Shown here: one piece after another, positions 1 to 64,000 of the stretch
Position numbering within the stretch: the stretch's first letter is position 1
Layout: each line of letters starts with the position of its first letter
Origin: a virus
DNA length: 64,000 nt
Virus record (IMG/VR): IMGVR_UViG_3300027754_000034
Location: 1-64,000 of that record
Direction: 5' to 3' (one strand)
The notes under the pieces: generated by a model
What the model saw: only the letters and a program-made list of their open reading frames with translations
Database searches by the model: none
What the model was told of the DNA's origin: nothing
Program-made: the position numbers and the translations under genes

Positions 1-2140
<2,140 letters not shown>

Positions 2141-2180
2141 TTATTAAGAATCTCTTATTGTTTGTACTGTATTTTAAAAT

Positions 2181-2474
2181 ATGAAAACAAGTAAACTCTC
2201 TAGTTTGTTTGAATTTGGATTAATATTTGAGATCAATAGGCAGGTTTTGCATCCCTTGGGATATTCACTAGCATTTAAAAAGGGGGACGAGGAAGAACCT
2301 GACTCATTAGTTCTTCTAAAAACAGATGATGAGGAAGGCTGTTTATTTCCAGAATCCAATTTTATGGATGGTGCTTCTAGGTTTTCCATGTTCATGAGAA
2401 ACCATGGAGAGGAAGCAATTAAAAACCGCGTTCAAAAATTAGGGTTTATTAGACAGACTAGGTCTGATCAGTGA
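2181..2474 (+). CDS. Small conserved phage protein (LFEFGLIFEINRQVLHPLG type)
   Basis: A 97-residue protein. Its N-terminus (LFEFGLIFEINRQVLHPLG) matches a pattern I recognise from small uncharacterised proteins of many tailed phages, which typically begin with an FEIN...LHPLG motif and end in a short helical segment. An acidic stretch (KGDEEEPD) and a helical C-terminus (FSMFMRNHGEEAIKNRVQKLGF) follow. No enzymatic motif is visible. The ATG at 2181 has no strong ribosome site. The gene is divergent from the collagen gene, and its stop overlaps the start of the next small gene. Function unknown. Confidence 0.75.
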   Translation: MKTSKLSSLFEFGLIFEINRQVLHPLGYSLAFKKGDEEEPDSLVLLKTDDEEGCLFPESNFMDGASRFSMFMRNHGEEAIKNRVQKLGFIRQTRSDQ

Positions 2475-2644
2475 TATCTATATTTTTACTACTGGTAATT
2501 TCAGTAGGAATTATCGCTTTATTAAGTCGGATTAGTAGTCATTCGCCTCAAAGTCATGACCTACATACTAATAAGCTCAGGCGTTTTTATTTAAACACTG
2601 CTATAGATAATGAAAGATTCTCGCGTCGTGATGAGTATCGTTAA
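2471..2644 (+). CDS. Small membrane protein, 57 aa, GTG start
   Basis: A GTG at 2471 overlaps the TGA stop (2472-2474) of the previous gene in a GTGA arrangement, which suggests translational coupling. The 57-residue product starts MISIFLLLVISVGIIALLSR, a single strongly hydrophobic segment of about 17 residues. A polar, basic tail with HTNKLRRFYLNTA and ERFSRRDEYR follows. This looks like a one-pass inner-membrane miniprotein with its charged tail in the cytoplasm. Such genes in phages include spanin, holin and superinfection-exclusion proteins, but nothing in the sequence picks one of these. Confidence 0.55.
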   Translation: MISIFLLLVISVGIIALLSRISSHSPQSHDLHTNKLRRFYLNTAIDNERFSRRDEYR

Positions 2645-2769
2645 TTTTTTGTCGTCTTTATCTGATTCAGAATGAGATGATTTACCTCGTCCAATAGAGC
2701 AAAAAATCATCACACCACTCAGACACATAACATTATTTAAACTGTTAGTGACGGGAGAAAGAAGAAATT

Positions 2770-3243
2770 ATGAGCAGCATTTCTCGTATATCAAGTTTGA
2801 TCCAGCAACTTGCTTCGACCGATCCTAAAAATCCTGAGGTTGAGGTCATTACAAATATGCTGGTTACCGAACTCGGTTCAGGTCATACAGCTTCTGATTC
2901 GATGAATCCGGACGTGCTTCTTGGGCAAATCAAGAAACTGCACACTGCGGCAGTAGTTCCTGCTGCAAATTATGCTAAGATAGCAAATATTACTGCGGGA
3001 TTAGCCCGTCTTGTCGAAATTTCTCGACGTCCTCAAAATTCGAAAATGCGTCCTCGCGTTGCCCAGATCGTGTCAAGATTGGCTGGGATATTCTCGGAGT
3101 GTGATACTGCCGATGAGTTATCGTCACATTCTCTTCTAGAGATTGAAGAAGCAGTCCATAAGTTATATAGTAATGGCACACTGAATAAGCCCAGCACATA
3201 TAACTTTCAGACCCGTGGTAAGGGACATCACGGCGAGTCTTGA
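2770..3243 (+). CDS. Hypothetical helical protein, 157 aa
   Basis: I do not recognise this protein. It is soluble-looking and mostly helical by composition (SRISSLIQQLAS near the N-terminus, then LLGQIKKLHTA and ANITAGLARLVEISRR), with a polar, basic C-terminal tail ending GKGHHGES. No cysteine cluster or membrane segment is visible. An A/G-rich sequence (GGGAGAAAGAAG) just before the ATG serves as ribosome site and supports the start. The next gene begins 6 bp after its stop, so the two are probably co-transcribed. The 125 bp upstream hold no gene that I can support. Confidence 0.7.
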   Translation: MSSISRISSLIQQLASTDPKNPEVEVITNMLVTELGSGHTASDSMNPDVLLGQIKKLHTAAVVPAANYAKIANITAGLARLVEISRRPQNSKMRPRVAQIVSRLAGIFSECDTADELSSHSLLEIEEAVHKLYSNGTLNKPSTYNFQTRGKGHHGES

Positions 3244-3249
3244 GGTATT

Positions 3250-3846
<597 letters not shown>

Positions 3847-4149
3847 CTACTCTCTAGCTCTTTTAGTTCTTTGGCTTCTATAGATTCGTAGTCTGGCGCA
3901 GTTAGCACAAAGTAGTACGCATTTCGATGCCTCTGATATTATCGTGGATTTCGATTTAATCAGCATTTTTGAAATATTGTGTTGTGCGGCGTTTTCTCTA
4001 ACGAAGTCCATTTGACAATGATGAAATCCTTCGCCGCAATCTTTACATGGGTTTGATTTTAATATATTCAACAATTCCCTAGCTTCAAATTTTCGTCTTG
4101 CATTTTGTTGCTTTCTATGGATTTTTATGCTATCTAAAGAATGATTCAT
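3847..4149 (-). CDS. Degenerate HNH-type protein, catalytic His lost
   Basis: A 100-residue protein with the zinc-binding frame of small phage HNH endonucleases: C35-x2-C38 (CKDCG), then a segment matching the usual LDFDHVR strand, then K-C-x3-CANC at 77-84. In active relatives the middle segment carries Asp-His and the last motif is CANCHR. Here they read MDFVRE and CANCAR, so the general-base His is Phe49 and the second His is Ala85. The fold and zinc site look intact but cleavage activity is doubtful. The N-terminus is basic and helical (IHRKQQNARRKFEAR). It may be a decaying mobile nuclease or a DNA-binding protein derived from one. It is convergent with the acidic-tail gene, with adjacent stops at 3846/3847. 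Confidence 0.7.
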   Translation of the reverse strand: MNHSLDSIKIHRKQQNARRKFEARELLNILKSNPCKDCGEGFHHCQMDFVRENAAQHNISKMLIKSKSTIISEASKCVLLCANCARLRIYRSQRTKRARE

Positions 4150-4153
4150 ATTT

Positions 4154-4168
4154 TATAATTAATAAATA
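4154..4168 (+). promoter_or_regulatory. Possible promoter before tail tube gene
   Basis: The 61-bp AT-rich gap before the tube gene contains TATAAT at 4154-4159 and, overlapping, an AATAAATA stretch one base off the T4-type late promoter core TATAAATA. No good -35 box sits 16-18 bp upstream of the TATAAT. A promoter is expected here because the upstream gene points the other way, but its exact site is uncertain. Confidence 0.25.
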
Positions 4169-4210
4169 CATTAACAGATTAATAACTAGTAGTAATTAGA
4201 GGATTTAAAA

Positions 4211-4897
4211 ATGGCAAGACCTAATGACACTTATCTGTACACAGTAGGTAGTAGTCCTAATACAAGAGTAGCTATTTCTCAAAAGAATAGAGTATTTAGT
4301 AAGCCTTACAGTGGCCAGAGTCCCGGCCTTTTTAAACAAGTAGGGGTTCTTGCCACTTTCGACTACACGGAATCCCGATCAATTGATCCGGTTCGAGGGG
4401 TAGGTTTTGGGGATAAAATCGCTGAGTTAGTGCCGGGTGTTACCGACCCAATGGGCATGACCCTGAACCGCACCCTTTTATATACCGCTGGGATTGTTCA
4501 GGAACTAGGATATAAGGGTGGTGTTGATGGTATTGTTCGTTCATTACGCCAGCATAAATGGCCATTTGATATACAATCCGAACTTGTATTTTCAGAGTTA
4601 GTAAACAAGGCTGACAATAATCAGTTTGGGGGTGGGCAAAATGAAATTGGCGGTCCAGGTGGAGGGTTCTCCTTAATAACTTATTTTAAGGGATGCTGGC
4701 TAGAACAATATTCAGTAAGCTTCCCTAGTGATTCTGCAATCGTAATGGAAGATGCCTCTGCTAAGGTCACGGACGTTACGGACGGAACCACACAATACCA
4801 GCCAGGCGATCCTAACTCTTACGGCGAATCTCTCGAATCTGGAAACAACCCATTCTTACAGTCGGGTTCAGGTTCTTTACTCTACGGTCCATTTTAG
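4211..4897 (+). CDS. Putative tail tube protein
   Basis: A 228-residue protein with no membrane segment, Gly-rich loops (NQFGGGQNEIGGPGGGF) and a C-terminal strand pattern TYFKGCWLEQYSVSFPSDS followed by IVMEDASAKVTDV. That pattern resembles tail tube subunits of large myoviruses, in which a late strand pair is followed by an acidic EDA segment. GAGG lies 8 nt before the ATG (TTAGAGGATTTAAAAATGG). The gene stands alone between a likely promoter region and a strong terminator hairpin, as expected for a protein needed in high copy. The tape measure gene follows two genes later, the usual tube-chaperone-tape measure order. A baseplate or other structural role cannot be excluded. Confidence 0.65.
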   Translation: MARPNDTYLYTVGSSPNTRVAISQKNRVFSKPYSGQSPGLFKQVGVLATFDYTESRSIDPVRGVGFGDKIAELVPGVTDPMGMTLNRTLLYTAGIVQELGYKGGVDGIVRSLRQHKWPFDIQSELVFSELVNKADNNQFGGGQNEIGGPGGGFSLITYFKGCWLEQYSVSFPSDSAIVMEDASAKVTDVTDGTTQYQPGDPNSYGESLESGNNPFLQSGSGSLLYGPF

Positions 4898-4905
4898 TCA
4901 CCGTA

Positions 4906-4948
4906 ACAACAAAGGCCAATGGGTTTTATACCTGTTGGCCTTTGTTGT
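4906..4948 (+). terminator. Terminator after the tail tube gene
   Basis: A perfect 14-bp stem (4906-4919 with 4935-4948) encloses a 15-nt loop. The right arm ends TTTGTTGT and is followed by GTTTGG. The hairpin lies 8 nt after the tube stop codon. It probably ends or attenuates the abundant tube transcript so that the tape measure genes are read at a lower level. Confidence 0.75.
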
Positions 4949-4968
4949 GTTTGGTATAGTAATGTGTT

Positions 4969-5877
4969 ATGGAAGATTTTATACTAGAGTTAGAGAATAA
5001 TCTATCGAACGTCGGTGCTAAAAAACTGTGGAAGAGACAAGTAGGAGCCACTTTATTGTGGTTGGCTCCTATTACTTTATCCGGTCAGGAAAGAGTAAAT
5101 GAAGTATTGTCGAATTCTGACTCACTTGGTATGAATGTAGTAAATGAAACTAAACGAGTGACTCTCGCATATGCCATGGTCGGTATAAATGACTTGGACT
5201 TAAGAGAATACCGAGATAGCACCCCCAGATTTCCTCATAAAGGTAAAGATGGTAAAACATTCAAGGTATCCTTGGATAAATATTTATACTTTAAGATGCA
5301 GGATTGGAGTTCTCAATTCATAGATGATGCCTTTAGTATTTACGCTGATTTATTGGAGACTGATCAGAAGGAAAATCTAAAGGGTATAAAATTCGAGAAT
5401 GCTTTGTCGCCCACTGATGAACTTCTCGAACTCGAAAGACGATCTTCGGAGATTCGTCAACAGTTGAATATGCCCTTATTGGTAGAACCACCAAACCTTG
5501 AAGCTAAGGAATATAAATTAACTGACCAAAAAGCAGCGATACTAAAGGAAACTGATTCAAAGCCTGTTGTTGAATTAGATTTCGATCCCTTTGCTCGTGT
5601 AGTGTCTAATCTGGCGTCACCCGCAGAAGAAAAAGCAGACACTGCGGTCAAGGCGGAGGGCGCTCCTGATATGAGTGTGACCTCTCCGGCCCAGAATTTC
5701 ACCGCCACCCCGAAGGGAGCTCCAATGATAGATGTGGAGCTCATCTCTCCCTTTGCTTCGCAAAGCAACACGAATTCGGACGTTATAGATAAACCGTCCG
5801 AAAAATTGACCTCGGCTCCTATAATTGACCCTCAAGTAATAAATGTCAATCCACGCTTTTCACCTCCATTGAGGTAA
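4969..5877 (+). CDS. Possible tail assembly chaperone 1
   Basis: A 302-residue protein with no recognised motif. Residues 1-165 are helical and charged (KKLWKRQVGATLLWLAPITL, ELLELERRSSEIRQQLN). Residues about 190-302 are low-complexity, rich in Pro, Ser, Thr and Ala, and probably disordered. It is the first of two genes between the tube and tape measure genes, the slot that holds tail assembly chaperones in most long-tailed phages. In many phages these two are joined by a -1 frameshift. Here the genes are separate (TAA at 5875-5877, next start at 5881), so any frameshift link is not evident. The role is inferred from position only. Confidence 0.5.
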   Translation: MEDFILELENNLSNVGAKKLWKRQVGATLLWLAPITLSGQERVNEVLSNSDSLGMNVVNETKRVTLAYAMVGINDLDLREYRDSTPRFPHKGKDGKTFKVSLDKYLYFKMQDWSSQFIDDAFSIYADLLETDQKENLKGIKFENALSPTDELLELERRSSEIRQQLNMPLLVEPPNLEAKEYKLTDQKAAILKETDSKPVVELDFDPFARVVSNLASPAEEKADTAVKAEGAPDMSVTSPAQNFTATPKGAPMIDVELISPFASQSNTNSDVIDKPSEKLTSAPIIDPQVINVNPRFSPPLR

Positions 5878-5880
5878 AAA

Positions 5881-7017
5881 TTGGAAGATGCGCGCCAAAA
5901 GAAGAATAGTGGGCGCATAGAAGTAAGCGTCCCTAAAAATTATTCTCCAATCGATGATTCTGTTTGGGAAGATGCAGAATCATATATATTTCAAGGATTC
6001 CTAACTAGTCACGCAGTTATTCAGAATCAATTTTTTGTTTTTAAAACTCTGAATCATCTGGAAATGCGCCAGATAGAATTCATGCGGCCTTCTACTAATT
6101 CGGATTTAGAACGCAGAAATTTCTTTAGAGCAGCATTTATTGCCCAAAGTATATTCATAGTAAATGGAAATAATTCTTTAGTAGATCGAGAGAAGAGCAT
6201 TACAAAGTTAGTAAAAGTGATTTCTAAGTTAGGTTCCGCACATCAGGAAAAAATATTCGAAAATCTTAAGTCACTAAATGAACGAGCTTCTCGTGCTTTT
6301 CCTCTTATAGAAATATACTCATTTGAAAACAGGTCAAGATTCAAGTGGCTCCAGCATGGCGGCACCCCCATCAATAGTGTCAATAATACTGGAATCTCAG
6401 GGACGGATTCTTTGGGACTGAATTGGGCGCAGTCTATGTGGACTGCTCTAAATAAAATATATGATAGAAAAGATCAAGATGAAAAAGATTGGCAAAATGC
6501 GAAGTTTATAGGCGGTTGCTTCGCGGGTAAGGGCATAAGGGCCTTAGATGATAAAGATAGGATGAGAGCCGAGAGGGAAAAAAAGGAAAAAGAAGAATTA
6601 AAATTAAAGGTATTAAGACAATACTTAAATCGTTCGACCAAGAAATTAGAATCGCCAGTTGAGACCGTTATACTTCCAGACGGAAGACAGGCGGAAGTAA
6701 TTAATAGATTTAGAGCTGACAGTGCTGAAGATTTGGCTCGTCAGCTTTCATCTGCTTTGAACAATGAAAAAGACTCTCACGATTTAGCGGTAGAAACTCA
6801 TTTTAGGAATGTAAATGGTCGAAGTCTTGAAATCCATAACGAGAGACAAAATCTTATCAATATATCGAGCCATAAACCACTGAATGAAAACTCAGGGTCA
6901 TCTGTTTTAACGAGAAGTGAAGCTGAAGAAAGAGTCAAAAGACTCAAAGATTTATTAATCAGTCCGGAACAACATATTATTCCGGAAATTAAGAATTCAA
7001 GTTCTGATACACGGTGA
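5881..7017 (+). CDS. Possible tail assembly chaperone 2 (TTG start)
   Basis: A 378-residue protein. The start is TTG at 5881, with GAGG about 8 nt upstream inside the end of the previous gene (CCATTGAGGTAAAAA). The N-terminal 200 residues are helical with aromatic patches (QNQFFVFKTLNHLEMRQIEF, LNWAQSMWTALNKIYDRK). A long charged helix follows (DKDRMRAEREKKEKEELKLK, about residues 220-245), likely a coiled coil, and the tail is polar. It lies 7 bp before the tape measure start. No catalytic motif is visible. It could be a chaperone or a baseplate hub assembly factor. The size and lack of frameshift linkage make homology to the classic chaperones unproven. Confidence 0.5.
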   Translation: MEDARQKKNSGRIEVSVPKNYSPIDDSVWEDAESYIFQGFLTSHAVIQNQFFVFKTLNHLEMRQIEFMRPSTNSDLERRNFFRAAFIAQSIFIVNGNNSLVDREKSITKLVKVISKLGSAHQEKIFENLKSLNERASRAFPLIEIYSFENRSRFKWLQHGGTPINSVNNTGISGTDSLGLNWAQSMWTALNKIYDRKDQDEKDWQNAKFIGGCFAGKGIRALDDKDRMRAEREKKEKEELKLKVLRQYLNRSTKKLESPVETVILPDGRQAEVINRFRADSAEDLARQLSSALNNEKDSHDLAVETHFRNVNGRSLEIHNERQNLINISSHKPLNENSGSSVLTRSEAEERVKRLKDLLISPEQHIIPEIKNSSSDTR

Positions 7018-7024
7018 AATTACG

Positions 7025-10000
7025 ATGGCCGACCGTGAATTAAATATCAATATACCTGTATCTCCTACTTTAGATAGAAAGGCAGTTACAGATTTACGCC
7101 GGGACTTAAGCCAAATGATGAATTCTATCGAGAAGATAGATAATAATATAGGGGGAAAAACCATCAAATCAGCTGCGGCCACAGCAAAACAATTAAAAGA
7201 TATCGCTAAAAGCGCTGCGCAGTTTACAAGTGCCTTATCGAGAGGTACATCAGACGCTTTCAAGGAATTTGATAAATTATCTAAAGAAATAAATCAAAAA
7301 CGGAACGAGGCTAAAAAGTATGCGGAAGAGTTATCAACGTTAGGTGATGATAGTCCTGCAAAAGCCCAGTTGGAAACTAAACTAGCCGAGACAGAAGCTA
7401 AACTAGATGATTTAACGAAATCGGGAAGTGCTTTGATGAAGGGGAATCAAAAGTACTTAAAAGTTGTAAAACTATTAAGCAAGGAACAGGAAAAACAGTT
7501 AAAAAAGGCTAAATCAATGGCTTCTTACGGTAAGGGTGATCTTGCCAAAGGAGTATTCGGAAGCTTAAAAAGAGGTGGTCCCGGTGCTGTTGCGGGGGTA
7601 GCAGAAGCACTAGGTGAGGGTATGTTATCGAGTCGTTCTCGAAAAGCTTTAGCTGCAAAGCGAGAAGAAAAGCGCCTCACCAAATTATCAAGGAGACAAT
7701 TAAAAGCAGGAGACGTAGCTGGGTCCGAATCATCATCATTGGCTGCTGCCTCTTCCGGTGCTCAAGCAGCTAAATTACTAGCTAGTTTAGGCCCCATGGC
7801 GCTTGCAATAGCCGGGACCGTAGCTGCTGTAGGAGGTCTTGCCTATGGATTGGTCAAGGCTAGTCAGTATATATCGGGTCTCAATAAATCACTGGTTGAA
7901 AATATTCCAACCGTAGCTGATTCTACTTATTCTACTAGTAATTATACTAAAGCGTTGGACGAAATGCGGACCTCGTTGCTTGAAAATGAAGAAACTATTA
8001 ATATGTTAGGAGGTACTCTAGAACAGTCAGCAAAGGGTGCCAATGCCTTCAGCACTGGTGTTGGTGGCTTTGTGCGAGGATATAATTTAATCGAGCAAAT
8101 GGATGGGGGGATGAAGGCTTTTCAGACAAATTTAATCGTATATGGGAAAAGTTTAGGAATGACTACTGAGGAAGTAGGAACCCGAATAGCTTCATTTTAT
8201 ACTGATTATGGTTACGGTGCTAAATCTGCAAATGATATGTTCGTGGCATTAATAGATAATGCTCGTGCTGCTAATATGCCGGTTAATAAATTCATGAACA
8301 TATTTGACGAAACTATTCCTGGGCTCAGTTTATATACGAATAGGATGGAAGAACTTACCAATATCATGAGAATGCTTAGTAAAACTATGAGTCCGGACCA
8401 AGTTCGTCAATTCATGCAAGCCCTTGGGCGTGGGTTTAAGGGCAAAGGTCCCATGGATAGACTCCATGATGTCTTAATAGCTGGCCAAGAAAAGTCAGGA
8501 GAATTTAAAATGTCCGGCATACTTAAAGAAGATTTCGCTGGAAAAATGACAGACCTTACAAGGGATATGGGTGATGAGTTATCCGTAAGTCTTCGCCGAG
8601 CCTTTGCTTCAGGTAACGAAACAGAATTCTTACGAGCCATCAAAAAAGCAGAAACAAACCCAACAATACCACCTGCAAAATTGGGTGCGTTAAAGGATAC
8701 ATTTTATGCTGAAAAGATGAGACAAAAGGGAGACCCCCTGAGTTTAGCTACGGCTGCAAAAGCAGGTAGTACTGTGTCATTAGTCAAAAGTATACAAGCT
8801 AAGGGTCAAAATATATTTGGTGATAAATTCGATCGATTTCAAGGAATTTCGGAAATTGCAGGCCAGAAAATCGGAATTAGCAGTGAGGAACAGGAGGCTT
8901 ATAATAGTATGATTGCGGCGATAAAAGAAAACATGGTAGCCATCCATGATAATGGTACGACACAATCTCGTGCGCTTGATAAAGCGTTAGCTGAACAAGT
9001 AGGTAGAAGGCTAGGAAAAAACCCCCTCGATCTTACTCTCCAAGAATTCCAGACTGCTACACAAGATGATATGTTAAAGGCGTTATCATATCATCAAGAG
9101 AACTTAAATAAAATGGATGATGATAAAGACATACAAAAACTTATACGTGATAAAACTACCTCTATAGATGAGAAAATAACTCAGGTTATAGCCAGACTTC
9201 TTCATAAAATATCCGAAACTGTGATGAATATATATGATAAAATAAGCAGTTGGTTTACTTCGTCTACAGCCGTCGATAAAAGTGAAAAACGTTATATTCC
9301 TAAATTAGAATCATATAGAGAACAGTATATGGCTCTAGATGATAAAGATGTAAAAAATAAAGGAATGATATCGAAATCAGAATATAGTGGTGTGTATAGA
9401 CGTGCCATTGAACTAGCGGGCACGGATTTAGGCAGAGATAAATTAGGAAATTCGCAAGTAGTAATGCAAAAGGCAGTTGAAGAAACGTTTGATACCAATA
9501 TTTTGAAGAATTTAGATGCAGACCAATTGCGTTCTGTCGGCATAAGTCCCGATCAATTTATAAAGGGGACTTTTACCCAACAAGAAGATGGTAGTCTTAA
9601 AAAAGAAGAATTAAATCTCCTTGATGTAATGAAGAGAGGAGAATTCGGATATCTTAGTCCCAGAGAATTTTTAGCTCTAGCTGAAATACCAGGCATGAAA
9701 CTTGGTCGCGGTGCCTCCAGTAGAGGAACACATAATTATGACATGCCCGTGGAGAAGATAAAGCCTAAAGCAGAAGCTGATGATACAATAAGAGATGTAG
9801 AAGCTCATAAAGCGAAATTCGCGGAAGGCGGGTTTGGGATGGCTTCGGGAGCTAATAGCTCGTCGTTTGGTGCCAATGCGATGTCGAGTTTTATGAAGGT
9901 GTTTCAAAGCGTTGGCAGTGTTTTTGGTGGTTCGCCTGTTGGCACAGGCTCAACAACCGCAGAAAGTCCTGTTGCAAAAACCGCCGAATCTACAGCTGAT

Positions 10001-10498
10001 ACAGCTGATACCCTAAATAAGGGAGTCGTAAATGAAATAGGTAATGTGGCTGAACTAGTGGGCAAGAATGCAAATGCATTTTTTGCGTCAATGAAGGAAG
10101 CGGTCCGAGGAGGCGTTGAAGTGCCTTTATATGACCATGCTTTATTTTTAGCCAAGATCCAAGCCGACCCTGATTATGCTAAACTTGGGACTGCTAAAAA
10201 TTTACCTCCCCAGGGACTTCATGTGCTTTCAGGTTTTTTCAAAAATGATGGAGAAACTTTTGATGATGCATTCTCCAGAACATTTAATAATACGCCGCAA
10301 TTTGCTGATGGTGGAGTGATGCCACACACGGGTTTGGCTTTGCTTCATGCTGGAGAAATTGTGACCAACCCGGCGAAGGGTCAAAGTACTGGTCCCGCTT
10401 CCGTAGTGATTAACTTACCATTTATGTCGAATGCTACTCCCGGACAAGTTGCTCGGGCTGTGGCTGGAGAAATGTACCGAATTTTCAATATTAAGTGA
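7025..10498 (+). CDS. Tail tape measure protein
   Basis: A 1157-residue protein. It has charged, coiled-coil-like helices at 45-175 (NGAL-poor, rich in Lys, Glu and Ala), a hydrophobic stretch at about 250-285 (GPMALAIAGTVAAVGGLAYG) typical of tape measures that insert into the host membrane, and a long helical body. Near the C-terminus it has the ADGGVMPHTG...LLHAGEIVTNPAKG signature seen in many tape measure proteins. Tape measure length sets tail length at about 0.15 nm per residue, which would predict a tail near 170 nm. Its stop overlaps the next start (GTGA). No peptidase or transglycosylase motif is visible in it; such a domain lies two genes downstream. Confidence 0.88.
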   Translation: MADRELNINIPVSPTLDRKAVTDLRRDLSQMMNSIEKIDNNIGGKTIKSAAATAKQLKDIAKSAAQFTSALSRGTSDAFKEFDKLSKEINQKRNEAKKYAEELSTLGDDSPAKAQLETKLAETEAKLDDLTKSGSALMKGNQKYLKVVKLLSKEQEKQLKKAKSMASYGKGDLAKGVFGSLKRGGPGAVAGVAEALGEGMLSSRSRKALAAKREEKRLTKLSRRQLKAGDVAGSESSSLAAASSGAQAAKLLASLGPMALAIAGTVAAVGGLAYGLVKASQYISGLNKSLVENIPTVADSTYSTSNYTKALDEMRTSLLENEETINMLGGTLEQSAKGANAFSTGVGGFVRGYNLIEQMDGGMKAFQTNLIVYGKSLGMTTEEVGTRIASFYTDYGYGAKSANDMFVALIDNARAANMPVNKFMNIFDETIPGLSLYTNRMEELTNIMRMLSKTMSPDQVRQFMQALGRGFKGKGPMDRLHDVLIAGQEKSGEFKMSGILKEDFAGKMTDLTRDMGDELSVSLRRAFASGNETEFLRAIKKAETNPTIPPAKLGALKDTFYAEKMRQKGDPLSLATAAKAGSTVSLVKSIQAKGQNIFGDKFDRFQGISEIAGQKIGISSEEQEAYNSMIAAIKENMVAIHDNGTTQSRALDKALAEQVGRRLGKNPLDLTLQEFQTATQDDMLKALSYHQENLNKMDDDKDIQKLIRDKTTSIDEKITQVIARLLHKISETVMNIYDKISSWFTSSTAVDKSEKRYIPKLESYREQYMALDDKDVKNKGMISKSEYSGVYRRAIELAGTDLGRDKLGNSQVVMQKAVEETFDTNILKNLDADQLRSVGISPDQFIKGTFTQQEDGSLKKEELNLLDVMKRGEFGYLSPREFLALAEIPGMKLGRGASSRGTHNYDMPVEKIKPKAEADDTIRDVEAHKAKFAEGGFGMASGANSSSFGANAMSSFMKVFQSVGSVFGGSPVGTGSTTAESPVAKTAESTADTADTLNKGVVNEIGNVAELVGKNANAFFASMKEAVRGGVEVPLYDHALFLAKIQADPDYAKLGTAKNLPPQGLHVLSGFFKNDGETFDDAFSRTFNNTPQFADGGVMPHTGLALLHAGEIVTNPAKGQSTGPASVVINLPFMSNATPGQVARAVAGEMYRIFNIK

Positions 10499-11103
10499 AC
10501 ATGCCTGGACCATCCATAAAATACCCCAGATACTCGGGCGGACTATTACCACAGGATTACCAAGGAGGTAAACCTATACTATTTACTGTAGCTCAATTTG
10601 GCGGCACAGACCCCATGTATGACGTAGCCCTCGCATTGTATGTGAACCCTAGTGAACTATCTGAAACTTATACGAAATCCAAAAATGTGGTGATGACTTA
10701 TGGGGGGTTTGTCGAATGGGTGTGGCCCGATGAAATATCGAGCGTTTCTGCTAGTGGTTCTACAGGAGGTTTCATAAGTCCCTCGCAAGGATACACTGCA
10801 GCTTCTTCTAAACAGGTGGGAGCTTTCGGGGCATTGACGGGGAGAAGAGGAACACTAGCATATGAACGGTTTACTGATTTATTGGAATTATTTAGGTCTA
10901 ATGGAATGGTGTATGATTCAGATGGTACTCCCGTTGTGCGTTCGACTGTTTTAATGATTTGGGATAAAGGTGTATATAATGGACACTTCAGCACCTTTAG
11001 TATAAATGAGGATGATGTTAATCCCTTCACCTTAAATCTGTCCTGGGAATTTAAAATAGAGAGCGTTGTTTATAAAATATTAGGGAACCCTAGAGAAAGA
11101 TGA
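10495..11103 (+). CDS. Baseplate/tube-initiator-type protein, 202 aa
   Basis: The GTG at 10495 overlaps the tape measure stop; an ATG at 10501 is an alternative that removes two residues. The core pattern is LYVNPSELSETYTK, GGFVEWVWPDEISSVSASG, a Leu-rich helix with LLELFRSNGMVYD, and NGHFSTFSINEDDVNPFTLN. I recognise this pattern from baseplate-hub proteins that follow the tape measure gene in many phages. The same pattern appears, divergently, in the C-terminal part of the next protein, so the two are paralogues. It probably caps or starts the tail tube at the baseplate. Its stop overlaps the next start in ATGA. Confidence 0.6.
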   Translation: MNMPGPSIKYPRYSGGLLPQDYQGGKPILFTVAQFGGTDPMYDVALALYVNPSELSETYTKSKNVVMTYGGFVEWVWPDEISSVSASGSTGGFISPSQGYTAASSKQVGAFGALTGRRGTLAYERFTDLLELFRSNGMVYDSDGTPVVRSTVLMIWDKGVYNGHFSTFSINEDDVNPFTLNLSWEFKIESVVYKILGNPRER

Positions 11104-12818
11104 CTAATCAAAGCAATCAGAGCGGTGGTTTTAATATTTCTCAGTTATATACTCAGAATACATATTTTAATATTACTGGTTTTCTTGATAATTTAAATAA
11201 GAACAGTGTTATAGCTCATGAAGCGGTGAATGAATCATTTTATTCAATAGTATCAACAAATAGACATGCTTCAGACCGTCCTTTTATCATAGGATTCATC
11301 CCCCCAGATTTCAATATAAACTTTATTCCTTATATATCAAAATTAGGGAAAAAAGTAGCAGCTACCACCTCCAAAGGTGTACAAATAAAACAGCCTAATG
11401 CTAAAACAGGCCAAAATACAATACTTACACAGCAGGAAATTTCGGCACAAGTAGCAGTAGCATCTAAAGGATTCAAGTTTAGTTTACTTAAACAGTGGAC
11501 CGATGAAGATTTTGACTCCATTGTAGGTGAATTGGCTGGAAAGGTGCCACAAATGGACCCTGTTGATTTATGGTGGGGAATAGCTGCCGAGTCTGCGTTT
11601 AATCCTAATGCAGTTAATTGGGGGGGAGATAAGACTAAGCAGACACCTAGTGCTGCTGGCTTAATCCAATTTAACCCTGGTGGGCCTATTCAAAAAAAAG
11701 AAGACGCTGGAAAAGCGTTGGGGCCAGGAGAAATTATGACTTATGATGATTGGTTAACCATTAAGGATAAATCTGTTTCTGAACAGGCCCCCTATATAGC
11801 TGACTATTTCGCAATAAAGGCAAAGGCCAAGAAGAAGGGGAGCAGCGATTCCCTTTATCCTTTTCAAGATCCATGGAACGTATACGCAGCCGTTAACGGT
11901 GGTTCTTATGATGCGACTTCTCCTGACGAGCAAATAATTTATCCTGCTGGATCGGCTGCGGCTAATGGGAATAAGGCATATCAAGATGATGATGGTAATG
12001 TGACGGTCGGACAGGTAAAGGATACTGTAGGTACTCTCTATCCTCGTTCCGGGGCAGGTTGGGATTATTGGAAACAAAACGTTAGAGCTGCTCAGGAAAG
12101 GTTAAAATCCGGACCACCTACTCGTGATTTCGTAGACTCTAGAACTCCTGGTGCTCAGGGGTTAGGAGTGGCTGGCGGAATTATGACGAGTATAAATATA
12201 ATAGATAAACCTGAAGATCCTTATGCAGCGTACGGTAGAAACTTGTTGGTAGATGACGGCAGGAAAAAGTATACAGATGCCGTAGTAAGAGAATTAAATC
12301 AACAAGTGGAGCGGGTCTCTGCCACTCCTTCATTATTATTATACATAAATCCAACTTCCTTTAACAGATCTCATCAGCATACCATAGATTATGCAGGTGG
12401 TTGGAGAGGTAATATTATAAGTATGTGGCTAGAACAGCCCATACAAATTCAAGGATCCGGAACTACTTCTGGTCAATATGTGGTTGATTCTCTCGGAAAC
12501 GGCGGAATTACTAATACGAATAGAATATATAGTTTATCATATGCAAATCTTCAGTCAATGCTAATGATGTATCAAAATAATGGTTGGATATATTCAGGAG
12601 AATTATACAATGCATCTAACAAGGGAGTTCCCGTTATTGGGATGTCGATTTTTATATATTATGATGGTCACATTTACATTGGTTCCTTCGATTCATTTAA
12701 AATCAGTGATAATGCTTTAAAGCCTTTTAGCTTAGACTATGATTTTACTTTTACGGTAAGATATGATGTAGCTTTGTTGGATTCTGTAGGAGAAGCTAAC
12801 GCTCAAGGAATTCCGTAA
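11100..12818 (+). CDS. Baseplate protein with lytic transglycosylase-like domain
   Basis: A 572-residue protein. Residues about 150-330 resemble a soluble lytic transglycosylase domain: WWGIAAESAFNPNAVNWG with the likely catalytic Glu164, then SAAGLIQFNPGG, then a YDDWLTIKDKSVSEQAPYI helix, and later PWNVYAAVNGG. Such domains cut the glycan strands of peptidoglycan during genome injection. Residues about 410-560 repeat the fold of the preceding protein (LLYINPTSFNRSHQH, YAGGWRGNIISMWLEQPIQI, MLMMYQNNGWIYSGE, IGSFDSFKISDNALKPFSLD). The enzyme domain therefore seems fused to, or inserted in, a hub-type structural protein. Catalytic activity is inferred from motifs only. Confidence 0.72.
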   Translation: MTNQSNQSGGFNISQLYTQNTYFNITGFLDNLNKNSVIAHEAVNESFYSIVSTNRHASDRPFIIGFIPPDFNINFIPYISKLGKKVAATTSKGVQIKQPNAKTGQNTILTQQEISAQVAVASKGFKFSLLKQWTDEDFDSIVGELAGKVPQMDPVDLWWGIAAESAFNPNAVNWGGDKTKQTPSAAGLIQFNPGGPIQKKEDAGKALGPGEIMTYDDWLTIKDKSVSEQAPYIADYFAIKAKAKKKGSSDSLYPFQDPWNVYAAVNGGSYDATSPDEQIIYPAGSAAANGNKAYQDDDGNVTVGQVKDTVGTLYPRSGAGWDYWKQNVRAAQERLKSGPPTRDFVDSRTPGAQGLGVAGGIMTSINIIDKPEDPYAAYGRNLLVDDGRKKYTDAVVRELNQQVERVSATPSLLLYINPTSFNRSHQHTIDYAGGWRGNIISMWLEQPIQIQGSGTTSGQYVVDSLGNGGITNTNRIYSLSYANLQSMLMMYQNNGWIYSGELYNASNKGVPVIGMSIFIYYDGHIYIGSFDSFKISDNALKPFSLDYDFTFTVRYDVALLDSVGEANAQGIP

Positions 12819-12819
12819 T

Positions 12820-15800
12820 ATGACAAGAGTTTCTGGCTGGAGTGGAACGCATGTAAATAACAGTAGACCTTATGTCACTATATCGGCTGATGCTTATGTA
12901 GCGATTCAAGGCGAAACCACAATTTTAGGATGCGGCGAGTGTCGCCGAGTTATAAATTTTAACGAGTATATGACAGGATTGTCTGTAGATACTTCTACTG
13001 ATAATCCTCCGGGAAATGCTTCCATAAATTTTACTGTTCCTGATACTGCAATTAATGATTGGTATGCAGAAGATAACTTAGTTTTACTTCCTATGATGGA
13101 GGTAGAAATATATGCAAAGGGGTATTTTCTAATAGGGGGTGTCCCTCAATATTATAAGATATTCTGGGGTTTAATTACTAACATATCAAAATCTTGGTCC
13201 AATGGTGTTACGACAGTTAGCCTTTCCTGTCGTGACATTTTATATTGGTGGGAAAAAACCAGTACGACCATTAATCCGGCATTTCTCGATCCAGTAGGAA
13301 ATAGCACGGGCGGTAATTTCGTTCTGTGGGGTAATAATTTTGCTGGAGCTCACCCATTTGCTGTCATAATTGCTTTAGCCCGTGAGTCGATGGGTGACTG
13401 GTCATTCACTGCGGGCTCACTGAACGAAAATTTCATTCCTGAGCAAGGCGCTGAACGTGAGTATAATAATGATATGATCGGTGGAATCATGTTATACTGG
13501 CAGGCTAAATTTGCCAACATGTGGTCTAGCTTAGTCATATATGGAACCACTGGAGCAGTTTATCCGACTTGGGGAGACGGATTGGCGGTCTCTAATCCAC
13601 TTAAATTAGCTGCTGCTATATTTGAACAGGAAGCGAATCTAAGAGGAAGTGATGAGACTAACACAGTAATAAAATATGATCCATCCGAGATAGCAGCATA
13701 TAAGAAGGATATAGGTAAAGTGGCTCAATTCGGGTTTTTCCAGCCCGAAATTCAGACGAAATTATCTATCGCTAAACAGGCTGCTGAGCAAATAGGATAC
13801 GAATTTTATTGTGATACAACAGGAGATATAATTTGTAAGCCCCCCTTCTTCAACTTAAATGTTTTACCTAATAAGCCAGTATCTTGGATCCAAGATATTG
13901 ACCTAATCGATGAACAGTTTCAGGATTCAGAAGGCGAAATAATAACTCACATTGTAGCCAGTGGTCATGCATTCGGGGGTGTTACTGATTGGGGTATAAA
14001 CGACGAGTTTACTACTCCAAGAACCGGTGCTTTCGATTATCACCTATTGCGAAAATATGGGTATAGACGTCATGATTTTCAAGTAGAATGGGCTGGTTCT
14101 ATGCGAAGAATGTATTACTACATTCTTGACTTTATGGACAGACTTAATGCGCGGCGCATGAACGGAAGCGTTACTATCCCGATGAGACCCGAACTTCGAA
14201 TGGGGTTTCCGGTTTACATTCCACGGCATGATGCCTTTTATTATATCAATGCAATCCAGCACAGTTTTAGCATCGGGTCACAAGCTACCACTACTCTTAC
14301 ATTGATGGCAAAGAGAAGTAAGTTCCTGGCTCCAAAAAATATAGGGAAAATTGAAAGATTTGGGCAAGCTACTGCCTCGGTTTCAGCTCAGAATAGTGCT
14401 CCCGTTCAAGATCCGCTTAATACCCCTGCTAATCAGCAACGGAAGCAAAATGCTATCACTTATAAAATTTCCTTTCCTGATGTAGGGGGTAATACCGGAG
14501 CTTCAACCGATGGGGCGAAGCCCATAATTATGAGGCACCCTAAGACGGGCAAACTCCTTGGTTATCCTAGAGTAGTAATGGTCCTAAGAAGGACATACAA
14601 TAATCAGGAATTGCTTGACTTGCTAACCAAGACACCTGGAAATAAAAAACAGCAGCAGAACAAGAAAGGCAAAGGCAAAAACGCTAAACCTACCACAGGG
14701 TTATCGGGCAGTATTTATCAATCTTCCAGAGATCAAGCATGGCAATTATTGAATGATAAAGATAAAACTGACTTAATTTCAAGAATAAAACAAAACAGGT
14801 ATGAAACAAGCGCTGCTAATGAAGGTGCATTTGATTATGCGGAAGATGTTGATGGACAGTTTAAAGAATTTCAATTAATAAAGATTACCTCCATTACCTG
14901 GAGTGATACATTGTCTGGTGGTCAAAAAGAACAATTCTCTGCAAGTAATGACCAGGCATCAAAGGTAAAATATCAAGGAGAAGAGAAGAAGATCGAAGGA
15001 GAAATTAAAACTATCCAGAAAGAAATTGATAAGCTTAATATCACCCTTACCAAAAAAATAAACGAAAAAATAAAAGAACTCGCAGTAGTTGCAAAGGAAT
15101 CTGGTATACCGAATGCCGGGGTTACTATAAAGAAGAAAACTAAACCGAATGGGACCATATCCTGGGAGATAGTCATCATACCAAGCGTTTCTAGTCTGGA
15201 AATTCGAGACTTAGGGGCAAAGACTCCTGTCAATCTAGATGAAGAAAAAGTTAAGGCATTTGAAGATTCAGTTAAGAAGAACTCTGCTTTTTCAGAATTA
15301 GGGACCGAGATTAATGATACCGGTAAGCAAATAAACGATCTTATTCTGAAGAAGAAAGAACTAGAACTGGATAAAAATAAATATAAATTCGCGGCTGGTC
15401 GTGTGTTGAATGATCCTTCCGTATTGGTAAGACCAGTTTCTGATGAATTTGGTTATGAAGTGGTTGGGCATTTTAGATATGGGCGCGGGGCTTATATGGA
15501 TAGAGGTAGAGTCACATTTGCCTCAGACGCTTCGGCCAATCAGATTAACATCCAATTTGCAGCAACGGGCTCTCTGCTTACAGAGAGCGTATCTGTTCCT
15601 CAACAAAGCACAGTAGACTTTTCCAAAGCATTTGAAAAAATGCGTCCAGATGATTGGGCGACAGCAGCCAGTAGTAGAAGTGGTGGTACTGATACCCCTA
15701 GTGACTTCTTGATGACTAGTGAAAATACGTATGTAGCGGACATAAACCAAAATATTGGTAAGAGTGTTTTTATTGAGGTGGATTCTATCCGCAAATCACG

Positions 15801-16644
15801 ATTGTTATCCGACCTGAAACCATCGGTGGACTTGGAAAACTTCAGCACAGCCTTTGATAATTGTGCTTGTGGGGTGGGTCGCACTAACTGGATATCAGTA
15901 TTACCTTCTAATATAATAAGGGATGTTTTAAGAAGTTCGGGATCTCTACCCGTGCAATTTGTGGAGGCGGGAAGAAACGTATCCAGTGCTTTAGGGGTTA
16001 CCAAAGAAGAAAAAATTGAGGTGATATCCGGAGAAGTATCCATGGGCAACTTCTGGGTAGCATTGAATAAATATTTATCTGAAAAATTTAATAGAGAAAT
16101 TGATTCCAATGTTCGTAGAGAAAGAATATATAGTGGTGAAAGTCAGACGCGAGTAAGTGAGAATTATGCTGATTTCGCTGGTAATCGAAATCTATTTGAT
16201 TTACCGGGTGGAGGGTCTTTGTTCGATAGGGCAGCCAATGGGGACCAAGACGCTATTGGTGCTCTTCAGAATGAAGCAAATCAGCTATTCGGACTCAATT
16301 CCCAGGGAATATCAAATGTCTCATCGAATTTCAACCAATTAGGTGATGAAATATCTTCTTATTATAATAAAAATAAAGACCGAGTAGAAGCAGCTGTTGG
16401 TGCTACGGCAGACTATTATAAGAATATAGGAAAGGCGTACGGGCTTGAAGGAACTTTAGAAGAACAGTTAGCTATACAAAATTATTGGGAGAACTTAGAG
16501 CAGGGATTCGGGGCTTCGAGTGTTCCCTCTTATCCTCCAGGAACCCCACCGCAGTTCGCATCAATACTGAATCCTGGACAATATGCTAGCGGTTCAGTAA
16601 GGCCTGATAATGTAGCTCTTAAAGGTCCGCCTCCCAATACTTAA
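12820..16644 (+). CDS. Baseplate hub protein (gp27/gpD-like), extended
   Basis: A 1274-residue protein. The first ~480 residues fit the late-control-D / T4 gp27 hub pattern: INFNEYMTGLSVDTSTDNPP, then INFTVPD and a long strand run, KIFWGLITNISKSWSNG, VSLSCRDILYWWEK, and a C-terminal RRMNGSVTIPMRPELRMG with TLTLMAKRS. A Lys/Gln-rich linker (about 607-628) follows, then a coiled-coil region (EEKKIEGEIKTIQKEIDKLN, about 715-760) and several hundred further residues ending Pro-rich. Hub proteins form the ring that docks the spike, and the spike gene is the next + strand gene. The C-terminal half is unusually long for this family and its role is unknown. The end overlaps the 3' end of an antisense gene by 4 bp. 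Confidence 0.72.
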   Translation: MTRVSGWSGTHVNNSRPYVTISADAYVAIQGETTILGCGECRRVINFNEYMTGLSVDTSTDNPPGNASINFTVPDTAINDWYAEDNLVLLPMMEVEIYAKGYFLIGGVPQYYKIFWGLITNISKSWSNGVTTVSLSCRDILYWWEKTSTTINPAFLDPVGNSTGGNFVLWGNNFAGAHPFAVIIALARESMGDWSFTAGSLNENFIPEQGAEREYNNDMIGGIMLYWQAKFANMWSSLVIYGTTGAVYPTWGDGLAVSNPLKLAAAIFEQEANLRGSDETNTVIKYDPSEIAAYKKDIGKVAQFGFFQPEIQTKLSIAKQAAEQIGYEFYCDTTGDIICKPPFFNLNVLPNKPVSWIQDIDLIDEQFQDSEGEIITHIVASGHAFGGVTDWGINDEFTTPRTGAFDYHLLRKYGYRRHDFQVEWAGSMRRMYYYILDFMDRLNARRMNGSVTIPMRPELRMGFPVYIPRHDAFYYINAIQHSFSIGSQATTTLTLMAKRSKFLAPKNIGKIERFGQATASVSAQNSAPVQDPLNTPANQQRKQNAITYKISFPDVGGNTGASTDGAKPIIMRHPKTGKLLGYPRVVMVLRRTYNNQELLDLLTKTPGNKKQQQNKKGKGKNAKPTTGLSGSIYQSSRDQAWQLLNDKDKTDLISRIKQNRYETSAANEGAFDYAEDVDGQFKEFQLIKITSITWSDTLSGGQKEQFSASNDQASKVKYQGEEKKIEGEIKTIQKEIDKLNITLTKKINEKIKELAVVAKESGIPNAGVTIKKKTKPNGTISWEIVIIPSVSSLEIRDLGAKTPVNLDEEKVKAFEDSVKKNSAFSELGTEINDTGKQINDLILKKKELELDKNKYKFAAGRVLNDPSVLVRPVSDEFGYEVVGHFRYGRGAYMDRGRVTFASDASANQINIQFAATGSLLTESVSVPQQSTVDFSKAFEKMRPDDWATAASSRSGGTDTPSDFLMTSENTYVADINQNIGKSVFIEVDSIRKSRLLSDLKPSVDLENFSTAFDNCACGVGRTNWISVLPSNIIRDVLRSSGSLPVQFVEAGRNVSSALGVTKEEKIEVISGEVSMGNFWVALNKYLSEKFNREIDSNVRRERIYSGESQTRVSENYADFAGNRNLFDLPGGGSLFDRAANGDQDAIGALQNEANQLFGLNSQGISNVSSNFNQLGDEISSYYNKNKDRVEAAVGATADYYKNIGKAYGLEGTLEEQLAIQNYWENLEQGFGASSVPSYPPGTPPQFASILNPGQYASGSVRPDNVALKGPPPNT

Positions 16645-17021
16645 GACTTTAAAATCTTTAGAAAATTCCCGTTACAGTATTTAGAATTTAAGACATATAA
16701 AATTATTTGTTCCAGAGTCCTATTTGGAGGACTCAGTAGTATATAGGTATCCACTTCTTTCGTAGAAACGTCCACTAAGTGCTTTATTTTCTTAATGTCA
16801 AATCTCATTGACATGTTATATCCATTTTCCGGATCACCATCTAATACAATTCCACTTCGTTCATTCGCATTGATAAATGATATTAATTTTGAATCGTTAG
16901 TTTCGAAATTTAAAGATATCTCGTGAGATTCCATTGGCTGGATTGTAAAATCTATTTCCCACTTTGCCTCATCTATTAAATTTCCTGAGAGGGTAGTTAT
17001 TTGTAATATGGTTTTCATCAT
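16641..17021 (-). CDS. Antisense small protein between hub and spike genes
   Basis: A 126-residue protein, start MM at 17021/17018, with AGGGA 5 nt upstream on its own strand (ATTTATAGGGAATCAATG). This supports a real gene rather than a chance frame. It fills the only sizeable gap in the hub-spike block and its 3' end overlaps the hub gene stop by 4 bp. The sequence mixes strands and polar loops (KWEIDFTIQPMESHEISLNF, GYNMSMRFDIKKIKHLVDV) with a C-terminal helix. I see no membrane segment, signal peptide or known motif. Its orientation against the late block suggests separate expression, perhaps as a moron-type gene. Confidence 0.65.
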   Translation of the reverse strand: MMKTILQITTLSGNLIDEAKWEIDFTIQPMESHEISLNFETNDSKLISFINANERSGIVLDGDPENGYNMSMRFDIKKIKHLVDVSTKEVDTYILLSPPNRTLEQIILYVLNSKYCNGNFLKILKS

Positions 17022-17029
17022 TGATTCCC

Positions 17030-17037
17030 TATAAATA
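17030..17037 (+). promoter_or_regulatory. TATAAATA, possible T4-like late promoter core
   Basis: The octamer TATAAATA, identical to the T4 late promoter core, lies in the 32-bp divergent gap, 17 nt before the spike ATG. A promoter is needed here if the antisense gene breaks up the late transcript. The match may be chance in AT-rich DNA, and I found no second exact match in the other gene gaps. Confidence 0.3.
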
Positions 17038-17053
17038 GTACCGTATAAGAAAT

Positions 17054-19261
17054 ATGGAAGAAAAATTTTACCCTTTATTGCTTAAACCAGGAACTCCTGG
17101 TGGTATATATCAGTTATCTTTATCTCACCCGGATGCAAAAAAATATTTATGGGTAGGATACATTATTCACGTAGATGTTGAGACGATGGTGTGCTCAGTA
17201 GGGTTTAATACTTCACCTGATGAGAAACTAGATATACCACTGCCTGCAATGGGAGGTGGTGGTCCTCGTTCTTTCAGTGGAACCATTCCTGAAAAGGGGG
17301 CGACCGTTATATGTGGTTGGAAGCCGATGGGTCCTGGGAGTAATAGTCATTTCCCATTCATCCTCTCCATACTTTCTGCCGGTGTTTATAATTCTAGGGA
17401 TTATGCTCCGTTTCTTCCTGCACCCCCGGAGCAAATAGATGAGGTCTTATCTCTAAGACCGGATTTAGAATTTGACCCAAAACTACAGACCAATACTGTT
17501 AGATTAAAATTAAGGAAAGCATATTCTGGAGATTTCTTAGCGTCTGCAAGTTCGGGTTCTGACATTTTATTAGATAGAAATGTGGTAATTACTAACCGTT
17601 CCGGAAATGAGTTCATCCTAAGAGATTCTGATCAGACTGCTGTGCTTCAAACAATCAATGAATTTACAGCGAATGCAGCTGGATACTATAGAAGAGGACT
17701 AATAAAGAGAAACGCTTTTTCATTTTTATCAGATTATTTTCCATTAAACGAACAGACCAATGGTACAAATCCTTTCGATATTGAAGAGGGGGAACTATTC
17801 AAGCAGAAAATTCCGGTTACGAGCCCTGTATATGACATTTTATTTCAATATGGACTAATAGATGAAGATGGAGTAAGAACCTTTAGTTTTACGGAGGGAA
17901 TGTTAGAATACCCGTATATTGTAACCAGTGATGGCAGAAGAATTAATTATGTGTATCCTGGATCTGCAGAGTCCGGATACAATAATGTTGAAGAAGCGTA
18001 TATAGAGGATAGAAGAGAGTTAAGACATGTTTCGGACGGCGTAATGCCGGTGACTGATGAAGGTGACGGATTTTTCTCTGATGAATCGAAAAGAGAAGTC
18101 TTCATAGAAGATGTTCACGGGACTGTCGTAGGGAATAACTTTGTCACAAATGAAGGCAGGGCATTATATAAAAAGGTACTGAAGATGCAGTTGTTCTCCG
18201 ATTCTGATCAGGGAGAACTTTGCAACTATCCTACTTTTGAGTCTATAGATAATGCTACAGACTTAGGTGTCCTAGATTCTCACGCTTTAGCCCGTCTGTA
18301 TCGGATTCAGTCTCCCACTACAAATAATCAGTGGGTCTTTGGTATTAATAAAGAGGGTCGAACATTCCTTCATATTCCAGCCTCACAGACCGGTTTACCT
18401 GATGATAAAGGAAAATCTCTAGATCTAAATATCATGGGTCTGGTTAAAGGAATTATAGGAAAAGATCCTAATACTGGACTAAGTCTCGATCTCCGATTAA
18501 AGGGCGGGATGAACTTCGAACTTGGTACCTCAAGTGCTTCAGGGAACAATTTTAATTTTACCGGGCCAATTACCGTGAACTATTTGGGAGGGACCTCCGT
18601 TGATGATTCCCCGACTGTGAGTCATATCGTAGATGGAAGTACTTCAAGAGTCATTTCTGGATCAGATTTTAAATATACCAAGGGCACAAATGTTAGAGTT
18701 TCGGGGGGCTTGGATGCTACTGAAGCAGATGGGGTGAGTGTCGTGGCGAGTTCTGGTGGTTATAAGTTGTCTTCAGGTGGAGAACACGGCGTAACCGTAT
18801 TGGGGGCCTCGAATGAGTACTATGCCCAAGATAAATCATCCAAATTCGCTCTTGGTAAACGAAATTTGACATTAGCTGGTGTAGATTCAAGCACAGTCTT
18901 GACTGGCAATGCGAGTAGAACGGTAGTTGCTGGTAATATAACTGATAGTGTAGTTACTGGTAATATAACGAAATCTACGGTATTGGGTAATATTATACTT
19001 GCTACTGCGGCAGGTGCTATCGGTATAACCAATGGATTGGGTGCCTTAGCATTGGCAGCTTCTGCTGGGCCTATCTCTCTATCATCCACCACTGCTGTTA
19101 CATTAACGGGCTTAGTAACAGCCATAACCAGCCCAGTTACAAGCATTGGGATAGCTAAGGTAGGTGTGGCTGTTGCTGGTATTCCAGGTCCAAATGCTCC
19201 GCACTTGGACTATCTGACAGGAATTCCAATCTTGGGTATTCCTACGATTGCGGTGGGTTAA
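17054..19261 (+). CDS. Baseplate spike protein (OB fold plus beta-helix)
   Basis: A 735-residue protein. Residues about 25-115 match the oligosaccharide-binding domain of phage spike proteins (KYLWVGYIIHVDVETMVCSV, LDIPLPAMGGGGPRSFSGTI, PEKGATVICGWKP). A long middle region has RYRIQSP-like strand motifs (ALARLYRIQSPTTNNQWVFG). The C-terminus from about 600 shows short repeats such as TVLTGN, TVVAGNIT, SVVTGNIT and STVLGNI, like the T4 gp5 triple-stranded beta-helix needle, and ends in GIPILGIPTIAVG. It should form the trimeric membrane-piercing needle docked on the hub. Unlike T4 gp5 no lysozyme domain is visible; the lytic domain sits in another baseplate gene. Confidence 0.75.
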   Translation: MEEKFYPLLLKPGTPGGIYQLSLSHPDAKKYLWVGYIIHVDVETMVCSVGFNTSPDEKLDIPLPAMGGGGPRSFSGTIPEKGATVICGWKPMGPGSNSHFPFILSILSAGVYNSRDYAPFLPAPPEQIDEVLSLRPDLEFDPKLQTNTVRLKLRKAYSGDFLASASSGSDILLDRNVVITNRSGNEFILRDSDQTAVLQTINEFTANAAGYYRRGLIKRNAFSFLSDYFPLNEQTNGTNPFDIEEGELFKQKIPVTSPVYDILFQYGLIDEDGVRTFSFTEGMLEYPYIVTSDGRRINYVYPGSAESGYNNVEEAYIEDRRELRHVSDGVMPVTDEGDGFFSDESKREVFIEDVHGTVVGNNFVTNEGRALYKKVLKMQLFSDSDQGELCNYPTFESIDNATDLGVLDSHALARLYRIQSPTTNNQWVFGINKEGRTFLHIPASQTGLPDDKGKSLDLNIMGLVKGIIGKDPNTGLSLDLRLKGGMNFELGTSSASGNNFNFTGPITVNYLGGTSVDDSPTVSHIVDGSTSRVISGSDFKYTKGTNVRVSGGLDATEADGVSVVASSGGYKLSSGGEHGVTVLGASNEYYAQDKSSKFALGKRNLTLAGVDSSTVLTGNASRTVVAGNITDSVVTGNITKSTVLGNIILATAAGAIGITNGLGALALAASAGPISLSSTTAVTLTGLVTAITSPVTSIGIAKVGVAVAGIPGPNAPHLDYLTGIPILGIPTIAVG

Positions 19262-19842
19262 TGCCTTCTTTGGAGAGAATATTTCCTGCTATCAGTGGGG
19301 CCTTAAATGGGGCGGGCTGTGTAGGTGCTTCTAGTTATCAGTTATCTAGTGCAATATCGAATGGTTTGTTTGGTTTTCTTAATACATCAGTCACAGTTTT
19401 TACTATAGACTCTGGTACTGCGGGTGTAGGCAAAGGAACGTTGGGTGTTGTAATTTACTTGCCTGCCTTATTGACACCCACATTATTATCCAATGCTAAG
19501 GGTGCTTTAATAAATGGATCCATAAGCGAAAGTATGTTAGTAGGCTTAAGCCTAAGTATATGTGGAGTGGTTTCCTCTGCAATTCCTATGACTGTTCATC
19601 CAATTGTCGGAGTGGGAACGGGCGTAGGAAGACTGCTTATTAAAGAACCAGGAACGGGAATCGGAATATTTTTACAGTCATTTGCAGCGGCGGGTCTAAT
19701 TAGCCCGATGGCAATTTCCTTATCAAATGTCATTAGTAACTCATTAAACGCTACTATATCGACTGCTTCCGTGTTGGTTCAAATAGCAGGGCCTCCATCA
19801 CCCGTCCCTGCTAGTGGTGTTGGAACGGGTGTACTTATCTAA
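19261..19842 (+). CDS. Gly/Ser/Val-rich virion protein after the spike
   Basis: A 193-residue protein starting in a TAATG overlap with the spike gene stop. It is built almost wholly of small and hydrophobic residues (SESMLVGLSLSICGVVSS, MTVHPIVGVGTGVGRLL, GLISPMAISLSNVISNSLN), with few charges. The internal pattern suggests repeats of a beta-rich or beta-helical unit rather than membrane helices. Directly after the spike gene, phages often encode a spike tip or PAAR-type cap, but the metal-binding residues of PAAR proteins are not seen. A tip or spike-associated role is inferred from position and translational coupling only. Confidence 0.55.
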   Translation: MPSLERIFPAISGALNGAGCVGASSYQLSSAISNGLFGFLNTSVTVFTIDSGTAGVGKGTLGVVIYLPALLTPTLLSNAKGALINGSISESMLVGLSLSICGVVSSAIPMTVHPIVGVGTGVGRLLIKEPGTGIGIFLQSFAAAGLISPMAISLSNVISNSLNATISTASVLVQIAGPPSPVPASGVGTGVLI

Positions 19843-19856
19843 GGGTATTGTGTTTC

Positions 19857-22800
19857 ATGTCATTTGATACTTCAGGAGCTGTGCTTGAGGGAGTGAGACT
19901 TTCTCAAAGCGTAAATACTCTTGTGCTACCGCCAAGAACCTTGGTACAGCCTCAGGATACCCATGATTTTAACAAGATTTCTCAAAGAGCTGAATATTGT
20001 ATATTTGTAACTGGTCAGTCAAAAGATGCAGATGGTATTTATATTAATGATCCGAATTTGAAGTTTAGATGGACTCGTAATGATTCAATATTTAGATTTT
20101 CTTACGATAACGTAAGTCGTAGATGGTTTCCAGCTCCCGGTAGTTCTCCCACAAGGCTAGGAGTGATTTCTAATGAAAATAGACTAACTGCTCCAATTCC
20201 AGTAGATAATGGAGTATCGAATTACCAAGTATATGTAAGTGTTCCGAGAGTATACGAATTTCAATATGTTTTGGTGCTAAGTTTCTCTAATCCGCCTCCT
20301 GGAACGGTAGAAATAAATAGAGAGACTGGTGAGTTAAACTTTAGTGAACAAGACATATCAAACCCAGACCTTGCAAATCAAATAGTTTATATCAGTCGCC
20401 AGAGCTTCTTTAATCGAGCCAGATTTAATGGAAATATCATAACCATTAATTCAGATGGGTCCTACGAGGCCTTTCTGAATCCAATCCCTACTTCTGGAGA
20501 ATACCCTCTTTTAAGAATTGGTTATACTGAATATTTAGTATCCATTTCATATCCAAATGAATCTTCGATGCCCGTCCCCACTTCTTCTGGGATCATAAAT
20601 TATGCTTTAGACACTGGGAGGGCATTTATTTATGATTCCGAAGCTAATTCAGGCGAAACCATATTTTATGATGGTGTAATCAACGGAGAAACTTCCGCAA
20701 ATCAATATCAACTTGCTGTTATTCCCGACACTTCACCGTTCTTACCCTTGTCAATATATATAGGGCAGTCTACAGATTTCATTAATTTAGATGATACTAC
20801 ACGTTTCTTATTCTGGGGATCTAGAAGCGAAAAGGATTATTACTTAAACGTGTCAGTAGTAGATGAAAATCCTACGTTTACGGATTCAGGGACCATCGAA
20901 ATCAATAAAGTAAACGGAAATGTTTACATGAATTCCTATGATTGTGACCGTCTTAAGGGGTCATTTCTTCGTTATCTTGATAGCTATCTTGAGATTGAAA
21001 ATGGTATAACTTTTCAAATATTTAGAAGTGGTGCCAATGAAACGGGATTTGTAAACAGCTATGATTTTTTCGAATATTATAAAATAACGAATTCTGTTAT
21101 GTCTGATAACATCAGCGGGTCTCCATTTCTTTTTTTACCGAGCCGTCCGATAGATGATTCTTACCTGTCGTATCGAGTCACTGATGCCCCAGGAAGTAGC
21201 GGTACGTTTAGTGGAAGTCTTAAGAAAGCAGAAAATCCTGAAGATTTAGGTCTAGGTTATAAGGTAGACTTTAGTACTAAGACTCTTTCTTTCTCTAAAA
21301 GGGTAGAAGAGAATAAGACTGTAGGAGTTACTACCAATATTTTAAAATTAAAATATGCCGCTTTAATACCTGGTGGATTCGAAATAAAGAAGAACAATGA
21401 ACCGCTAGATTCTTCTGACTATTCTTTAGATATCGGTGCCGGTTTAGTCACTTTTTTAGAATCTGTAGGAGAAAATGACGAATTAAATGCTTTTGATGTT
21501 CTAGGTCATGCCCAAGGAGATACTTTCACATCATTTAGTTTTCAGTTTAATGCTCTTTATGTTAATAAATATATTTTGGTATCGATTGGGGAGAATGTTG
21601 GTTTTTATCGCATAAAAGATTTCATAAATGGTAATACAATTAGAGTTGAGGGGCTGTTCCCTAAAGACGAAAATGTTACCGTTGATATAAAGTCCACAAA
21701 AGAGATCATATGTGATAGGGTCTGGACCTCCATTAATCCAAGAATGAAATTGTTCACTCTGGAGAAGAAAAATCCAGATACAGGCGAATATGAATATCAT
21801 GACCAATCTAATTATTCCATAATACCTGAATTGGGTCAAATAACCCTAAATGAAACACCTGACCCCAATGATGTCTTCAGAGCTAATTATTTATGGATAA
21901 ATTCTCCCATAGAAGGAATCAATAGAAATGTTTCTGAACTTAACGTAAAGGTCACTAAAGAAGAAAAAATCGAAATTCTTGCCAGCAAAATACGTTTAGA
22001 AAAAGCTAGTTATGTAAAAGGTAAAAACTACGTTAGTATAAACCAAGACAATAAATCAATAGTCCCATTAAAGGGATTCAGAGTAATCGCAGACGGTATA
22101 ACTGTTCCTGCAAGTCAGATTCGGTTTATCAACAATAACTCAATATTCTTAGGTATTATTTTAGAAAATCAAGAGATATATGTTGATTATTGGATAGAAG
22201 AAAATACTGGGGGTTCTAGAGTATTTACTCTCATAAATACTCCTATTGATATAGATATTCCTGAATTTATTCCCGACAATGATAATAAAATACTAGTGAT
22301 AAATGAGGATTTTACAGGAATCATAAAACCTGGGAGTGCCATATGTGTTCAAGACACTAATATATACATCGTTGAAGCTAGCGTATATGACTCGTTAAAA
22401 GACACTACGTCGATTGTGTTCGAATCTCCTATCCAAGTAAGTTACAAAGGCATATTTAAAACTTGCGACCCCGTATCATTAAACCAAGTTACACAAGCAT
22501 CGAAAACATGTCCTAAGGGATCCAATTCAGTCATAATCTCCGGATCAGTAGACGTTAAAGAAAATTACCTTATTAAAATAAACGACTTTCCCTTCATAGT
22601 TATAACATCTTCTTATGACATTAAAAAGGACGTTACTTCTATATCATTTAAATCTGTCCTTCCTGTAAATGCTATCATCCCATCTATTTTTATAAGTTTA
22701 GGACCGGTTGTCGATCCTAAACCCGATTTTTCTACACGTAAGTCAGCGGTTTTCCCTAGTCCATTTACGTTGCTAAGAGGCGGGGTAAACCCTCGTGTTT

Positions 22801-25157
22801 TAAGTAATGAGATCGACTACATCATTACTGATGGCGGATCAATAACCCTGAGAAATAACCTGGAATATGGGCAAACATTAGAATGTTCATATGTTGCTCG
22901 TCAGTACATTCCATCCGACACACGATTCGAGTTTAATTATTCCTATGCGATTGCTCCTGACGAAAGCAGCAATGGCCTTTTAGGCCAGGCTTTATTATCG
23001 AATTATAATTTATACTCCCCTGATTCATTTTTCTTTAGAGCCGAAACATTCAAGTCATATATACCCGAGTTAGCTGATGCTTTATCTACTCCGACCACTT
23101 CTACCACTTCCGGGCCAGTATTCAGTAATTTTGGATCTATACGTAATAAGGACTTCGGCATTCCATCATTATACTTTGATGAGACAAGATACCAAAACCT
23201 GGATACTGTAACTAAACGGTTATTACTATTCTATAATAATTTCACAAATTATTATGAAGACCTTCTATCAAATTATGACGGTCGTGTAGTGGGAGGTACA
23301 GACGGTAAATTCAAGTATAATCTTACTTCCCAGCAAGTACAAAAATACTCAGATATCAATAATGATATAGATGACAGTGTTTTATTGTATCACGAATTTG
23401 GGCTAATTAGTTTTATTCCTCCGGAAATTGGGATTTATCCTGTATATGGATTCATGTGGGAGTCTAATAAGTACTCTCGATTGTTCAGCACAGTTATAAA
23501 TAAAAACTTTGTAGTCAATGACAAGGCGCCGCCCGACCTTATTGAAAACCTATTTTCCATCATGGGAAATGTAGGCGTAAAAAATATAGAATCCATGAGC
23601 GTAATAAGGTATGCTCTAGCTATTGAGTCATTTAAAAGAATTAATTTCAATACTGTTAGAATAGAAAAGAATGGTGACCCCAAAACACTTACGCCGCCAT
23701 TTAAAGTAGGACAACCAGTTTTTATTTATGAAAATAATGGTACCATATTAAATCAAAGTGACCCTATTTACATATCTAAAATAGAACAAGACCCTAATGG
23801 ATTTTATCTTGTTTCTTTTTTAAACATTCCAATACCAATCAATATCCCCCTATATGGCGGAATGGCCAAAAACGGTAAAGCCATTGATAATCAAGGAGAA
23901 AACGTAATATACTTCGATAACATCGATGTCTATACTGATTTTAGCACGGGGGAACTGACAAATATCACGATTGAAGTTCCATTCGTAAATCCATTGGAAT
24001 TTCAGAGGGCATTCGTCGCGAATTCCGTTTTAAATACGACGGTTACTTACAATAATAATAGAACATCTCCTCAGAGGATTCCAGTATTAAAAGGGTCTAT
24101 TTACAACGATGATGGTCTACCAAGTAATCCTCCACTAAGAAGAGACAGCGAAATTCTACTATTACAAGATGAACTTGAATTCTGGGCAAGCGTTTTAATT
24201 CATGGCGGTAAGGTGGGTCCTACAGGTCCAGGGTCTTTGGATATAATATTTGATAGTAATTTAAATGTGAATGTCGGAGATGTGGTCGTCTTTTTAAATG
24301 GTCCGAACCTAGGACAAGAAAGGCTAGTAATACAAATAATAGACCCCAGCAGGTTTAGGGTTAACTCGGCTTTTGCTAATTCTACTGTATCTCAAAGCAT
24401 AATAGAAAAGGTGAGTGTTGTAATACAGCACAAAAGTATACTCTCGAAAGAATTAGATATAATAAAAAACAATGCTGATGTAAAAGCAGTCGCTCCAGCT
24501 TTGATCGGTTTGGTAAACTCAGAAATAACGTGCCTAGACTCGATCATTAACGAAATGGGGGAGACTGTCTATGAAGGAAGTGGTTTGACAACGTTAAACA
24601 CTATCACGGACACCAGCAAAATATTTGAAAACTTAGAAAACTCATATGTTTGGGTAACCGAAGGAAGTAATTATGGTTTATATCAGATAGATTCGTTTTT
24701 GAATGATACTGTTACTATTATCACGGAAAAACCATTTTATGCTTTCACCCAGCCTATTGTTACAAAATATAAAGTCATTAAGCTGTTCGGTTGGTTATCT
24801 ACCTTGGGTCCTGAATTCTTAGCTCCGTGTTACAAATCGACTAATAAATTCTATGAGGAGACTAAGGAATGGTACGAAACCAATAGTTGGGGCGACATAA
24901 CGGAAAGAGTAAACAATGTATCCAAAAGACAACTAGAGCTATTCGAAAATCTCGATAGAATTTCTCAGATAATGAATTCAGGGGATTCATTATATAACCG
25001 GAGGTACTTATGGATTCAACAGAGAACGGATCGTCTGGACGGGTGGATTCCTCTTCGGAATCAAGCGATAAACAAGAGAATAGCGGACACGGCCAAGCTG
25101 GTGAACAATCAAGTGAGGATATCAACAGTCAATGCTCTGAGAAGTCTGGGTCAGTAA
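19857..25157 (+). CDS. Very large baseplate/virion protein, 1766 aa
   Basis: The start is taken as ATG 19857, with AAGGG 11-16 nt upstream; a TTG at 19848 is open too but sits right against that ribosome site. The product is soluble, strand-rich and modular. It has many segments of the type GTVEINRETGELNFSEQDIS, GLVTFLESVGENDELNAFDV and GQITLNETPDPNDVFRANYL, which look like repeats of an insertion-type beta domain common in phage adhesion and baseplate proteins. The last ~150 residues are helical (ITERVNNVSKRQLELFENLD). No catalytic motif is seen. Its place between spike and wedge genes suggests a large baseplate component. The 3' end is overlapped out of frame by the next gene. Confidence 0.72.
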   Translation: MSFDTSGAVLEGVRLSQSVNTLVLPPRTLVQPQDTHDFNKISQRAEYCIFVTGQSKDADGIYINDPNLKFRWTRNDSIFRFSYDNVSRRWFPAPGSSPTRLGVISNENRLTAPIPVDNGVSNYQVYVSVPRVYEFQYVLVLSFSNPPPGTVEINRETGELNFSEQDISNPDLANQIVYISRQSFFNRARFNGNIITINSDGSYEAFLNPIPTSGEYPLLRIGYTEYLVSISYPNESSMPVPTSSGIINYALDTGRAFIYDSEANSGETIFYDGVINGETSANQYQLAVIPDTSPFLPLSIYIGQSTDFINLDDTTRFLFWGSRSEKDYYLNVSVVDENPTFTDSGTIEINKVNGNVYMNSYDCDRLKGSFLRYLDSYLEIENGITFQIFRSGANETGFVNSYDFFEYYKITNSVMSDNISGSPFLFLPSRPIDDSYLSYRVTDAPGSSGTFSGSLKKAENPEDLGLGYKVDFSTKTLSFSKRVEENKTVGVTTNILKLKYAALIPGGFEIKKNNEPLDSSDYSLDIGAGLVTFLESVGENDELNAFDVLGHAQGDTFTSFSFQFNALYVNKYILVSIGENVGFYRIKDFINGNTIRVEGLFPKDENVTVDIKSTKEIICDRVWTSINPRMKLFTLEKKNPDTGEYEYHDQSNYSIIPELGQITLNETPDPNDVFRANYLWINSPIEGINRNVSELNVKVTKEEKIEILASKIRLEKASYVKGKNYVSINQDNKSIVPLKGFRVIADGITVPASQIRFINNNSIFLGIILENQEIYVDYWIEENTGGSRVFTLINTPIDIDIPEFIPDNDNKILVINEDFTGIIKPGSAICVQDTNIYIVEASVYDSLKDTTSIVFESPIQVSYKGIFKTCDPVSLNQVTQASKTCPKGSNSVIISGSVDVKENYLIKINDFPFIVITSSYDIKKDVTSISFKSVLPVNAIIPSIFISLGPVVDPKPDFSTRKSAVFPSPFTLLRGGVNPRVLSNEIDYIITDGGSITLRNNLEYGQTLECSYVARQYIPSDTRFEFNYSYAIAPDESSNGLLGQALLSNYNLYSPDSFFFRAETFKSYIPELADALSTPTTSTTSGPVFSNFGSIRNKDFGIPSLYFDETRYQNLDTVTKRLLLFYNNFTNYYEDLLSNYDGRVVGGTDGKFKYNLTSQQVQKYSDINNDIDDSVLLYHEFGLISFIPPEIGIYPVYGFMWESNKYSRLFSTVINKNFVVNDKAPPDLIENLFSIMGNVGVKNIESMSVIRYALAIESFKRINFNTVRIEKNGDPKTLTPPFKVGQPVFIYENNGTILNQSDPIYISKIEQDPNGFYLVSFLNIPIPINIPLYGGMAKNGKAIDNQGENVIYFDNIDVYTDFSTGELTNITIEVPFVNPLEFQRAFVANSVLNTTVTYNNNRTSPQRIPVLKGSIYNDDGLPSNPPLRRDSEILLLQDELEFWASVLIHGGKVGPTGPGSLDIIFDSNLNVNVGDVVVFLNGPNLGQERLVIQIIDPSRFRVNSAFANSTVSQSIIEKVSVVIQHKSILSKELDIIKNNADVKAVAPALIGLVNSEITCLDSIINEMGETVYEGSGLTTLNTITDTSKIFENLENSYVWVTEGSNYGLYQIDSFLNDTVTIITEKPFYAFTQPIVTKYKVIKLFGWLSTLGPEFLAPCYKSTNKFYEETKEWYETNSWGDITERVNNVSKRQLELFENLDRISQIMNSGDSLYNRRYLWIQQRTDRLDGWIPLRNQAINKRIADTAKLVNNQVRISTVNALRSLGQ

Positions 25158-25306
25158 AATGGCAAAATAACGTTCAGGCAAATTTTAGAAATGTCACGGC
25201 TCCACTTGAATATATTAAAACCCTTTTGGAAGTGGCTATTCAAATGCATAAGAAAGAACTAATGGGTATGCAGGAGAAAACTAAACAATATAAGAATAAT
25301 GGATAA
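25010..25306 (+). CDS. Out-of-frame overlapping small gene, 98 aa
   Basis: The ATG at 25010 has a near-perfect ribosome site 6 nt upstream (CCGGAGGTACTT). It starts inside the preceding gene in another frame and overlaps it by 148 bp. Residues 1-49, within the overlap, are Ser/Glu/Gly/Gln-rich and look disordered. Residues 50-98 look folded and helical (FRNVTAPLEYIKTLLEVAIQ, HKKELMGMQEKTKQYKNNG). The next gene starts 5 bp after its stop. The strong ribosome site and the clean helical half outside the overlap argue for a real gene whose N-terminus was overprinted. Function unknown; possibly a small virion or assembly protein. Confidence 0.65.
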   Translation: MDSTENGSSGRVDSSSESSDKQENSGHGQAGEQSSEDINSQCSEKSGSVKWQNNVQANFRNVTAPLEYIKTLLEVAIQMHKKELMGMQEKTKQYKNNG

Positions 25307-25311
25307 TTACG

Positions 25312-27699
25312 ATGAGCGAAAATAATGCAGAATGGGAAAAAGTAAACCTTAAACTTCTCCCACTTGATGCTTTAAAACCCCCACTTGTAGTTGCCTTAGT
25401 AGCTTTACAATTTGTCGAGTCATTATTAGAAATCGCTCTCTTAGTAATTAAAGCGGTGGGTCTTTTTCTCATTAATCCGCTTGTAGCACTAATAGCACTT
25501 ATTCTTGCCGCTGTCAGATTGATCATAAACCAGCTTAGAGCCACAGGATTCTCGTTTTTACTGATAATCCCAGATTTTCAAAGGGGAGACGTAGCAGGAA
25601 TCTTAAACTCAGTATCTGGCGGATTTAGCGGTTTTGAACGAAAAATAGTTTATAAAATGAGGGATAAATCAGATCTATATAGACCTGCTTATCCGGAAGG
25701 CAGCGTCGTAGCATGTGTCATCGGGTTTTTTAGTGTATCTAACGCTTATCAGTTATACTTGATCATAAAAAAGATCCTAGATATGTTCTTCGGGGCTGCT
25801 CCATTTACTTCTTTAGTTCCGTCTCCGGTCAACCTCAAGGTAAATCTTACTGCTGATTCAAATGATCCTTACTCTGCTATTTTAGATGTTAGAGACAGTG
25901 CTTTAAGGTTAGCTAACACAATTAAAAAAATAAGCAAAGATCAATTACGACCTTCTTTAATGTTGTCTTGGTCCATGTCTTCAAATCCTGGAGGGTCAAA
26001 TGCTCCCGGATTCATGAATTCATTGGTTAGTGCATATTTAGCATTCCGCTTACCTGGATTCATTATTGAAAGGAGTGAATTGCCAAAAGGGAAAGAAGTT
26101 AAAATACAAATAGAAACAGACATAAATGGTACTCTCATTGAAGATATTCAAAAAGAGTATGGGATCCCAACCAACCCTACTTTTAAACTATTGAGAGAAC
26201 CAGATGGTAGTACCTCATATAGACTTTTTGAAAAGCGAACATTCTTTGATACAGGGGATGTAGGAAGCAACATACTTGATACTTTCTCTAATACATATAG
26301 ATATCTAGATAAAAACGTCGATTATGGAAAGACTTACTACTACAGAGTAAGAGCTGTTTTTGGGGACCCGTCAGATTATTGCGAGGCTAGTGAAGATGCT
26401 ATTAGAGAGGAAAATTCTGAATTCGTAGAAGTAAAAAATAACATACCGAGAATAAATTATTCAGGAAATGGCGATGATGTGATTGTAGGCTCTTATAGCC
26501 GAGTAGTATCAAGCACTGTTCCTCAAAACATAGACGGATGGGATCCTTATACAGATATTTTTAACGCCACGATGGCGGGATTTTTGTTAAATTTCGAAAT
26601 TCCTGCTATTCCTGCCTCGGATGATGCATTTAAACGAAGACAGACCACTGGGTGGGGGACTCTTGATTACGTAGGTTCGCAATTAGCAATTTATAAGTTA
26701 CTGAAAAATGACTCTAATAAGTTCAAGAACTTTCTTCCAGTAATAATGGTAGTAAGAAAATTATTGAATCTTGTTATTAATAGTATTCTTTCCAATGCAA
26801 ATCTAAGCGCAGATTTACAGACACAGTATGAATTAGTCAGGGATGATGTAGAAAGATTACTTGGTAATCCCAAATCTATTCAAGGATTCGATCCAATAGG
26901 GATTACTTGGACATTTCCTAAATACAAAAAGAATCCCTTTAGTAATACAATAACACCATCTTCTCTAGCGACTATTGATTCATATCTATCTAAAGAGTTA
27001 TCATATAAAAAGGGTCAAAGGAATCTAAACGGACCTTATCCAGTAGGCCCCTGGTCTACCAAAACTAATGATATAACTTATACTTCATTCGATGATAACA
27101 AGCGAGCAATACTAGGAGAATTATTAAGCTCGGTCTATTCATGTCTTACTGTGACAACTGGTTATCTTAGGTGGTACGGGGTCACTCTAGGTGAGCTTTT
27201 TGGCCCTCTGATGCGCTTCTTAATGGCTCTTAACCAATTCATTAATTCCATTCTAAAAGCCTTAAGAGGAGCCCTCCAAGAAGCAGAAAAGATTATTCGT
27301 AATATAATGGATAAGATCAGGAGATTAGAAGAATTAGTGAAAGCTATCATAGCGTTAATCAATTTATTGAACTTAGATTTTACCCTTGGTATATTGGCAT
27401 ATGGCACTACAGGCGGAGGAGTAGAATCTTTAATCACTAGGATCACCACTGCTGAGAATAAGCCAATAACTAGTCCCAGTGATTTACACTCTGGATTCGT
27501 TTTAACTGCTGGAACAGTAGGAAAGGGAGCCATTGATGCGATAAACGCCATATTGACCATAATTGGCGTAGGTGCCATTGATACTGGCGAGGGTGAACCC
27601 ACTGATTCACCCTCGGATCTTCAGGGGGCGAATCAGGTCATTATCCCTCAAATACCGGGCGTTACTATTCCTAAACCTTCTGGAAATCAAGGTAGCTGA
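25312..27699 (+). CDS. Virion protein with hydrophobic N-terminus and FN3-like region
   Basis: A 795-residue protein. Residues about 22-85 are strongly hydrophobic (PPLVVALVALQFVESLLEIA, FLINPLVALIALILAAVRLI) and could be membrane helices or a buried helical bundle. A middle region has the strand pattern of fibronectin type III domains, with NLKVNLTAD, LMLSWSMSSNPGG, and VDYGKTYYYRVRAVFGDPSD as the usual G-strand signature near residue 340. The C-terminal part again has amphipathic to hydrophobic helices (AEKIIRNIMDKIRRLEELVK, AIIALINLLNLDF). It lies in the baseplate wedge block. Such hydrophobicity is unusual for a wedge subunit. The exact role is unknown. Confidence 0.65.
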   Translation: MSENNAEWEKVNLKLLPLDALKPPLVVALVALQFVESLLEIALLVIKAVGLFLINPLVALIALILAAVRLIINQLRATGFSFLLIIPDFQRGDVAGILNSVSGGFSGFERKIVYKMRDKSDLYRPAYPEGSVVACVIGFFSVSNAYQLYLIIKKILDMFFGAAPFTSLVPSPVNLKVNLTADSNDPYSAILDVRDSALRLANTIKKISKDQLRPSLMLSWSMSSNPGGSNAPGFMNSLVSAYLAFRLPGFIIERSELPKGKEVKIQIETDINGTLIEDIQKEYGIPTNPTFKLLREPDGSTSYRLFEKRTFFDTGDVGSNILDTFSNTYRYLDKNVDYGKTYYYRVRAVFGDPSDYCEASEDAIREENSEFVEVKNNIPRINYSGNGDDVIVGSYSRVVSSTVPQNIDGWDPYTDIFNATMAGFLLNFEIPAIPASDDAFKRRQTTGWGTLDYVGSQLAIYKLLKNDSNKFKNFLPVIMVVRKLLNLVINSILSNANLSADLQTQYELVRDDVERLLGNPKSIQGFDPIGITWTFPKYKKNPFSNTITPSSLATIDSYLSKELSYKKGQRNLNGPYPVGPWSTKTNDITYTSFDDNKRAILGELLSSVYSCLTVTTGYLRWYGVTLGELFGPLMRFLMALNQFINSILKALRGALQEAEKIIRNIMDKIRRLEELVKAIIALINLLNLDFTLGILAYGTTGGGVESLITRITTAENKPITSPSDLHSGFVLTAGTVGKGAIDAINAILTIIGVGAIDTGEGEPTDSPSDLQGANQVIIPQIPGVTIPKPSGNQGS

Positions 27700-27709
27700 G
27701 TGAATAATC

Positions 27710-28483
27710 ATGGCATTTAATTTTTATGGAGTTTTCACCACCGGTCAATTTGACAAATTCTATTATTTTTCAAAAATACAAGAGCAGGACCTAAAGAATA
27801 GAGTAGCTTATTTAGAAAAAAGACTGTCTCAGGTTGGAACAATAGAAACCAATTATGATCCTGTAACCAATTATCCTGTTCAGTATGAGCCTGATATTCC
27901 TTATTCTTACCTTTATAAGTTATTCGTGGCCTACAAGGCCTTAGGGGGAAATCCTGAAGAAGATTTTTTGATTCGTAAAAGAGATTTGCCTGTATTCCTG
28001 AAACCAGGCGAAGATTTAACTAACGACATATACGATTTAACAGGCGGCGATTCCAAAGAATTTAGTAATGGAAGGTTTAACCGAATGGGAAATATTCGTG
28101 CTGATAGGCCAATGGGTATTCAGACAGAAAGAATGAAGCATTGGCAGCTTGAGGTGATAAAATACAAAAGAGAATATCTGGAATATAAAATCAAAAGGGC
28201 TTTAGATCTTAGTGATGAAATATCTGAAGAATTAAAATTATTAAAATTAATGGTAGATGAAAATGAACCTAGTCGTAGTTTAGACGGGATAGTTTCAGAA
28301 GTATCAAATCTGGCGTTTTCTAGAGGGGCCATGTTCGTCATTCAAGATATGAATGATATTTGGGGTCTTAAGATAGGACCAATTACCGATGTCATGAATC
28401 AACAAGATCTTGAGAATTACCAAGCATTTGGGGAAAGATTGCCTGGTGGTTCTACTGATCAGACCCTTACTACGGATATCTAG
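27710..28483 (+). CDS. Baseplate-region protein, 257 aa, unknown
   Basis: I do not recognise a family. The protein begins MAFNFYGVFTTGQFDKFYYF, has a helical segment (EQDLKNRVAYLEKRLSQVGT), a loop region with TNYPVQYEPDIPYSYLYKL, and then two long helices (MKHWQLEVIKYKREYLEYKI, EISEELKLLKLMVDENE). No cysteines or membrane segments are seen. It follows the previous gene after 10 bp and precedes the gp25-like wedge gene by 33 bp, so it is likely part of the baseplate wedge set. The role is inferred from its neighbours only. Confidence 0.6.
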   Translation: MAFNFYGVFTTGQFDKFYYFSKIQEQDLKNRVAYLEKRLSQVGTIETNYDPVTNYPVQYEPDIPYSYLYKLFVAYKALGGNPEEDFLIRKRDLPVFLKPGEDLTNDIYDLTGGDSKEFSNGRFNRMGNIRADRPMGIQTERMKHWQLEVIKYKREYLEYKIKRALDLSDEISEELKLLKLMVDENEPSRSLDGIVSEVSNLAFSRGAMFVIQDMNDIWGLKIGPITDVMNQQDLENYQAFGERLPGGSTDQTLTTDI

Positions 28484-28516
28484 TTTTAGACTTCCTAATG
28501 CATTTTAATTTTAGAT

Positions 28517-29701
28517 ATGAGTTATGATTTTTATATAGACAAGGTATGTCCTCATACCATTGTAGATGAATTGGGAGTCTTAAGTGACTTCGATGCGGCT
28601 TTGCCGTCGAAGATATCATTCCCACTTTCTAGACCGCCATCAAATTTTTCAGTAAAAATAAACGTGGATGGTGTTGATATTCCACCATCAGGGCTCTATA
28701 CTAAGGCTGTAGCCATATTCAATAAGGTAGATCCTTATCGAATAATCTCCAATGTTAATGACCTAATATTATTCCGTATGAATAATGAACCTGTTAGGAC
28801 TATTCAGCTTCCTGCTGGGAATGCAGTTTCTGCGAAGACTTTAGCTAAGTTCTTGAGCCGAATTATTCCTGACCTGAACATAGAAGCTGAAAATGGGAAA
28901 GTAGTATTTAGTTCTCAGTCACCATACAATGGTATTTTATTTAGTTTCCCGGACCCTAGGTGGACTGATAAGGTGTCCGCCCTCATAAGTACTTCTAGAA
29001 TAATGGCTGCTTACAAGACTTTGGGACTTAATCCAGGAAAGTGCGGTATTGGTAGAAAAATATTTAGTGGGTATTCGGTAAAACTTAATCAATATACATT
29101 CGTAGAACAGTATATTGTAGAATTTGATGATCCAGTCTACAATAGTAAACCAGTAGTATTTGTTACATATCAGACTATTGCCCCATATTGCCCCAGATGC
29201 CTAGGTAGCCGAGTTGAATATGACTATTCAATATACAATGGTTCGTATAATACGGTCCGTAATACTGATTTACTAATTCAAGAATTCAGCAAGTTTCTAT
29301 TTACCATTAAGGGGACGCACTGGAAGTGGCCATGGATAGGGTCTAATCTATCTAGTAGAATAGGAGCTAAGGGAAATACTGGGCTTGGGTTAGCTTCTAC
29401 GTTTGTTCAGATGGATATAGAGAATGCATTTTCAGTATATCAGAACATAAAGAAGCAGCAATTGTTGAACTTCCCCGGACAAAATGTTACAGATGCGGAA
29501 TATCCGATTAGTCTCATGGATACGAAAGTCGAAAATAAGAATGACCCGACCATATTCTACGCTAATTTTACCGTCATGAGTAAATCTACAGAGCCTGTTC
29601 AGATAACCAGACAGTTATCTGAACCTGACATATATCAAATTACGACCAGTCCCGGAGCTGTTTTACAACAAGCGGCAAGAGGATTTCAGCAGGTATTATG
29701 A
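28517..29701 (+). CDS. Baseplate wedge protein with gp25-like C-terminal domain
   Basis: A 394-residue protein. The N-terminal ~200 residues are strand-rich. A single Cys pair follows (PYCPRCLGSRVEYDYSI, about residue 225). The C-terminal ~150 residues fit a diverged T4 gp25/gpW domain: a leading helix LLIQEFSKFLFTIKG, the segment HWKWPWIGSNLSSRIG, a helix MDIENAFSVYQNIKKQQL, and strands VENKNDPTIFYANFTVMS. I recall the CPRC followed by a gp25-like part from other large phages. gp25 joins baseplate wedges to the sheath-tube interface. Position supports this, since the J-like gene comes right after, matching the conserved W-J pair. Confidence 0.62.
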   Translation: MSYDFYIDKVCPHTIVDELGVLSDFDAALPSKISFPLSRPPSNFSVKINVDGVDIPPSGLYTKAVAIFNKVDPYRIISNVNDLILFRMNNEPVRTIQLPAGNAVSAKTLAKFLSRIIPDLNIEAENGKVVFSSQSPYNGILFSFPDPRWTDKVSALISTSRIMAAYKTLGLNPGKCGIGRKIFSGYSVKLNQYTFVEQYIVEFDDPVYNSKPVVFVTYQTIAPYCPRCLGSRVEYDYSIYNGSYNTVRNTDLLIQEFSKFLFTIKGTHWKWPWIGSNLSSRIGAKGNTGLGLASTFVQMDIENAFSVYQNIKKQQLLNFPGQNVTDAEYPISLMDTKVENKNDPTIFYANFTVMSKSTEPVQITRQLSEPDIYQITTSPGAVLQQAARGFQQVL

Positions 29702-29730
29702 GATGAGGTGTTAATTGATTAAGGAAATAA

Positions 29731-32700
29731 ATGGCCACTGCACCCAGACTTAACTATTTCGATAATTCGGGTACGACTGTTAATTTGGTGGTATATACTA
29801 ATACTTCTAGTATATACTTAACTGGCGCTCTGGACGCAGATACTGTCGATGTTCAAATTAGTATCAATGGCAGTGGGTTCATATCCGATCCTACGCTCAT
29901 AGGACTAAATTTACCTAATTTTTCTGTTCCGAATTTGAATAGCTTTCCTGCTGGACTACAGTTAGAAGCAGGTCTTAATACCATAGAGTTAAGAGCAGTC
30001 GACATATCAGGTAGTGTTAGCCCAGTCACTATAGCGAGTATAACAGTATCCACAGAGTACAACGTAACACTCATAGAAGCTTCGCCAACAGGCGTTGTGA
30101 TGAATAGATTTAGTGATTATGTCGAGATAGGATGGACTCTTGCTCAAGATATTGGATTTTATACTCCGACTCCCATATCTGGATATAATGTATATGCTAG
30201 TACAGGCCCAGGAGGCACTGGTTCAGGATACTTGAGACTTAATACCCAACTCATTCCAGTAGATAATCCCTCTGAATACACGGAGTCTGAAATCGATACT
30301 AGAGAGGTATCCTACGATTTTCCGTTTTCGGAACAAGATGTGGCTCAAAGTCTTTCCATAAAATTTGATAAGGTTTCATCCAGCGATTATCAATTTAGAG
30401 AGAGATTGTATGAAAATGTTTACCCCCTGTTACTTTCCCCTAACTACAGAGTAAAACTAACCTTTTCTCGTTTAGAACAGACTAGAAGGTTTAAGTTCCG
30501 ACATAATAGAAATGATGATTTATCCTCTGGAGTTCTGAATAACGACACATTCGGGTTCATCCTCCCTTATATTCCTATTTATTATGTCGTTACGGCAGTT
30601 TATGTAGATAATGAAAGAAACACGATGGTTGAGAGCAGATATTCAGAGGAATTAGTGGGGTCCCCGCTTCCAATGGATATAAATGTCCGGGGACTTAGGA
30701 TTAGAGACCAATCCGTCGTAGCGCAGGAGTATATTAAAACTCTTCAGTCTGTGGCTCCTGAACTGTCTTTAATACCCGGATCAACCATTAGAGAAGTTCA
30801 TATTGAACCATTTTCTAATGAAATCCAAAAGTCGTACTTTTTGATGGACTTTGTTAATAGAGCAAAATCTTTTCCCGCCCTACTAGCCATTGATGACCCG
30901 TCAAATTCTAACTTTAGCATTCCTGTGGCTAACTCGCAGTATAAGTCGAACCTGAAAACTGCGTTATCAGTTCCTACAGATACCACAGTACAAGAACTCA
31001 TAAACAATGCCTTCGATTCTCTTGCTAAAAATTTCGGGGTAATTCGTAAGGGTCGTACATTAGCTTCTGTAAATCAAACATTCTATACCACAACCAAACC
31101 TTTAAGAGATCTATATGTAAATCAGGGAACAGTCGTTAGGTCCGGTACTAATCCGGGAGTTCCACGGTTTATGGCTAACGGCCAGGTTGTTTTACCTGCC
31201 GCAAGTGCATCTAGATATTATAATTATGATAAGAAAAGATATGAAATAAAAGTACCTATGATTGCCGAAACAGCTGGTGCTTCAGGCAACGTGCCTGCCG
31301 GGAGCTTAGATTCTATTGTCTCTGGATCTTTTGGACTACTTACAATAAATGAAGAAGCAGCTTTTGGTGGTACCGAAAGCCAGAGTAATTTAGAATTAGC
31401 CACAGAATCATCGCGTGTTCTTGTTTCTTTGGATACGGGTACTGCTGGTGGATATGAAAAACTAGCCGCCAGTATCCCCGGTGTCCAGGATTATGTTTTG
31501 GTAAGTTCAGGTGATGAATATATGATGCGGGATTGGGATCCCGTAAGAATGAAGCACGTCGGTGGAAAAGCAGATATATATGTTAAGGGAACTATAGAAA
31601 GAACCATTAATGAGACGTTTGCTTTTGAATTTAATATAGCTAGAAATGTTAGATTTGATGTAATAGATCCCATAAATTTAGTATTTCGTGCTAGAGATTC
31701 AAGGTTATCTGTAGATAACCCTATTCAGGAAGTGTTATTCAATCCTTCTCAAGATTTAGGACTATTTAACTTTAGCAATTTTCCAACATCTGCCTATGAC
31801 TTGATAGGGGTAGAAATAGTAGATTTTAGGACCATTAGATTAAGCCTTTTGGTTCCTCAACCAGACACTGCTCTCGATGATTTTATAACGGGTAGCTATA
31901 GATATCGCAACAACAATAAATTCACACCATCAGTCCAGCCGGTCATATCTGTATCATCTGTTGTAGGAGAAATAAGTGGTATCATAAGTCCGGGTAATGG
32001 ATATCTATTATATAAAACCCAAGACCCACTAATAGATGGCGAAAGTAGTCTAGCCAATGACTACGTAGAAATAAAACAAGTAGATAATGTGCCTTCTGGT
32101 GATGTAATAATCGTAAATGATGAGACACATGTACTAATCGGCCAAATTGAAGAGGGGTTACTTAACATTGGCATAAACCTGTCTACCATTTTGGTGCTTT
32201 CCGAAGATAGAACTACCATCTTCAATGGTCCAGACACTGAAGACCCTGATTATTCCTTAATGTCAGGCACATCGACAACTGCCATCAGGATAGTAAGAAC
32301 TATCGATTCTAATATTCCTGACGGTTCGGTTGTATCCGTGGATTATGAACATGATGAAAATTTCGAGGTTACGTACACGGTAAATGACCTTCTGACACGT
32401 CTGCAACTTGAAGTAAATAGAATGAAGCACATCACCGCTGATGTGGTAGCCAAGCAAGCTATTGCAAATCCACTAGACATACAAGCAACTATTCAATTGC
32501 GTCCCGGATATGAACAAAGCACTGTAAATAATAACATTAGGACTGGTTATTCTAATCTAATATTATCTAGGGAAATAGGCGAGCCCATTCACGTTTCTGA
32601 CATTACGGCTGTCATTGATAACTCTGATGGTGTAGACTTCGTAGTTCAGCCGTTTGCAAAATTGACTCTCCAGAATGGGGCGCAAAGAGTAAGAGACAGT

Positions 32701-33183
32701 ATACCGAGTTTTAATAATTTTATTCCCTCATTGTCTCGTGGAACTAATGCAGTATATATCTTAACAGATTCGTTCCCATTTGCTACAGTAGATAGTGGTG
32801 GTCCGGAGAACGTACATAAAGACGTATTTAAAGATAACATTGCTATGGCAACTTCACCTACCTTAAATAGGATAGGTGATATAGTAAATCAGGCATATAT
32901 TATTGGGGATGATGGTGCTGTTATAGCTGGATACTCTGATGATTTAACTATTCTTAACTCTGGGTATACTGCAAATCAAATTGACAATGTTAGAATGGAA
33001 CTAACTGCTAATAAAGTAGTGGTGTCTTTGGACTATGGGGTTACACCAGCTGACACTCCCGACTCACATTCATTTAGTGTTAGTTATTTTGTCTACAATG
33101 ACTCTGGAGTTAAGGATATTATTACTTCAAGTGTTGAATACTTAAACCCAGGAAATTTAACGCTTACGTTTAGAAAGGCCTAA
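29731..33183 (+). CDS. Baseplate J-like wedge protein (gp6-type)
   Basis: A 1150-residue protein. The N-terminal ~300 residues contain Ig/FN3-like strands (SDYVEIGWTLAQDIGFY, YIPIYYVVTAVYVDNER). Residues about 430-600 match the Baseplate_J core: a helix, then YEIKVPMIAETAGASGNVPA with the conserved GNV-x-G, and EEAAFGGTESQSN-LELATESSR. The C-terminal part has the usual J ending (VEVNRMKHITADVV-like helix, LDIQATIQLRPGYEQSTVNN, IGEPIHVSDITAVIDN). J/gp6 proteins form the ring of wedge dimers that opens on infection. A purine-rich AAGGAAAT ribosome site precedes the ATG. It is longer than typical J proteins because of added N-terminal domains. Confidence 0.82.
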   Translation: MATAPRLNYFDNSGTTVNLVVYTNTSSIYLTGALDADTVDVQISINGSGFISDPTLIGLNLPNFSVPNLNSFPAGLQLEAGLNTIELRAVDISGSVSPVTIASITVSTEYNVTLIEASPTGVVMNRFSDYVEIGWTLAQDIGFYTPTPISGYNVYASTGPGGTGSGYLRLNTQLIPVDNPSEYTESEIDTREVSYDFPFSEQDVAQSLSIKFDKVSSSDYQFRERLYENVYPLLLSPNYRVKLTFSRLEQTRRFKFRHNRNDDLSSGVLNNDTFGFILPYIPIYYVVTAVYVDNERNTMVESRYSEELVGSPLPMDINVRGLRIRDQSVVAQEYIKTLQSVAPELSLIPGSTIREVHIEPFSNEIQKSYFLMDFVNRAKSFPALLAIDDPSNSNFSIPVANSQYKSNLKTALSVPTDTTVQELINNAFDSLAKNFGVIRKGRTLASVNQTFYTTTKPLRDLYVNQGTVVRSGTNPGVPRFMANGQVVLPAASASRYYNYDKKRYEIKVPMIAETAGASGNVPAGSLDSIVSGSFGLLTINEEAAFGGTESQSNLELATESSRVLVSLDTGTAGGYEKLAASIPGVQDYVLVSSGDEYMMRDWDPVRMKHVGGKADIYVKGTIERTINETFAFEFNIARNVRFDVIDPINLVFRARDSRLSVDNPIQEVLFNPSQDLGLFNFSNFPTSAYDLIGVEIVDFRTIRLSLLVPQPDTALDDFITGSYRYRNNNKFTPSVQPVISVSSVVGEISGIISPGNGYLLYKTQDPLIDGESSLANDYVEIKQVDNVPSGDVIIVNDETHVLIGQIEEGLLNIGINLSTILVLSEDRTTIFNGPDTEDPDYSLMSGTSTTAIRIVRTIDSNIPDGSVVSVDYEHDENFEVTYTVNDLLTRLQLEVNRMKHITADVVAKQAIANPLDIQATIQLRPGYEQSTVNNNIRTGYSNLILSREIGEPIHVSDITAVIDNSDGVDFVVQPFAKLTLQNGAQRVRDSIPSFNNFIPSLSRGTNAVYILTDSFPFATVDSGGPENVHKDVFKDNIAMATSPTLNRIGDIVNQAYIIGDDGAVIAGYSDDLTILNSGYTANQIDNVRMELTANKVVVSLDYGVTPADTPDSHSFSVSYFVYNDSGVKDIITSSVEYLNPGNLTLTFRKA

Positions 33184-33184
33184 A

Positions 33185-34003
33185 ATGGCTATAGTAAGAG
33201 CAAATCCTAATGCTTATGAAAGTGGAGAAGTATATTTAAATGCTTTACAGGATGAGACATCAAAAAACTTCACACTTTTATTGGGGCTCCTTAGTTCATA
33301 CTGGAAGTCAAACTCGGATGGTCCATTTTATGCAAGATCGCTTAAAGCTATAGCAATTGCTTTAGCTCAAGTAAGACTAAATCTGGATCAGATATTCAAT
33401 GATACTGAGTATGCTTTAACTCGTGGCGAGTTCCTAAACCAGGTAGTAAAATCCTTGGTATTTCCGGAAGGACAATCATTGGAGCTGTCTTATTCAGATG
33501 TTGAATTTAGAGAGCTTTATGTAGAACTAATTAAAATATACTTTAAGGGAAGCATTCCAGAATCCATCGAAAAAGCCGTAGAACTGGTTACTGGAAAGGA
33601 TGTAATCCTTCATATTAATTATGAAGATGCTCGCAAGCCAGGTTCGGGATTAGATATATCAGACCAATTTGGATTTTCTGTGGATATTGCCCTTAATAGT
33701 CCTTCTGAAATCAACACAATACTCGCAGATCGAAATATTCGAGTGCTATTGCACATCATAAGACCAGCCCACACTTTATATACCGTAAGATATATCTTGA
33801 ATGACGAATATTTGGGAAATAATGCCTTGCCGTATATAGGTCCTAGGAAACCCAAGAAAATAATGGATAGTCAGGAATTTAGTATTTTTAACTACAAGTA
33901 TGAAGATTATAGGAAATTTGCTTTAGGGGTATATGGTGTAGATGAAAATGGGTTTAAAAAGTCATACTCCATTCTCGGGGAAGATCATAGTTCTTCTTTT
34001 TGA
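33185..34003 (+). CDS. Tail protein I / gp7-like wedge protein (probable)
   Basis: A 272-residue protein starting one base after the J gene stop. The N-terminal helices (YESGEVYLNALQDETSKNFT, ARSLKAIAIALAQVRLNLDQ), the middle FRELYVELIKIYFKGSIPESIEKAVELVTG, and a strand such as LHIIRPAHTLYTVRYIL fit the pattern of phage tail protein I and related wedge proteins. Those proteins commonly have a helical start, a segment with IxxxVxxxTG, then a HxxRPAHT-like strand. Gene order J then I supports it. A perfect hairpin follows its stop, closing this baseplate block. Confidence 0.65.
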   Translation: MAIVRANPNAYESGEVYLNALQDETSKNFTLLLGLLSSYWKSNSDGPFYARSLKAIAIALAQVRLNLDQIFNDTEYALTRGEFLNQVVKSLVFPEGQSLELSYSDVEFRELYVELIKIYFKGSIPESIEKAVELVTGKDVILHINYEDARKPGSGLDISDQFGFSVDIALNSPSEINTILADRNIRVLLHIIRPAHTLYTVRYILNDEYLGNNALPYIGPRKPKKIMDSQEFSIFNYKYEDYRKFALGVYGVDENGFKKSYSILGEDHSSSF

Positions 34004-34019
34004 ATTTTCATTCAGTATA

Positions 34020-34055
34020 GGTATAAAAATGGGATTTACTTCTCATTTTTATACC
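34020..34055 (+). terminator. Hairpin after the baseplate wedge block
   Basis: A perfect 12-bp inverted repeat (34020-34031 with 34044-34055) has a 12-nt loop and an A/T-rich stem flanked by GG and CC. No long T-run follows. It lies 16 nt after the tail-protein-I stop and 23 nt before the next gene, so a terminator, attenuator or RNA-processing site is likely. Confidence 0.6.
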
Positions 34056-34078
34056 TAACCCAAATAAGATATCAGTAA

Positions 34079-36394
34079 ATGACTATCATCGTAGACTATA
34101 TAGTCACAGTTCTATCGGATAAAACTATCCGAGTCCTATTTCAAGAAGAAGTAAACCCGAGTAACGCTTTAACAATATCTAACTATGCTTTTTCTGTATT
34201 GCCTGGTACCAGTTATCTGCCTTCTCTAGTGGAGGCAAAATCCTTTAATACTGATAATAGACAGTACGAACTCATATTTTCGGAATCATTCACTCACACT
34301 TCTGTTTATTCTGTTCAGATATCTGGGGTTTCTACTCCAAACGGCGATGGTGTTGTCACTCCTTCTGCCCATAACTGGACTGCCAACGTTCCGGCAGGAG
34401 CAGTACCGCTCTTATGCATATTCTCTATTTTGGGGCACTGTGACCTAGTGTTTGATAGAGAGGTAGGACAATACTCTTCCGGGGCTTCTGGAAGCATAAC
34501 TAATGGCGTTGACCCTAGCGACTCTTTAATACTTGTTCCTTGGAACTCTAGCATACCATTAAATAACGTTAGATTTCAAATTCCTGCGACTGTAGATTCT
34601 GGTGATGAGTGGTATGTCTCATTTATTGATATACTTGATATTAGCCAAAATCAATCATTAGGAACGATTAAATTAAGCGTTCCGGACACCATCCCGAAGC
34701 CCCTCACTTATTCGGAAGCCACCACCATCCGTACTACTAACTCATTCTTAACAAATTATAACTACTATTTCGGATTCAATAATATAAGATTATTTTTTAA
34801 TTTTGCGACAAATGCTAGCGTTTATGACACTACGAATTACAATATTTATCAAATTGAAACTCATCTAAGCCCCGACAATTACCACTTCGTGACTGAGCCC
34901 GATTGTACAAATTTGGTAGAATTTTGTGACTTATTAAATGACATAAAATTACAATATAATAAACATCTTCTAGCTCCTGGCGTCCATTTGATCAGGGACC
35001 CTTCTCAATTAGTAGTGACTCAGAATGCTATGGACATGGAATCTGCTTATCTATTGATATTAGATCTATATGAGAAGTATAGAGGTCATGCTGAATCAGA
35101 ATCTTTACATAATTCTAAAGATGGAATAAACTTGCCGAATGATGGGTTACCGATTAAGGCAGCCACAGTCCTGTACGATTATGCTAATTCTCTTAAGGCT
35201 TCCTTTAATTCTCACTTAACTATAGAATATTTGGTCCCATTTGTTTCTTACCCATTTTTGGGCGCTATTTCGTCCGATTTTAGTAGTTTTCCGGGCAATC
35301 CGTTAAATTCTATTAGTTCTTGGAGTGCAGACCTTAGAGTCAAATCTCGTTCTCCTCGTACTCAATACAGAATAGAGTGCACTGTTTCATCTGAAGATGG
35401 TAGTAGCACTACTGATCTTTTAACAGGTACTTCACTAGTGAAGTCAGCTTCATCAGAAGCTTCTCTAATTAGTCATACTTTTTTAAATACGGATTCTGTT
35501 GTTATTACGAGTGATCATGAATTTTTTAATTTCGAAAATCAATATGAATATAAGAACGAAGGAAAAGCTTTAGAGTATGAAGAATCTGAAGAATATTCAT
35601 CTATCCAATCTCTCTTATGGGCTTTGCAAGAGGCTTGGATTCAATATGATTCACATAGAACAAATCAGTCTCATTACTTTCTGGATACCATTAATTTCGT
35701 TTCAGGTTCGGATATTCCTACTATCGATACAATAGTAGATTCAGTTAATAAGTTAAGAGATAAATATTTAAATCATAAAATTGGTGCCAAGTGGCACAAT
35801 ATTCCGGACGATTCTTATTTTAAAGCTGCTTACGCTACTGATATTCATTCAGCTATTAAGCTATTGTCTAAAATAAGATCTTCTATGAATCATCATACTA
35901 ATAATGGAGTTTTACATAACGGGTCGAGCCAAGAGTGGATTTCTGCTCCTTTATTTGATTCTATCGTGTTTAGGACGGGATATCAGAAAATAGATGCTGA
36001 TTTGACTTTAGAGTTTCCAGCTGTTGTAAAGGTGGTTTATTTGGGAGCACCCTCCAACATCTTCTTTGAACAAAGATTTTCTTATACTTTTAAGGGTGTA
36101 GGTTTTAACCCTCACATTTCGGATGTGGTGCCTATTCCAGCAGTAAGCTGGTATAGGCAAAATAGTGGATATTCCTCGGATAACTTGCAAGTTTTCTTTT
36201 CTAAGAAAATGGAGGAACTTTCCTTAGATAATGTGTCAATACTACCGGTCACTCCAGGGGATTCTATTTACATAAATAGAAGAATGTGGATTTCCGAAAA
36301 CGTAATAGAATTGGGTATTGCAGGCATGTCAGCAGCCCTTTATACTTTGAACATCAGTGGGATTTCAGATAAAGCGGGGAACCAGGTCTCGTAA
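34079..36394 (+). CDS. Fibre protein with Ig-like domains and His-pair repeats
   Basis: A 771-residue protein. The N-terminus (VDYIVTVLSDKTIRVLFQEE, YELIFSESFTHTSVYSVQIS) and C-terminus (NLQVFFSKKMEELSLDNVSI, LYTLNISGISDKAGNQVS) each look like a bacterial SbsA-type Ig domain. Between them, at about 276-385 and 507-620, are about six copies of a helical repeat with the pattern L-x2-[IL]-[KR]-x2-[YF]-N-x-H-x(5-9)-[VL]-H-x3-D, for example NDIKLQYNKHLLAPGVHLIR. The same repeat is expanded in the next protein. A fibre or baseplate adhesin role is inferred. The stop overlaps the next ATG (TAATG). Confidence 0.68.
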   Translation: MTIIVDYIVTVLSDKTIRVLFQEEVNPSNALTISNYAFSVLPGTSYLPSLVEAKSFNTDNRQYELIFSESFTHTSVYSVQISGVSTPNGDGVVTPSAHNWTANVPAGAVPLLCIFSILGHCDLVFDREVGQYSSGASGSITNGVDPSDSLILVPWNSSIPLNNVRFQIPATVDSGDEWYVSFIDILDISQNQSLGTIKLSVPDTIPKPLTYSEATTIRTTNSFLTNYNYYFGFNNIRLFFNFATNASVYDTTNYNIYQIETHLSPDNYHFVTEPDCTNLVEFCDLLNDIKLQYNKHLLAPGVHLIRDPSQLVVTQNAMDMESAYLLILDLYEKYRGHAESESLHNSKDGINLPNDGLPIKAATVLYDYANSLKASFNSHLTIEYLVPFVSYPFLGAISSDFSSFPGNPLNSISSWSADLRVKSRSPRTQYRIECTVSSEDGSSTTDLLTGTSLVKSASSEASLISHTFLNTDSVVITSDHEFFNFENQYEYKNEGKALEYEESEEYSSIQSLLWALQEAWIQYDSHRTNQSHYFLDTINFVSGSDIPTIDTIVDSVNKLRDKYLNHKIGAKWHNIPDDSYFKAAYATDIHSAIKLLSKIRSSMNHHTNNGVLHNGSSQEWISAPLFDSIVFRTGYQKIDADLTLEFPAVVKVVYLGAPSNIFFEQRFSYTFKGVGFNPHISDVVPIPAVSWYRQNSGYSSDNLQVFFSKKMEELSLDNVSILPVTPGDSIYINRRMWISENVIELGIAGMSAALYTLNISGISDKAGNQVS

Positions 36395-39300
36395 TGGCAT
36401 CACTAAATTTTTCTGGTTTTAGTTCCGTCAAGGATAGGACTGTATTTACTAACAAAGGCCCCATAGTAAAATCCCCACTTACTGTTTTATCAGGTCCTAA
36501 TCTATATATTAATTCTCCAAATGAAATAAATATCCCCACAGGGAATTTTGATGCTTCATATGTGAACAAAAATGTTCAGATTATTGGAAGTCCGCTTTCT
36601 AGAAATGATGGTACGTACCGAATAGTTGCTGTTAGAGCTTATAATATACTAAAGTTAGATGCTAATTTTGACTATGCGGATTCGGATAAGATCGAACAAG
36701 ACATAGTAAAATTAGCTAATGACATTAGATTTAAATTCAATGCGCACTTGCTTAATACTGACTCTCATGGAGAAAAGGACCTCGTAAATTCGGTTACTAC
36801 CCCTCCTGCTGTTAGTTTATCGAATGCAATAGTTTTACTTAATGAAATTAAGACAAAAATAAGTATCCATTCTCTATTAAGCGACAATCCGTTATTCATT
36901 CACAAGTTCGCTGATCCCGATTCTAGTTTATTCACTGTTGATGCATTTGATCTTGATAGTACCTTTCTTTTGGTTAATGCTTTAAGAAAGCGATACGAAG
37001 CTCACAGACAAGACATAGGAATTCATCTAAAAGATGACTTCGCGAATAGGTTGGCCATAAACTCTGCCAAAGCTTACGTAGGTTCAGGATCAATGATCGG
37101 CCCATTTAATTGGGAAATCCAAGATCCCCGATATGGGGTAGTCGCGGATGATCCTTCTGACGTAAGTGTGTTGGTTAATGGTAATCCCGCTGATGTGGAT
37201 TATGTGTTCGGGTTGCTTGGTGCCGTGGTCTTAACAGATAAACCAAATCACGGAGATTCTGTATTAGTAGATTATAAATATTTAAAAAATCCCCCTACCC
37301 AATTCGAAAGACTAAATAGCTTCGAATTTGTTTTGAATCAAGAGGGTAATAACGGATACTCCGGTGTTCCAGGACACCTTTACAGACAGAGATCTTACCT
37401 GATTAATCCTGGTGATCCTAGACTAATAAAATCGCCTTTTTCCCCAAGGAAGATAAATTATAAATATAAGGCATATGAAAATAAATATACAGCTAAGCTT
37501 AATGACCCGAGTTCATTGCTTTTAAATAGTCCTACTAACCGAATAATGTATTCGGTATTTAATGAATCGGTATTTGAGTATATAATTAGATATGATCCGG
37601 TGGTTCTTCCTAATAATGCGATTGACCCTTGGGTGTTTTATGGAGAAGGTGTTACAAGATTAACTGTCGAGTATCCAACGCTCATAATAGAAGATACTAC
37701 GAGGAATTATTCTAGTAATCCGGGTCCCCCTTTTTATTCACATTCACTAGACTTAAGATACCCAAGCTTCATATCAGCGGCTTACAGATTTTATGCAGAT
37801 TATGGATCTAATCTTACTTTAGATGGAGAATTCAACGGAGTAGGATTCGGTTTTACTGATGGTCAAAAAGCGGTAATCGTAGGTGGTTTACTGTCTGACG
37901 CAAATAACCTGTCGTCCGCCATATTTCTTTGTAATGACATAAAGAATAAGTATTCTTCTCATATTGATTCTGCTATATTTCACCGACCAAAGGATAATGA
38001 AAACATAGTACTAATTGTTGATGCATATGACTTAGATAGCTTGCTAAGACTGACGAATCATTTAGTTTCCATTTACAATAGTCACATTGTACTAGGGTCT
38101 AATTATATTCACAAGAATTCTGATTTTTCGAATTCTGTAACCTCGACAGAGGTCAATCAGTTAGAAGAAGCAATACTAAGACTCAATGAATTAAAAAGCA
38201 AGTTTAATACTCACAGAAGTTTCGTACCCGTACATTATAACAATGATAACATCAACATTGTAGATAAAGTAAAACAAGTAGGTGTATTCAAGAATGAGGG
38301 ATTTCTCGAAGAAGCGTCTGCTTGGCAGTCTTTTGCGTATAATTGGACTGTTGAGACTACGTACCGCCTCTACATTACCCCAGATGGAAATGCTAGTATC
38401 TTTCTGAGTGGTGATGTTAATCCTAGAACATCAGTGGATTATTCAGAATTACCAAATGCTTCCGATTTAGACCTGCAATTTGACCCTGTCTACCAAACAT
38501 TTTTTGGCGCGTTGGGTGATGCCAGCTCTAGCAAGAGTTATTGGAGGTTCAGTAGAATTGATGTACTACCAATAAATTCACTGCAAATACTGAAAAACAA
38601 ACAGGTAAGCTATACATTTGATACGCTTCCTGAATACACTATGAATCCGTGGATTACTGTCGGTCAAGGCGGGACTGAATATTTACTTCCCGTTGATAAA
38701 CTTCAGTTAGATTCAACGTCTTTTATAAGTAACGCCGATGCTGAATCTACAGGAAAAGTCACAGGCGAATATAGAGGGTATCTTCGGATCGAACCCTCGT
38801 TAACAGACCGGAACGTCATTACTGTAGATTTTTCTTTATTCAGCCCATTTTATAGCTTCGGTGTAGATAATCGATCTTTAGGAGTTCATATAGGAGATGG
38901 TACTTTTGCTACGCAATTGTGCTTCTTACAGGCTAATCCTAGTCCCGCTCATATAAGAGGATTGGTGTATGAAGGAGCCTTTTCGATTTCTACGGGAGAC
39001 ACAGCCGTTTTCTCTGTGGATAACGGCCATATTATAGTGGTTACAAGCCCAAATAATATAATTACTGTTAATGACTTAGTAGTTTTAATTAATTCCCAGA
39101 GTGGCTTAAATATCGCTTCCGTTTACCAAAATCCATATACATTGCAAGAAACTATTCAATTTACCAGTATTAACACTGGTTCTGGTAGCAATCTAAGAAT
39201 TATAAGTGGTCCTATATTCGATAAACTCGGAATTCCAGTAGGAATCTTTATATTTGGGAGTGATACTCAGCCTGAGTATAAATTTGGTTATACTGGTTTA

Positions 39301-42300
39301 AGTATTCCGAACTTTGACGATCCAACTTGGTTAACTTCCGGATCTCAAAAGTCAGAGATGTTAGAAAGAACACTAGTAATTACTGACAATAGTGTAATAG
39401 ATTTTAGGTCTTACACTCAGTCGAATCCTCTAGTCGTAAATCCGGTCATAATACCAAATGAAAACTGGAAAGTAGATTTTAGATTTAAACTAACTTCATT
39501 TGAGTCTGGCAACACTATTGTTACTCCTGGTAATTATAAATTTTGTGGTGCTCTAGTTAATTTAGATGAAGGACCTAATGGAAAGAATTTAGAATTACAC
39601 CTGTCGATAAGTCCAATAGATGAAAAGTATGCTGTAATTTATTCATTCAATAATCTAACCAATACATTAGAGGAAGTGGCGGCTTTCGGATTCAACTGGG
39701 GTGACAATAAAAATCACTCATATAGTATTTATACCGATAAGGTGAACGATAATTTATCTTTCTTTATAGATGGTGCGTATTTCGGTTCCTTCACATATTC
39801 AGGATTAAAAAATGGGTCTTATGGTCCCTCTTTAACATTTGGTTCTGGAGGGTCCCTTCTAAACAATGGGGATCTTGCTTCAGCAAAGTCCACTACTGAA
39901 TGGAATTCTTTGTGCGTAATCCATGATTCTACTGTAGGCAACTCATATCTTCAATCTCAAAGATTCATGGGGTTGTACCGTGGAGGTCCTATCGATAGAC
40001 TTTCTTCTTATTATCTTTCTCAGGTAGACTGGAAACAACCGCATTCCTATAGAATATTACGAGATCCTATTAGTGGGGTAAGTGTTTATCTAGATAATTC
40101 GGCAGCTCCTGTCATTTCTGCTTCTTTTGACGTGTTAACTCTCCCTTTGAGCGTTTTGGATTTTCTTTCTGGAATAGTCCCAAGCGGAAATTTTATCGCA
40201 TTTGGTTCTTTTAATCAGCAAGAAATATCCAGGTCTATATGGCTTGATGACATTAAATACTCTATTGGAAAATTAAACGATACGAATGGGTTCGTCCCCC
40301 CTCACCAAGTTTTAAACCAGTCAAACTTGGTGAGTTCCTATGAGCATTTGAAACTAAAATCCGTTCATTCTCACCATGGATTTAGTTCGTACTCTGAGGG
40401 CACTCCTACAGATGACCTCTTAGCAAGCGATGATGTACAAGGGCTAATTACTTTAGGGGAGGGAATTCCCTTAATAACACAATCACAAAATATTCCGAAT
40501 TTGGGTGGTCTTGTTACAGACGTTACGCCCTCTGATTCCATAGCCGCTGCAAGCTTCATATTCCAAAATGGTCAGGTATCGAATTTTTCTGATGACCTTG
40601 TAAATGTCGCTGACATTGATGCAGTTTTAAGTCCCCTGCAGTCATTAAATAACTTAATAAGTGAAACCAATATATTAAGACTAAAATATTTAGATCACAT
40701 TTCTAAAACTAATTTCGGAGTGTTTGTAATTCACCAGAATGCTGACTTGGTTAATGATGTAGTTAGCGGTCCAGTAGCACCTGGAGATTTGTCTGGCCTC
40801 ATTAATTGTCTTAAGGATTTACGTGATGAATATAACTCGCATAGAATAGAAGCAACTGTTCATTACAACGATGATACCTTTCACGAAGTCGTTTTTGCTG
40901 ATCCCACTGATTTAGAATCTTGCATTAACTCACATAACTTATTATCAGAAACGTTAAATCTTCACATAAAAAGCTACTTGCCACATAGGTTAAGCGGAGA
41001 AAGTTCTGACAAGGTTCCTTACATACTAGCATCCCTAAATTTATTTAGGGATTTATTTCACTCCCATATGACCAATGAAAATGGGAACTTTGTGCACAAA
41101 GATATGGGAGTCGATTCTCCTGATACGAATAATGCTAATTTCTTAGTTACTGAGTATGTAAATGATATTAGTCAGGCATTCCCTCAGATAAAAGCATTGA
41201 TTGAAGTTTTTAACTTTCATCTGTCCAATAAGACACCACACGATAATATTTTTGATATTACAAATACGATTTCTTTACCGTATCCTAATGGTATTGATGA
41301 CCTGTACAACCAAATAATCATTCTGACTACGAAATTTAATGATCACTTATCAAACACTGGTGGTGCGTATCATGACGGAAATGATATATATAACATCTTC
41401 GCTGCAAACGCGAATATAGAATATTTAGTAAGATACCTTTACAGTGCAAGAGACCTACTGAACATTCATGTTAATGATTCTTCACTACATAACTTCTTAG
41501 ATGACGATAATCAGTACTTAAATGAACTGAATTTTCTAATAAATGGTCCTAAAACCACATGTAACCCTTCCGATTATTGTACATTTGCGAATGAACTAAA
41601 AGAAAAATTCATAAACCACTTTAAGTCGAGTACACACTTGACTGTAGACTTCTTAAACGTTGATTTCTTAGAAGCTCAACCAAACGCCGTAAATCTTAAT
41701 ACAGCCATGGATCTGGTTACTTCTTGTTTGATTTCGATAAATCAACATAACCAGTCTTTGGTGAACGAGTTACAAGCGCATAATGGAATAGATGATGTGA
41801 ATGAAGGCTTTACATCTATTAGTTATAACCCGTTAAGCTTAGTCTTTATGTACGTGAGTCAGGTTTGCGAGTTATTTAATCAACATATTGATTATAAAGA
41901 GTCTCACGTTAAAACTACTAGCTCGATACAATTCGGGAGCGGTCTTTCATTACAGGATAGCGTCGATAATTTAAATATACTTAAGTCTTCTTACAATGAC
42001 CATTTATTGAGTCCCGGAATCCATGTTAGGAACGATACGGCAAACGCCATAACTTCGCCTGATGCGTCCGATTTAGGTTCTCTCATAGTGTTATTAAACG
42101 AGACTGTAACCAAATATAATCAACATAGAATTCGACCTGGTGTTCATTCTAGTACTGCTATCATAAAACTCTCATCTCCTCCAAATTCCTTATATGATGG
42201 TTTGAAGATATGGACTATCGATTCAGGGACTCCGAATTTGATTTCGTCATTTTCTGATGATGAAACATATAAAATACATGGGTTAAGTAACAGTAAAACA

Positions 42301-43062
42301 CTAAAATTGAATTATTCCGGAGTAAACCTTCCAGAGAATATTTCAATTTGCAGTGTCAACACTGGCCCATTTCCTCTTATTCATAACACTTATTTATTAG
42401 TGTATTTGAATTATGCTAATGAACCAGTAAGGGTGATCTTTACATCCAGTGAAACAACAGGCCAGGAAGTAGTAGATAAAATAAATAATACTTCGGGAAT
42501 ACCCCTAAATTTCGCTAGTTTATCTACTGATCAAAGAATAACTCTCACTAACCCCACATCTGGGGCCGGAACGTCTTTATCTGTTGATGGAACTACTCTT
42601 GACGTTCTGGGATTTAGAAATTCTCAGCCAATACCTTGGGCTCTATACGCTGATGATTCCACCTCCGTATCAGTTGGTGTTGTGTCTTCTACCCCGGATT
42701 ATTTATCATATACTACAACAGGTACAGGCACCAAGACTGCTTATGTGAATTCAAATGGGTTGACTGACTCGGTATCCCTTGGTTTCTCAATAAAATATAA
42801 GATAAAACTTAATACTTGGTCTTACGATGCTAATGGAGAGACCGGAATCTTCATAGGGTGTTCAGGTAAATCGGGTCCTGGATTCACAGTAGGTTTGGGA
42901 TTTGGGGAGTTTTTTGGGAATAAGACAGTATATATGAAAGATATGAATTCCGGAAAGATTTTAGCTTCAAAGGTATTCAATTGGGCGGATGGGGTGTTTC
43001 ATGAATACATCATCGAAAGATCAATGCTTGATGATTCCATCATGTTTAAAATAAAATACTGA
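36394..43062 (+). CDS. Giant fibre protein with LamG-like domains and His-pair repeats
   Basis: A 2222-residue protein. His-pair helical repeats occur in three groups, at about residues 105-216, 507-619 and 1415-1925, some 18 units in all, such as LNELKSKFNTHRSFVPVHYN and CLKDLRDEYNSHRIEATVHY. Concanavalin/LamG-like jelly-roll domains sit at about 1020-1140 (WKVDFRFKLTSF, NLSFFIDGAYFGSFTYSG) and 1189-1290 (DWKQPHSYRILRDPISGVSV, SIWLDDIKYSIG). A third starts near 2095 (KYKIKLNTWSYDANGETGIF) but stops after FHEYIIERSMLDDSIMFKIK, before its last strands. LamG folds often bind sugars, so this is probably a host-surface adhesin. The abrupt end suggests truncation of the last domain. Confidence 0.72.
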   Translation: MASLNFSGFSSVKDRTVFTNKGPIVKSPLTVLSGPNLYINSPNEINIPTGNFDASYVNKNVQIIGSPLSRNDGTYRIVAVRAYNILKLDANFDYADSDKIEQDIVKLANDIRFKFNAHLLNTDSHGEKDLVNSVTTPPAVSLSNAIVLLNEIKTKISIHSLLSDNPLFIHKFADPDSSLFTVDAFDLDSTFLLVNALRKRYEAHRQDIGIHLKDDFANRLAINSAKAYVGSGSMIGPFNWEIQDPRYGVVADDPSDVSVLVNGNPADVDYVFGLLGAVVLTDKPNHGDSVLVDYKYLKNPPTQFERLNSFEFVLNQEGNNGYSGVPGHLYRQRSYLINPGDPRLIKSPFSPRKINYKYKAYENKYTAKLNDPSSLLLNSPTNRIMYSVFNESVFEYIIRYDPVVLPNNAIDPWVFYGEGVTRLTVEYPTLIIEDTTRNYSSNPGPPFYSHSLDLRYPSFISAAYRFYADYGSNLTLDGEFNGVGFGFTDGQKAVIVGGLLSDANNLSSAIFLCNDIKNKYSSHIDSAIFHRPKDNENIVLIVDAYDLDSLLRLTNHLVSIYNSHIVLGSNYIHKNSDFSNSVTSTEVNQLEEAILRLNELKSKFNTHRSFVPVHYNNDNINIVDKVKQVGVFKNEGFLEEASAWQSFAYNWTVETTYRLYITPDGNASIFLSGDVNPRTSVDYSELPNASDLDLQFDPVYQTFFGALGDASSSKSYWRFSRIDVLPINSLQILKNKQVSYTFDTLPEYTMNPWITVGQGGTEYLLPVDKLQLDSTSFISNADAESTGKVTGEYRGYLRIEPSLTDRNVITVDFSLFSPFYSFGVDNRSLGVHIGDGTFATQLCFLQANPSPAHIRGLVYEGAFSISTGDTAVFSVDNGHIIVVTSPNNIITVNDLVVLINSQSGLNIASVYQNPYTLQETIQFTSINTGSGSNLRIISGPIFDKLGIPVGIFIFGSDTQPEYKFGYTGLSIPNFDDPTWLTSGSQKSEMLERTLVITDNSVIDFRSYTQSNPLVVNPVIIPNENWKVDFRFKLTSFESGNTIVTPGNYKFCGALVNLDEGPNGKNLELHLSISPIDEKYAVIYSFNNLTNTLEEVAAFGFNWGDNKNHSYSIYTDKVNDNLSFFIDGAYFGSFTYSGLKNGSYGPSLTFGSGGSLLNNGDLASAKSTTEWNSLCVIHDSTVGNSYLQSQRFMGLYRGGPIDRLSSYYLSQVDWKQPHSYRILRDPISGVSVYLDNSAAPVISASFDVLTLPLSVLDFLSGIVPSGNFIAFGSFNQQEISRSIWLDDIKYSIGKLNDTNGFVPPHQVLNQSNLVSSYEHLKLKSVHSHHGFSSYSEGTPTDDLLASDDVQGLITLGEGIPLITQSQNIPNLGGLVTDVTPSDSIAAASFIFQNGQVSNFSDDLVNVADIDAVLSPLQSLNNLISETNILRLKYLDHISKTNFGVFVIHQNADLVNDVVSGPVAPGDLSGLINCLKDLRDEYNSHRIEATVHYNDDTFHEVVFADPTDLESCINSHNLLSETLNLHIKSYLPHRLSGESSDKVPYILASLNLFRDLFHSHMTNENGNFVHKDMGVDSPDTNNANFLVTEYVNDISQAFPQIKALIEVFNFHLSNKTPHDNIFDITNTISLPYPNGIDDLYNQIIILTTKFNDHLSNTGGAYHDGNDIYNIFAANANIEYLVRYLYSARDLLNIHVNDSSLHNFLDDDNQYLNELNFLINGPKTTCNPSDYCTFANELKEKFINHFKSSTHLTVDFLNVDFLEAQPNAVNLNTAMDLVTSCLISINQHNQSLVNELQAHNGIDDVNEGFTSISYNPLSLVFMYVSQVCELFNQHIDYKESHVKTTSSIQFGSGLSLQDSVDNLNILKSSYNDHLLSPGIHVRNDTANAITSPDASDLGSLIVLLNETVTKYNQHRIRPGVHSSTAIIKLSSPPNSLYDGLKIWTIDSGTPNLISSFSDDETYKIHGLSNSKTLKLNYSGVNLPENISICSVNTGPFPLIHNTYLLVYLNYANEPVRVIFTSSETTGQEVVDKINNTSGIPLNFASLSTDQRITLTNPTSGAGTSLSVDGTTLDVLGFRNSQPIPWALYADDSTSVSVGVVSSTPDYLSYTTTGTGTKTAYVNSNGLTDSVSLGFSIKYKIKLNTWSYDANGETGIFIGCSGKSGPGFTVGLGFGEFFGNKTVYMKDMNSGKILASKVFNWADGVFHEYIIERSMLDDSIMFKIKY

Positions 43063-43096
43063 AGACAATAAAATACTTATGGTAAAATAAACTATA

Positions 43097-43495
43097 ATGG
43101 GTAATTCTTTATATAACTACTCAAAGGAACTACTACTAAGCGGTTCTTTAGATTTATTAACGGATGATATAAAGGCAATCTTAGTAGACAATACTTACGT
43201 ACCGAACACGAGTACGGATCAATATGTAGACCCCGTTTTAGGTTTTGCCATAACTACTGGAATTTCGCTGTTGAATAAATCAATCTCTGCTGGGACTTTT
43301 TCCGCAGACCCTATCACTTTTAGTGCTGTTATGGGAAACATTTACTTTATTATCATTTATCGAGATACGGGCGACCCGACTACAAGTCCACTGATTTGCT
43401 TATTCGATTCGGTACCAGGATTTCCAGTTAATGCTACTGGTGATGATTACACAATCAATTGGAACTCTGGCTCTAATCAATTGTTCAGCGTGTAA
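43097..43495 (+). CDS. Small phage structural protein, 132 aa
   Basis: A 132-residue protein. It begins with a helix (YNYSKELLLSGSLDLLTDDI), then KAILVDNTYVPNTSTDQYVD, a strand-rich core with TFSADPITFSAVMG and IYFIIIYRDTG-DPTTSPLIC, and ends with YTINWNSGSNQLFSV. I recognise this pattern from a widespread family of small minor structural proteins encoded among phage fibre genes, where it reads roughly KEALLSGxxDLLTDxIKxxLVD ... ITWDxGxNKIFKL. The function of that family is not established; an accessory virion or fibre-attachment role is likely. It ends in a TAATG overlap with the next gene. Confidence 0.7.
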   Translation: MGNSLYNYSKELLLSGSLDLLTDDIKAILVDNTYVPNTSTDQYVDPVLGFAITTGISLLNKSISAGTFSADPITFSAVMGNIYFIIIYRDTGDPTTSPLICLFDSVPGFPVNATGDDYTINWNSGSNQLFSV

Positions 43496-43956
43496 TGGCA
43501 AATATTAATTTAAATCCTCCAAAAATCACATCGGAAGAATCCATATACCTAGCGGAATTCTTTGGGTCTACTCCTATTATGGGCGGGTCCGTTCCCATTA
43601 ATCAGCTTTCTGGCGAATTAAAAGACCCTATCTTAGGGAATTCAGAAGGCAATATATTCTTCTCCCCATCTTTTAATACCCCGAACACTAACAATTCTAT
43701 CTATGTCGAAAGTATAGAGGAAATTTGTGATGCAGGAGACTCTTACGTTGGTTTAACCAAGACTCCCCCCATTAATTCCAGACCTTTCGTGTTTGGGCCA
43801 TACGTATCATCTGGAAGGATATATCCACCAGATTTCTCAGTAGATTACGTACCGAGTTTTAATAATGTATTTGATTTCATGGGAACTCGCGAAAATAATG
43901 CCAAGGGTGTGTTCGTTGATTTAATGACTATGGAAGAAACTATCATCTTCTATTGA
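43495..43956 (+). CDS. Hypothetical virion protein, 153 aa
   Basis: The ATG overlaps the previous stop by one base (TAATG). I do not recognise a family. The protein is Pro-, Asn- and Ser-rich with short strands (NIFFSPSFNTPNTNNSIYVE, SYVGLTKTPPINSRPFVFGP) and ends VFVDLMTMEETIIFY. It has no cysteine pair, membrane segment or catalytic motif. Its position between two small structural proteins suggests a minor fibre or attachment component. Confidence 0.55.
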   Translation: MANINLNPPKITSEESIYLAEFFGSTPIMGGSVPINQLSGELKDPILGNSEGNIFFSPSFNTPNTNNSIYVESIEEICDAGDSYVGLTKTPPINSRPFVFGPYVSSGRIYPPDFSVDYVPSFNNVFDFMGTRENNAKGVFVDLMTMEETIIFY

Positions 43957-43980
43957 GCGTAGAGTAACTGGGAGCATAAA

Positions 43981-44628
43981 ATGCCAAAAGAGATATTCAA
44001 TAAAATGGGTTTTAATAACACTGCCACCATGAGTAGCACGATGGTAGAGTCCCTTTTTGGTATTAGCGGCGAGATTTTTTGGGAGTTAATAGATTCAAGG
44101 ACAGGTGAGACCACCAAGGGTCATATCAAAAACATAGTCACACTAGATGCAGGAATCCTGGTGGCTAGACTAATGAAATCTACGGCTACCCCAAATGTGT
44201 CCGAGCCGAAATTCGGAGTATATGCTTTAGCAGTAGGAACCGGTGATGTTGGCTGGAATCAAATGAACCCACCTCCTGCTAATGTTTACCAGCGTTCTCT
44301 ATATAATGAAATTGCTCGGAAAACCGTTGCTTCATCCTCATTTATAGACTCGGCAGGAGCTATTAGTGGTGTTCCTTCGCACGTAGTAGACTTTAATATT
44401 ACTTTCGCAGATAATGAGGCAGTCGGACCTCTTACTGAGATGGGATTACTGGGGGGAGATATTAATACTAATATGTCTATCCGCAATCCGGTTATGCCTC
44501 CGAATGGGTCATATGATCCCACAGCGGATGTTACTGGGAAAGATACCCTTTGCAATTATGTTACCTTCCCAGTATTAAACAAGCCACCGAGCAGTACTTT
44601 AAGCTGGACTTGGCGCTTAACTTTTTAG
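43981..44628 (+). CDS. Structural protein of the tail fibre region, 215 aa
   Basis: A GGGAG ribosome site precedes the ATG (CTGGGAGCATAAA). The 215-residue product has the layout of a common phage structural family: an N-terminal helix with TLDAGILVARLMKS, an AVGTG loop (YALAVGTGDVGW), then LYNEIARKTVASS, VVDFNITFADNEAVGPLTEM with GLLGG, and a final SSTLSWTWRLTF strand. Such proteins occur beside fibre genes in many phages; their role is thought to be minor virion assembly. The last 15 coding bases plus the following gap are duplicated on the far side of the adjacent endonuclease gene, so this gene marks the left border of the inserted unit. Confidence 0.68.
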   Translation: MPKEIFNKMGFNNTATMSSTMVESLFGISGEIFWELIDSRTGETTKGHIKNIVTLDAGILVARLMKSTATPNVSEPKFGVYALAVGTGDVGWNQMNPPPANVYQRSLYNEIARKTVASSSFIDSAGAISGVPSHVVDFNITFADNEAVGPLTEMGLLGGDINTNMSIRNPVMPPNGSYDPTADVTGKDTLCNYVTFPVLNKPPSSTLSWTWRLTF

Positions 44629-44644
44629 TGTATATTTAATATGT
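44613..44644 (+). repeat. Left copy of 32-bp direct repeat flanking endonuclease
   Basis: This 32-bp sequence is identical to 46556-46587. It covers the last codons of the 215-residue protein gene, the short gap, and the first bases at the endonuclease start. Together the two copies bracket the endonuclease gene exactly. Confidence 0.95.
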
Positions 44645-46541
44645 GAGAAAAGACATTTCCGGATTATTAGTTCATATAGATTTAGATGCGACAGAATTAA
44701 AATTTGGCGTCTTAAAAGACAATCAGTCAAGATGTGTCGTGTCTTGCCATGGGTGTCTAGAGACTCATGACTCTAAGATAATACTCTTAAAGAGTCATAT
44801 TTCAAAAAGGGAATTTTATTACTGTAGTAGCTGTTTAGGCAAAATGTCTTGGACAGAGGAAAAGAAGAAGAAAATTAAAGATTACTGGTCAGTCCCTGAA
44901 AATATATTGAAGGAGCATGAAATTAGAAAGGATAAATGGAAAAACGGAAAATATAGGTCTCAGATGGAAAATATTATCCAAGAAAGGTCTGCGACTCCAG
45001 CATTCAAGAATAAAATGTCCGTTTTATCTTTAAAGAAGTGGGAGGACCCTTCTTACCACTTAAATATCTCTGACCAGATTAAAAATAAGTGGGAAGACCC
45101 GGAATATCGTAATAAGCAGGAAGCTTATAAAACAGATGAGTGGAAGTCTGAGCATTCAAAAACGCAGACGTTACTTTGGACTGATGAAAGCTATAAACAG
45201 AACATATCACGTAAAATATCGGAAGCATGGAATGATGACGAATATAGGAATAATCAAGTAATTAAGCAGACACAGGTTTGGCTGAATCCTGATCATAAAG
45301 AAAAACAGTCACGCATGATGAAAGAAAAATGGAAAGATCCTTCTTTCAGAGCGAAATATGAAAATCTTTGGAAGTCTAAGTCATGGCGGAAAAACCTTTC
45401 CGACACTTTAAAGAAAATATGTAGTAATCCAGAATATAAAGCAAAATTAAGTGAAACCTCGAAATCTAGATGGGGAAATCCAGAATATAGAGAAAAAGTA
45501 TCAAAAGGGGTTAGTCGGGCGTGGGATGACCCCGATTACAGGCAAAATAAGGCAGAAAGTGCTAAGGCTTTTTGGGATAACGAAGATAATCGGCAAAAAT
45601 TTGCATTAATTAGAGCTGCTCAATCTGGACGTCGTTCTAATATTGAAAAAATAGTAAGCGAAATTTTAAAGGGATTAAATATTAATTTTGAAGAACAAAA
45701 AGCTCTTGGTGTTTATGTTTTTGATTTTTATCTCAATGAATATGATTTATATATAGAATGCCAGGGGGAATATTGGCATTCTTTGCCTGGTAGAAAAGAA
45801 AGAGATGCCGCAAAGTATACTTATCTTGAGAAGGCAGCTCCCAAGTCCAGAATTTTATATCTATATGAACATGAATTTATAAATCCCAATACTATATTAT
45901 CTAAATTAATGAATGCCACGATACCACAAAACATGCCAGGTAATGACTTTATTGAAAGCTTCAGATTTCAGGATCTGCTTATTAAGACAGTAGAAAGAGA
46001 GGAAGGAGCAAGTTTTTTAAATGCTTTTCACTATGCGGCGAATGGTAGGGCCGGGAAAAGTATTTATGGAGTCTATTTGGGTAGTGTGTTGATTGCTGTA
46101 GCGAAGTTTTCTTCCGTAATACGCCAAGAATCAGCTTCGTCATTAGGACTTCATCCGAAGAATGTTTGTGAATTGGATAGATTCTGCATTCATCCTAGAT
46201 ATCATAAACGAAATTTCGCTAGTTGGGTTTTGTCTAGAGTGACTAAAATGGTATTAAGTGACACTAGAATAAATTATATAATATCATTTGCAGATAGTAC
46301 CTATGGACATAATGGAACCATCTATAAAGCAGCCAATTGGGGGTACGTAAGTAATGTTAAGGCTGATTATTATTATGTGAATGAAGAAGGGTTTATCCTC
46401 CACAAGAAAACTCTTTATAATAGAGCAGTGAAGATGAAATGTACCGAAAAACAATATGCTGAAACACATAATTACATGAAATGCTGGGGCCGAGAAAAGT
46501 TCAAATTCATATACCCACGAATAGTAAAGACACTCTCCTAA
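44643..46541 (+). CDS. Homing endonuclease: Trp repeats, nuclease, Mom/GNAT-like domain
   Basis: A 632-residue protein starting at GTG 44643. A zinc-ribbon-like start has C35-x2-C38 and C61-x2-C64. Residues about 131-315 hold some ten copies of a W-x-[DN]-P-x-[YF]-R repeat, mostly spaced 17 residues (KKWEDPSYHLN, NKWEDPEYRNK, EKWKDPSFRAK), likely DNA-binding. Residues about 335-415 match a Vsr-like/PD-(D/E)xK nuclease: FDFYLNEYDLYIECQGEYWH with candidate acidic residues D361 and E372. Residues about 440-630 fit a Mom/GNAT-like domain seen at the end of other phage homing endonucleases (ELDRFCIHPRYHKRNFASWV, YIISFADSTYGHNGTIYKAA). It is flanked by direct repeats, as expected of a mobile free-standing endonuclease gene. 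Confidence 0.72.
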   Translation: MRKDISGLLVHIDLDATELKFGVLKDNQSRCVVSCHGCLETHDSKIILLKSHISKREFYYCSSCLGKMSWTEEKKKKIKDYWSVPENILKEHEIRKDKWKNGKYRSQMENIIQERSATPAFKNKMSVLSLKKWEDPSYHLNISDQIKNKWEDPEYRNKQEAYKTDEWKSEHSKTQTLLWTDESYKQNISRKISEAWNDDEYRNNQVIKQTQVWLNPDHKEKQSRMMKEKWKDPSFRAKYENLWKSKSWRKNLSDTLKKICSNPEYKAKLSETSKSRWGNPEYREKVSKGVSRAWDDPDYRQNKAESAKAFWDNEDNRQKFALIRAAQSGRRSNIEKIVSEILKGLNINFEEQKALGVYVFDFYLNEYDLYIECQGEYWHSLPGRKERDAAKYTYLEKAAPKSRILYLYEHEFINPNTILSKLMNATIPQNMPGNDFIESFRFQDLLIKTVEREEGASFLNAFHYAANGRAGKSIYGVYLGSVLIAVAKFSSVIRQESASSLGLHPKNVCELDRFCIHPRYHKRNFASWVLSRVTKMVLSDTRINYIISFADSTYGHNGTIYKAANWGYVSNVKADYYYVNEEGFILHKKTLYNRAVKMKCTEKQYAETHNYMKCWGREKFKFIYPRIVKTLS

Positions 46542-46555
46542 CCAAAATATATATA

Positions 46556-46587
46556 GCGCTTAACTTTTTAGTGTATATTTAATATGT
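46556..46587 (+). repeat. Right copy of 32-bp direct repeat flanking endonuclease
   Basis: Identical to 44613-44644. It includes the gap and the ATG of the following 156-residue protein gene. Deletion of one copy with the endonuclease would join the 215-residue and 156-residue protein genes with a normal short gap. Confidence 0.95.
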
Positions 46588-47054
46588 TTGAATTGACTGA
46601 ATCAAGGTGGTGGTATTATCATGATTCTACGGCACATTTCACATTTGATGGTATTTTCGACGGGGAATCCTTCGTATTTGTAGTTCCAGTCAAATATAGT
46701 TTTTCTACAGAGGAAGATTCATATGGACTGATCCTTAACGTTCTTATCCCTGATGAGTCAGAATGTACCACTGGTGGCACTCTCAAATTAGATGGTGTTG
46801 AGGTCCCCAGAAGTGATGAACGTCATAAGAGATTCTTGAAGGAAAAAGACCTCAGCAACAAGCAGATCGGATGGTCTGCTTTATCTGATCAACTCCTTGA
46901 GTTCGTTACCGCTAATGTGGAGGCGTTGAACGAGAGATTAAGGGATGAGCGGGCCGATGACGAAGCTTATTGTGTGGAGCAGTGCCTCAAAGATCGCGCG
47001 CCGACCGATGACCTCCTCGCGCGCTTGAAGAAGCCCGATTCATTGTCGAACTAG
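46584..47054 (+). CDS. Hypothetical protein, 156 aa
   Basis: I do not recognise this protein. It begins MFELTESRWWYYHDSTAHFT, has a strand-rich first half (FDGIFDGESFVFVVPVKYSF, YGLILNVLIPDESE) and a helical, charged second half (LLEFVTANVEALNERLRDER). The start lies in the second copy of the 32-bp repeat and lacks a clear ribosome site. The last ~150 bases are visibly richer in G+C (around 46900-47040, with GATCGCGCGCCGACC) than the fibre genes, as if the 3' part had a different origin. It sits within the endonuclease-associated insert and may travel with it or be the original downstream neighbour. Confidence 0.55.
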   Translation: MFELTESRWWYYHDSTAHFTFDGIFDGESFVFVVPVKYSFSTEEDSYGLILNVLIPDESECTTGGTLKLDGVEVPRSDERHKRFLKEKDLSNKQIGWSALSDQLLEFVTANVEALNERLRDERADDEAYCVEQCLKDRAPTDDLLARLKKPDSLSN

Positions 47055-47293
47055 ATCAATTGTGGATCCAAATGAGCGATCTTTGGAATTCATCTATTGC
47101 TCTATCATGATTTACATTTCTGCTAAAAAATTGAATGAAGGTACGTGAAGAGTTTTTCAGATATTGATTCATGAAGCTTGACGCTTGAACGGAGCGAAGC
47201 TAAACTTGCCGAAGCAAACCTGAACGAGCTGCCGTGGTTATTTTAGAGACGTTTAAAGATATAACGAGTTTTAGGAAGCTCTTTAAATTTACA

Positions 47294-47317
47294 AGACCAT
47301 GAAGAGCCACATGGTCT
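47294..47317 (+). other. 8-bp hairpin, possible weak terminator
   Basis: AGACCATG at 47294-47301 pairs perfectly with CATGGTCT at 47310-47317 across an 8-nt loop. The sequence after it is GCTTCTTTC, only mildly T-rich. It could end the transcript of the endonuclease insert, but it may be chance. Confidence 0.3.
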
Positions 47318-47330
47318 GCTTCTTTCAGCC

Positions 47331-47416
47331 TAATTACAAGAAATGCTGGGCCGAGAGAAGTCCAAATTCGTATATCCACGAATAGTAAAGACACTCTCCT
47401 AACCAAAGTATATATA
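47331..47416 (+). pseudogene. Frameshifted 3' remnant of a second endonuclease copy
   Basis: The 86 bp match the last codons, stop and downstream 15 bp of the endonuclease gene (46469-46555) with one single-base deletion in a G run (TGCTGGGG versus TGCTGGG) and only a handful of substitutions. The deletion shifts the frame. Sequence after it (TTTTTAACCTATTTC...) faintly resembles the 32-bp repeat. This is the trace of a duplicated or second insertion that has since lost most of its length. Confidence 0.8.
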
Positions 47417-47484
47417 TTTTTAACCTATTTCAGGTGTAAAGTATGTAGGCTCTGATTTTTAAACAGAGTGGAAAAAGAGGAAAT

Positions 47485-47778
47485 ATGACTAAAAAAGAAC
47501 TGATTTCATCACTTGCTGCTTCAGCTGAACTGACTCACAACGATATTGCTAAGGTGCTCAAAGGCCTTACTGATGTTTGTCTGGATGAATTGAAGACGAA
47601 CAAGTCTTTCGTTCTTAACGATATGGTTCGACTCCGTTTAGTGGATAAGCCCGCTCTTCCGGCGCGTCAAATGAAGAGTCCTGCTACTGGTCAGATGATC
47701 AGTGTCCCGGCGAAGCCAGCAAGCAAGAAGCTCAAGGTGACTGTTGCAAAGCAGCTCCGAGATCTTGTTAAGGGCTGA
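47485..47778 (+). CDS. HU-like DNA-binding protein
   Basis: A 97-residue protein with the HU/IHF layout: N-terminal two-helix dimerisation part (TKKELISSLAASAELTHNDI, AKVLKGLTDVCLDELKTNKS), a short strand, then the arm region ARQMKSPATGQMISVPAKPA, equivalent to the RNPxTGxxIxIPA arm of HU, and a final basic helix (KLKVTVAKQLRDLVKG). The usual FGTF before the arm is replaced by NDMVRLRL. It should bind and bend DNA as a dimer. A strong ribosome site (AAAGAGGAAAT) precedes the ATG. Its location among fibre genes is odd and follows the endonuclease insert, so it may be a passenger. Some phages use HU-like proteins in DNA packaging or transcription. Confidence 0.78.
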   Translation: MTKKELISSLAASAELTHNDIAKVLKGLTDVCLDELKTNKSFVLNDMVRLRLVDKPALPARQMKSPATGQMISVPAKPASKKLKVTVAKQLRDLVKG

Positions 47779-47812
47779 TTTCTGCCCGATAAACCTTCTT
47801 TGGCCTGGATGA

Positions 47813-50374
47813 ATGATGGGCGGTTATGAGAATTTAGGGCCAATCATAAGCCAAAACCCCCAGGCGGTAACGCCTGGGGGCGGTAGTTATTCAGCTGATG
47901 AGAGATCATATGATTCCGTAGTATTCCAGCAGAATCATCCGCCAATGGACTGGGAGATGAATCTCATCCAGTCTGTGGTCGGCAATGCTGGTCTTAGAAA
48001 TCTAGCTTCTAAATTATTCAGCAGTACGTTCATATCCGGAAACGTATTAGAATCAAATGCTCCAGGAGCATTTTACGAATTTTTACCAGCAGTAGCTGGT
48101 AATGAAAACATTATTAGATTTTCGGCTTGTGATTTATTAGTAAACGGTTGGGCTCTTCGTTTAGAATATTCAAATACTGATGTCGATGGTAAGAACTTAG
48201 TTCAATTAACTGCTCCACCATTAACCGGTATTAGGCAGGATCTTCTAATATTAGAAGTATGGAGAGCACTGCTTTCTCCTCTCCCTTCTGTAGATAACAA
48301 GAGTCTGGGTGGCTTGATACTACGAAATGGTAATGCCAATGCTCCTGATACAGTAAACTTATCGGATGACCTAATAGACCCGAATTATCTAGCAGAGACA
48401 TCTAGAAGAGTTCAGATTCAGTATAGGATTCGCATCATAGAATCGGTAGACATTCTTTCCTATCCTGACGGCTTGGGCGATCCATCAATTACTGCACATA
48501 CGGTTCCATATCTTGGCGGTTCTGATGTAAATGGAAATGATTTGCCTGCGTACGTCTACACTGCCGTAGCTGGAGACTCAGGATTATGGCGTTCCGGGGC
48601 TGGAGACGCTGCTTCAGCCACTGATATAGGGTCAGTCGATGGCTATATATGTTCATTACCATTGTGTGTCGTAGTCAGACGTAATTCCGACACTTGGGAC
48701 AAAACCACAAATCTCAATGGTGGGGTATTAATCGGTGGAGTCAGTCCTCGACCAGACGGTTTATTTTCTGATCAGATAGCCTCGGGGGACCTAATAGATC
48801 TGAGAAAATATACTGCCTGGAATGCACAAGAATTCAAGAATGATGCTGTCGATGCATTAATGCAGAATTCCTTGTCCACCCAATATGAAGAATCTGCCTT
48901 GGGAACTGGCGGAAACACCTTCCTGATGAAGGATCCGATAGGTACTTCTTCACATATTTGGAATGCGGATGGTGTTAGAACCTCATATTCAGATAAACCA
49001 GTGGTTCATCCAATTGCGTTGTCATTTACTATTCCAATGGCAACCAATACACTGACTTGTGATCTCACTATAAATGTTGATTTGCCATGGGCTTCAGGTA
49101 TCAATATACTGGCAAATGCTCCTGCAGGAACCAATTTACTTAGCATTAGTAAATGCTTCATAAATGATGGCGTAGGAAACATTTATGATGCTTTTGATTC
49201 TTCCGTAGCCTATCACATATTAAACATAGTTTATTCTATTTCGGGAACGGAAATCGATACAGCCACCATAGAATTTAACCAAAATATTCCTGTCGGGACT
49301 GTTTTTTTAGAAGCTTTGGTAGAATATCCACCAAATGTGGGCCTTTCTAGAAATGTCATCTCAATAGATAAGGTCTGGGTTCCTAATAATTTTGATGCTT
49401 GGGTAGATACCTCGGAATTCACTGCCACATCAGATGCGGATCGTAGTAGCATAAATACTTCTTTTAATATTGATTTAGTAAATAGACAGGTTACGTTCGC
49501 TTATCCCTCGAATCTCATAAGCGATACGTTTTATAACCACACTCTCTCTCAATTCATGATCCCCGACTGTGTCGATGCAAGCAGCGTTGTGATTACAGGT
49601 AAAGCAGTGGTTGGGATTGAATATAATGCTGGTTGCACAGTCATAGAGTTTAATCCCCCTGAAATGGCTCTTGGTGTTGGACTAGCTGTCGATTATGTGG
49701 CTTATCGTCCACCAGTCCCATTAGGAATGGTGCCTTATGACTCTATCGATGTTTTTTATCAAACTCGATCGATTCAATCGATACCAGTTCCAGTAGGAAT
49801 GTATTCCCCATCATTTTATCGGCGTACAGATATTGAAAGAGTGTTCTTCATATCTTCCGGGTCTGGATCCTACGATTCAGCAGAATATGATGCTTCTACG
49901 CAATTAGCGATACCAAGACTTCCAATAGTCGATTATTCCGACAGTTTATTCTCTGGATACCATGAGTCTTCTGTCGTAACAAACGGTAATGATAATGGGA
50001 TCAGTGAAGTCTTAGTGACTGAGAAATCCTATTTGGCTTCTGACGGCTTTTATCTTTCTACCGCAGGTGGAACTACACAAGATGCTGATGGTAGGAATTA
50101 CTGGCCTTACTCGCCCAATATAATATTAAAAGCATTTAATGCTACTGATTTCAACATAAGCACTCGTCGTAAATTAGCTAGTGATTTCGTCTTGGAGCTT
50201 AAGGAAGATTTCCCATCACTTGGAAGGAAAGGAAGTCTTTATCTGGCTATGGCTACGGGTTATTCATATAACTCTCGCATAAATAAAATACATACTTCAG
50301 ATTCAGTAGAACTTGACGGAGTTTCCCTCTTCAGATTAAGGGGAAACCCACTTTATTATCGGAGGTCCTCTTGA
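47813..50374 (+). CDS. Large fibre/baseplate attachment protein, paralogue A
   Basis: An 853-residue protein. The N-terminus DERSYDSVVFQQNHPPMDWE, then LLILEVWRALLSPL, DPNYLAETSRRVQIQYRIRI, GLWRSGAGD, DGYICSLPLCVVVRRN and RPDGLFSDQIASGDLIDLRK, all recur in the same order in the 1543-residue protein gene starting at 51084. The two thus share an anchor of about 330 residues and probably attach to the same baseplate site. The rest is strand-rich and ends after NSRINKIHTSDSVELDG. Two ATGs begin the frame (47813, 47816) with little ribosome-site character, and a strong RNA hairpin lies 44 nt into the coding region. Its stop overlaps the next start (TTGA). Confidence 0.7.
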   Translation: MMGGYENLGPIISQNPQAVTPGGGSYSADERSYDSVVFQQNHPPMDWEMNLIQSVVGNAGLRNLASKLFSSTFISGNVLESNAPGAFYEFLPAVAGNENIIRFSACDLLVNGWALRLEYSNTDVDGKNLVQLTAPPLTGIRQDLLILEVWRALLSPLPSVDNKSLGGLILRNGNANAPDTVNLSDDLIDPNYLAETSRRVQIQYRIRIIESVDILSYPDGLGDPSITAHTVPYLGGSDVNGNDLPAYVYTAVAGDSGLWRSGAGDAASATDIGSVDGYICSLPLCVVVRRNSDTWDKTTNLNGGVLIGGVSPRPDGLFSDQIASGDLIDLRKYTAWNAQEFKNDAVDALMQNSLSTQYEESALGTGGNTFLMKDPIGTSSHIWNADGVRTSYSDKPVVHPIALSFTIPMATNTLTCDLTINVDLPWASGINILANAPAGTNLLSISKCFINDGVGNIYDAFDSSVAYHILNIVYSISGTEIDTATIEFNQNIPVGTVFLEALVEYPPNVGLSRNVISIDKVWVPNNFDAWVDTSEFTATSDADRSSINTSFNIDLVNRQVTFAYPSNLISDTFYNHTLSQFMIPDCVDASSVVITGKAVVGIEYNAGCTVIEFNPPEMALGVGLAVDYVAYRPPVPLGMVPYDSIDVFYQTRSIQSIPVPVGMYSPSFYRRTDIERVFFISSGSGSYDSAEYDASTQLAIPRLPIVDYSDSLFSGYHESSVVTNGNDNGISEVLVTEKSYLASDGFYLSTAGGTTQDADGRNYWPYSPNIILKAFNATDFNISTRRKLASDFVLELKEDFPSLGRKGSLYLAMATGYSYNSRINKIHTSDSVELDGVSLFRLRGNPLYYRRSS
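47857..47880. other. GC-rich hairpin with GNRA-type loop inside coding start
   Basis: CCCCCAGGCG (47857-47866) pairs perfectly with CGCCTGGGGG (47871-47880) over a GTAA loop, a GNRA tetraloop in the + strand RNA. It stands out in AT-rich DNA and covers codons 15-23 of the fibre protein gene. On the - strand the same hairpin is followed by TTTT, as in an intrinsic terminator. It may control translation of the fibre protein or block antisense transcription. Confidence 0.85.
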
Positions 50375-51021
50375 AATTTTTAGTCGATAAATTCACGGGC
50401 TCCATTTCTGGGGCTTATTCCGATATTGATAATAAACCCGTATCTGGAGCAATGATAATTAGTGTTCCTTCCGACTTTAAATTCAATATAGATCCTACTA
50501 TAGATAGTCCTACTTTATCTGATTTGTTGACCCAAAAATATGCCAACATTTCTGATAAAGTCAGCGGCATTTTTCCATACACCAATACGGTAAATCAGGA
50601 ATTCATTGACCCTTCTGCAATATTGAACACTGCATATTCTAACTTATATTCCATAGGACCAAATAGACGGACCGTCCTAAAGCCTACAGGTATCCTATCT
50701 GTAGGAACTGCTGGCTCAGGTTATAGCTTTGCTAATATACCGACCGATTTTTATTGTGAGTATAATGTTTACGAAATAACTGCTGATTCTAACGGTAATG
50801 CGTGGGGTCCACCAGTCTACAGGGTTAACACATCTTTTGATCCTATTATGGATGTTGAATTTCGCTTGCTGGACAATACGGGCGCAGATTTACAAACTCT
50901 TGTGTCTGGCTATAATCAGGCTAGTGTCGGTATGTACACGGGGGATTTTTTGGTGGGAATCGAAAATCTCAGTACACGCACTTTTGTATTATCAGATTTT
51001 TGTTTGTATTGGAAAGAGTAA
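50371..51021 (+). CDS. Virion protein of the fibre region, 216 aa (TTG start)
   Basis: The TTG at 50371 overlaps the previous stop (TTGA) and has GGAGG 5 nt upstream (CGGAGGTCCTC), which decides the start. The product is strand-rich and soluble (FKFNIDPTIDSPTLSDLLTQ, VLKPTGILSVGTAGSGYSF, DFLVGIENLSTRTFVLSDFC). I do not recognise a family. Translational coupling to the fibre gene before it suggests a partner of that fibre, such as an adaptor, or an assembly chaperone. It has no charged coiled coil of the sort common in fibre chaperones, which makes the adaptor reading slightly more likely. Confidence 0.55.
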   Translation: MKFLVDKFTGSISGAYSDIDNKPVSGAMIISVPSDFKFNIDPTIDSPTLSDLLTQKYANISDKVSGIFPYTNTVNQEFIDPSAILNTAYSNLYSIGPNRRTVLKPTGILSVGTAGSGYSFANIPTDFYCEYNVYEITADSNGNAWGPPVYRVNTSFDPIMDVEFRLLDNTGADLQTLVSGYNQASVGMYTGDFLVGIENLSTRTFVLSDFCLYWKE

Positions 51022-51083
51022 AGTACACTTAAGGTCGCATCATTCCTAGATGCATACCCTTATGATGACGGAGACTATTTGAA

Positions 51084-54000
51084 ATGCCCATTAATCCACT
51101 CGGAGCCGGAGTAAGCAGATACATTAATGATAGAGACCGGCAGTATGCTGCTGTAGTTTTTCAGGTTGGTAAGCCACCCCTGGATTCTGAATTAAATTTA
51201 ATATCTCTCATTGATTTAGAGTCCAAAGCTGAGGAAGCACGCAGCCGCGTGGCATCCGGCTGGCTGATGAATGAAATAAACCCTTATGCTGATTTCTTAA
51301 CCCGGCCAGAATTTTCGAATCAGTTTTATTTCGGTAATAACTTCGCTGGAGAGTCCCGCAATATCACTTGGGCCATAGTAAATGGATGGCCCATACCTGT
51401 AGCAGGTACCAAAACGGGCGCTCCTCCATTAGCTGCTAATAATGTCGACTATTGGAATCGAATTACCCTAAACCCTCCATCCACTTCTACTGGCGGCAAT
51501 AGAGCAGAATTTGCTTTTCTAGAAGTTTGGCTTCAGCGTGTTGATGTAGACCCAGCAGCACCAGCAATTGCTCCTGGAAAACCGCTACGTGGTTATATAT
51601 ATAAATTTGGCAATGTAGAGGGTGGATTTTCCCCACTGCCAGATGAATTGGTAGACCCCGACATTAATTTTGAGACCACCAAGCGTGTTCAAATACAATA
51701 CAGAATCCGCGTTGTTGCTGATATTAATTTAGTATCCAATCCCGAGGGATTCGATCCTACATTAGTGTTTGCTCAGGGTAGCCTTTCAGGCCCGTCAGTC
51801 GTTCCATTCTCCAATATGCGAGAAGCCTTAGGCGACCCAGGATTGTGGCGTGCTGGAACCGGCGACCCAACTACTTTCGGAACTGCAGATGGGTTCGTAT
51901 ATGCTATACCGATTTGTGGTGTTTTTAGAAGAAATGCTGCGGGATTCAGCGACGTCGGTAACTTAGCTGGTTCATTTAATAGAAATTCAAAGGCTTTAAC
52001 GCGGGTGAATGCACTCACATTTACCGCTCCCATCGCCTTGCAAGCTAGTTTATCCTCTTTCGCTACTAGCTTTTCCATAGCCAGCATATCCGGAACTCCT
52101 CTAGATACCTTGACCTCATTTGGTGAGGCATACTTTAGAATAGATGATGAGATAGTAAGAGTCACCAGCGTAATTCAGATATCAGCCATAAATTATACAA
52201 TCAATATTGAAAGAGGGCAACTTAATACAATAGCACGCTCACATTTATTCGGGACCGAGTTATTTATATATACTGTTCGGCCAGACGGGTTGTTTGCGGA
52301 TCAGGTGTCCAATACTGATATTTTAGACTTGCGTCACTCAATAGCTGATAAATTTGATTATGATAGCATACTTCAATCTAACGTCGTAGAATTACTCAAA
52401 GGAAACCTACGAAGTACCTGGAAGAGGTACGGCACAACCAACACTGCTGGTCCAGTAATCCTATATGGTGATAGAATCACAGATTCTTCAATATTTACGG
52501 GCGGTCTTACTAGACTAGATGCTCCAGATGGTAATCGCAGAGCATACTCAGATGCCTCTGTAATGCAAAAATTCGTATTACCCGTCACAGTTCCTAGCAA
52601 TTCCCTCACACTAGGGAATAATATCCAGACCACTGTCAGTCCATATACTGGGACAGTAGTATGGTCCGGATCAGCTCCCGCTCACCCAACTGGTAGCCGA
52701 CTTAACGGTACTTACCCAACTTGGTGGAACGGCGACCAAATCACGGTAAACATACTTCCATTCCAAAATGGTGTTTCGATTGCTGATGCAAATCAGATAA
52801 GATTTATTACCCCATCAGAATTATCGGATTCTATCCTCGTTAGATTCGAGGGAATGACATCTGATCCTAACGGGGGTGATCCACTAGAATTACCCCCAAC
52901 CGCTCCAACAGCTTCGGACCCTTATTTAAACATCCCGATTTCTGGTCAAAGAATACTTAGAAACGGACAAGGAATCAGTGTAGTCGTTGATGGTTCCGGT
53001 AATCTAGTGATTACTTTAGCTAGCGGCGCTATCGATTCTGAATTCCAAGAATTCGTAGATGCTATTCAGGGAGAAACCGATCCAGGTCGAGTATCTCAGT
53101 ACAAGATGTATGTGGAGTTTACTGTTCTATATGGAACTGGTCGTGGTCTATCTCACCGACCCGACTGGATCCATATGGTCCAGTATAGAGGAACCCCGAC
53201 TAACGTAACAAAGACTCTACGTCGTAGTGGTCTTTCTACACTGTCGCCAATGGTACCTACCTACATAGGCGATTCTCCATTAGTTCAGACCGGAAACGAT
53301 CGTAATTTAGCCAAAACGTCGGAGGTCATGTTTGATCCCGGCTCTAAAACTGTTTACGTCGCTCCATACAGAATGCTGACCATTCCTCCTCTGGTTGCCA
53401 GGAATGGTGCTCTACTAAATTGGTATAATGGTGGAGCGAACACCCAAGGCTCAATGCCGCAATTAGACCAGGATGGCGTGAATACCGTTCATCCTGTTGT
53501 TGATCCCCTTACACTCTTCTTCACGGGGTCTGTTACTAAGTATGTCGAATTACCATTCCAGTACTTACCAAAACCAGGATTTCATTATGTTCCAATAGTT
53601 CCGATTACTGATTTGGTATATTCATCAGGTATCAATTTCCTAATGAAGTCGAGCCAGGGAGTTGTAGGAAATACTCCGGACTATAACCGAAATTATGTCT
53701 CCTACCCAGCCAATACCCCCGGTTACTATATAGTGACACCGGAAGTAGGAGAAGTGTATGGAAATAGCAACGGTAATAAATCCATATACGGTGAAAAGAT
53801 AACGATAGAAAAGGTAACAGGTAGAGAGGGACAGGCTTTTAAGGGAATCAAATTTCCACCCTTCTTAGGACCGGCAAGAATTACTGGCATTTATCTCAGA
53901 AGTGGTCTTGATGTCTCTCCCGCTTCCACTCCCTTTAATAATGACCGAATATTTATTGGTGGGATAGGGACAGACGTCAATCTTCTGCGAGACAGCTTCG

Positions 54001-55715
54001 ACGGACCAACGTTCCTCTTGGACGTTGATACGAACGGGGATCTATACTTTGTATTAAATGCCGAGGTTATAGACTTCAAGAGAGCTCCTGCAGGAACCAC
54101 TTTTGATAACGCACAATTCCTGGTCGAATGCACTTTGTTTTCTTATGACCGAGGATTCCTCCAGACAAATGGTCGCATTCTTTGCGCTAGAACGCTAGGA
54201 TCATCTGTAGCTCAGACTATTCCGGGATGGGACGGTTATTTATCTACGAACTTTAGCGTTTCCACGTTAGGTTTAATAGTCCCTGCTCCTTTGAGTGATA
54301 TCGCGAGTAACAACGAGGTAACTCTATACTACTCTCGGTCTCCATATCAGGGAGACCCATTCGGCACCCAGACAGCGTATTCCGATGATCCTTATAGACT
54401 CGGACCTCTGACTACTGGAGAGGCTTTAACTCTTCATAATAGTCCTCTTGGTCCTGTTCAAACACTAACTCTTCCCAATAAGGGGAATTTCGAAATATTA
54501 AGCTCTGTACGATTCGTGACTAGTCTTGGAACTGGTCGACTTTCGGGAGCGAATCCAATACCACTGCTTCTTCCCAGCGAGTCACCACTAAATCCTCCTG
54601 ACTACGCAGGAACTCTAGTGGACCAGACTAGAGAATATTCATTAAATCGAGTCGGCTATGACGACTGGTTTACTTCGAAATGGCCGTCAGATCCATCCTC
54701 ATTATCCACTAGGCCCCCTACGGTTCCGGGGGCTATTTCAGAACGTTTCGATAATGATATACATCCGGAATTTGCAGGGTGTGTTTCTAATTTACCTCTT
54801 GGTGCTTATTTTAGAGATAAGGACTTCGTAGGTAAAACTCTTTATCAAATGCGAACAGCAAGTAATATCGGCGGAAATCCCGTTGGTACACTCACCTTCA
54901 CCAATTATGAAGCGTCAATGGTTAAGGGCGTTGACGGTAGGTCTACCTGGCAAGGTCGAGATTATCTTTGCGGTAATAGTAGTAGTACATCAGGGTTCGG
55001 CACAGAATCATTAGCAAGAGTTGATGGAACCTATAATCTAGGTGATACCAAGGTCTTTAAGACCACTCGTGGCGGGGCTGCTTATTCCACCACTGGTCCT
55101 TGGCCTGGTGGAATACTAACTGGTTCATTCATCAAGACAAGACCAAATTCCGATGTTGGTGCAGTCTTACTTTGCAATGCCTATCTCGTAAGATCTCATC
55201 CTGAACAGTCACAGGGTGTAGAACTTCATCCCGGCAATGAACTACAAATGATACTGGTAACGCAGGCCGTTCCGGCTTATTTGCGGGACAATGAAATAGT
55301 TCATTCAGCTAGCGGAATCAGTGAGGGATATACTGCAGTAGAAAGATATAGGTTATTGGGGAAGCCTTTAGAAAAGCGGAGAGGCAGACTACCTAATGAC
55401 GTTTTGCCAGCAGGCAAGCCCTTGTACGGAAATAATACTTCGTTGCTGTTCGGTTCAGCTGATCCACCATTGGTGGCTGCAATACAAGAATCGATAGCTG
55501 TACTGGTTGACCTTCAAACAGTATTTGATTTATCGAAGAAGCCTGCAGACCCCTCCACAGTACAGATGTTCGTAAATGGAGTTAAACTCCAATACGGAAT
55601 AGATTATACCGTGGGTGGCGTTGATGATAAGGTCGTTACATATAGTCCTAGCCCTCCCGTTAGACCGGAATTATTAACCACTGATCTTGTGGAATTCTGG
55701 TATTTGGCTATCTAG
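51084..55715 (+). CDS. Giant fibre/baseplate attachment protein, paralogue B
   Basis: A 1543-residue protein. The N-terminus (INDRDRQYAAVVFQVGKPPL, then DSELNL) and the following blocks FAFLEVWLQRVD, FETTKRVQIQYRIRVVADIN, GLWRAGTGD, DGFVYAIPICGVFRRN and RPDGLFADQVSNTDILDLRH match the anchor region of the 853-residue protein gene at 47813 in order. An insert of about 70 residues before RPDGLF (ALQASLSSFATSFSIASISG onward) is absent from that paralogue. A long strand-rich body follows, with an unusual C-terminal end VQMFVNGVKLQYGIDYTVGG...LVEFWYLAI that resembles the final domain of many phage adhesins. GGAG lies about 12 nt before the ATG. Probably a baseplate-attached receptor-binding fibre. 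Confidence 0.7.
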   Translation: MPINPLGAGVSRYINDRDRQYAAVVFQVGKPPLDSELNLISLIDLESKAEEARSRVASGWLMNEINPYADFLTRPEFSNQFYFGNNFAGESRNITWAIVNGWPIPVAGTKTGAPPLAANNVDYWNRITLNPPSTSTGGNRAEFAFLEVWLQRVDVDPAAPAIAPGKPLRGYIYKFGNVEGGFSPLPDELVDPDINFETTKRVQIQYRIRVVADINLVSNPEGFDPTLVFAQGSLSGPSVVPFSNMREALGDPGLWRAGTGDPTTFGTADGFVYAIPICGVFRRNAAGFSDVGNLAGSFNRNSKALTRVNALTFTAPIALQASLSSFATSFSIASISGTPLDTLTSFGEAYFRIDDEIVRVTSVIQISAINYTINIERGQLNTIARSHLFGTELFIYTVRPDGLFADQVSNTDILDLRHSIADKFDYDSILQSNVVELLKGNLRSTWKRYGTTNTAGPVILYGDRITDSSIFTGGLTRLDAPDGNRRAYSDASVMQKFVLPVTVPSNSLTLGNNIQTTVSPYTGTVVWSGSAPAHPTGSRLNGTYPTWWNGDQITVNILPFQNGVSIADANQIRFITPSELSDSILVRFEGMTSDPNGGDPLELPPTAPTASDPYLNIPISGQRILRNGQGISVVVDGSGNLVITLASGAIDSEFQEFVDAIQGETDPGRVSQYKMYVEFTVLYGTGRGLSHRPDWIHMVQYRGTPTNVTKTLRRSGLSTLSPMVPTYIGDSPLVQTGNDRNLAKTSEVMFDPGSKTVYVAPYRMLTIPPLVARNGALLNWYNGGANTQGSMPQLDQDGVNTVHPVVDPLTLFFTGSVTKYVELPFQYLPKPGFHYVPIVPITDLVYSSGINFLMKSSQGVVGNTPDYNRNYVSYPANTPGYYIVTPEVGEVYGNSNGNKSIYGEKITIEKVTGREGQAFKGIKFPPFLGPARITGIYLRSGLDVSPASTPFNNDRIFIGGIGTDVNLLRDSFDGPTFLLDVDTNGDLYFVLNAEVIDFKRAPAGTTFDNAQFLVECTLFSYDRGFLQTNGRILCARTLGSSVAQTIPGWDGYLSTNFSVSTLGLIVPAPLSDIASNNEVTLYYSRSPYQGDPFGTQTAYSDDPYRLGPLTTGEALTLHNSPLGPVQTLTLPNKGNFEILSSVRFVTSLGTGRLSGANPIPLLLPSESPLNPPDYAGTLVDQTREYSLNRVGYDDWFTSKWPSDPSSLSTRPPTVPGAISERFDNDIHPEFAGCVSNLPLGAYFRDKDFVGKTLYQMRTASNIGGNPVGTLTFTNYEASMVKGVDGRSTWQGRDYLCGNSSSTSGFGTESLARVDGTYNLGDTKVFKTTRGGAAYSTTGPWPGGILTGSFIKTRPNSDVGAVLLCNAYLVRSHPEQSQGVELHPGNELQMILVTQAVPAYLRDNEIVHSASGISEGYTAVERYRLLGKPLEKRRGRLPNDVLPAGKPLYGNNTSLLFGSADPPLVAAIQESIAVLVDLQTVFDLSKKPADPSTVQMFVNGVKLQYGIDYTVGGVDDKVVTYSPSPPVRPELLTTDLVEFWYLAI

Positions 55716-55732
55716 TCGTCAGGCTTCTTTTG

Positions 55733-55770
55733 AGCTATCAATAGTGGTTATCTGACCACTATTGATAGCT
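55733..55770 (+). terminator. Terminator between fibre B and first tailspike
   Basis: A perfect 16-bp stem (55733-55748 with 55755-55770) has a 6-nt loop TATCTG and is followed by TATATTTAG. It starts 17 nt after the stop of the 1543-residue protein gene and ends 32 nt before the tailspike ATG. It is the strongest hairpin of its kind here and likely separates the fibre and tailspike transcripts. Confidence 0.75.
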
Positions 55771-55785
55771 TATATTTAGAGTTTA

Positions 55786-55877
55786 ATGGGGTTTAAAACT
55801 AAATGACTCGTCCTCGTTCGCAACAGATCAACGATCCCGTTACACGTTATTCGAAGATCCCCTTACATGATAACCCC
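55786..55877 (+). repeat. Near-identical 92-bp start of tailspike 1
   Basis: This stretch, from ATGGGGT before the gene through about codon 25, matches 60800-60891 with only two mismatches by eye (in the leader at 55793 and at 55866). Protein similarity beyond it is much lower. It marks a shared leader and anchor. Confidence 0.9.
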
Positions 55878-58800
55878 ATATCAGGGTCAAGCTCTACCCT
55901 GATAACGGGGTCTGCTTATAATGACTTCTTAGATAAGTCCATATTAAAATTCACAGGAGGCGTTGAGGTACCGTGCCCAGCAGTTCTTATAGCTTCTTTG
56001 GCGGATCCTTATTTACTAGTTGCGGGAAACTCATTTAAGGTCTCTGTTAATTTAAATCAAGCTGTAGAAATTAAAATCACTGCTGCACAATTGGTGGTTC
56101 TTGGTGCCAGTAGTTTCGCTACCGTAGACAGGGTAATCACCCTGATAAATAGCACATTATCTTCGGTAAATATAACTTGGGCAAACGTAGCTGATGTTAC
56201 TGACTCCGGTTATTTAAGATTAACAAGTCCGACTTCGGGTTCCTCATCATCTATTTCAATATCAGGGCTTCCAGCCACATTACAAAAATTAGGTTTCGGG
56301 AACGTAGCCACATCCATATCCTACGGTAAGGATGTTTCACGGGGAATAGTTACCGTTGAACCGGATTCGTTCGGTGGGTACGCTCAAGCAGTATGGGAAG
56401 ACGGTAGCCCATTAAACGCCATATCGAATACCTTTTATTTCAACAATTCATCAGCTTACGGTTTATCGCAGAAAGTACCGACTGGACAACCTGTATATGG
56501 TAGAATTTCCGAAACCACGGCTCCTTCGTTAGAAATAAACTGGTATAGCAAATGTGAAGGATCAAACCCAGTAGTTTCCAAAAACCCATCATTCAGTTCG
56601 TTGGGTGCTGGCGAAACTTTAGTATTTTCCTCATATGATTTATATGGCAACTCCAGCAATAGCTTTACGGCTACATTTAGTGCTGGACCAACTTCTCTAC
56701 AAGATGTTATAAACGTAATAAATAATGCGTGGAACAGCATAACTGGTGGTCTTCAAGGCAGAGTTATAAGTCGAGTAACTTCCCCTTATTTCGTTGTTGG
56801 ATCGTTATATTTTAAATTAAATAATAACGCGACCATTACCGCAAATTTTGATGGAACAGAAAAAACTGCCACTTTAATAATAGCCAGAATCAACACTGCT
56901 GTCGCTGCGGCCATGCAGTCGTCCCAAGGAGAAGCTTATGTGATAGGCTCCGACTCTTTTGGTATTAGATCTAAAACTGGTTTCGGGGAATCAAGTTCAG
57001 TAGAAATATTAGGATTTAGTAGTTCTGATACCGAGAGGTGTCTTGGATGTCCTGTCGGTATATATAAAGGGTGGGAATTCTGTAAAGCCCGTGGTTCAAA
57101 TATACAGTTATCTGCGGCTTCCCCGACTTCTTATTACATAATTGGTGCGGGTTCTACAGCTCTAACCTTTTTAGGTTTATCTCATTACAGCACGGGCGTC
57201 AAGACCTCAATATTAAACAGATATATTAGAACAGAATTTCCTTCATATGATTCAACTATCGTACCTTTAAATTTCGCGGTCACTCTTTTAACACCAGAAT
57301 ATCTAGAGGCTGGAGATGTTCCTGATGACATCTTCACTAAGGAACGATTTACAGATTTAGTATCCTCTAATGCCTATAAATATCCGTTAGCCTCAAGCAA
57401 CACAAATGCAGCACGAGCAGGACAACAAGCCAGATATGGCCTAGACGGTTACATTCAAGCTGCAACTCTGCCTTATGAATTAGGAAGCGTTAAAGCGGGA
57501 AATGTTTATTTTCCATTAAATGGTGCTGTTTTATCTTTTCAATATACACTAAATTCGCAAGACTTAATATTCGAGGGCTTCCATCCTTTAAACCCTTCAA
57601 TTCGTCTTTATATTCACGATGACCAGACTGGTAGACCTGCTTGGTGTACATCAGTCAATGCTGTAAAGACGAATGTAAACGCATACACCCCAGATTTACC
57701 GGCTGAAGCCTCTTCAATCGTAGACCTTAGCGAAGAGGGGATTAGTATTAGCTTCCGAGATGCAAACAGTGCTACTCCGTATGTTCCAGAAAATGACTTT
57801 TCTTTCGCTCCATCAAGTTCTCCATCATTTGTAAAGGAGTTGTCCTTTTCTAAAAATACTTTCATTAATTTTAAACTTGGATCTGCAGCAATTAGTGATA
57901 AAAATATTTCAGATAATACTACAATAAATTTTTATAAGTTCACAAGTCCTGCTGGGAGCAACCAAGGAGACTCCGCTTTAAGACTTAACAGCAGGATAGT
58001 GGAAGACAAGACAATATTTCAGTCTATTAATGGACGCATTGAAATTTCATGTGGCGACGGCATCAGTACCTTTGGAGATTTTAACGGGATTGACGCTATA
58101 TGGAAAATATGTTCCATACTTTCGGTCCTACCAGCTTCGGATACACGACCAGTCTTCATCGCATTAAAGTCCGGTACTTACCATAATGATAATGCAAAAC
58201 CTTTAGTATTTTCGAATAGAAATGTTACAATCATAGGAGAGGGTGACGTAAACATAATTACACCTTCCCCATCAGATGACGGTACCATTACCTTTAATGG
58301 TACCGTAGACCCATCTTCAATTTCAAATCATATAAAATTAGAAAATATTAGGATATTTGCTAATATTTTTAGAGCAATAGAATGTGAGAATGTTACCATA
58401 GAATTAATAAACTGTTATATTGAAGGCTTGGGATTGTCTATCAGGGCAACGAGCACATCGGGTTCCTCCACATATTCCAATGGTGCTGCAGCCTACGTCA
58501 GGCAATGCACCATCGCTCATTCAAGTGTTAAAGATACCAATAGTTTAGTATACCTTAAATCATTAAATGATGACTCTCCTCCTGTCGTGTTCGACTCTTG
58601 TGTTTTTGACTGTAGCAACTGTATTGATTTTACCGTTCTTTTGGTAGAAGGACTATCAAAGAGAAATTCATATGAGGAGGTCTCGTTTAAAAATTCATCC
58701 TTTAAATTAGGAAAATATACGACACCAACAGTCGCATCAGTTCCTCCTTACACTCTTCCGAATTTAAATCATGATAACGGGTTATTAGCTCTACATCCCG

Positions 58801-60788
58801 CTAATGATGGTAGGACTGCAGAAGGTCTTATAATCGAATCAGTAATTTTTGAAGACTGCAGTATAGAAAACGCAGTGCAAGACTCCATTATTCTGCAGTT
58901 ATGTAGTGCTAGTGTTTCTCAATATGCTGCTGAATTTGCATCACCAAACAATTGGGGTCAGGTTAACAACCTCACCTTCAGTCGATGTAATTTTAACGTT
59001 TTATTCGGTGAAGAAACCCCGTATTCAACTATCGCAAAGTTCATAGTGGGGCAAGGAGTTCTCAATACAGTTCTAGATTCTTGTAATTTATATCTTAAAA
59101 CACAAAATGCAGTATTGGGGATGTCCGGTCAGTTACCCGACTGGTTTAAGTTTGTGAATCCTTCTGGTTATCGTGATATTGATTTAAACGCCACGAGTCT
59201 AATTTCTTTCAGCACGATGTTTGCCTTTGGTGGTAATAATACCAGAGTCATAAACACGAATTTTAATGATATATTTAGTAAATTCGGATTAACTGGAGTG
59301 TCCACCGTTATTTATGGTCTTTCTCTCGATTCTTTCATTGTAGAAAATTGCAGGATCTTAGGAACTGATGAACAAAGCGGTAATGGGGTTGAAGATTCTA
59401 CCAATATTTTCATAATAAATGAAGACCCATCTTCCCCATCATTTCTATCCAGAAGGGCCGTATCTATTTCAGGTTTAGACATAGTAGGAAAAAATCTCAC
59501 GAACGGGTACGAATGGAATAAAGAGTATGGATCAATTTGCAGTTTCATAGGGAATAATTTTAATATCGATAAATGTAGGATTGAAGGATGGACTAATACT
59601 CTTAGTCCTGTTTTGAAAAGTCGCACATATGGAATAAAGTTCAACGGTCATAATTATAAAATACTTAATTGTACAATTGCAGATACACAATGGGGTATAT
59701 ATAACATAAGCTTCGAGTATACCCCATTATTTGCTGAATGGGGAAATTATGTGATTTCGAACAATACGATAAGAGTGGGTGATTACCAACCAGCAGCTGA
59801 ACTGTCTTCTGGAATATACTTAACTAATAGCGGTTTCGCACCCACGTCGGATCCTATCATTATCAGTAACAATAACGTCAGTACAGGATACTGCACAGAT
59901 ATAATAGATGCTGCCATAGACTGCATGATAACCCCAGAAGATGCTAGTATATTAGATGATTCGCCTCTACTACACATACACGACAACACCATTAAAATAA
60001 GTACCGATTTAAAAAACGCAATATCTATTTTACCATCCGCTTTGGAAACAAGTCCTGGAGACATTCACAATCCCAAAGCAATAGTGTATGGTAATACCGG
60101 ACAAAAAATACAAGACTTGTCGATACTTACACCATTTTGTTATTTAGCGAATTATACTGCCGGTACTGGATATACGGCGATAAATCATAATAACGTACTA
60201 CCAGGCAGTTTAATAGGTGCAGAAACCGATACTAGCATAGTAGAATTTTTTCCAAAGCGCACATCCACTCCACTTAGTACTTATATTAATCCAGTTAGGT
60301 CGAGCAATCCAATTCATGTAGTTAATCTTCCCGATATTTGGAAACTGAACTTGAATATTAGTCTTACCGTAGAACATCAGGGTATAAACGGTCTGTGGAC
60401 AGCCCCTCCCGTTTTTTATATCATGACTACTAGAATAGTCTATTCGTATGACAATATAACTTACATAGACCTCCCTGATTCAGAAGTGAGTTCTTCGTAC
60501 TTTGAGGTTACGTCAATCATAGATCCTGGAATAGTTGATACATATATTTCTCCATTAACTCTGACTGGAGAGTTACCAAATGTCTCAACTTTCCATGATG
60601 GAGTTTTTTTTGATGTAGAAGCCGCTTTCTTAATACTCCCTCCGATCTCGCCTCTTGCGCCTTCTCCAATTCCATCTAATGCTTTTAACTTGGAGTTAAG
60701 GTGGTCAGCATCCGTTAAAACTCCCAAAAAAGATTATTTAGACGGTGCCATCATGTTAAACAACACTCTTCGACTAAAAACAGTCTGA
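55803..60788 (+). CDS. Beta-helix tailspike protein 1
   Basis: A 1661-residue protein. The first ~45 residues form an anchor (MTRPRSQQINDPVTRYSKIP) shared almost exactly with the next gene. Two or more alpha/beta modules follow up to about residue 480 (VDRVITLINSTLSSVNITWA, AISNTFYFNNSS), then a conserved linker EAGDVPDDIFTKERFTDLVS and QQARYGLDGYIQAATLPYEL. From GDGISTFGDFNGIDAIWKIC (about 749) to about 1390 the pattern is a right-handed parallel beta-helix of the pectin-lyase type (NVTIIGEGDVNIIT, VTIELINCYIEGLGLSI, FKILNCTIADTQWGIYNI-like coils). A beta-rich C-terminal domain closes it. This is the layout of phage tailspikes that bind or degrade surface polysaccharide. Catalytic residues cannot be assigned. 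Confidence 0.78.
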   Translation: MTRPRSQQINDPVTRYSKIPLHDNPISGSSSTLITGSAYNDFLDKSILKFTGGVEVPCPAVLIASLADPYLLVAGNSFKVSVNLNQAVEIKITAAQLVVLGASSFATVDRVITLINSTLSSVNITWANVADVTDSGYLRLTSPTSGSSSSISISGLPATLQKLGFGNVATSISYGKDVSRGIVTVEPDSFGGYAQAVWEDGSPLNAISNTFYFNNSSAYGLSQKVPTGQPVYGRISETTAPSLEINWYSKCEGSNPVVSKNPSFSSLGAGETLVFSSYDLYGNSSNSFTATFSAGPTSLQDVINVINNAWNSITGGLQGRVISRVTSPYFVVGSLYFKLNNNATITANFDGTEKTATLIIARINTAVAAAMQSSQGEAYVIGSDSFGIRSKTGFGESSSVEILGFSSSDTERCLGCPVGIYKGWEFCKARGSNIQLSAASPTSYYIIGAGSTALTFLGLSHYSTGVKTSILNRYIRTEFPSYDSTIVPLNFAVTLLTPEYLEAGDVPDDIFTKERFTDLVSSNAYKYPLASSNTNAARAGQQARYGLDGYIQAATLPYELGSVKAGNVYFPLNGAVLSFQYTLNSQDLIFEGFHPLNPSIRLYIHDDQTGRPAWCTSVNAVKTNVNAYTPDLPAEASSIVDLSEEGISISFRDANSATPYVPENDFSFAPSSSPSFVKELSFSKNTFINFKLGSAAISDKNISDNTTINFYKFTSPAGSNQGDSALRLNSRIVEDKTIFQSINGRIEISCGDGISTFGDFNGIDAIWKICSILSVLPASDTRPVFIALKSGTYHNDNAKPLVFSNRNVTIIGEGDVNIITPSPSDDGTITFNGTVDPSSISNHIKLENIRIFANIFRAIECENVTIELINCYIEGLGLSIRATSTSGSSTYSNGAAAYVRQCTIAHSSVKDTNSLVYLKSLNDDSPPVVFDSCVFDCSNCIDFTVLLVEGLSKRNSYEEVSFKNSSFKLGKYTTPTVASVPPYTLPNLNHDNGLLALHPANDGRTAEGLIIESVIFEDCSIENAVQDSIILQLCSASVSQYAAEFASPNNWGQVNNLTFSRCNFNVLFGEETPYSTIAKFIVGQGVLNTVLDSCNLYLKTQNAVLGMSGQLPDWFKFVNPSGYRDIDLNATSLISFSTMFAFGGNNTRVINTNFNDIFSKFGLTGVSTVIYGLSLDSFIVENCRILGTDEQSGNGVEDSTNIFIINEDPSSPSFLSRRAVSISGLDIVGKNLTNGYEWNKEYGSICSFIGNNFNIDKCRIEGWTNTLSPVLKSRTYGIKFNGHNYKILNCTIADTQWGIYNISFEYTPLFAEWGNYVISNNTIRVGDYQPAAELSSGIYLTNSGFAPTSDPIIISNNNVSTGYCTDIIDAAIDCMITPEDASILDDSPLLHIHDNTIKISTDLKNAISILPSALETSPGDIHNPKAIVYGNTGQKIQDLSILTPFCYLANYTAGTGYTAINHNNVLPGSLIGAETDTSIVEFFPKRTSTPLSTYINPVRSSNPIHVVNLPDIWKLNLNISLTVEHQGINGLWTAPPVFYIMTTRIVYSYDNITYIDLPDSEVSSSYFEVTSIIDPGIVDTYISPLTLTGELPNVSTFHDGVFFDVEAAFLILPPISPLAPSPIPSNAFNLELRWSASVKTPKKDYLDGAIMLNNTLRLKTV

Positions 60789-60799
60789 TTGCATTTTCT

Positions 60800-60891
60800 A
60801 TGGGGTATAAAACTAAATGACTCGTCCTCGTTCGCAACAGATCAACGATCCCGTTACACGTTATTCGAAGATCCCCTTATATGATAACCCC
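60800..60891 (+). repeat. Near-identical 92-bp start of tailspike 2
   Basis: Second copy of the block at 55786-55877, covering the leader ATGGGGTATAAAACTAA and the first ~25 codons. The spacing between the copies is 5014 bp. Confidence 0.9.
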
Positions 60892-63800
60892 GCATCAGGA
60901 AGCTTTTCTGCGATTATATCTGGAGCCCAATACACCAGCTCCATAAACGAGTCTGCTACTAAATTAACGAATGGTGTAGAAGATCCTTGTCCGGCCAGTA
61001 TCGTTGGTTCAGCTACGGATCCTTTCTTTTTGGCTATTGGAAATAAATTTCTAGTATCCATTGATAACGCTATCCCGGTAGAAATAACGGTAACTGCAAC
61101 CGAAATAGTGAATTTAACCGGTGTTGGAGATTTCACTACAGCCCATAGACTGGCGAAACTTGTAAACGATACTCTGTTAGTTGAAAATCCTGATTGGTAT
61201 GCTGTAGCGAGCCGAACTCCGGAGGGTTTTCTAAAATTAGCGTCACCTACGTTTGGTTCAGACTCTAGAGTAGAAATATCTGGAAACAATGCAATACTGA
61301 CGGCTATCGGCTTTCCGATGGCAAATCCTCGGGTAAGCCTTGGCCGGGATATCACAAGAGGAATTGTTACCCAAAGCCCAGATAGGAAAGGCGGCTATCT
61401 CGATTTAGCTTGGGAGGATGGGAGACATGTAACTGCCATCAATAATGTTTATTATACTAATGCTGATGCAGACAAACCATTTGTACAATCCATACCGACA
61501 GGTCAACCAATATTTGGTCGGTTATCGAAAACCGATTTACCGTCCTTAAACATTGATTGGTATTCAAAGTGTGAAGGTTCAGACCCACTTCGCTCAGCAT
61601 TTTCCGATTTCTCTTTATTGGGCGGTGGTGAGGACATAGAAATCTCCTACACCGACATTTACGGAAACACCAATTGCCAGTTTACCACTATATTTAGTAC
61701 TACTCCTACTACTTTTCAGGATGTAGCTGATGAGATAAATAACTCCTGGAATGTGGTTTCCAGGGGCCTAAGAGCCACAGTCATATCTGTGGTAGTGGCT
61801 CCATATATAGTATTCACTAATTTGACGTTAAAACTGAATGGTAATGCTCAAATAGTAGTTACATTAAATGGAACTCAAAAGACTGTCAGTCAAATAATCA
61901 CTCACATAAACAACGAAATTGCTGCCGCTGGACAAGCGGCGCAAGGTGAGGCTTTCAACGCTGGCGGTGGAAGATTTGGGATTCGGTCTTTATCTGCGGC
62001 TGTCGGTGAAACATCTACCATAGAAATAATCAGTACTAGTGATTTCGATGGGGAAAGAACCCTAGGACTTCCCATTGGTCTATATAAGGGCTGGGAACTG
62101 TGTAGAGTCGTTGGTGCAGAAATACAAATAGACCCGCCATCACCATCCGTTATATATGAAATATCGGCTGGAGGTACGGCCATTCTTCCGTTAGGTCTTA
62201 CTTCTTATCCAGTTAGTCCTATTAAGACTACTATTGTCAACAGATTCATAAAGTCAGAGTTTCCTTATTACGATTCGAAAGTACCTAGCACTAATGCTAT
62301 TTCTATACTAATTCCGGAATTAATGGAAGCCGGAGATATTCCGGATAATATTTTTACTAAAGAACGTTTTGCTGATCTTGTATCACCTAATTCTTATAAA
62401 TACCCCCTTGCTGTAGATAACACGAATGCTGCTAGATTCGGGCAACAAGCCCGTTATGGCCTAGACGGTTATATTCAACCTGAGACTCTTCCCTATGACC
62501 TAGGAAGCGTAAAGGTAGGGAAGTTCATATTTAATATAAATAGCGCTTCTTTATTGATGTTCGAATATACAAAAAATGGTCAGGATCTATTCATAGAGGC
62601 TTTTAATGCAGGAAATCCTTCAGTACGTCATTATGTAATTGACGATCAAGCTGAAAATCCTGGTTATTTAATAACTGTAAATGTAGAGAAAACCGCAGCG
62701 AACACTTACACACCAGATGTAGACCCTGACCCTTCCACCATCCTAGAACTTTCGGATAGATTCTTGGGTTATAGCATCAGGAATATTAATTCTGGAGCTT
62801 ATACACTAGGTGTCCATGACTTTACACTGTTAGGAGACATAACCTCTGACTCTAGAACTCTTCAATTCGGATTAGCGACTTTATTATACTGGAAAACAGG
62901 TCCGGCAAATATTTTTGATGAAAACATATTTAATACCCCGGGCGCAGATATAGTTAAGTTTACTAGTCCCTTAGCAGATAATGAAGGTGACAGTGCGATC
63001 CGCCTCGCAGATAAGATTACCTCTAATAGTACGATATTTTCAATACTTAATGCTAGATTAGAAGTCACATGTGGTGATGGAATAAATTCATATGGAGATT
63101 TCAACGGTTCTGACGCCATTTTTAAAGCTTGGCAGTATTTACATAATGATCCCGCAGATGAAAGACCTGTCGTAATCAAGATTAAAGAAGGCACATATAC
63201 TAATGCTGTTACTCTGACATTCACACGCAGTGTGACTATTGAAGGAATAGCTAAGGATAAAGTATCCATAAATCGCACTACTCCAGGGGCTACTTTAAGA
63301 TTCTTTAATACTCCAACGAACGCAAAGACTGACGTTATCTTAAGAAACCTATCCATTCTTAGTAACGAAAATTTTTGCATTTATAGTCGCGCAAATTTAC
63401 TGGTAGAAAACTGCTATCTAAATAATATAGCTATATTCGGTAATCAAGAAAATGTAATGTCCTCCTACTTAGCTCGATTCAGTAATTGTGAAATAGGTGC
63501 TTCCTCCGGTCTAAATATTCATCACAATATACATTTAATTTACGAAAATGACCCTTTACTACCTGAAAAGATTCCGCTTCCTCCAGTAGTATTCGATAAC
63601 TGTCTGATAAATAATAGTGATACCATTGATATAGGACTACTTAGAATTGACGGATCGTTTGACTATTCTGAGTTTTCAGGTGTTTATTTTGATAAATGCG
63701 TAATACGACTTGGAACCTATAGTAATGTTATTGCGCCTGACGGCATAAATACGAAAGGATTTAGAACTGAATATAATACTGGCCTAGTCGAACTACATCC

Positions 63801-64000
63801 CAAAACAGACGTCAGGACTGGTCCAGGGTTAGTAATTCATGAACTCAGATATGATAAGTGCCGTATAGAAGCATTAGATCAAAAATCTTTGATAATACAA
63901 CTTACTGGGGATATAACCAGTAAAGAGCATGCAGATTATGCATCTCCTTCTGATTGGGGTAAAATTGAAAATTTGACATTTGATGGTACTGAAGTATATG
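60817..64000 (+). CDS. Beta-helix tailspike protein 2 (cut by right edge)
   Basis: The ATG at 60817 begins a frame open to the window end (1061 codons shown). The anchor is almost identical to tailspike 1 (MTRPRSQQINDPVTRYSKIP). The body aligns with it throughout but is diverged: WYSKCEGSDPL, IVNRFIKSEFPYYDS, EAGDIPDNIFTKERFADLVS, QQARYGLDGYIQPETLPYDL, and GDGINSYGDFNGSDAIFKAW at about residue 752, nearly the same place as in tailspike 1. A beta-helix follows (SVTIEGIAKDKVSINRTTPG, VILRNLSILSNENFCIYSR). This is a tandem duplicate, probably with a different sugar specificity. It lies 28 bp after tailspike 1, with no hairpin seen between them. Confidence 0.8.
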   Translation, partial: MTRPRSQQINDPVTRYSKIPLYDNPASGSFSAIISGAQYTSSINESATKLTNGVEDPCPASIVGSATDPFFLAIGNKFLVSIDNAIPVEITVTATEIVNLTGVGDFTTAHRLAKLVNDTLLVENPDWYAVASRTPEGFLKLASPTFGSDSRVEISGNNAILTAIGFPMANPRVSLGRDITRGIVTQSPDRKGGYLDLAWEDGRHVTAINNVYYTNADADKPFVQSIPTGQPIFGRLSKTDLPSLNIDWYSKCEGSDPLRSAFSDFSLLGGGEDIEISYTDIYGNTNCQFTTIFSTTPTTFQDVADEINNSWNVVSRGLRATVISVVVAPYIVFTNLTLKLNGNAQIVVTLNGTQKTVSQIITHINNEIAAAGQAAQGEAFNAGGGRFGIRSLSAAVGETSTIEIISTSDFDGERTLGLPIGLYKGWELCRVVGAEIQIDPPSPSVIYEISAGGTAILPLGLTSYPVSPIKTTIVNRFIKSEFPYYDSKVPSTNAISILIPELMEAGDIPDNIFTKERFADLVSPNSYKYPLAVDNTNAARFGQQARYGLDGYIQPETLPYDLGSVKVGKFIFNINSASLLMFEYTKNGQDLFIEAFNAGNPSVRHYVIDDQAENPGYLITVNVEKTAANTYTPDVDPDPSTILELSDRFLGYSIRNINSGAYTLGVHDFTLLGDITSDSRTLQFGLATLLYWKTGPANIFDENIFNTPGADIVKFTSPLADNEGDSAIRLADKITSNSTIFSILNARLEVTCGDGINSYGDFNGSDAIFKAWQYLHNDPADERPVVIKIKEGTYTNAVTLTFTRSVTIEGIAKDKVSINRTTPGATLRFFNTPTNAKTDVILRNLSILSNENFCIYSRANLLVENCYLNNIAIFGNQENVMSSYLARFSNCEIGASSGLNIHHNIHLIYENDPLLPEKIPLPPVVFDNCLINNSDTIDIGLLRIDGSFDYSEFSGVYFDKCVIRLGTYSNVIAPDGINTKGFRTEYNTGLVELHPKTDVRTGPGLVIHELRYDKCRIEALDQKSLIIQLTGDITSKEHADYASPSDWGKIENLTFDGTEVY

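Follow-up and report, generated by a model that had tools for sequence, protein, structure and literature searches.

Two adjacent genes of an uncultured giant phage encode a helical repeat with paired histidines, and the locus raises the question of what the basic element of this repeat is and what its histidines are for. The window, that is, the whole stretch of 64,000 nucleotides that was analysed, corresponds to the initial 64 kb of a viral record of 257 kb. Gene A (34079..36394, + strand; 771 aa) and gene B (36394..43062, + strand; 2222 aa) encode two tail proteins that are fibre-like by position. Two genes upstream of A, with a 272-aa gene in between, lies a baseplate J/wedge gene (29731..33183, + strand), the product of which matches PF04865 in Pfam (E 2.5e-11) and the baseplate wedge family phrog_6 in PHROGs (E 1.1e-19) and has homologues in the jumbo phages LR745208, Tunturiibacter phage Tunturi_5 and Bacillus phage G. 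The C-terminus of A contains a weak Ig-like (Big_5) stretch, B rendered no match against Pfam and PHROG, and a sheath-profile search of the window's own genome found no tail sheath.

The original prediction had counted about 24 units, six in A and about 18 in B. A profile made from 22 units recovered six in A and 17 in B and, once a degenerate 18th unit of B is added, which has its helix-end histidine at residue 1785 and retains both histidines, the count of 24 holds. In leave-one-out tests, 20 of the 22 units scored higher than any of 1000 shuffled versions of the region in question, and the remaining two were beaten by 3 and 1 of 1000 shuffles; moreover, a profile made only from A detects the units of B and one made only from B those of A, with no detection in 200 shuffled proteins. 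Taken together, these tests exclude chance. The helix-end histidine (H1) and the loop histidine (H2) are each present at 24 of 24 positions in the window, and an Asp is found four residues past H2 in 17 of the 24 units.

The basic element is the triplet, and not the unit by itself. In total, 24 units make up eight domains of ca. 125 aa, and every one of the eight has three H1 and three H2, six histidines out of six. The first domain of A, A-T1 (34850..35230, + strand; A residues 258-384), has H1 at 296, 337 and 379 and H2 at 262, 303 and 344, and is a permuted form in which H262 precedes helix 1, 34 residues ahead of H296. In the second, A-T2 (35585..35941, + strand; A residues 503-621), H1 is found at 526, 566 and 606 and H2 at 532, 573 and 613. 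Two single triplets follow in B, namely B-T1 (36676..37053, + strand; residues 95-220), with H1 at 118, 159 and 204 and H2 at 125, 170 and 211, and B-T2 (37891..38265, + strand; residues 500-624), with H1 at 523, 564 and 607 and H2 at 530, 573 and 614. A twelve-unit array (40624..42183, + strand; B residues 1411-1930) is read as four triplets, B-T3 to B-T6, with H1 at 1435, 1483, 1524 / 1558, 1609, 1651 / 1692, 1742, 1785 / 1831, 1870, 1911, the borders inside the array being set by counting and including the degenerate unit at 1785. In all the arrays of the window except A-T1, the third H2 lies behind the last helix. An aligned-triplet profile found no copies in the rest of the 257-kb record outside the arrays of A and B. 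The original prediction had overlooked the grouping in threes, 3+3 in A and 3+3+12 in B, as well as the position of the third H2 of A-T1 ahead of helix 1.

A single scan of IMG/VR with a degenerate DNA pattern for [YF]NxH-x4-G[VI]H-x3-D-x2-N rendered 81 loci, almost all of them encoding the repeat, so that the recurrence in other phages mentioned in the original prediction is confirmed. Nearly all of these loci encode extra units outside the pattern, for a total of ca. 525 units with a spacing mode of 41 aa and a consensus of roughly AxDLATAIxLANE[IL]KxxYNAH-x6-H-x3-D-x2-N. The distance from H2 to the next H1 is nearly constant, mostly 34 residues, whereas that from H1 to H2, mostly 7 residues, ranges from 6 to 15, which indicates that the rigid unit spans H2 to H1. 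Of nine matches to the same pattern in genome contigs, one, in a MAG (L094), is convincing, and the profile scores of the remaining ones suggest chance.

No convincing model for the repeat region was found in Pfam, PHROGs or NCBIfam, only scattered weak matches, of which phrog_37030 (E 6.5e-6) and phrog_6994, "head fiber protein" (E 4e-4), cover part of a unit. When profiles of single units and of triplets were run against the PDB, nothing meaningful was found, and literature searches rendered nothing relevant on the motif or on a comparable domain. In tblastn searches against the INPHARED phages, the window proteins and other queries, some of them slightly altered or consensus sequences, had no match; only the most regular relative, P0003, matched one deposited uncultured phage and single-unit proteins of Otagovirus. 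The former, phage cta39025 (MW202476), encodes a 178-aa protein, UOF77391, with three units and six histidines in the expected order; it differs from the window proteins in being a small protein with a single triplet at its C-terminus, and is annotated merely as hypothetical. The 73-aa "head fiber protein" of Otagovirus has one clear helix of the repeat (39 bits), but lacks H1, H2 and the Asp, with Val replacing H1. Helical segments in a virion surface protein are also found in the head fibre gp8.5 of phi29.

The preference for threes extends to the relatives. Among arrays of at least two units, 67 of 92 are multiples of three, and a separate phased profile applied to complete proteins gave 39 of 56 (p 3e-8, uncorrected for relatedness); since the carriers are related to one another, such p-values are too small. 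The excess comes mostly from arrays of exactly three, and for arrays of at least four units the automatic count alone, 11 of 24 (p 0.14), is not significant. Most departures from threes consist of one degenerate unit recognisable by eye, as in the window, where 17 units were found in B and 18 are present. By automatic count together with reading by eye, the last array has 6 (L018), 9 (L085), 12 (window) or 18 (L034, L052) units in B and its homologues, and a family of small proteins has 3 (L045, L010) or 15 (L020, L065). A seven-unit carrier family (L024, L026, L053, L032), with a coiled-coil-like start and one unit beyond two triplets, is a real exception. Units three apart in long arrays showed a slight, inconsistent excess of similarity, which was not used as support.

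Each triplet has three H1, yet only two internal loops, and the position of the third H2 is informative in this respect. In 74 arrays, it was found behind helix 3 in 53, ahead of helix 1 in 14, at both ends in 4 and at neither in 3 (Fisher p 4e-9). Of the seven arrays with both or neither, those of L047 and L088 are artefacts of truncation or of the start codon, and in L039, L066 and L034 the histidine lies just beyond the counting window. The domain nearly always holds six histidines, with either end supplying the last, and an H2 at either of the two ends, but almost never at both or neither, is what a closed ring open to circular permutation would show.

Structure prediction with AlphaFold2 points in the same direction. 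The model of B-T2 (37888-38280), made from an alignment of 102 triplets, has a pLDDT of 96.9 and a pTM of 0.90, and that of the permuted A-T1 (34841-35251), made from 60 rows, a pLDDT of 90.7 and a pTM of 0.86, values that may be inflated by repeat alignments. Both models consist of three helices with loops and short strands at the two termini. In B-T2, the helices span residues 8-26, 49-67 and 92-110, with H1 at 25, 66 and 109 and a strand or bridge at 2-3 and 128-129; in A-T1, they span 25-43, 66-84 and 108-126, with H1 at 42, 83 and 125 and strands at 2-4 and 130-132. H1 is the penultimate residue of every helix in both. The terminal strands, being the only strands of each model, presumably pair with each other and, in the register of the repeat, they sit where the chain continues in the other units, so that the ring would close at the cut. 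In the alignment of the permuted form H8, H42, H49, H83, H90 and H125 are invariant, although H8 had served for selection and the H1 columns as anchors, which leaves H49 and H90 as unselected positions. Foldseek searches found no structure similar to either triplet model in the PDB, and nothing for the B-T2 model in BFVD. The copy numbers in threes, the swapping of the third H2 and the closed models together suggest a closed, (pseudo-)threefold triplet, and we consider it very likely that three consecutive units in one chain form a closed domain as predicted.

The explanation that we favour, and that as a whole seems fairly probable, is that of a closed triplet domain whose six histidines most likely hold metal and which forms rigid beads in fibre-like proteins. 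Three 41-residue units, each running from H2-x3-D to the end of a 19-residue helix at H1, would fold into one closed domain of ca. 125 residues with approximate threefold symmetry within one chain. With its termini side by side, the domain would fit into tandem strings, chain ends and exposed stretches inside virion proteins, and gains and losses would involve complete triplets. The three H1 would face inward at one end of the three-helix bundle with the three H2 nearby, placing six histidines at equivalent positions round a pseudo-axis. A metal ion, in one octahedral six-His site or in several His2-Asp sites, would lock this small domain outside the cell, and the eight domains of the window may act as rigid beads in the two fibre-like proteins, the genes of which lie beside baseplate genes.

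The carriers are diverse. With the repeats masked, they fall into 26 groups, about 19-25 after merging fragments, with a tail sheath of about 1570-1775 aa as the largest group. This sheath aligns with annotated tail sheaths, and its identity is settled by the PHROGs matches, since the nine C-terminal parts tested all match the tail sheath family phrog_2839 (best E 7e-28); the C-terminus of the sheath had no match in a profile search of the PDB. In homologous sheaths in which no unit was detected, the alignment covers the two ends alone, and the domain is located in the replaced middle part, between the conserved ends. Other carriers are encoded in the neighbourhood of head genes. The carrier of L026 is encoded beside a phrog_1623 virion protein, and the locus of L023 includes a phrog_212 major head protein. 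The module, which is mobile and of variable copy number, is spliced into unrelated virion proteins, namely tail-sheath, fibre and head-side proteins, of many uncultured phages. The original prediction had placed the repeat in fibre proteins, which agrees with the position of A and B, but the repeat is not restricted to fibres.

This module had not been named previously; modular virion domains are already known as a kind. The phage Ig-like domains of Hoc, sheath and fibre proteins are likewise optional, repeatable modules across unrelated virion proteins, and weak adherence to cells has been proposed for those of sheaths (PMC9230969). They are beta sandwiches, whereas the domain described here is modelled as all-helical, with long loops, conserved histidines and no fold match, and no Pfam Ig family was found on the triplets. 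It can be the case, although we would not count on it, that the domain mainly decorates the surface and binds glycans of the host or the environment as the Ig-like domains may do, with histidines that only stabilise it, a role compatible with the closed metal-holding bead. The many carrier families, the changes in copy number, the location in the variable middle of the sheath and the variable H1-to-H2 loop next to a mostly fixed H2-to-H1 stretch would fit such a role, but the variable loops are short.

With regard to the histidines, a helix-only profile, which ends ahead of them and is therefore blind to H1 and H2, was used to measure conservation: of 251 units with a following unit, 99% have a histidine at the H1 position and 100% have H2. 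In units outside the pattern selection, H2 is present in 303 of 304 and the Asp four residues on in 266 of 304 (88%). The best hydrophobic core position, in comparison, is conserved at ca. 80%. Histidines far stricter than the rest of the repeat, as is usual for metal ligands, support the His-His reading of the original prediction. H1 extends the hydrophobic stripe of the helix (positions -3, -7, -10, -14 and -17) and sits 45 degrees off the hydrophobic moment, i.e. not exactly inward.

Octahedral iron bound by six histidines is known, in the solved cases, from phage fibres and spikes, including T4 gp37, R1/R2 pyocin fibres and P2 gpV (PMC6116203). As in those phage tail proteins, six histidines are contributed here, two by each of three symmetry-related segments; however, the fibres take a His-x-His from each of three chains, whereas here one chain of helical repeats provides three H1 and three H2. 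The comparison with T4 gp37 made in the original prediction stands as an analogy, six histidines round a threefold axis, but not as membership, since the domain has no HxH motif and neither profile searches nor Foldseek against the PDB revealed similarity to the solved fibres. On this analogy the domain is rather likely to bind a metal and, if it does, a single six-His site has slightly more than an even chance of being the right arrangement. Since the Asp is retained in only 88% of the units, a His2-Asp site per unit is uncertain, and the Asp is probably a second-shell residue or an occasional ligand. A bolder version is put forward only tentatively: a new closed threefold helical fold would obtain the whole octahedral six-His metal site from one chain and would serve as an interchangeable, stackable bead in the sheath, fibre and head-side proteins of mostly uncultured phages.

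A closed triplet could also do without metal if H1, H2 and the Asp formed a buried, possibly pH-sensitive hydrogen-bond network capping the helices. The Asp could pair with H2, and the Otagovirus protein indicates that the helix can exist without the histidines; nevertheless, we regard this as unlikely, for the gap between the conservation of the histidines and that of the best core position exceeds what structural hydrogen bonds usually demand.

Far less probable than either closed arrangement is an open linear helical solenoid of stacked units in which three is not a special number. It would account for the constant 41-residue period in tandem and for arrays of 12-18 units, but not for the surplus of three-unit arrays and of multiples of three, the swapping of the third H2 between ends or the pTM at which an isolated triplet is predicted. 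Slightly weaker still is the idea that three chains make the threefold, each unit being one layer of a trimeric fibre with stacked histidines as in T4 gp37: phage fibres are commonly trimers, and the seven-unit proteins and the one His-less unit per chain of Otagovirus suggest that intermolecular versions may exist, but such layers would be indifferent to within-chain multiples of three and to the placement of H2 before or after the helices, and the tail sheath, which also has the domain, is no trimeric fibre. Of the trimer in the original prediction, the threefold is kept in the closed triplet, apparently arising from three repeats within one chain, and three chains need not be involved.

The results describe a widespread virion domain that is unmodelled in Pfam, PHROGs and NCBIfam as searched and has no match among solved structures. 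It follows a simple rule, of three helices, six histidines, copies in threes and ends that can be exchanged, by which it is readily recognised, and a piece of 125 residues would allow a direct test of its structure and metal content. If the six-His reading is true, a virion could hold many metal ions: one copy of A together with one of B would already contribute 48 site histidines in eight sites, and a sheath with the domain would raise the number further. Should the metal be iron or another trace metal, virions that have the domain in tens to hundreds of copies would be relevant to virion stability and to the debate on phages as iron carriers.

Beyond its repeat units, the C-terminus of the 2222-residue fibre-like protein B (window ca. 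42700-43062, + strand) looks, from reading the sequence by eye, like a jelly-roll-type domain; by the same impression, it ends early with respect to a similar stretch located further N-terminal in B. A match to phrog_5417, a PHROGs family of unknown function, is common to the window (43981-44628, + strand) and to L045 (372-983), in each case close to a gene encoding the triplet, the domain of three consecutive two-histidine units. Surrounded by tail genes, the window ORF at 44643-46541 (+ strand, GTG start, 632 aa) carries at its C-terminus the Mom-family domain PF25680 (E 1e-25), which is preceded by a weakly matching Vsr/DUF559-like endonuclease stretch as well as by about 12 W.DPEYR-like repeats. 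Its composition resembles a fusion of a DNA-modification enzyme with a homing-endonuclease-like protein.

Some relatives depart from the plain triplet. At L083 (4017-4519) a triplet gene is divided between two overlapping reading frames, one unit and then two, a frameshift either of the contig or of the phage itself. Domains of ca. 80-190 aa are seemingly inserted between units of some triplets at L070, L014, L087 and L075. In Otagovirus, a 73-aa protein of Pseudomonas phages VCM, REC and M5.1 (L101:4881-5102, L102:4884-5105 and L104:2881-3102), annotated in one record as a head fiber protein, has a single helix of the repeat, without His. The 345-387-aa proteins of L024, L026, L076, L053, L084 and L032 constitute one family with seven units each, not a multiple of three, and a coiled-coil-like stretch lies before the first unit. 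Because of this position, one unit from each chain might enter an intermolecular triplet.
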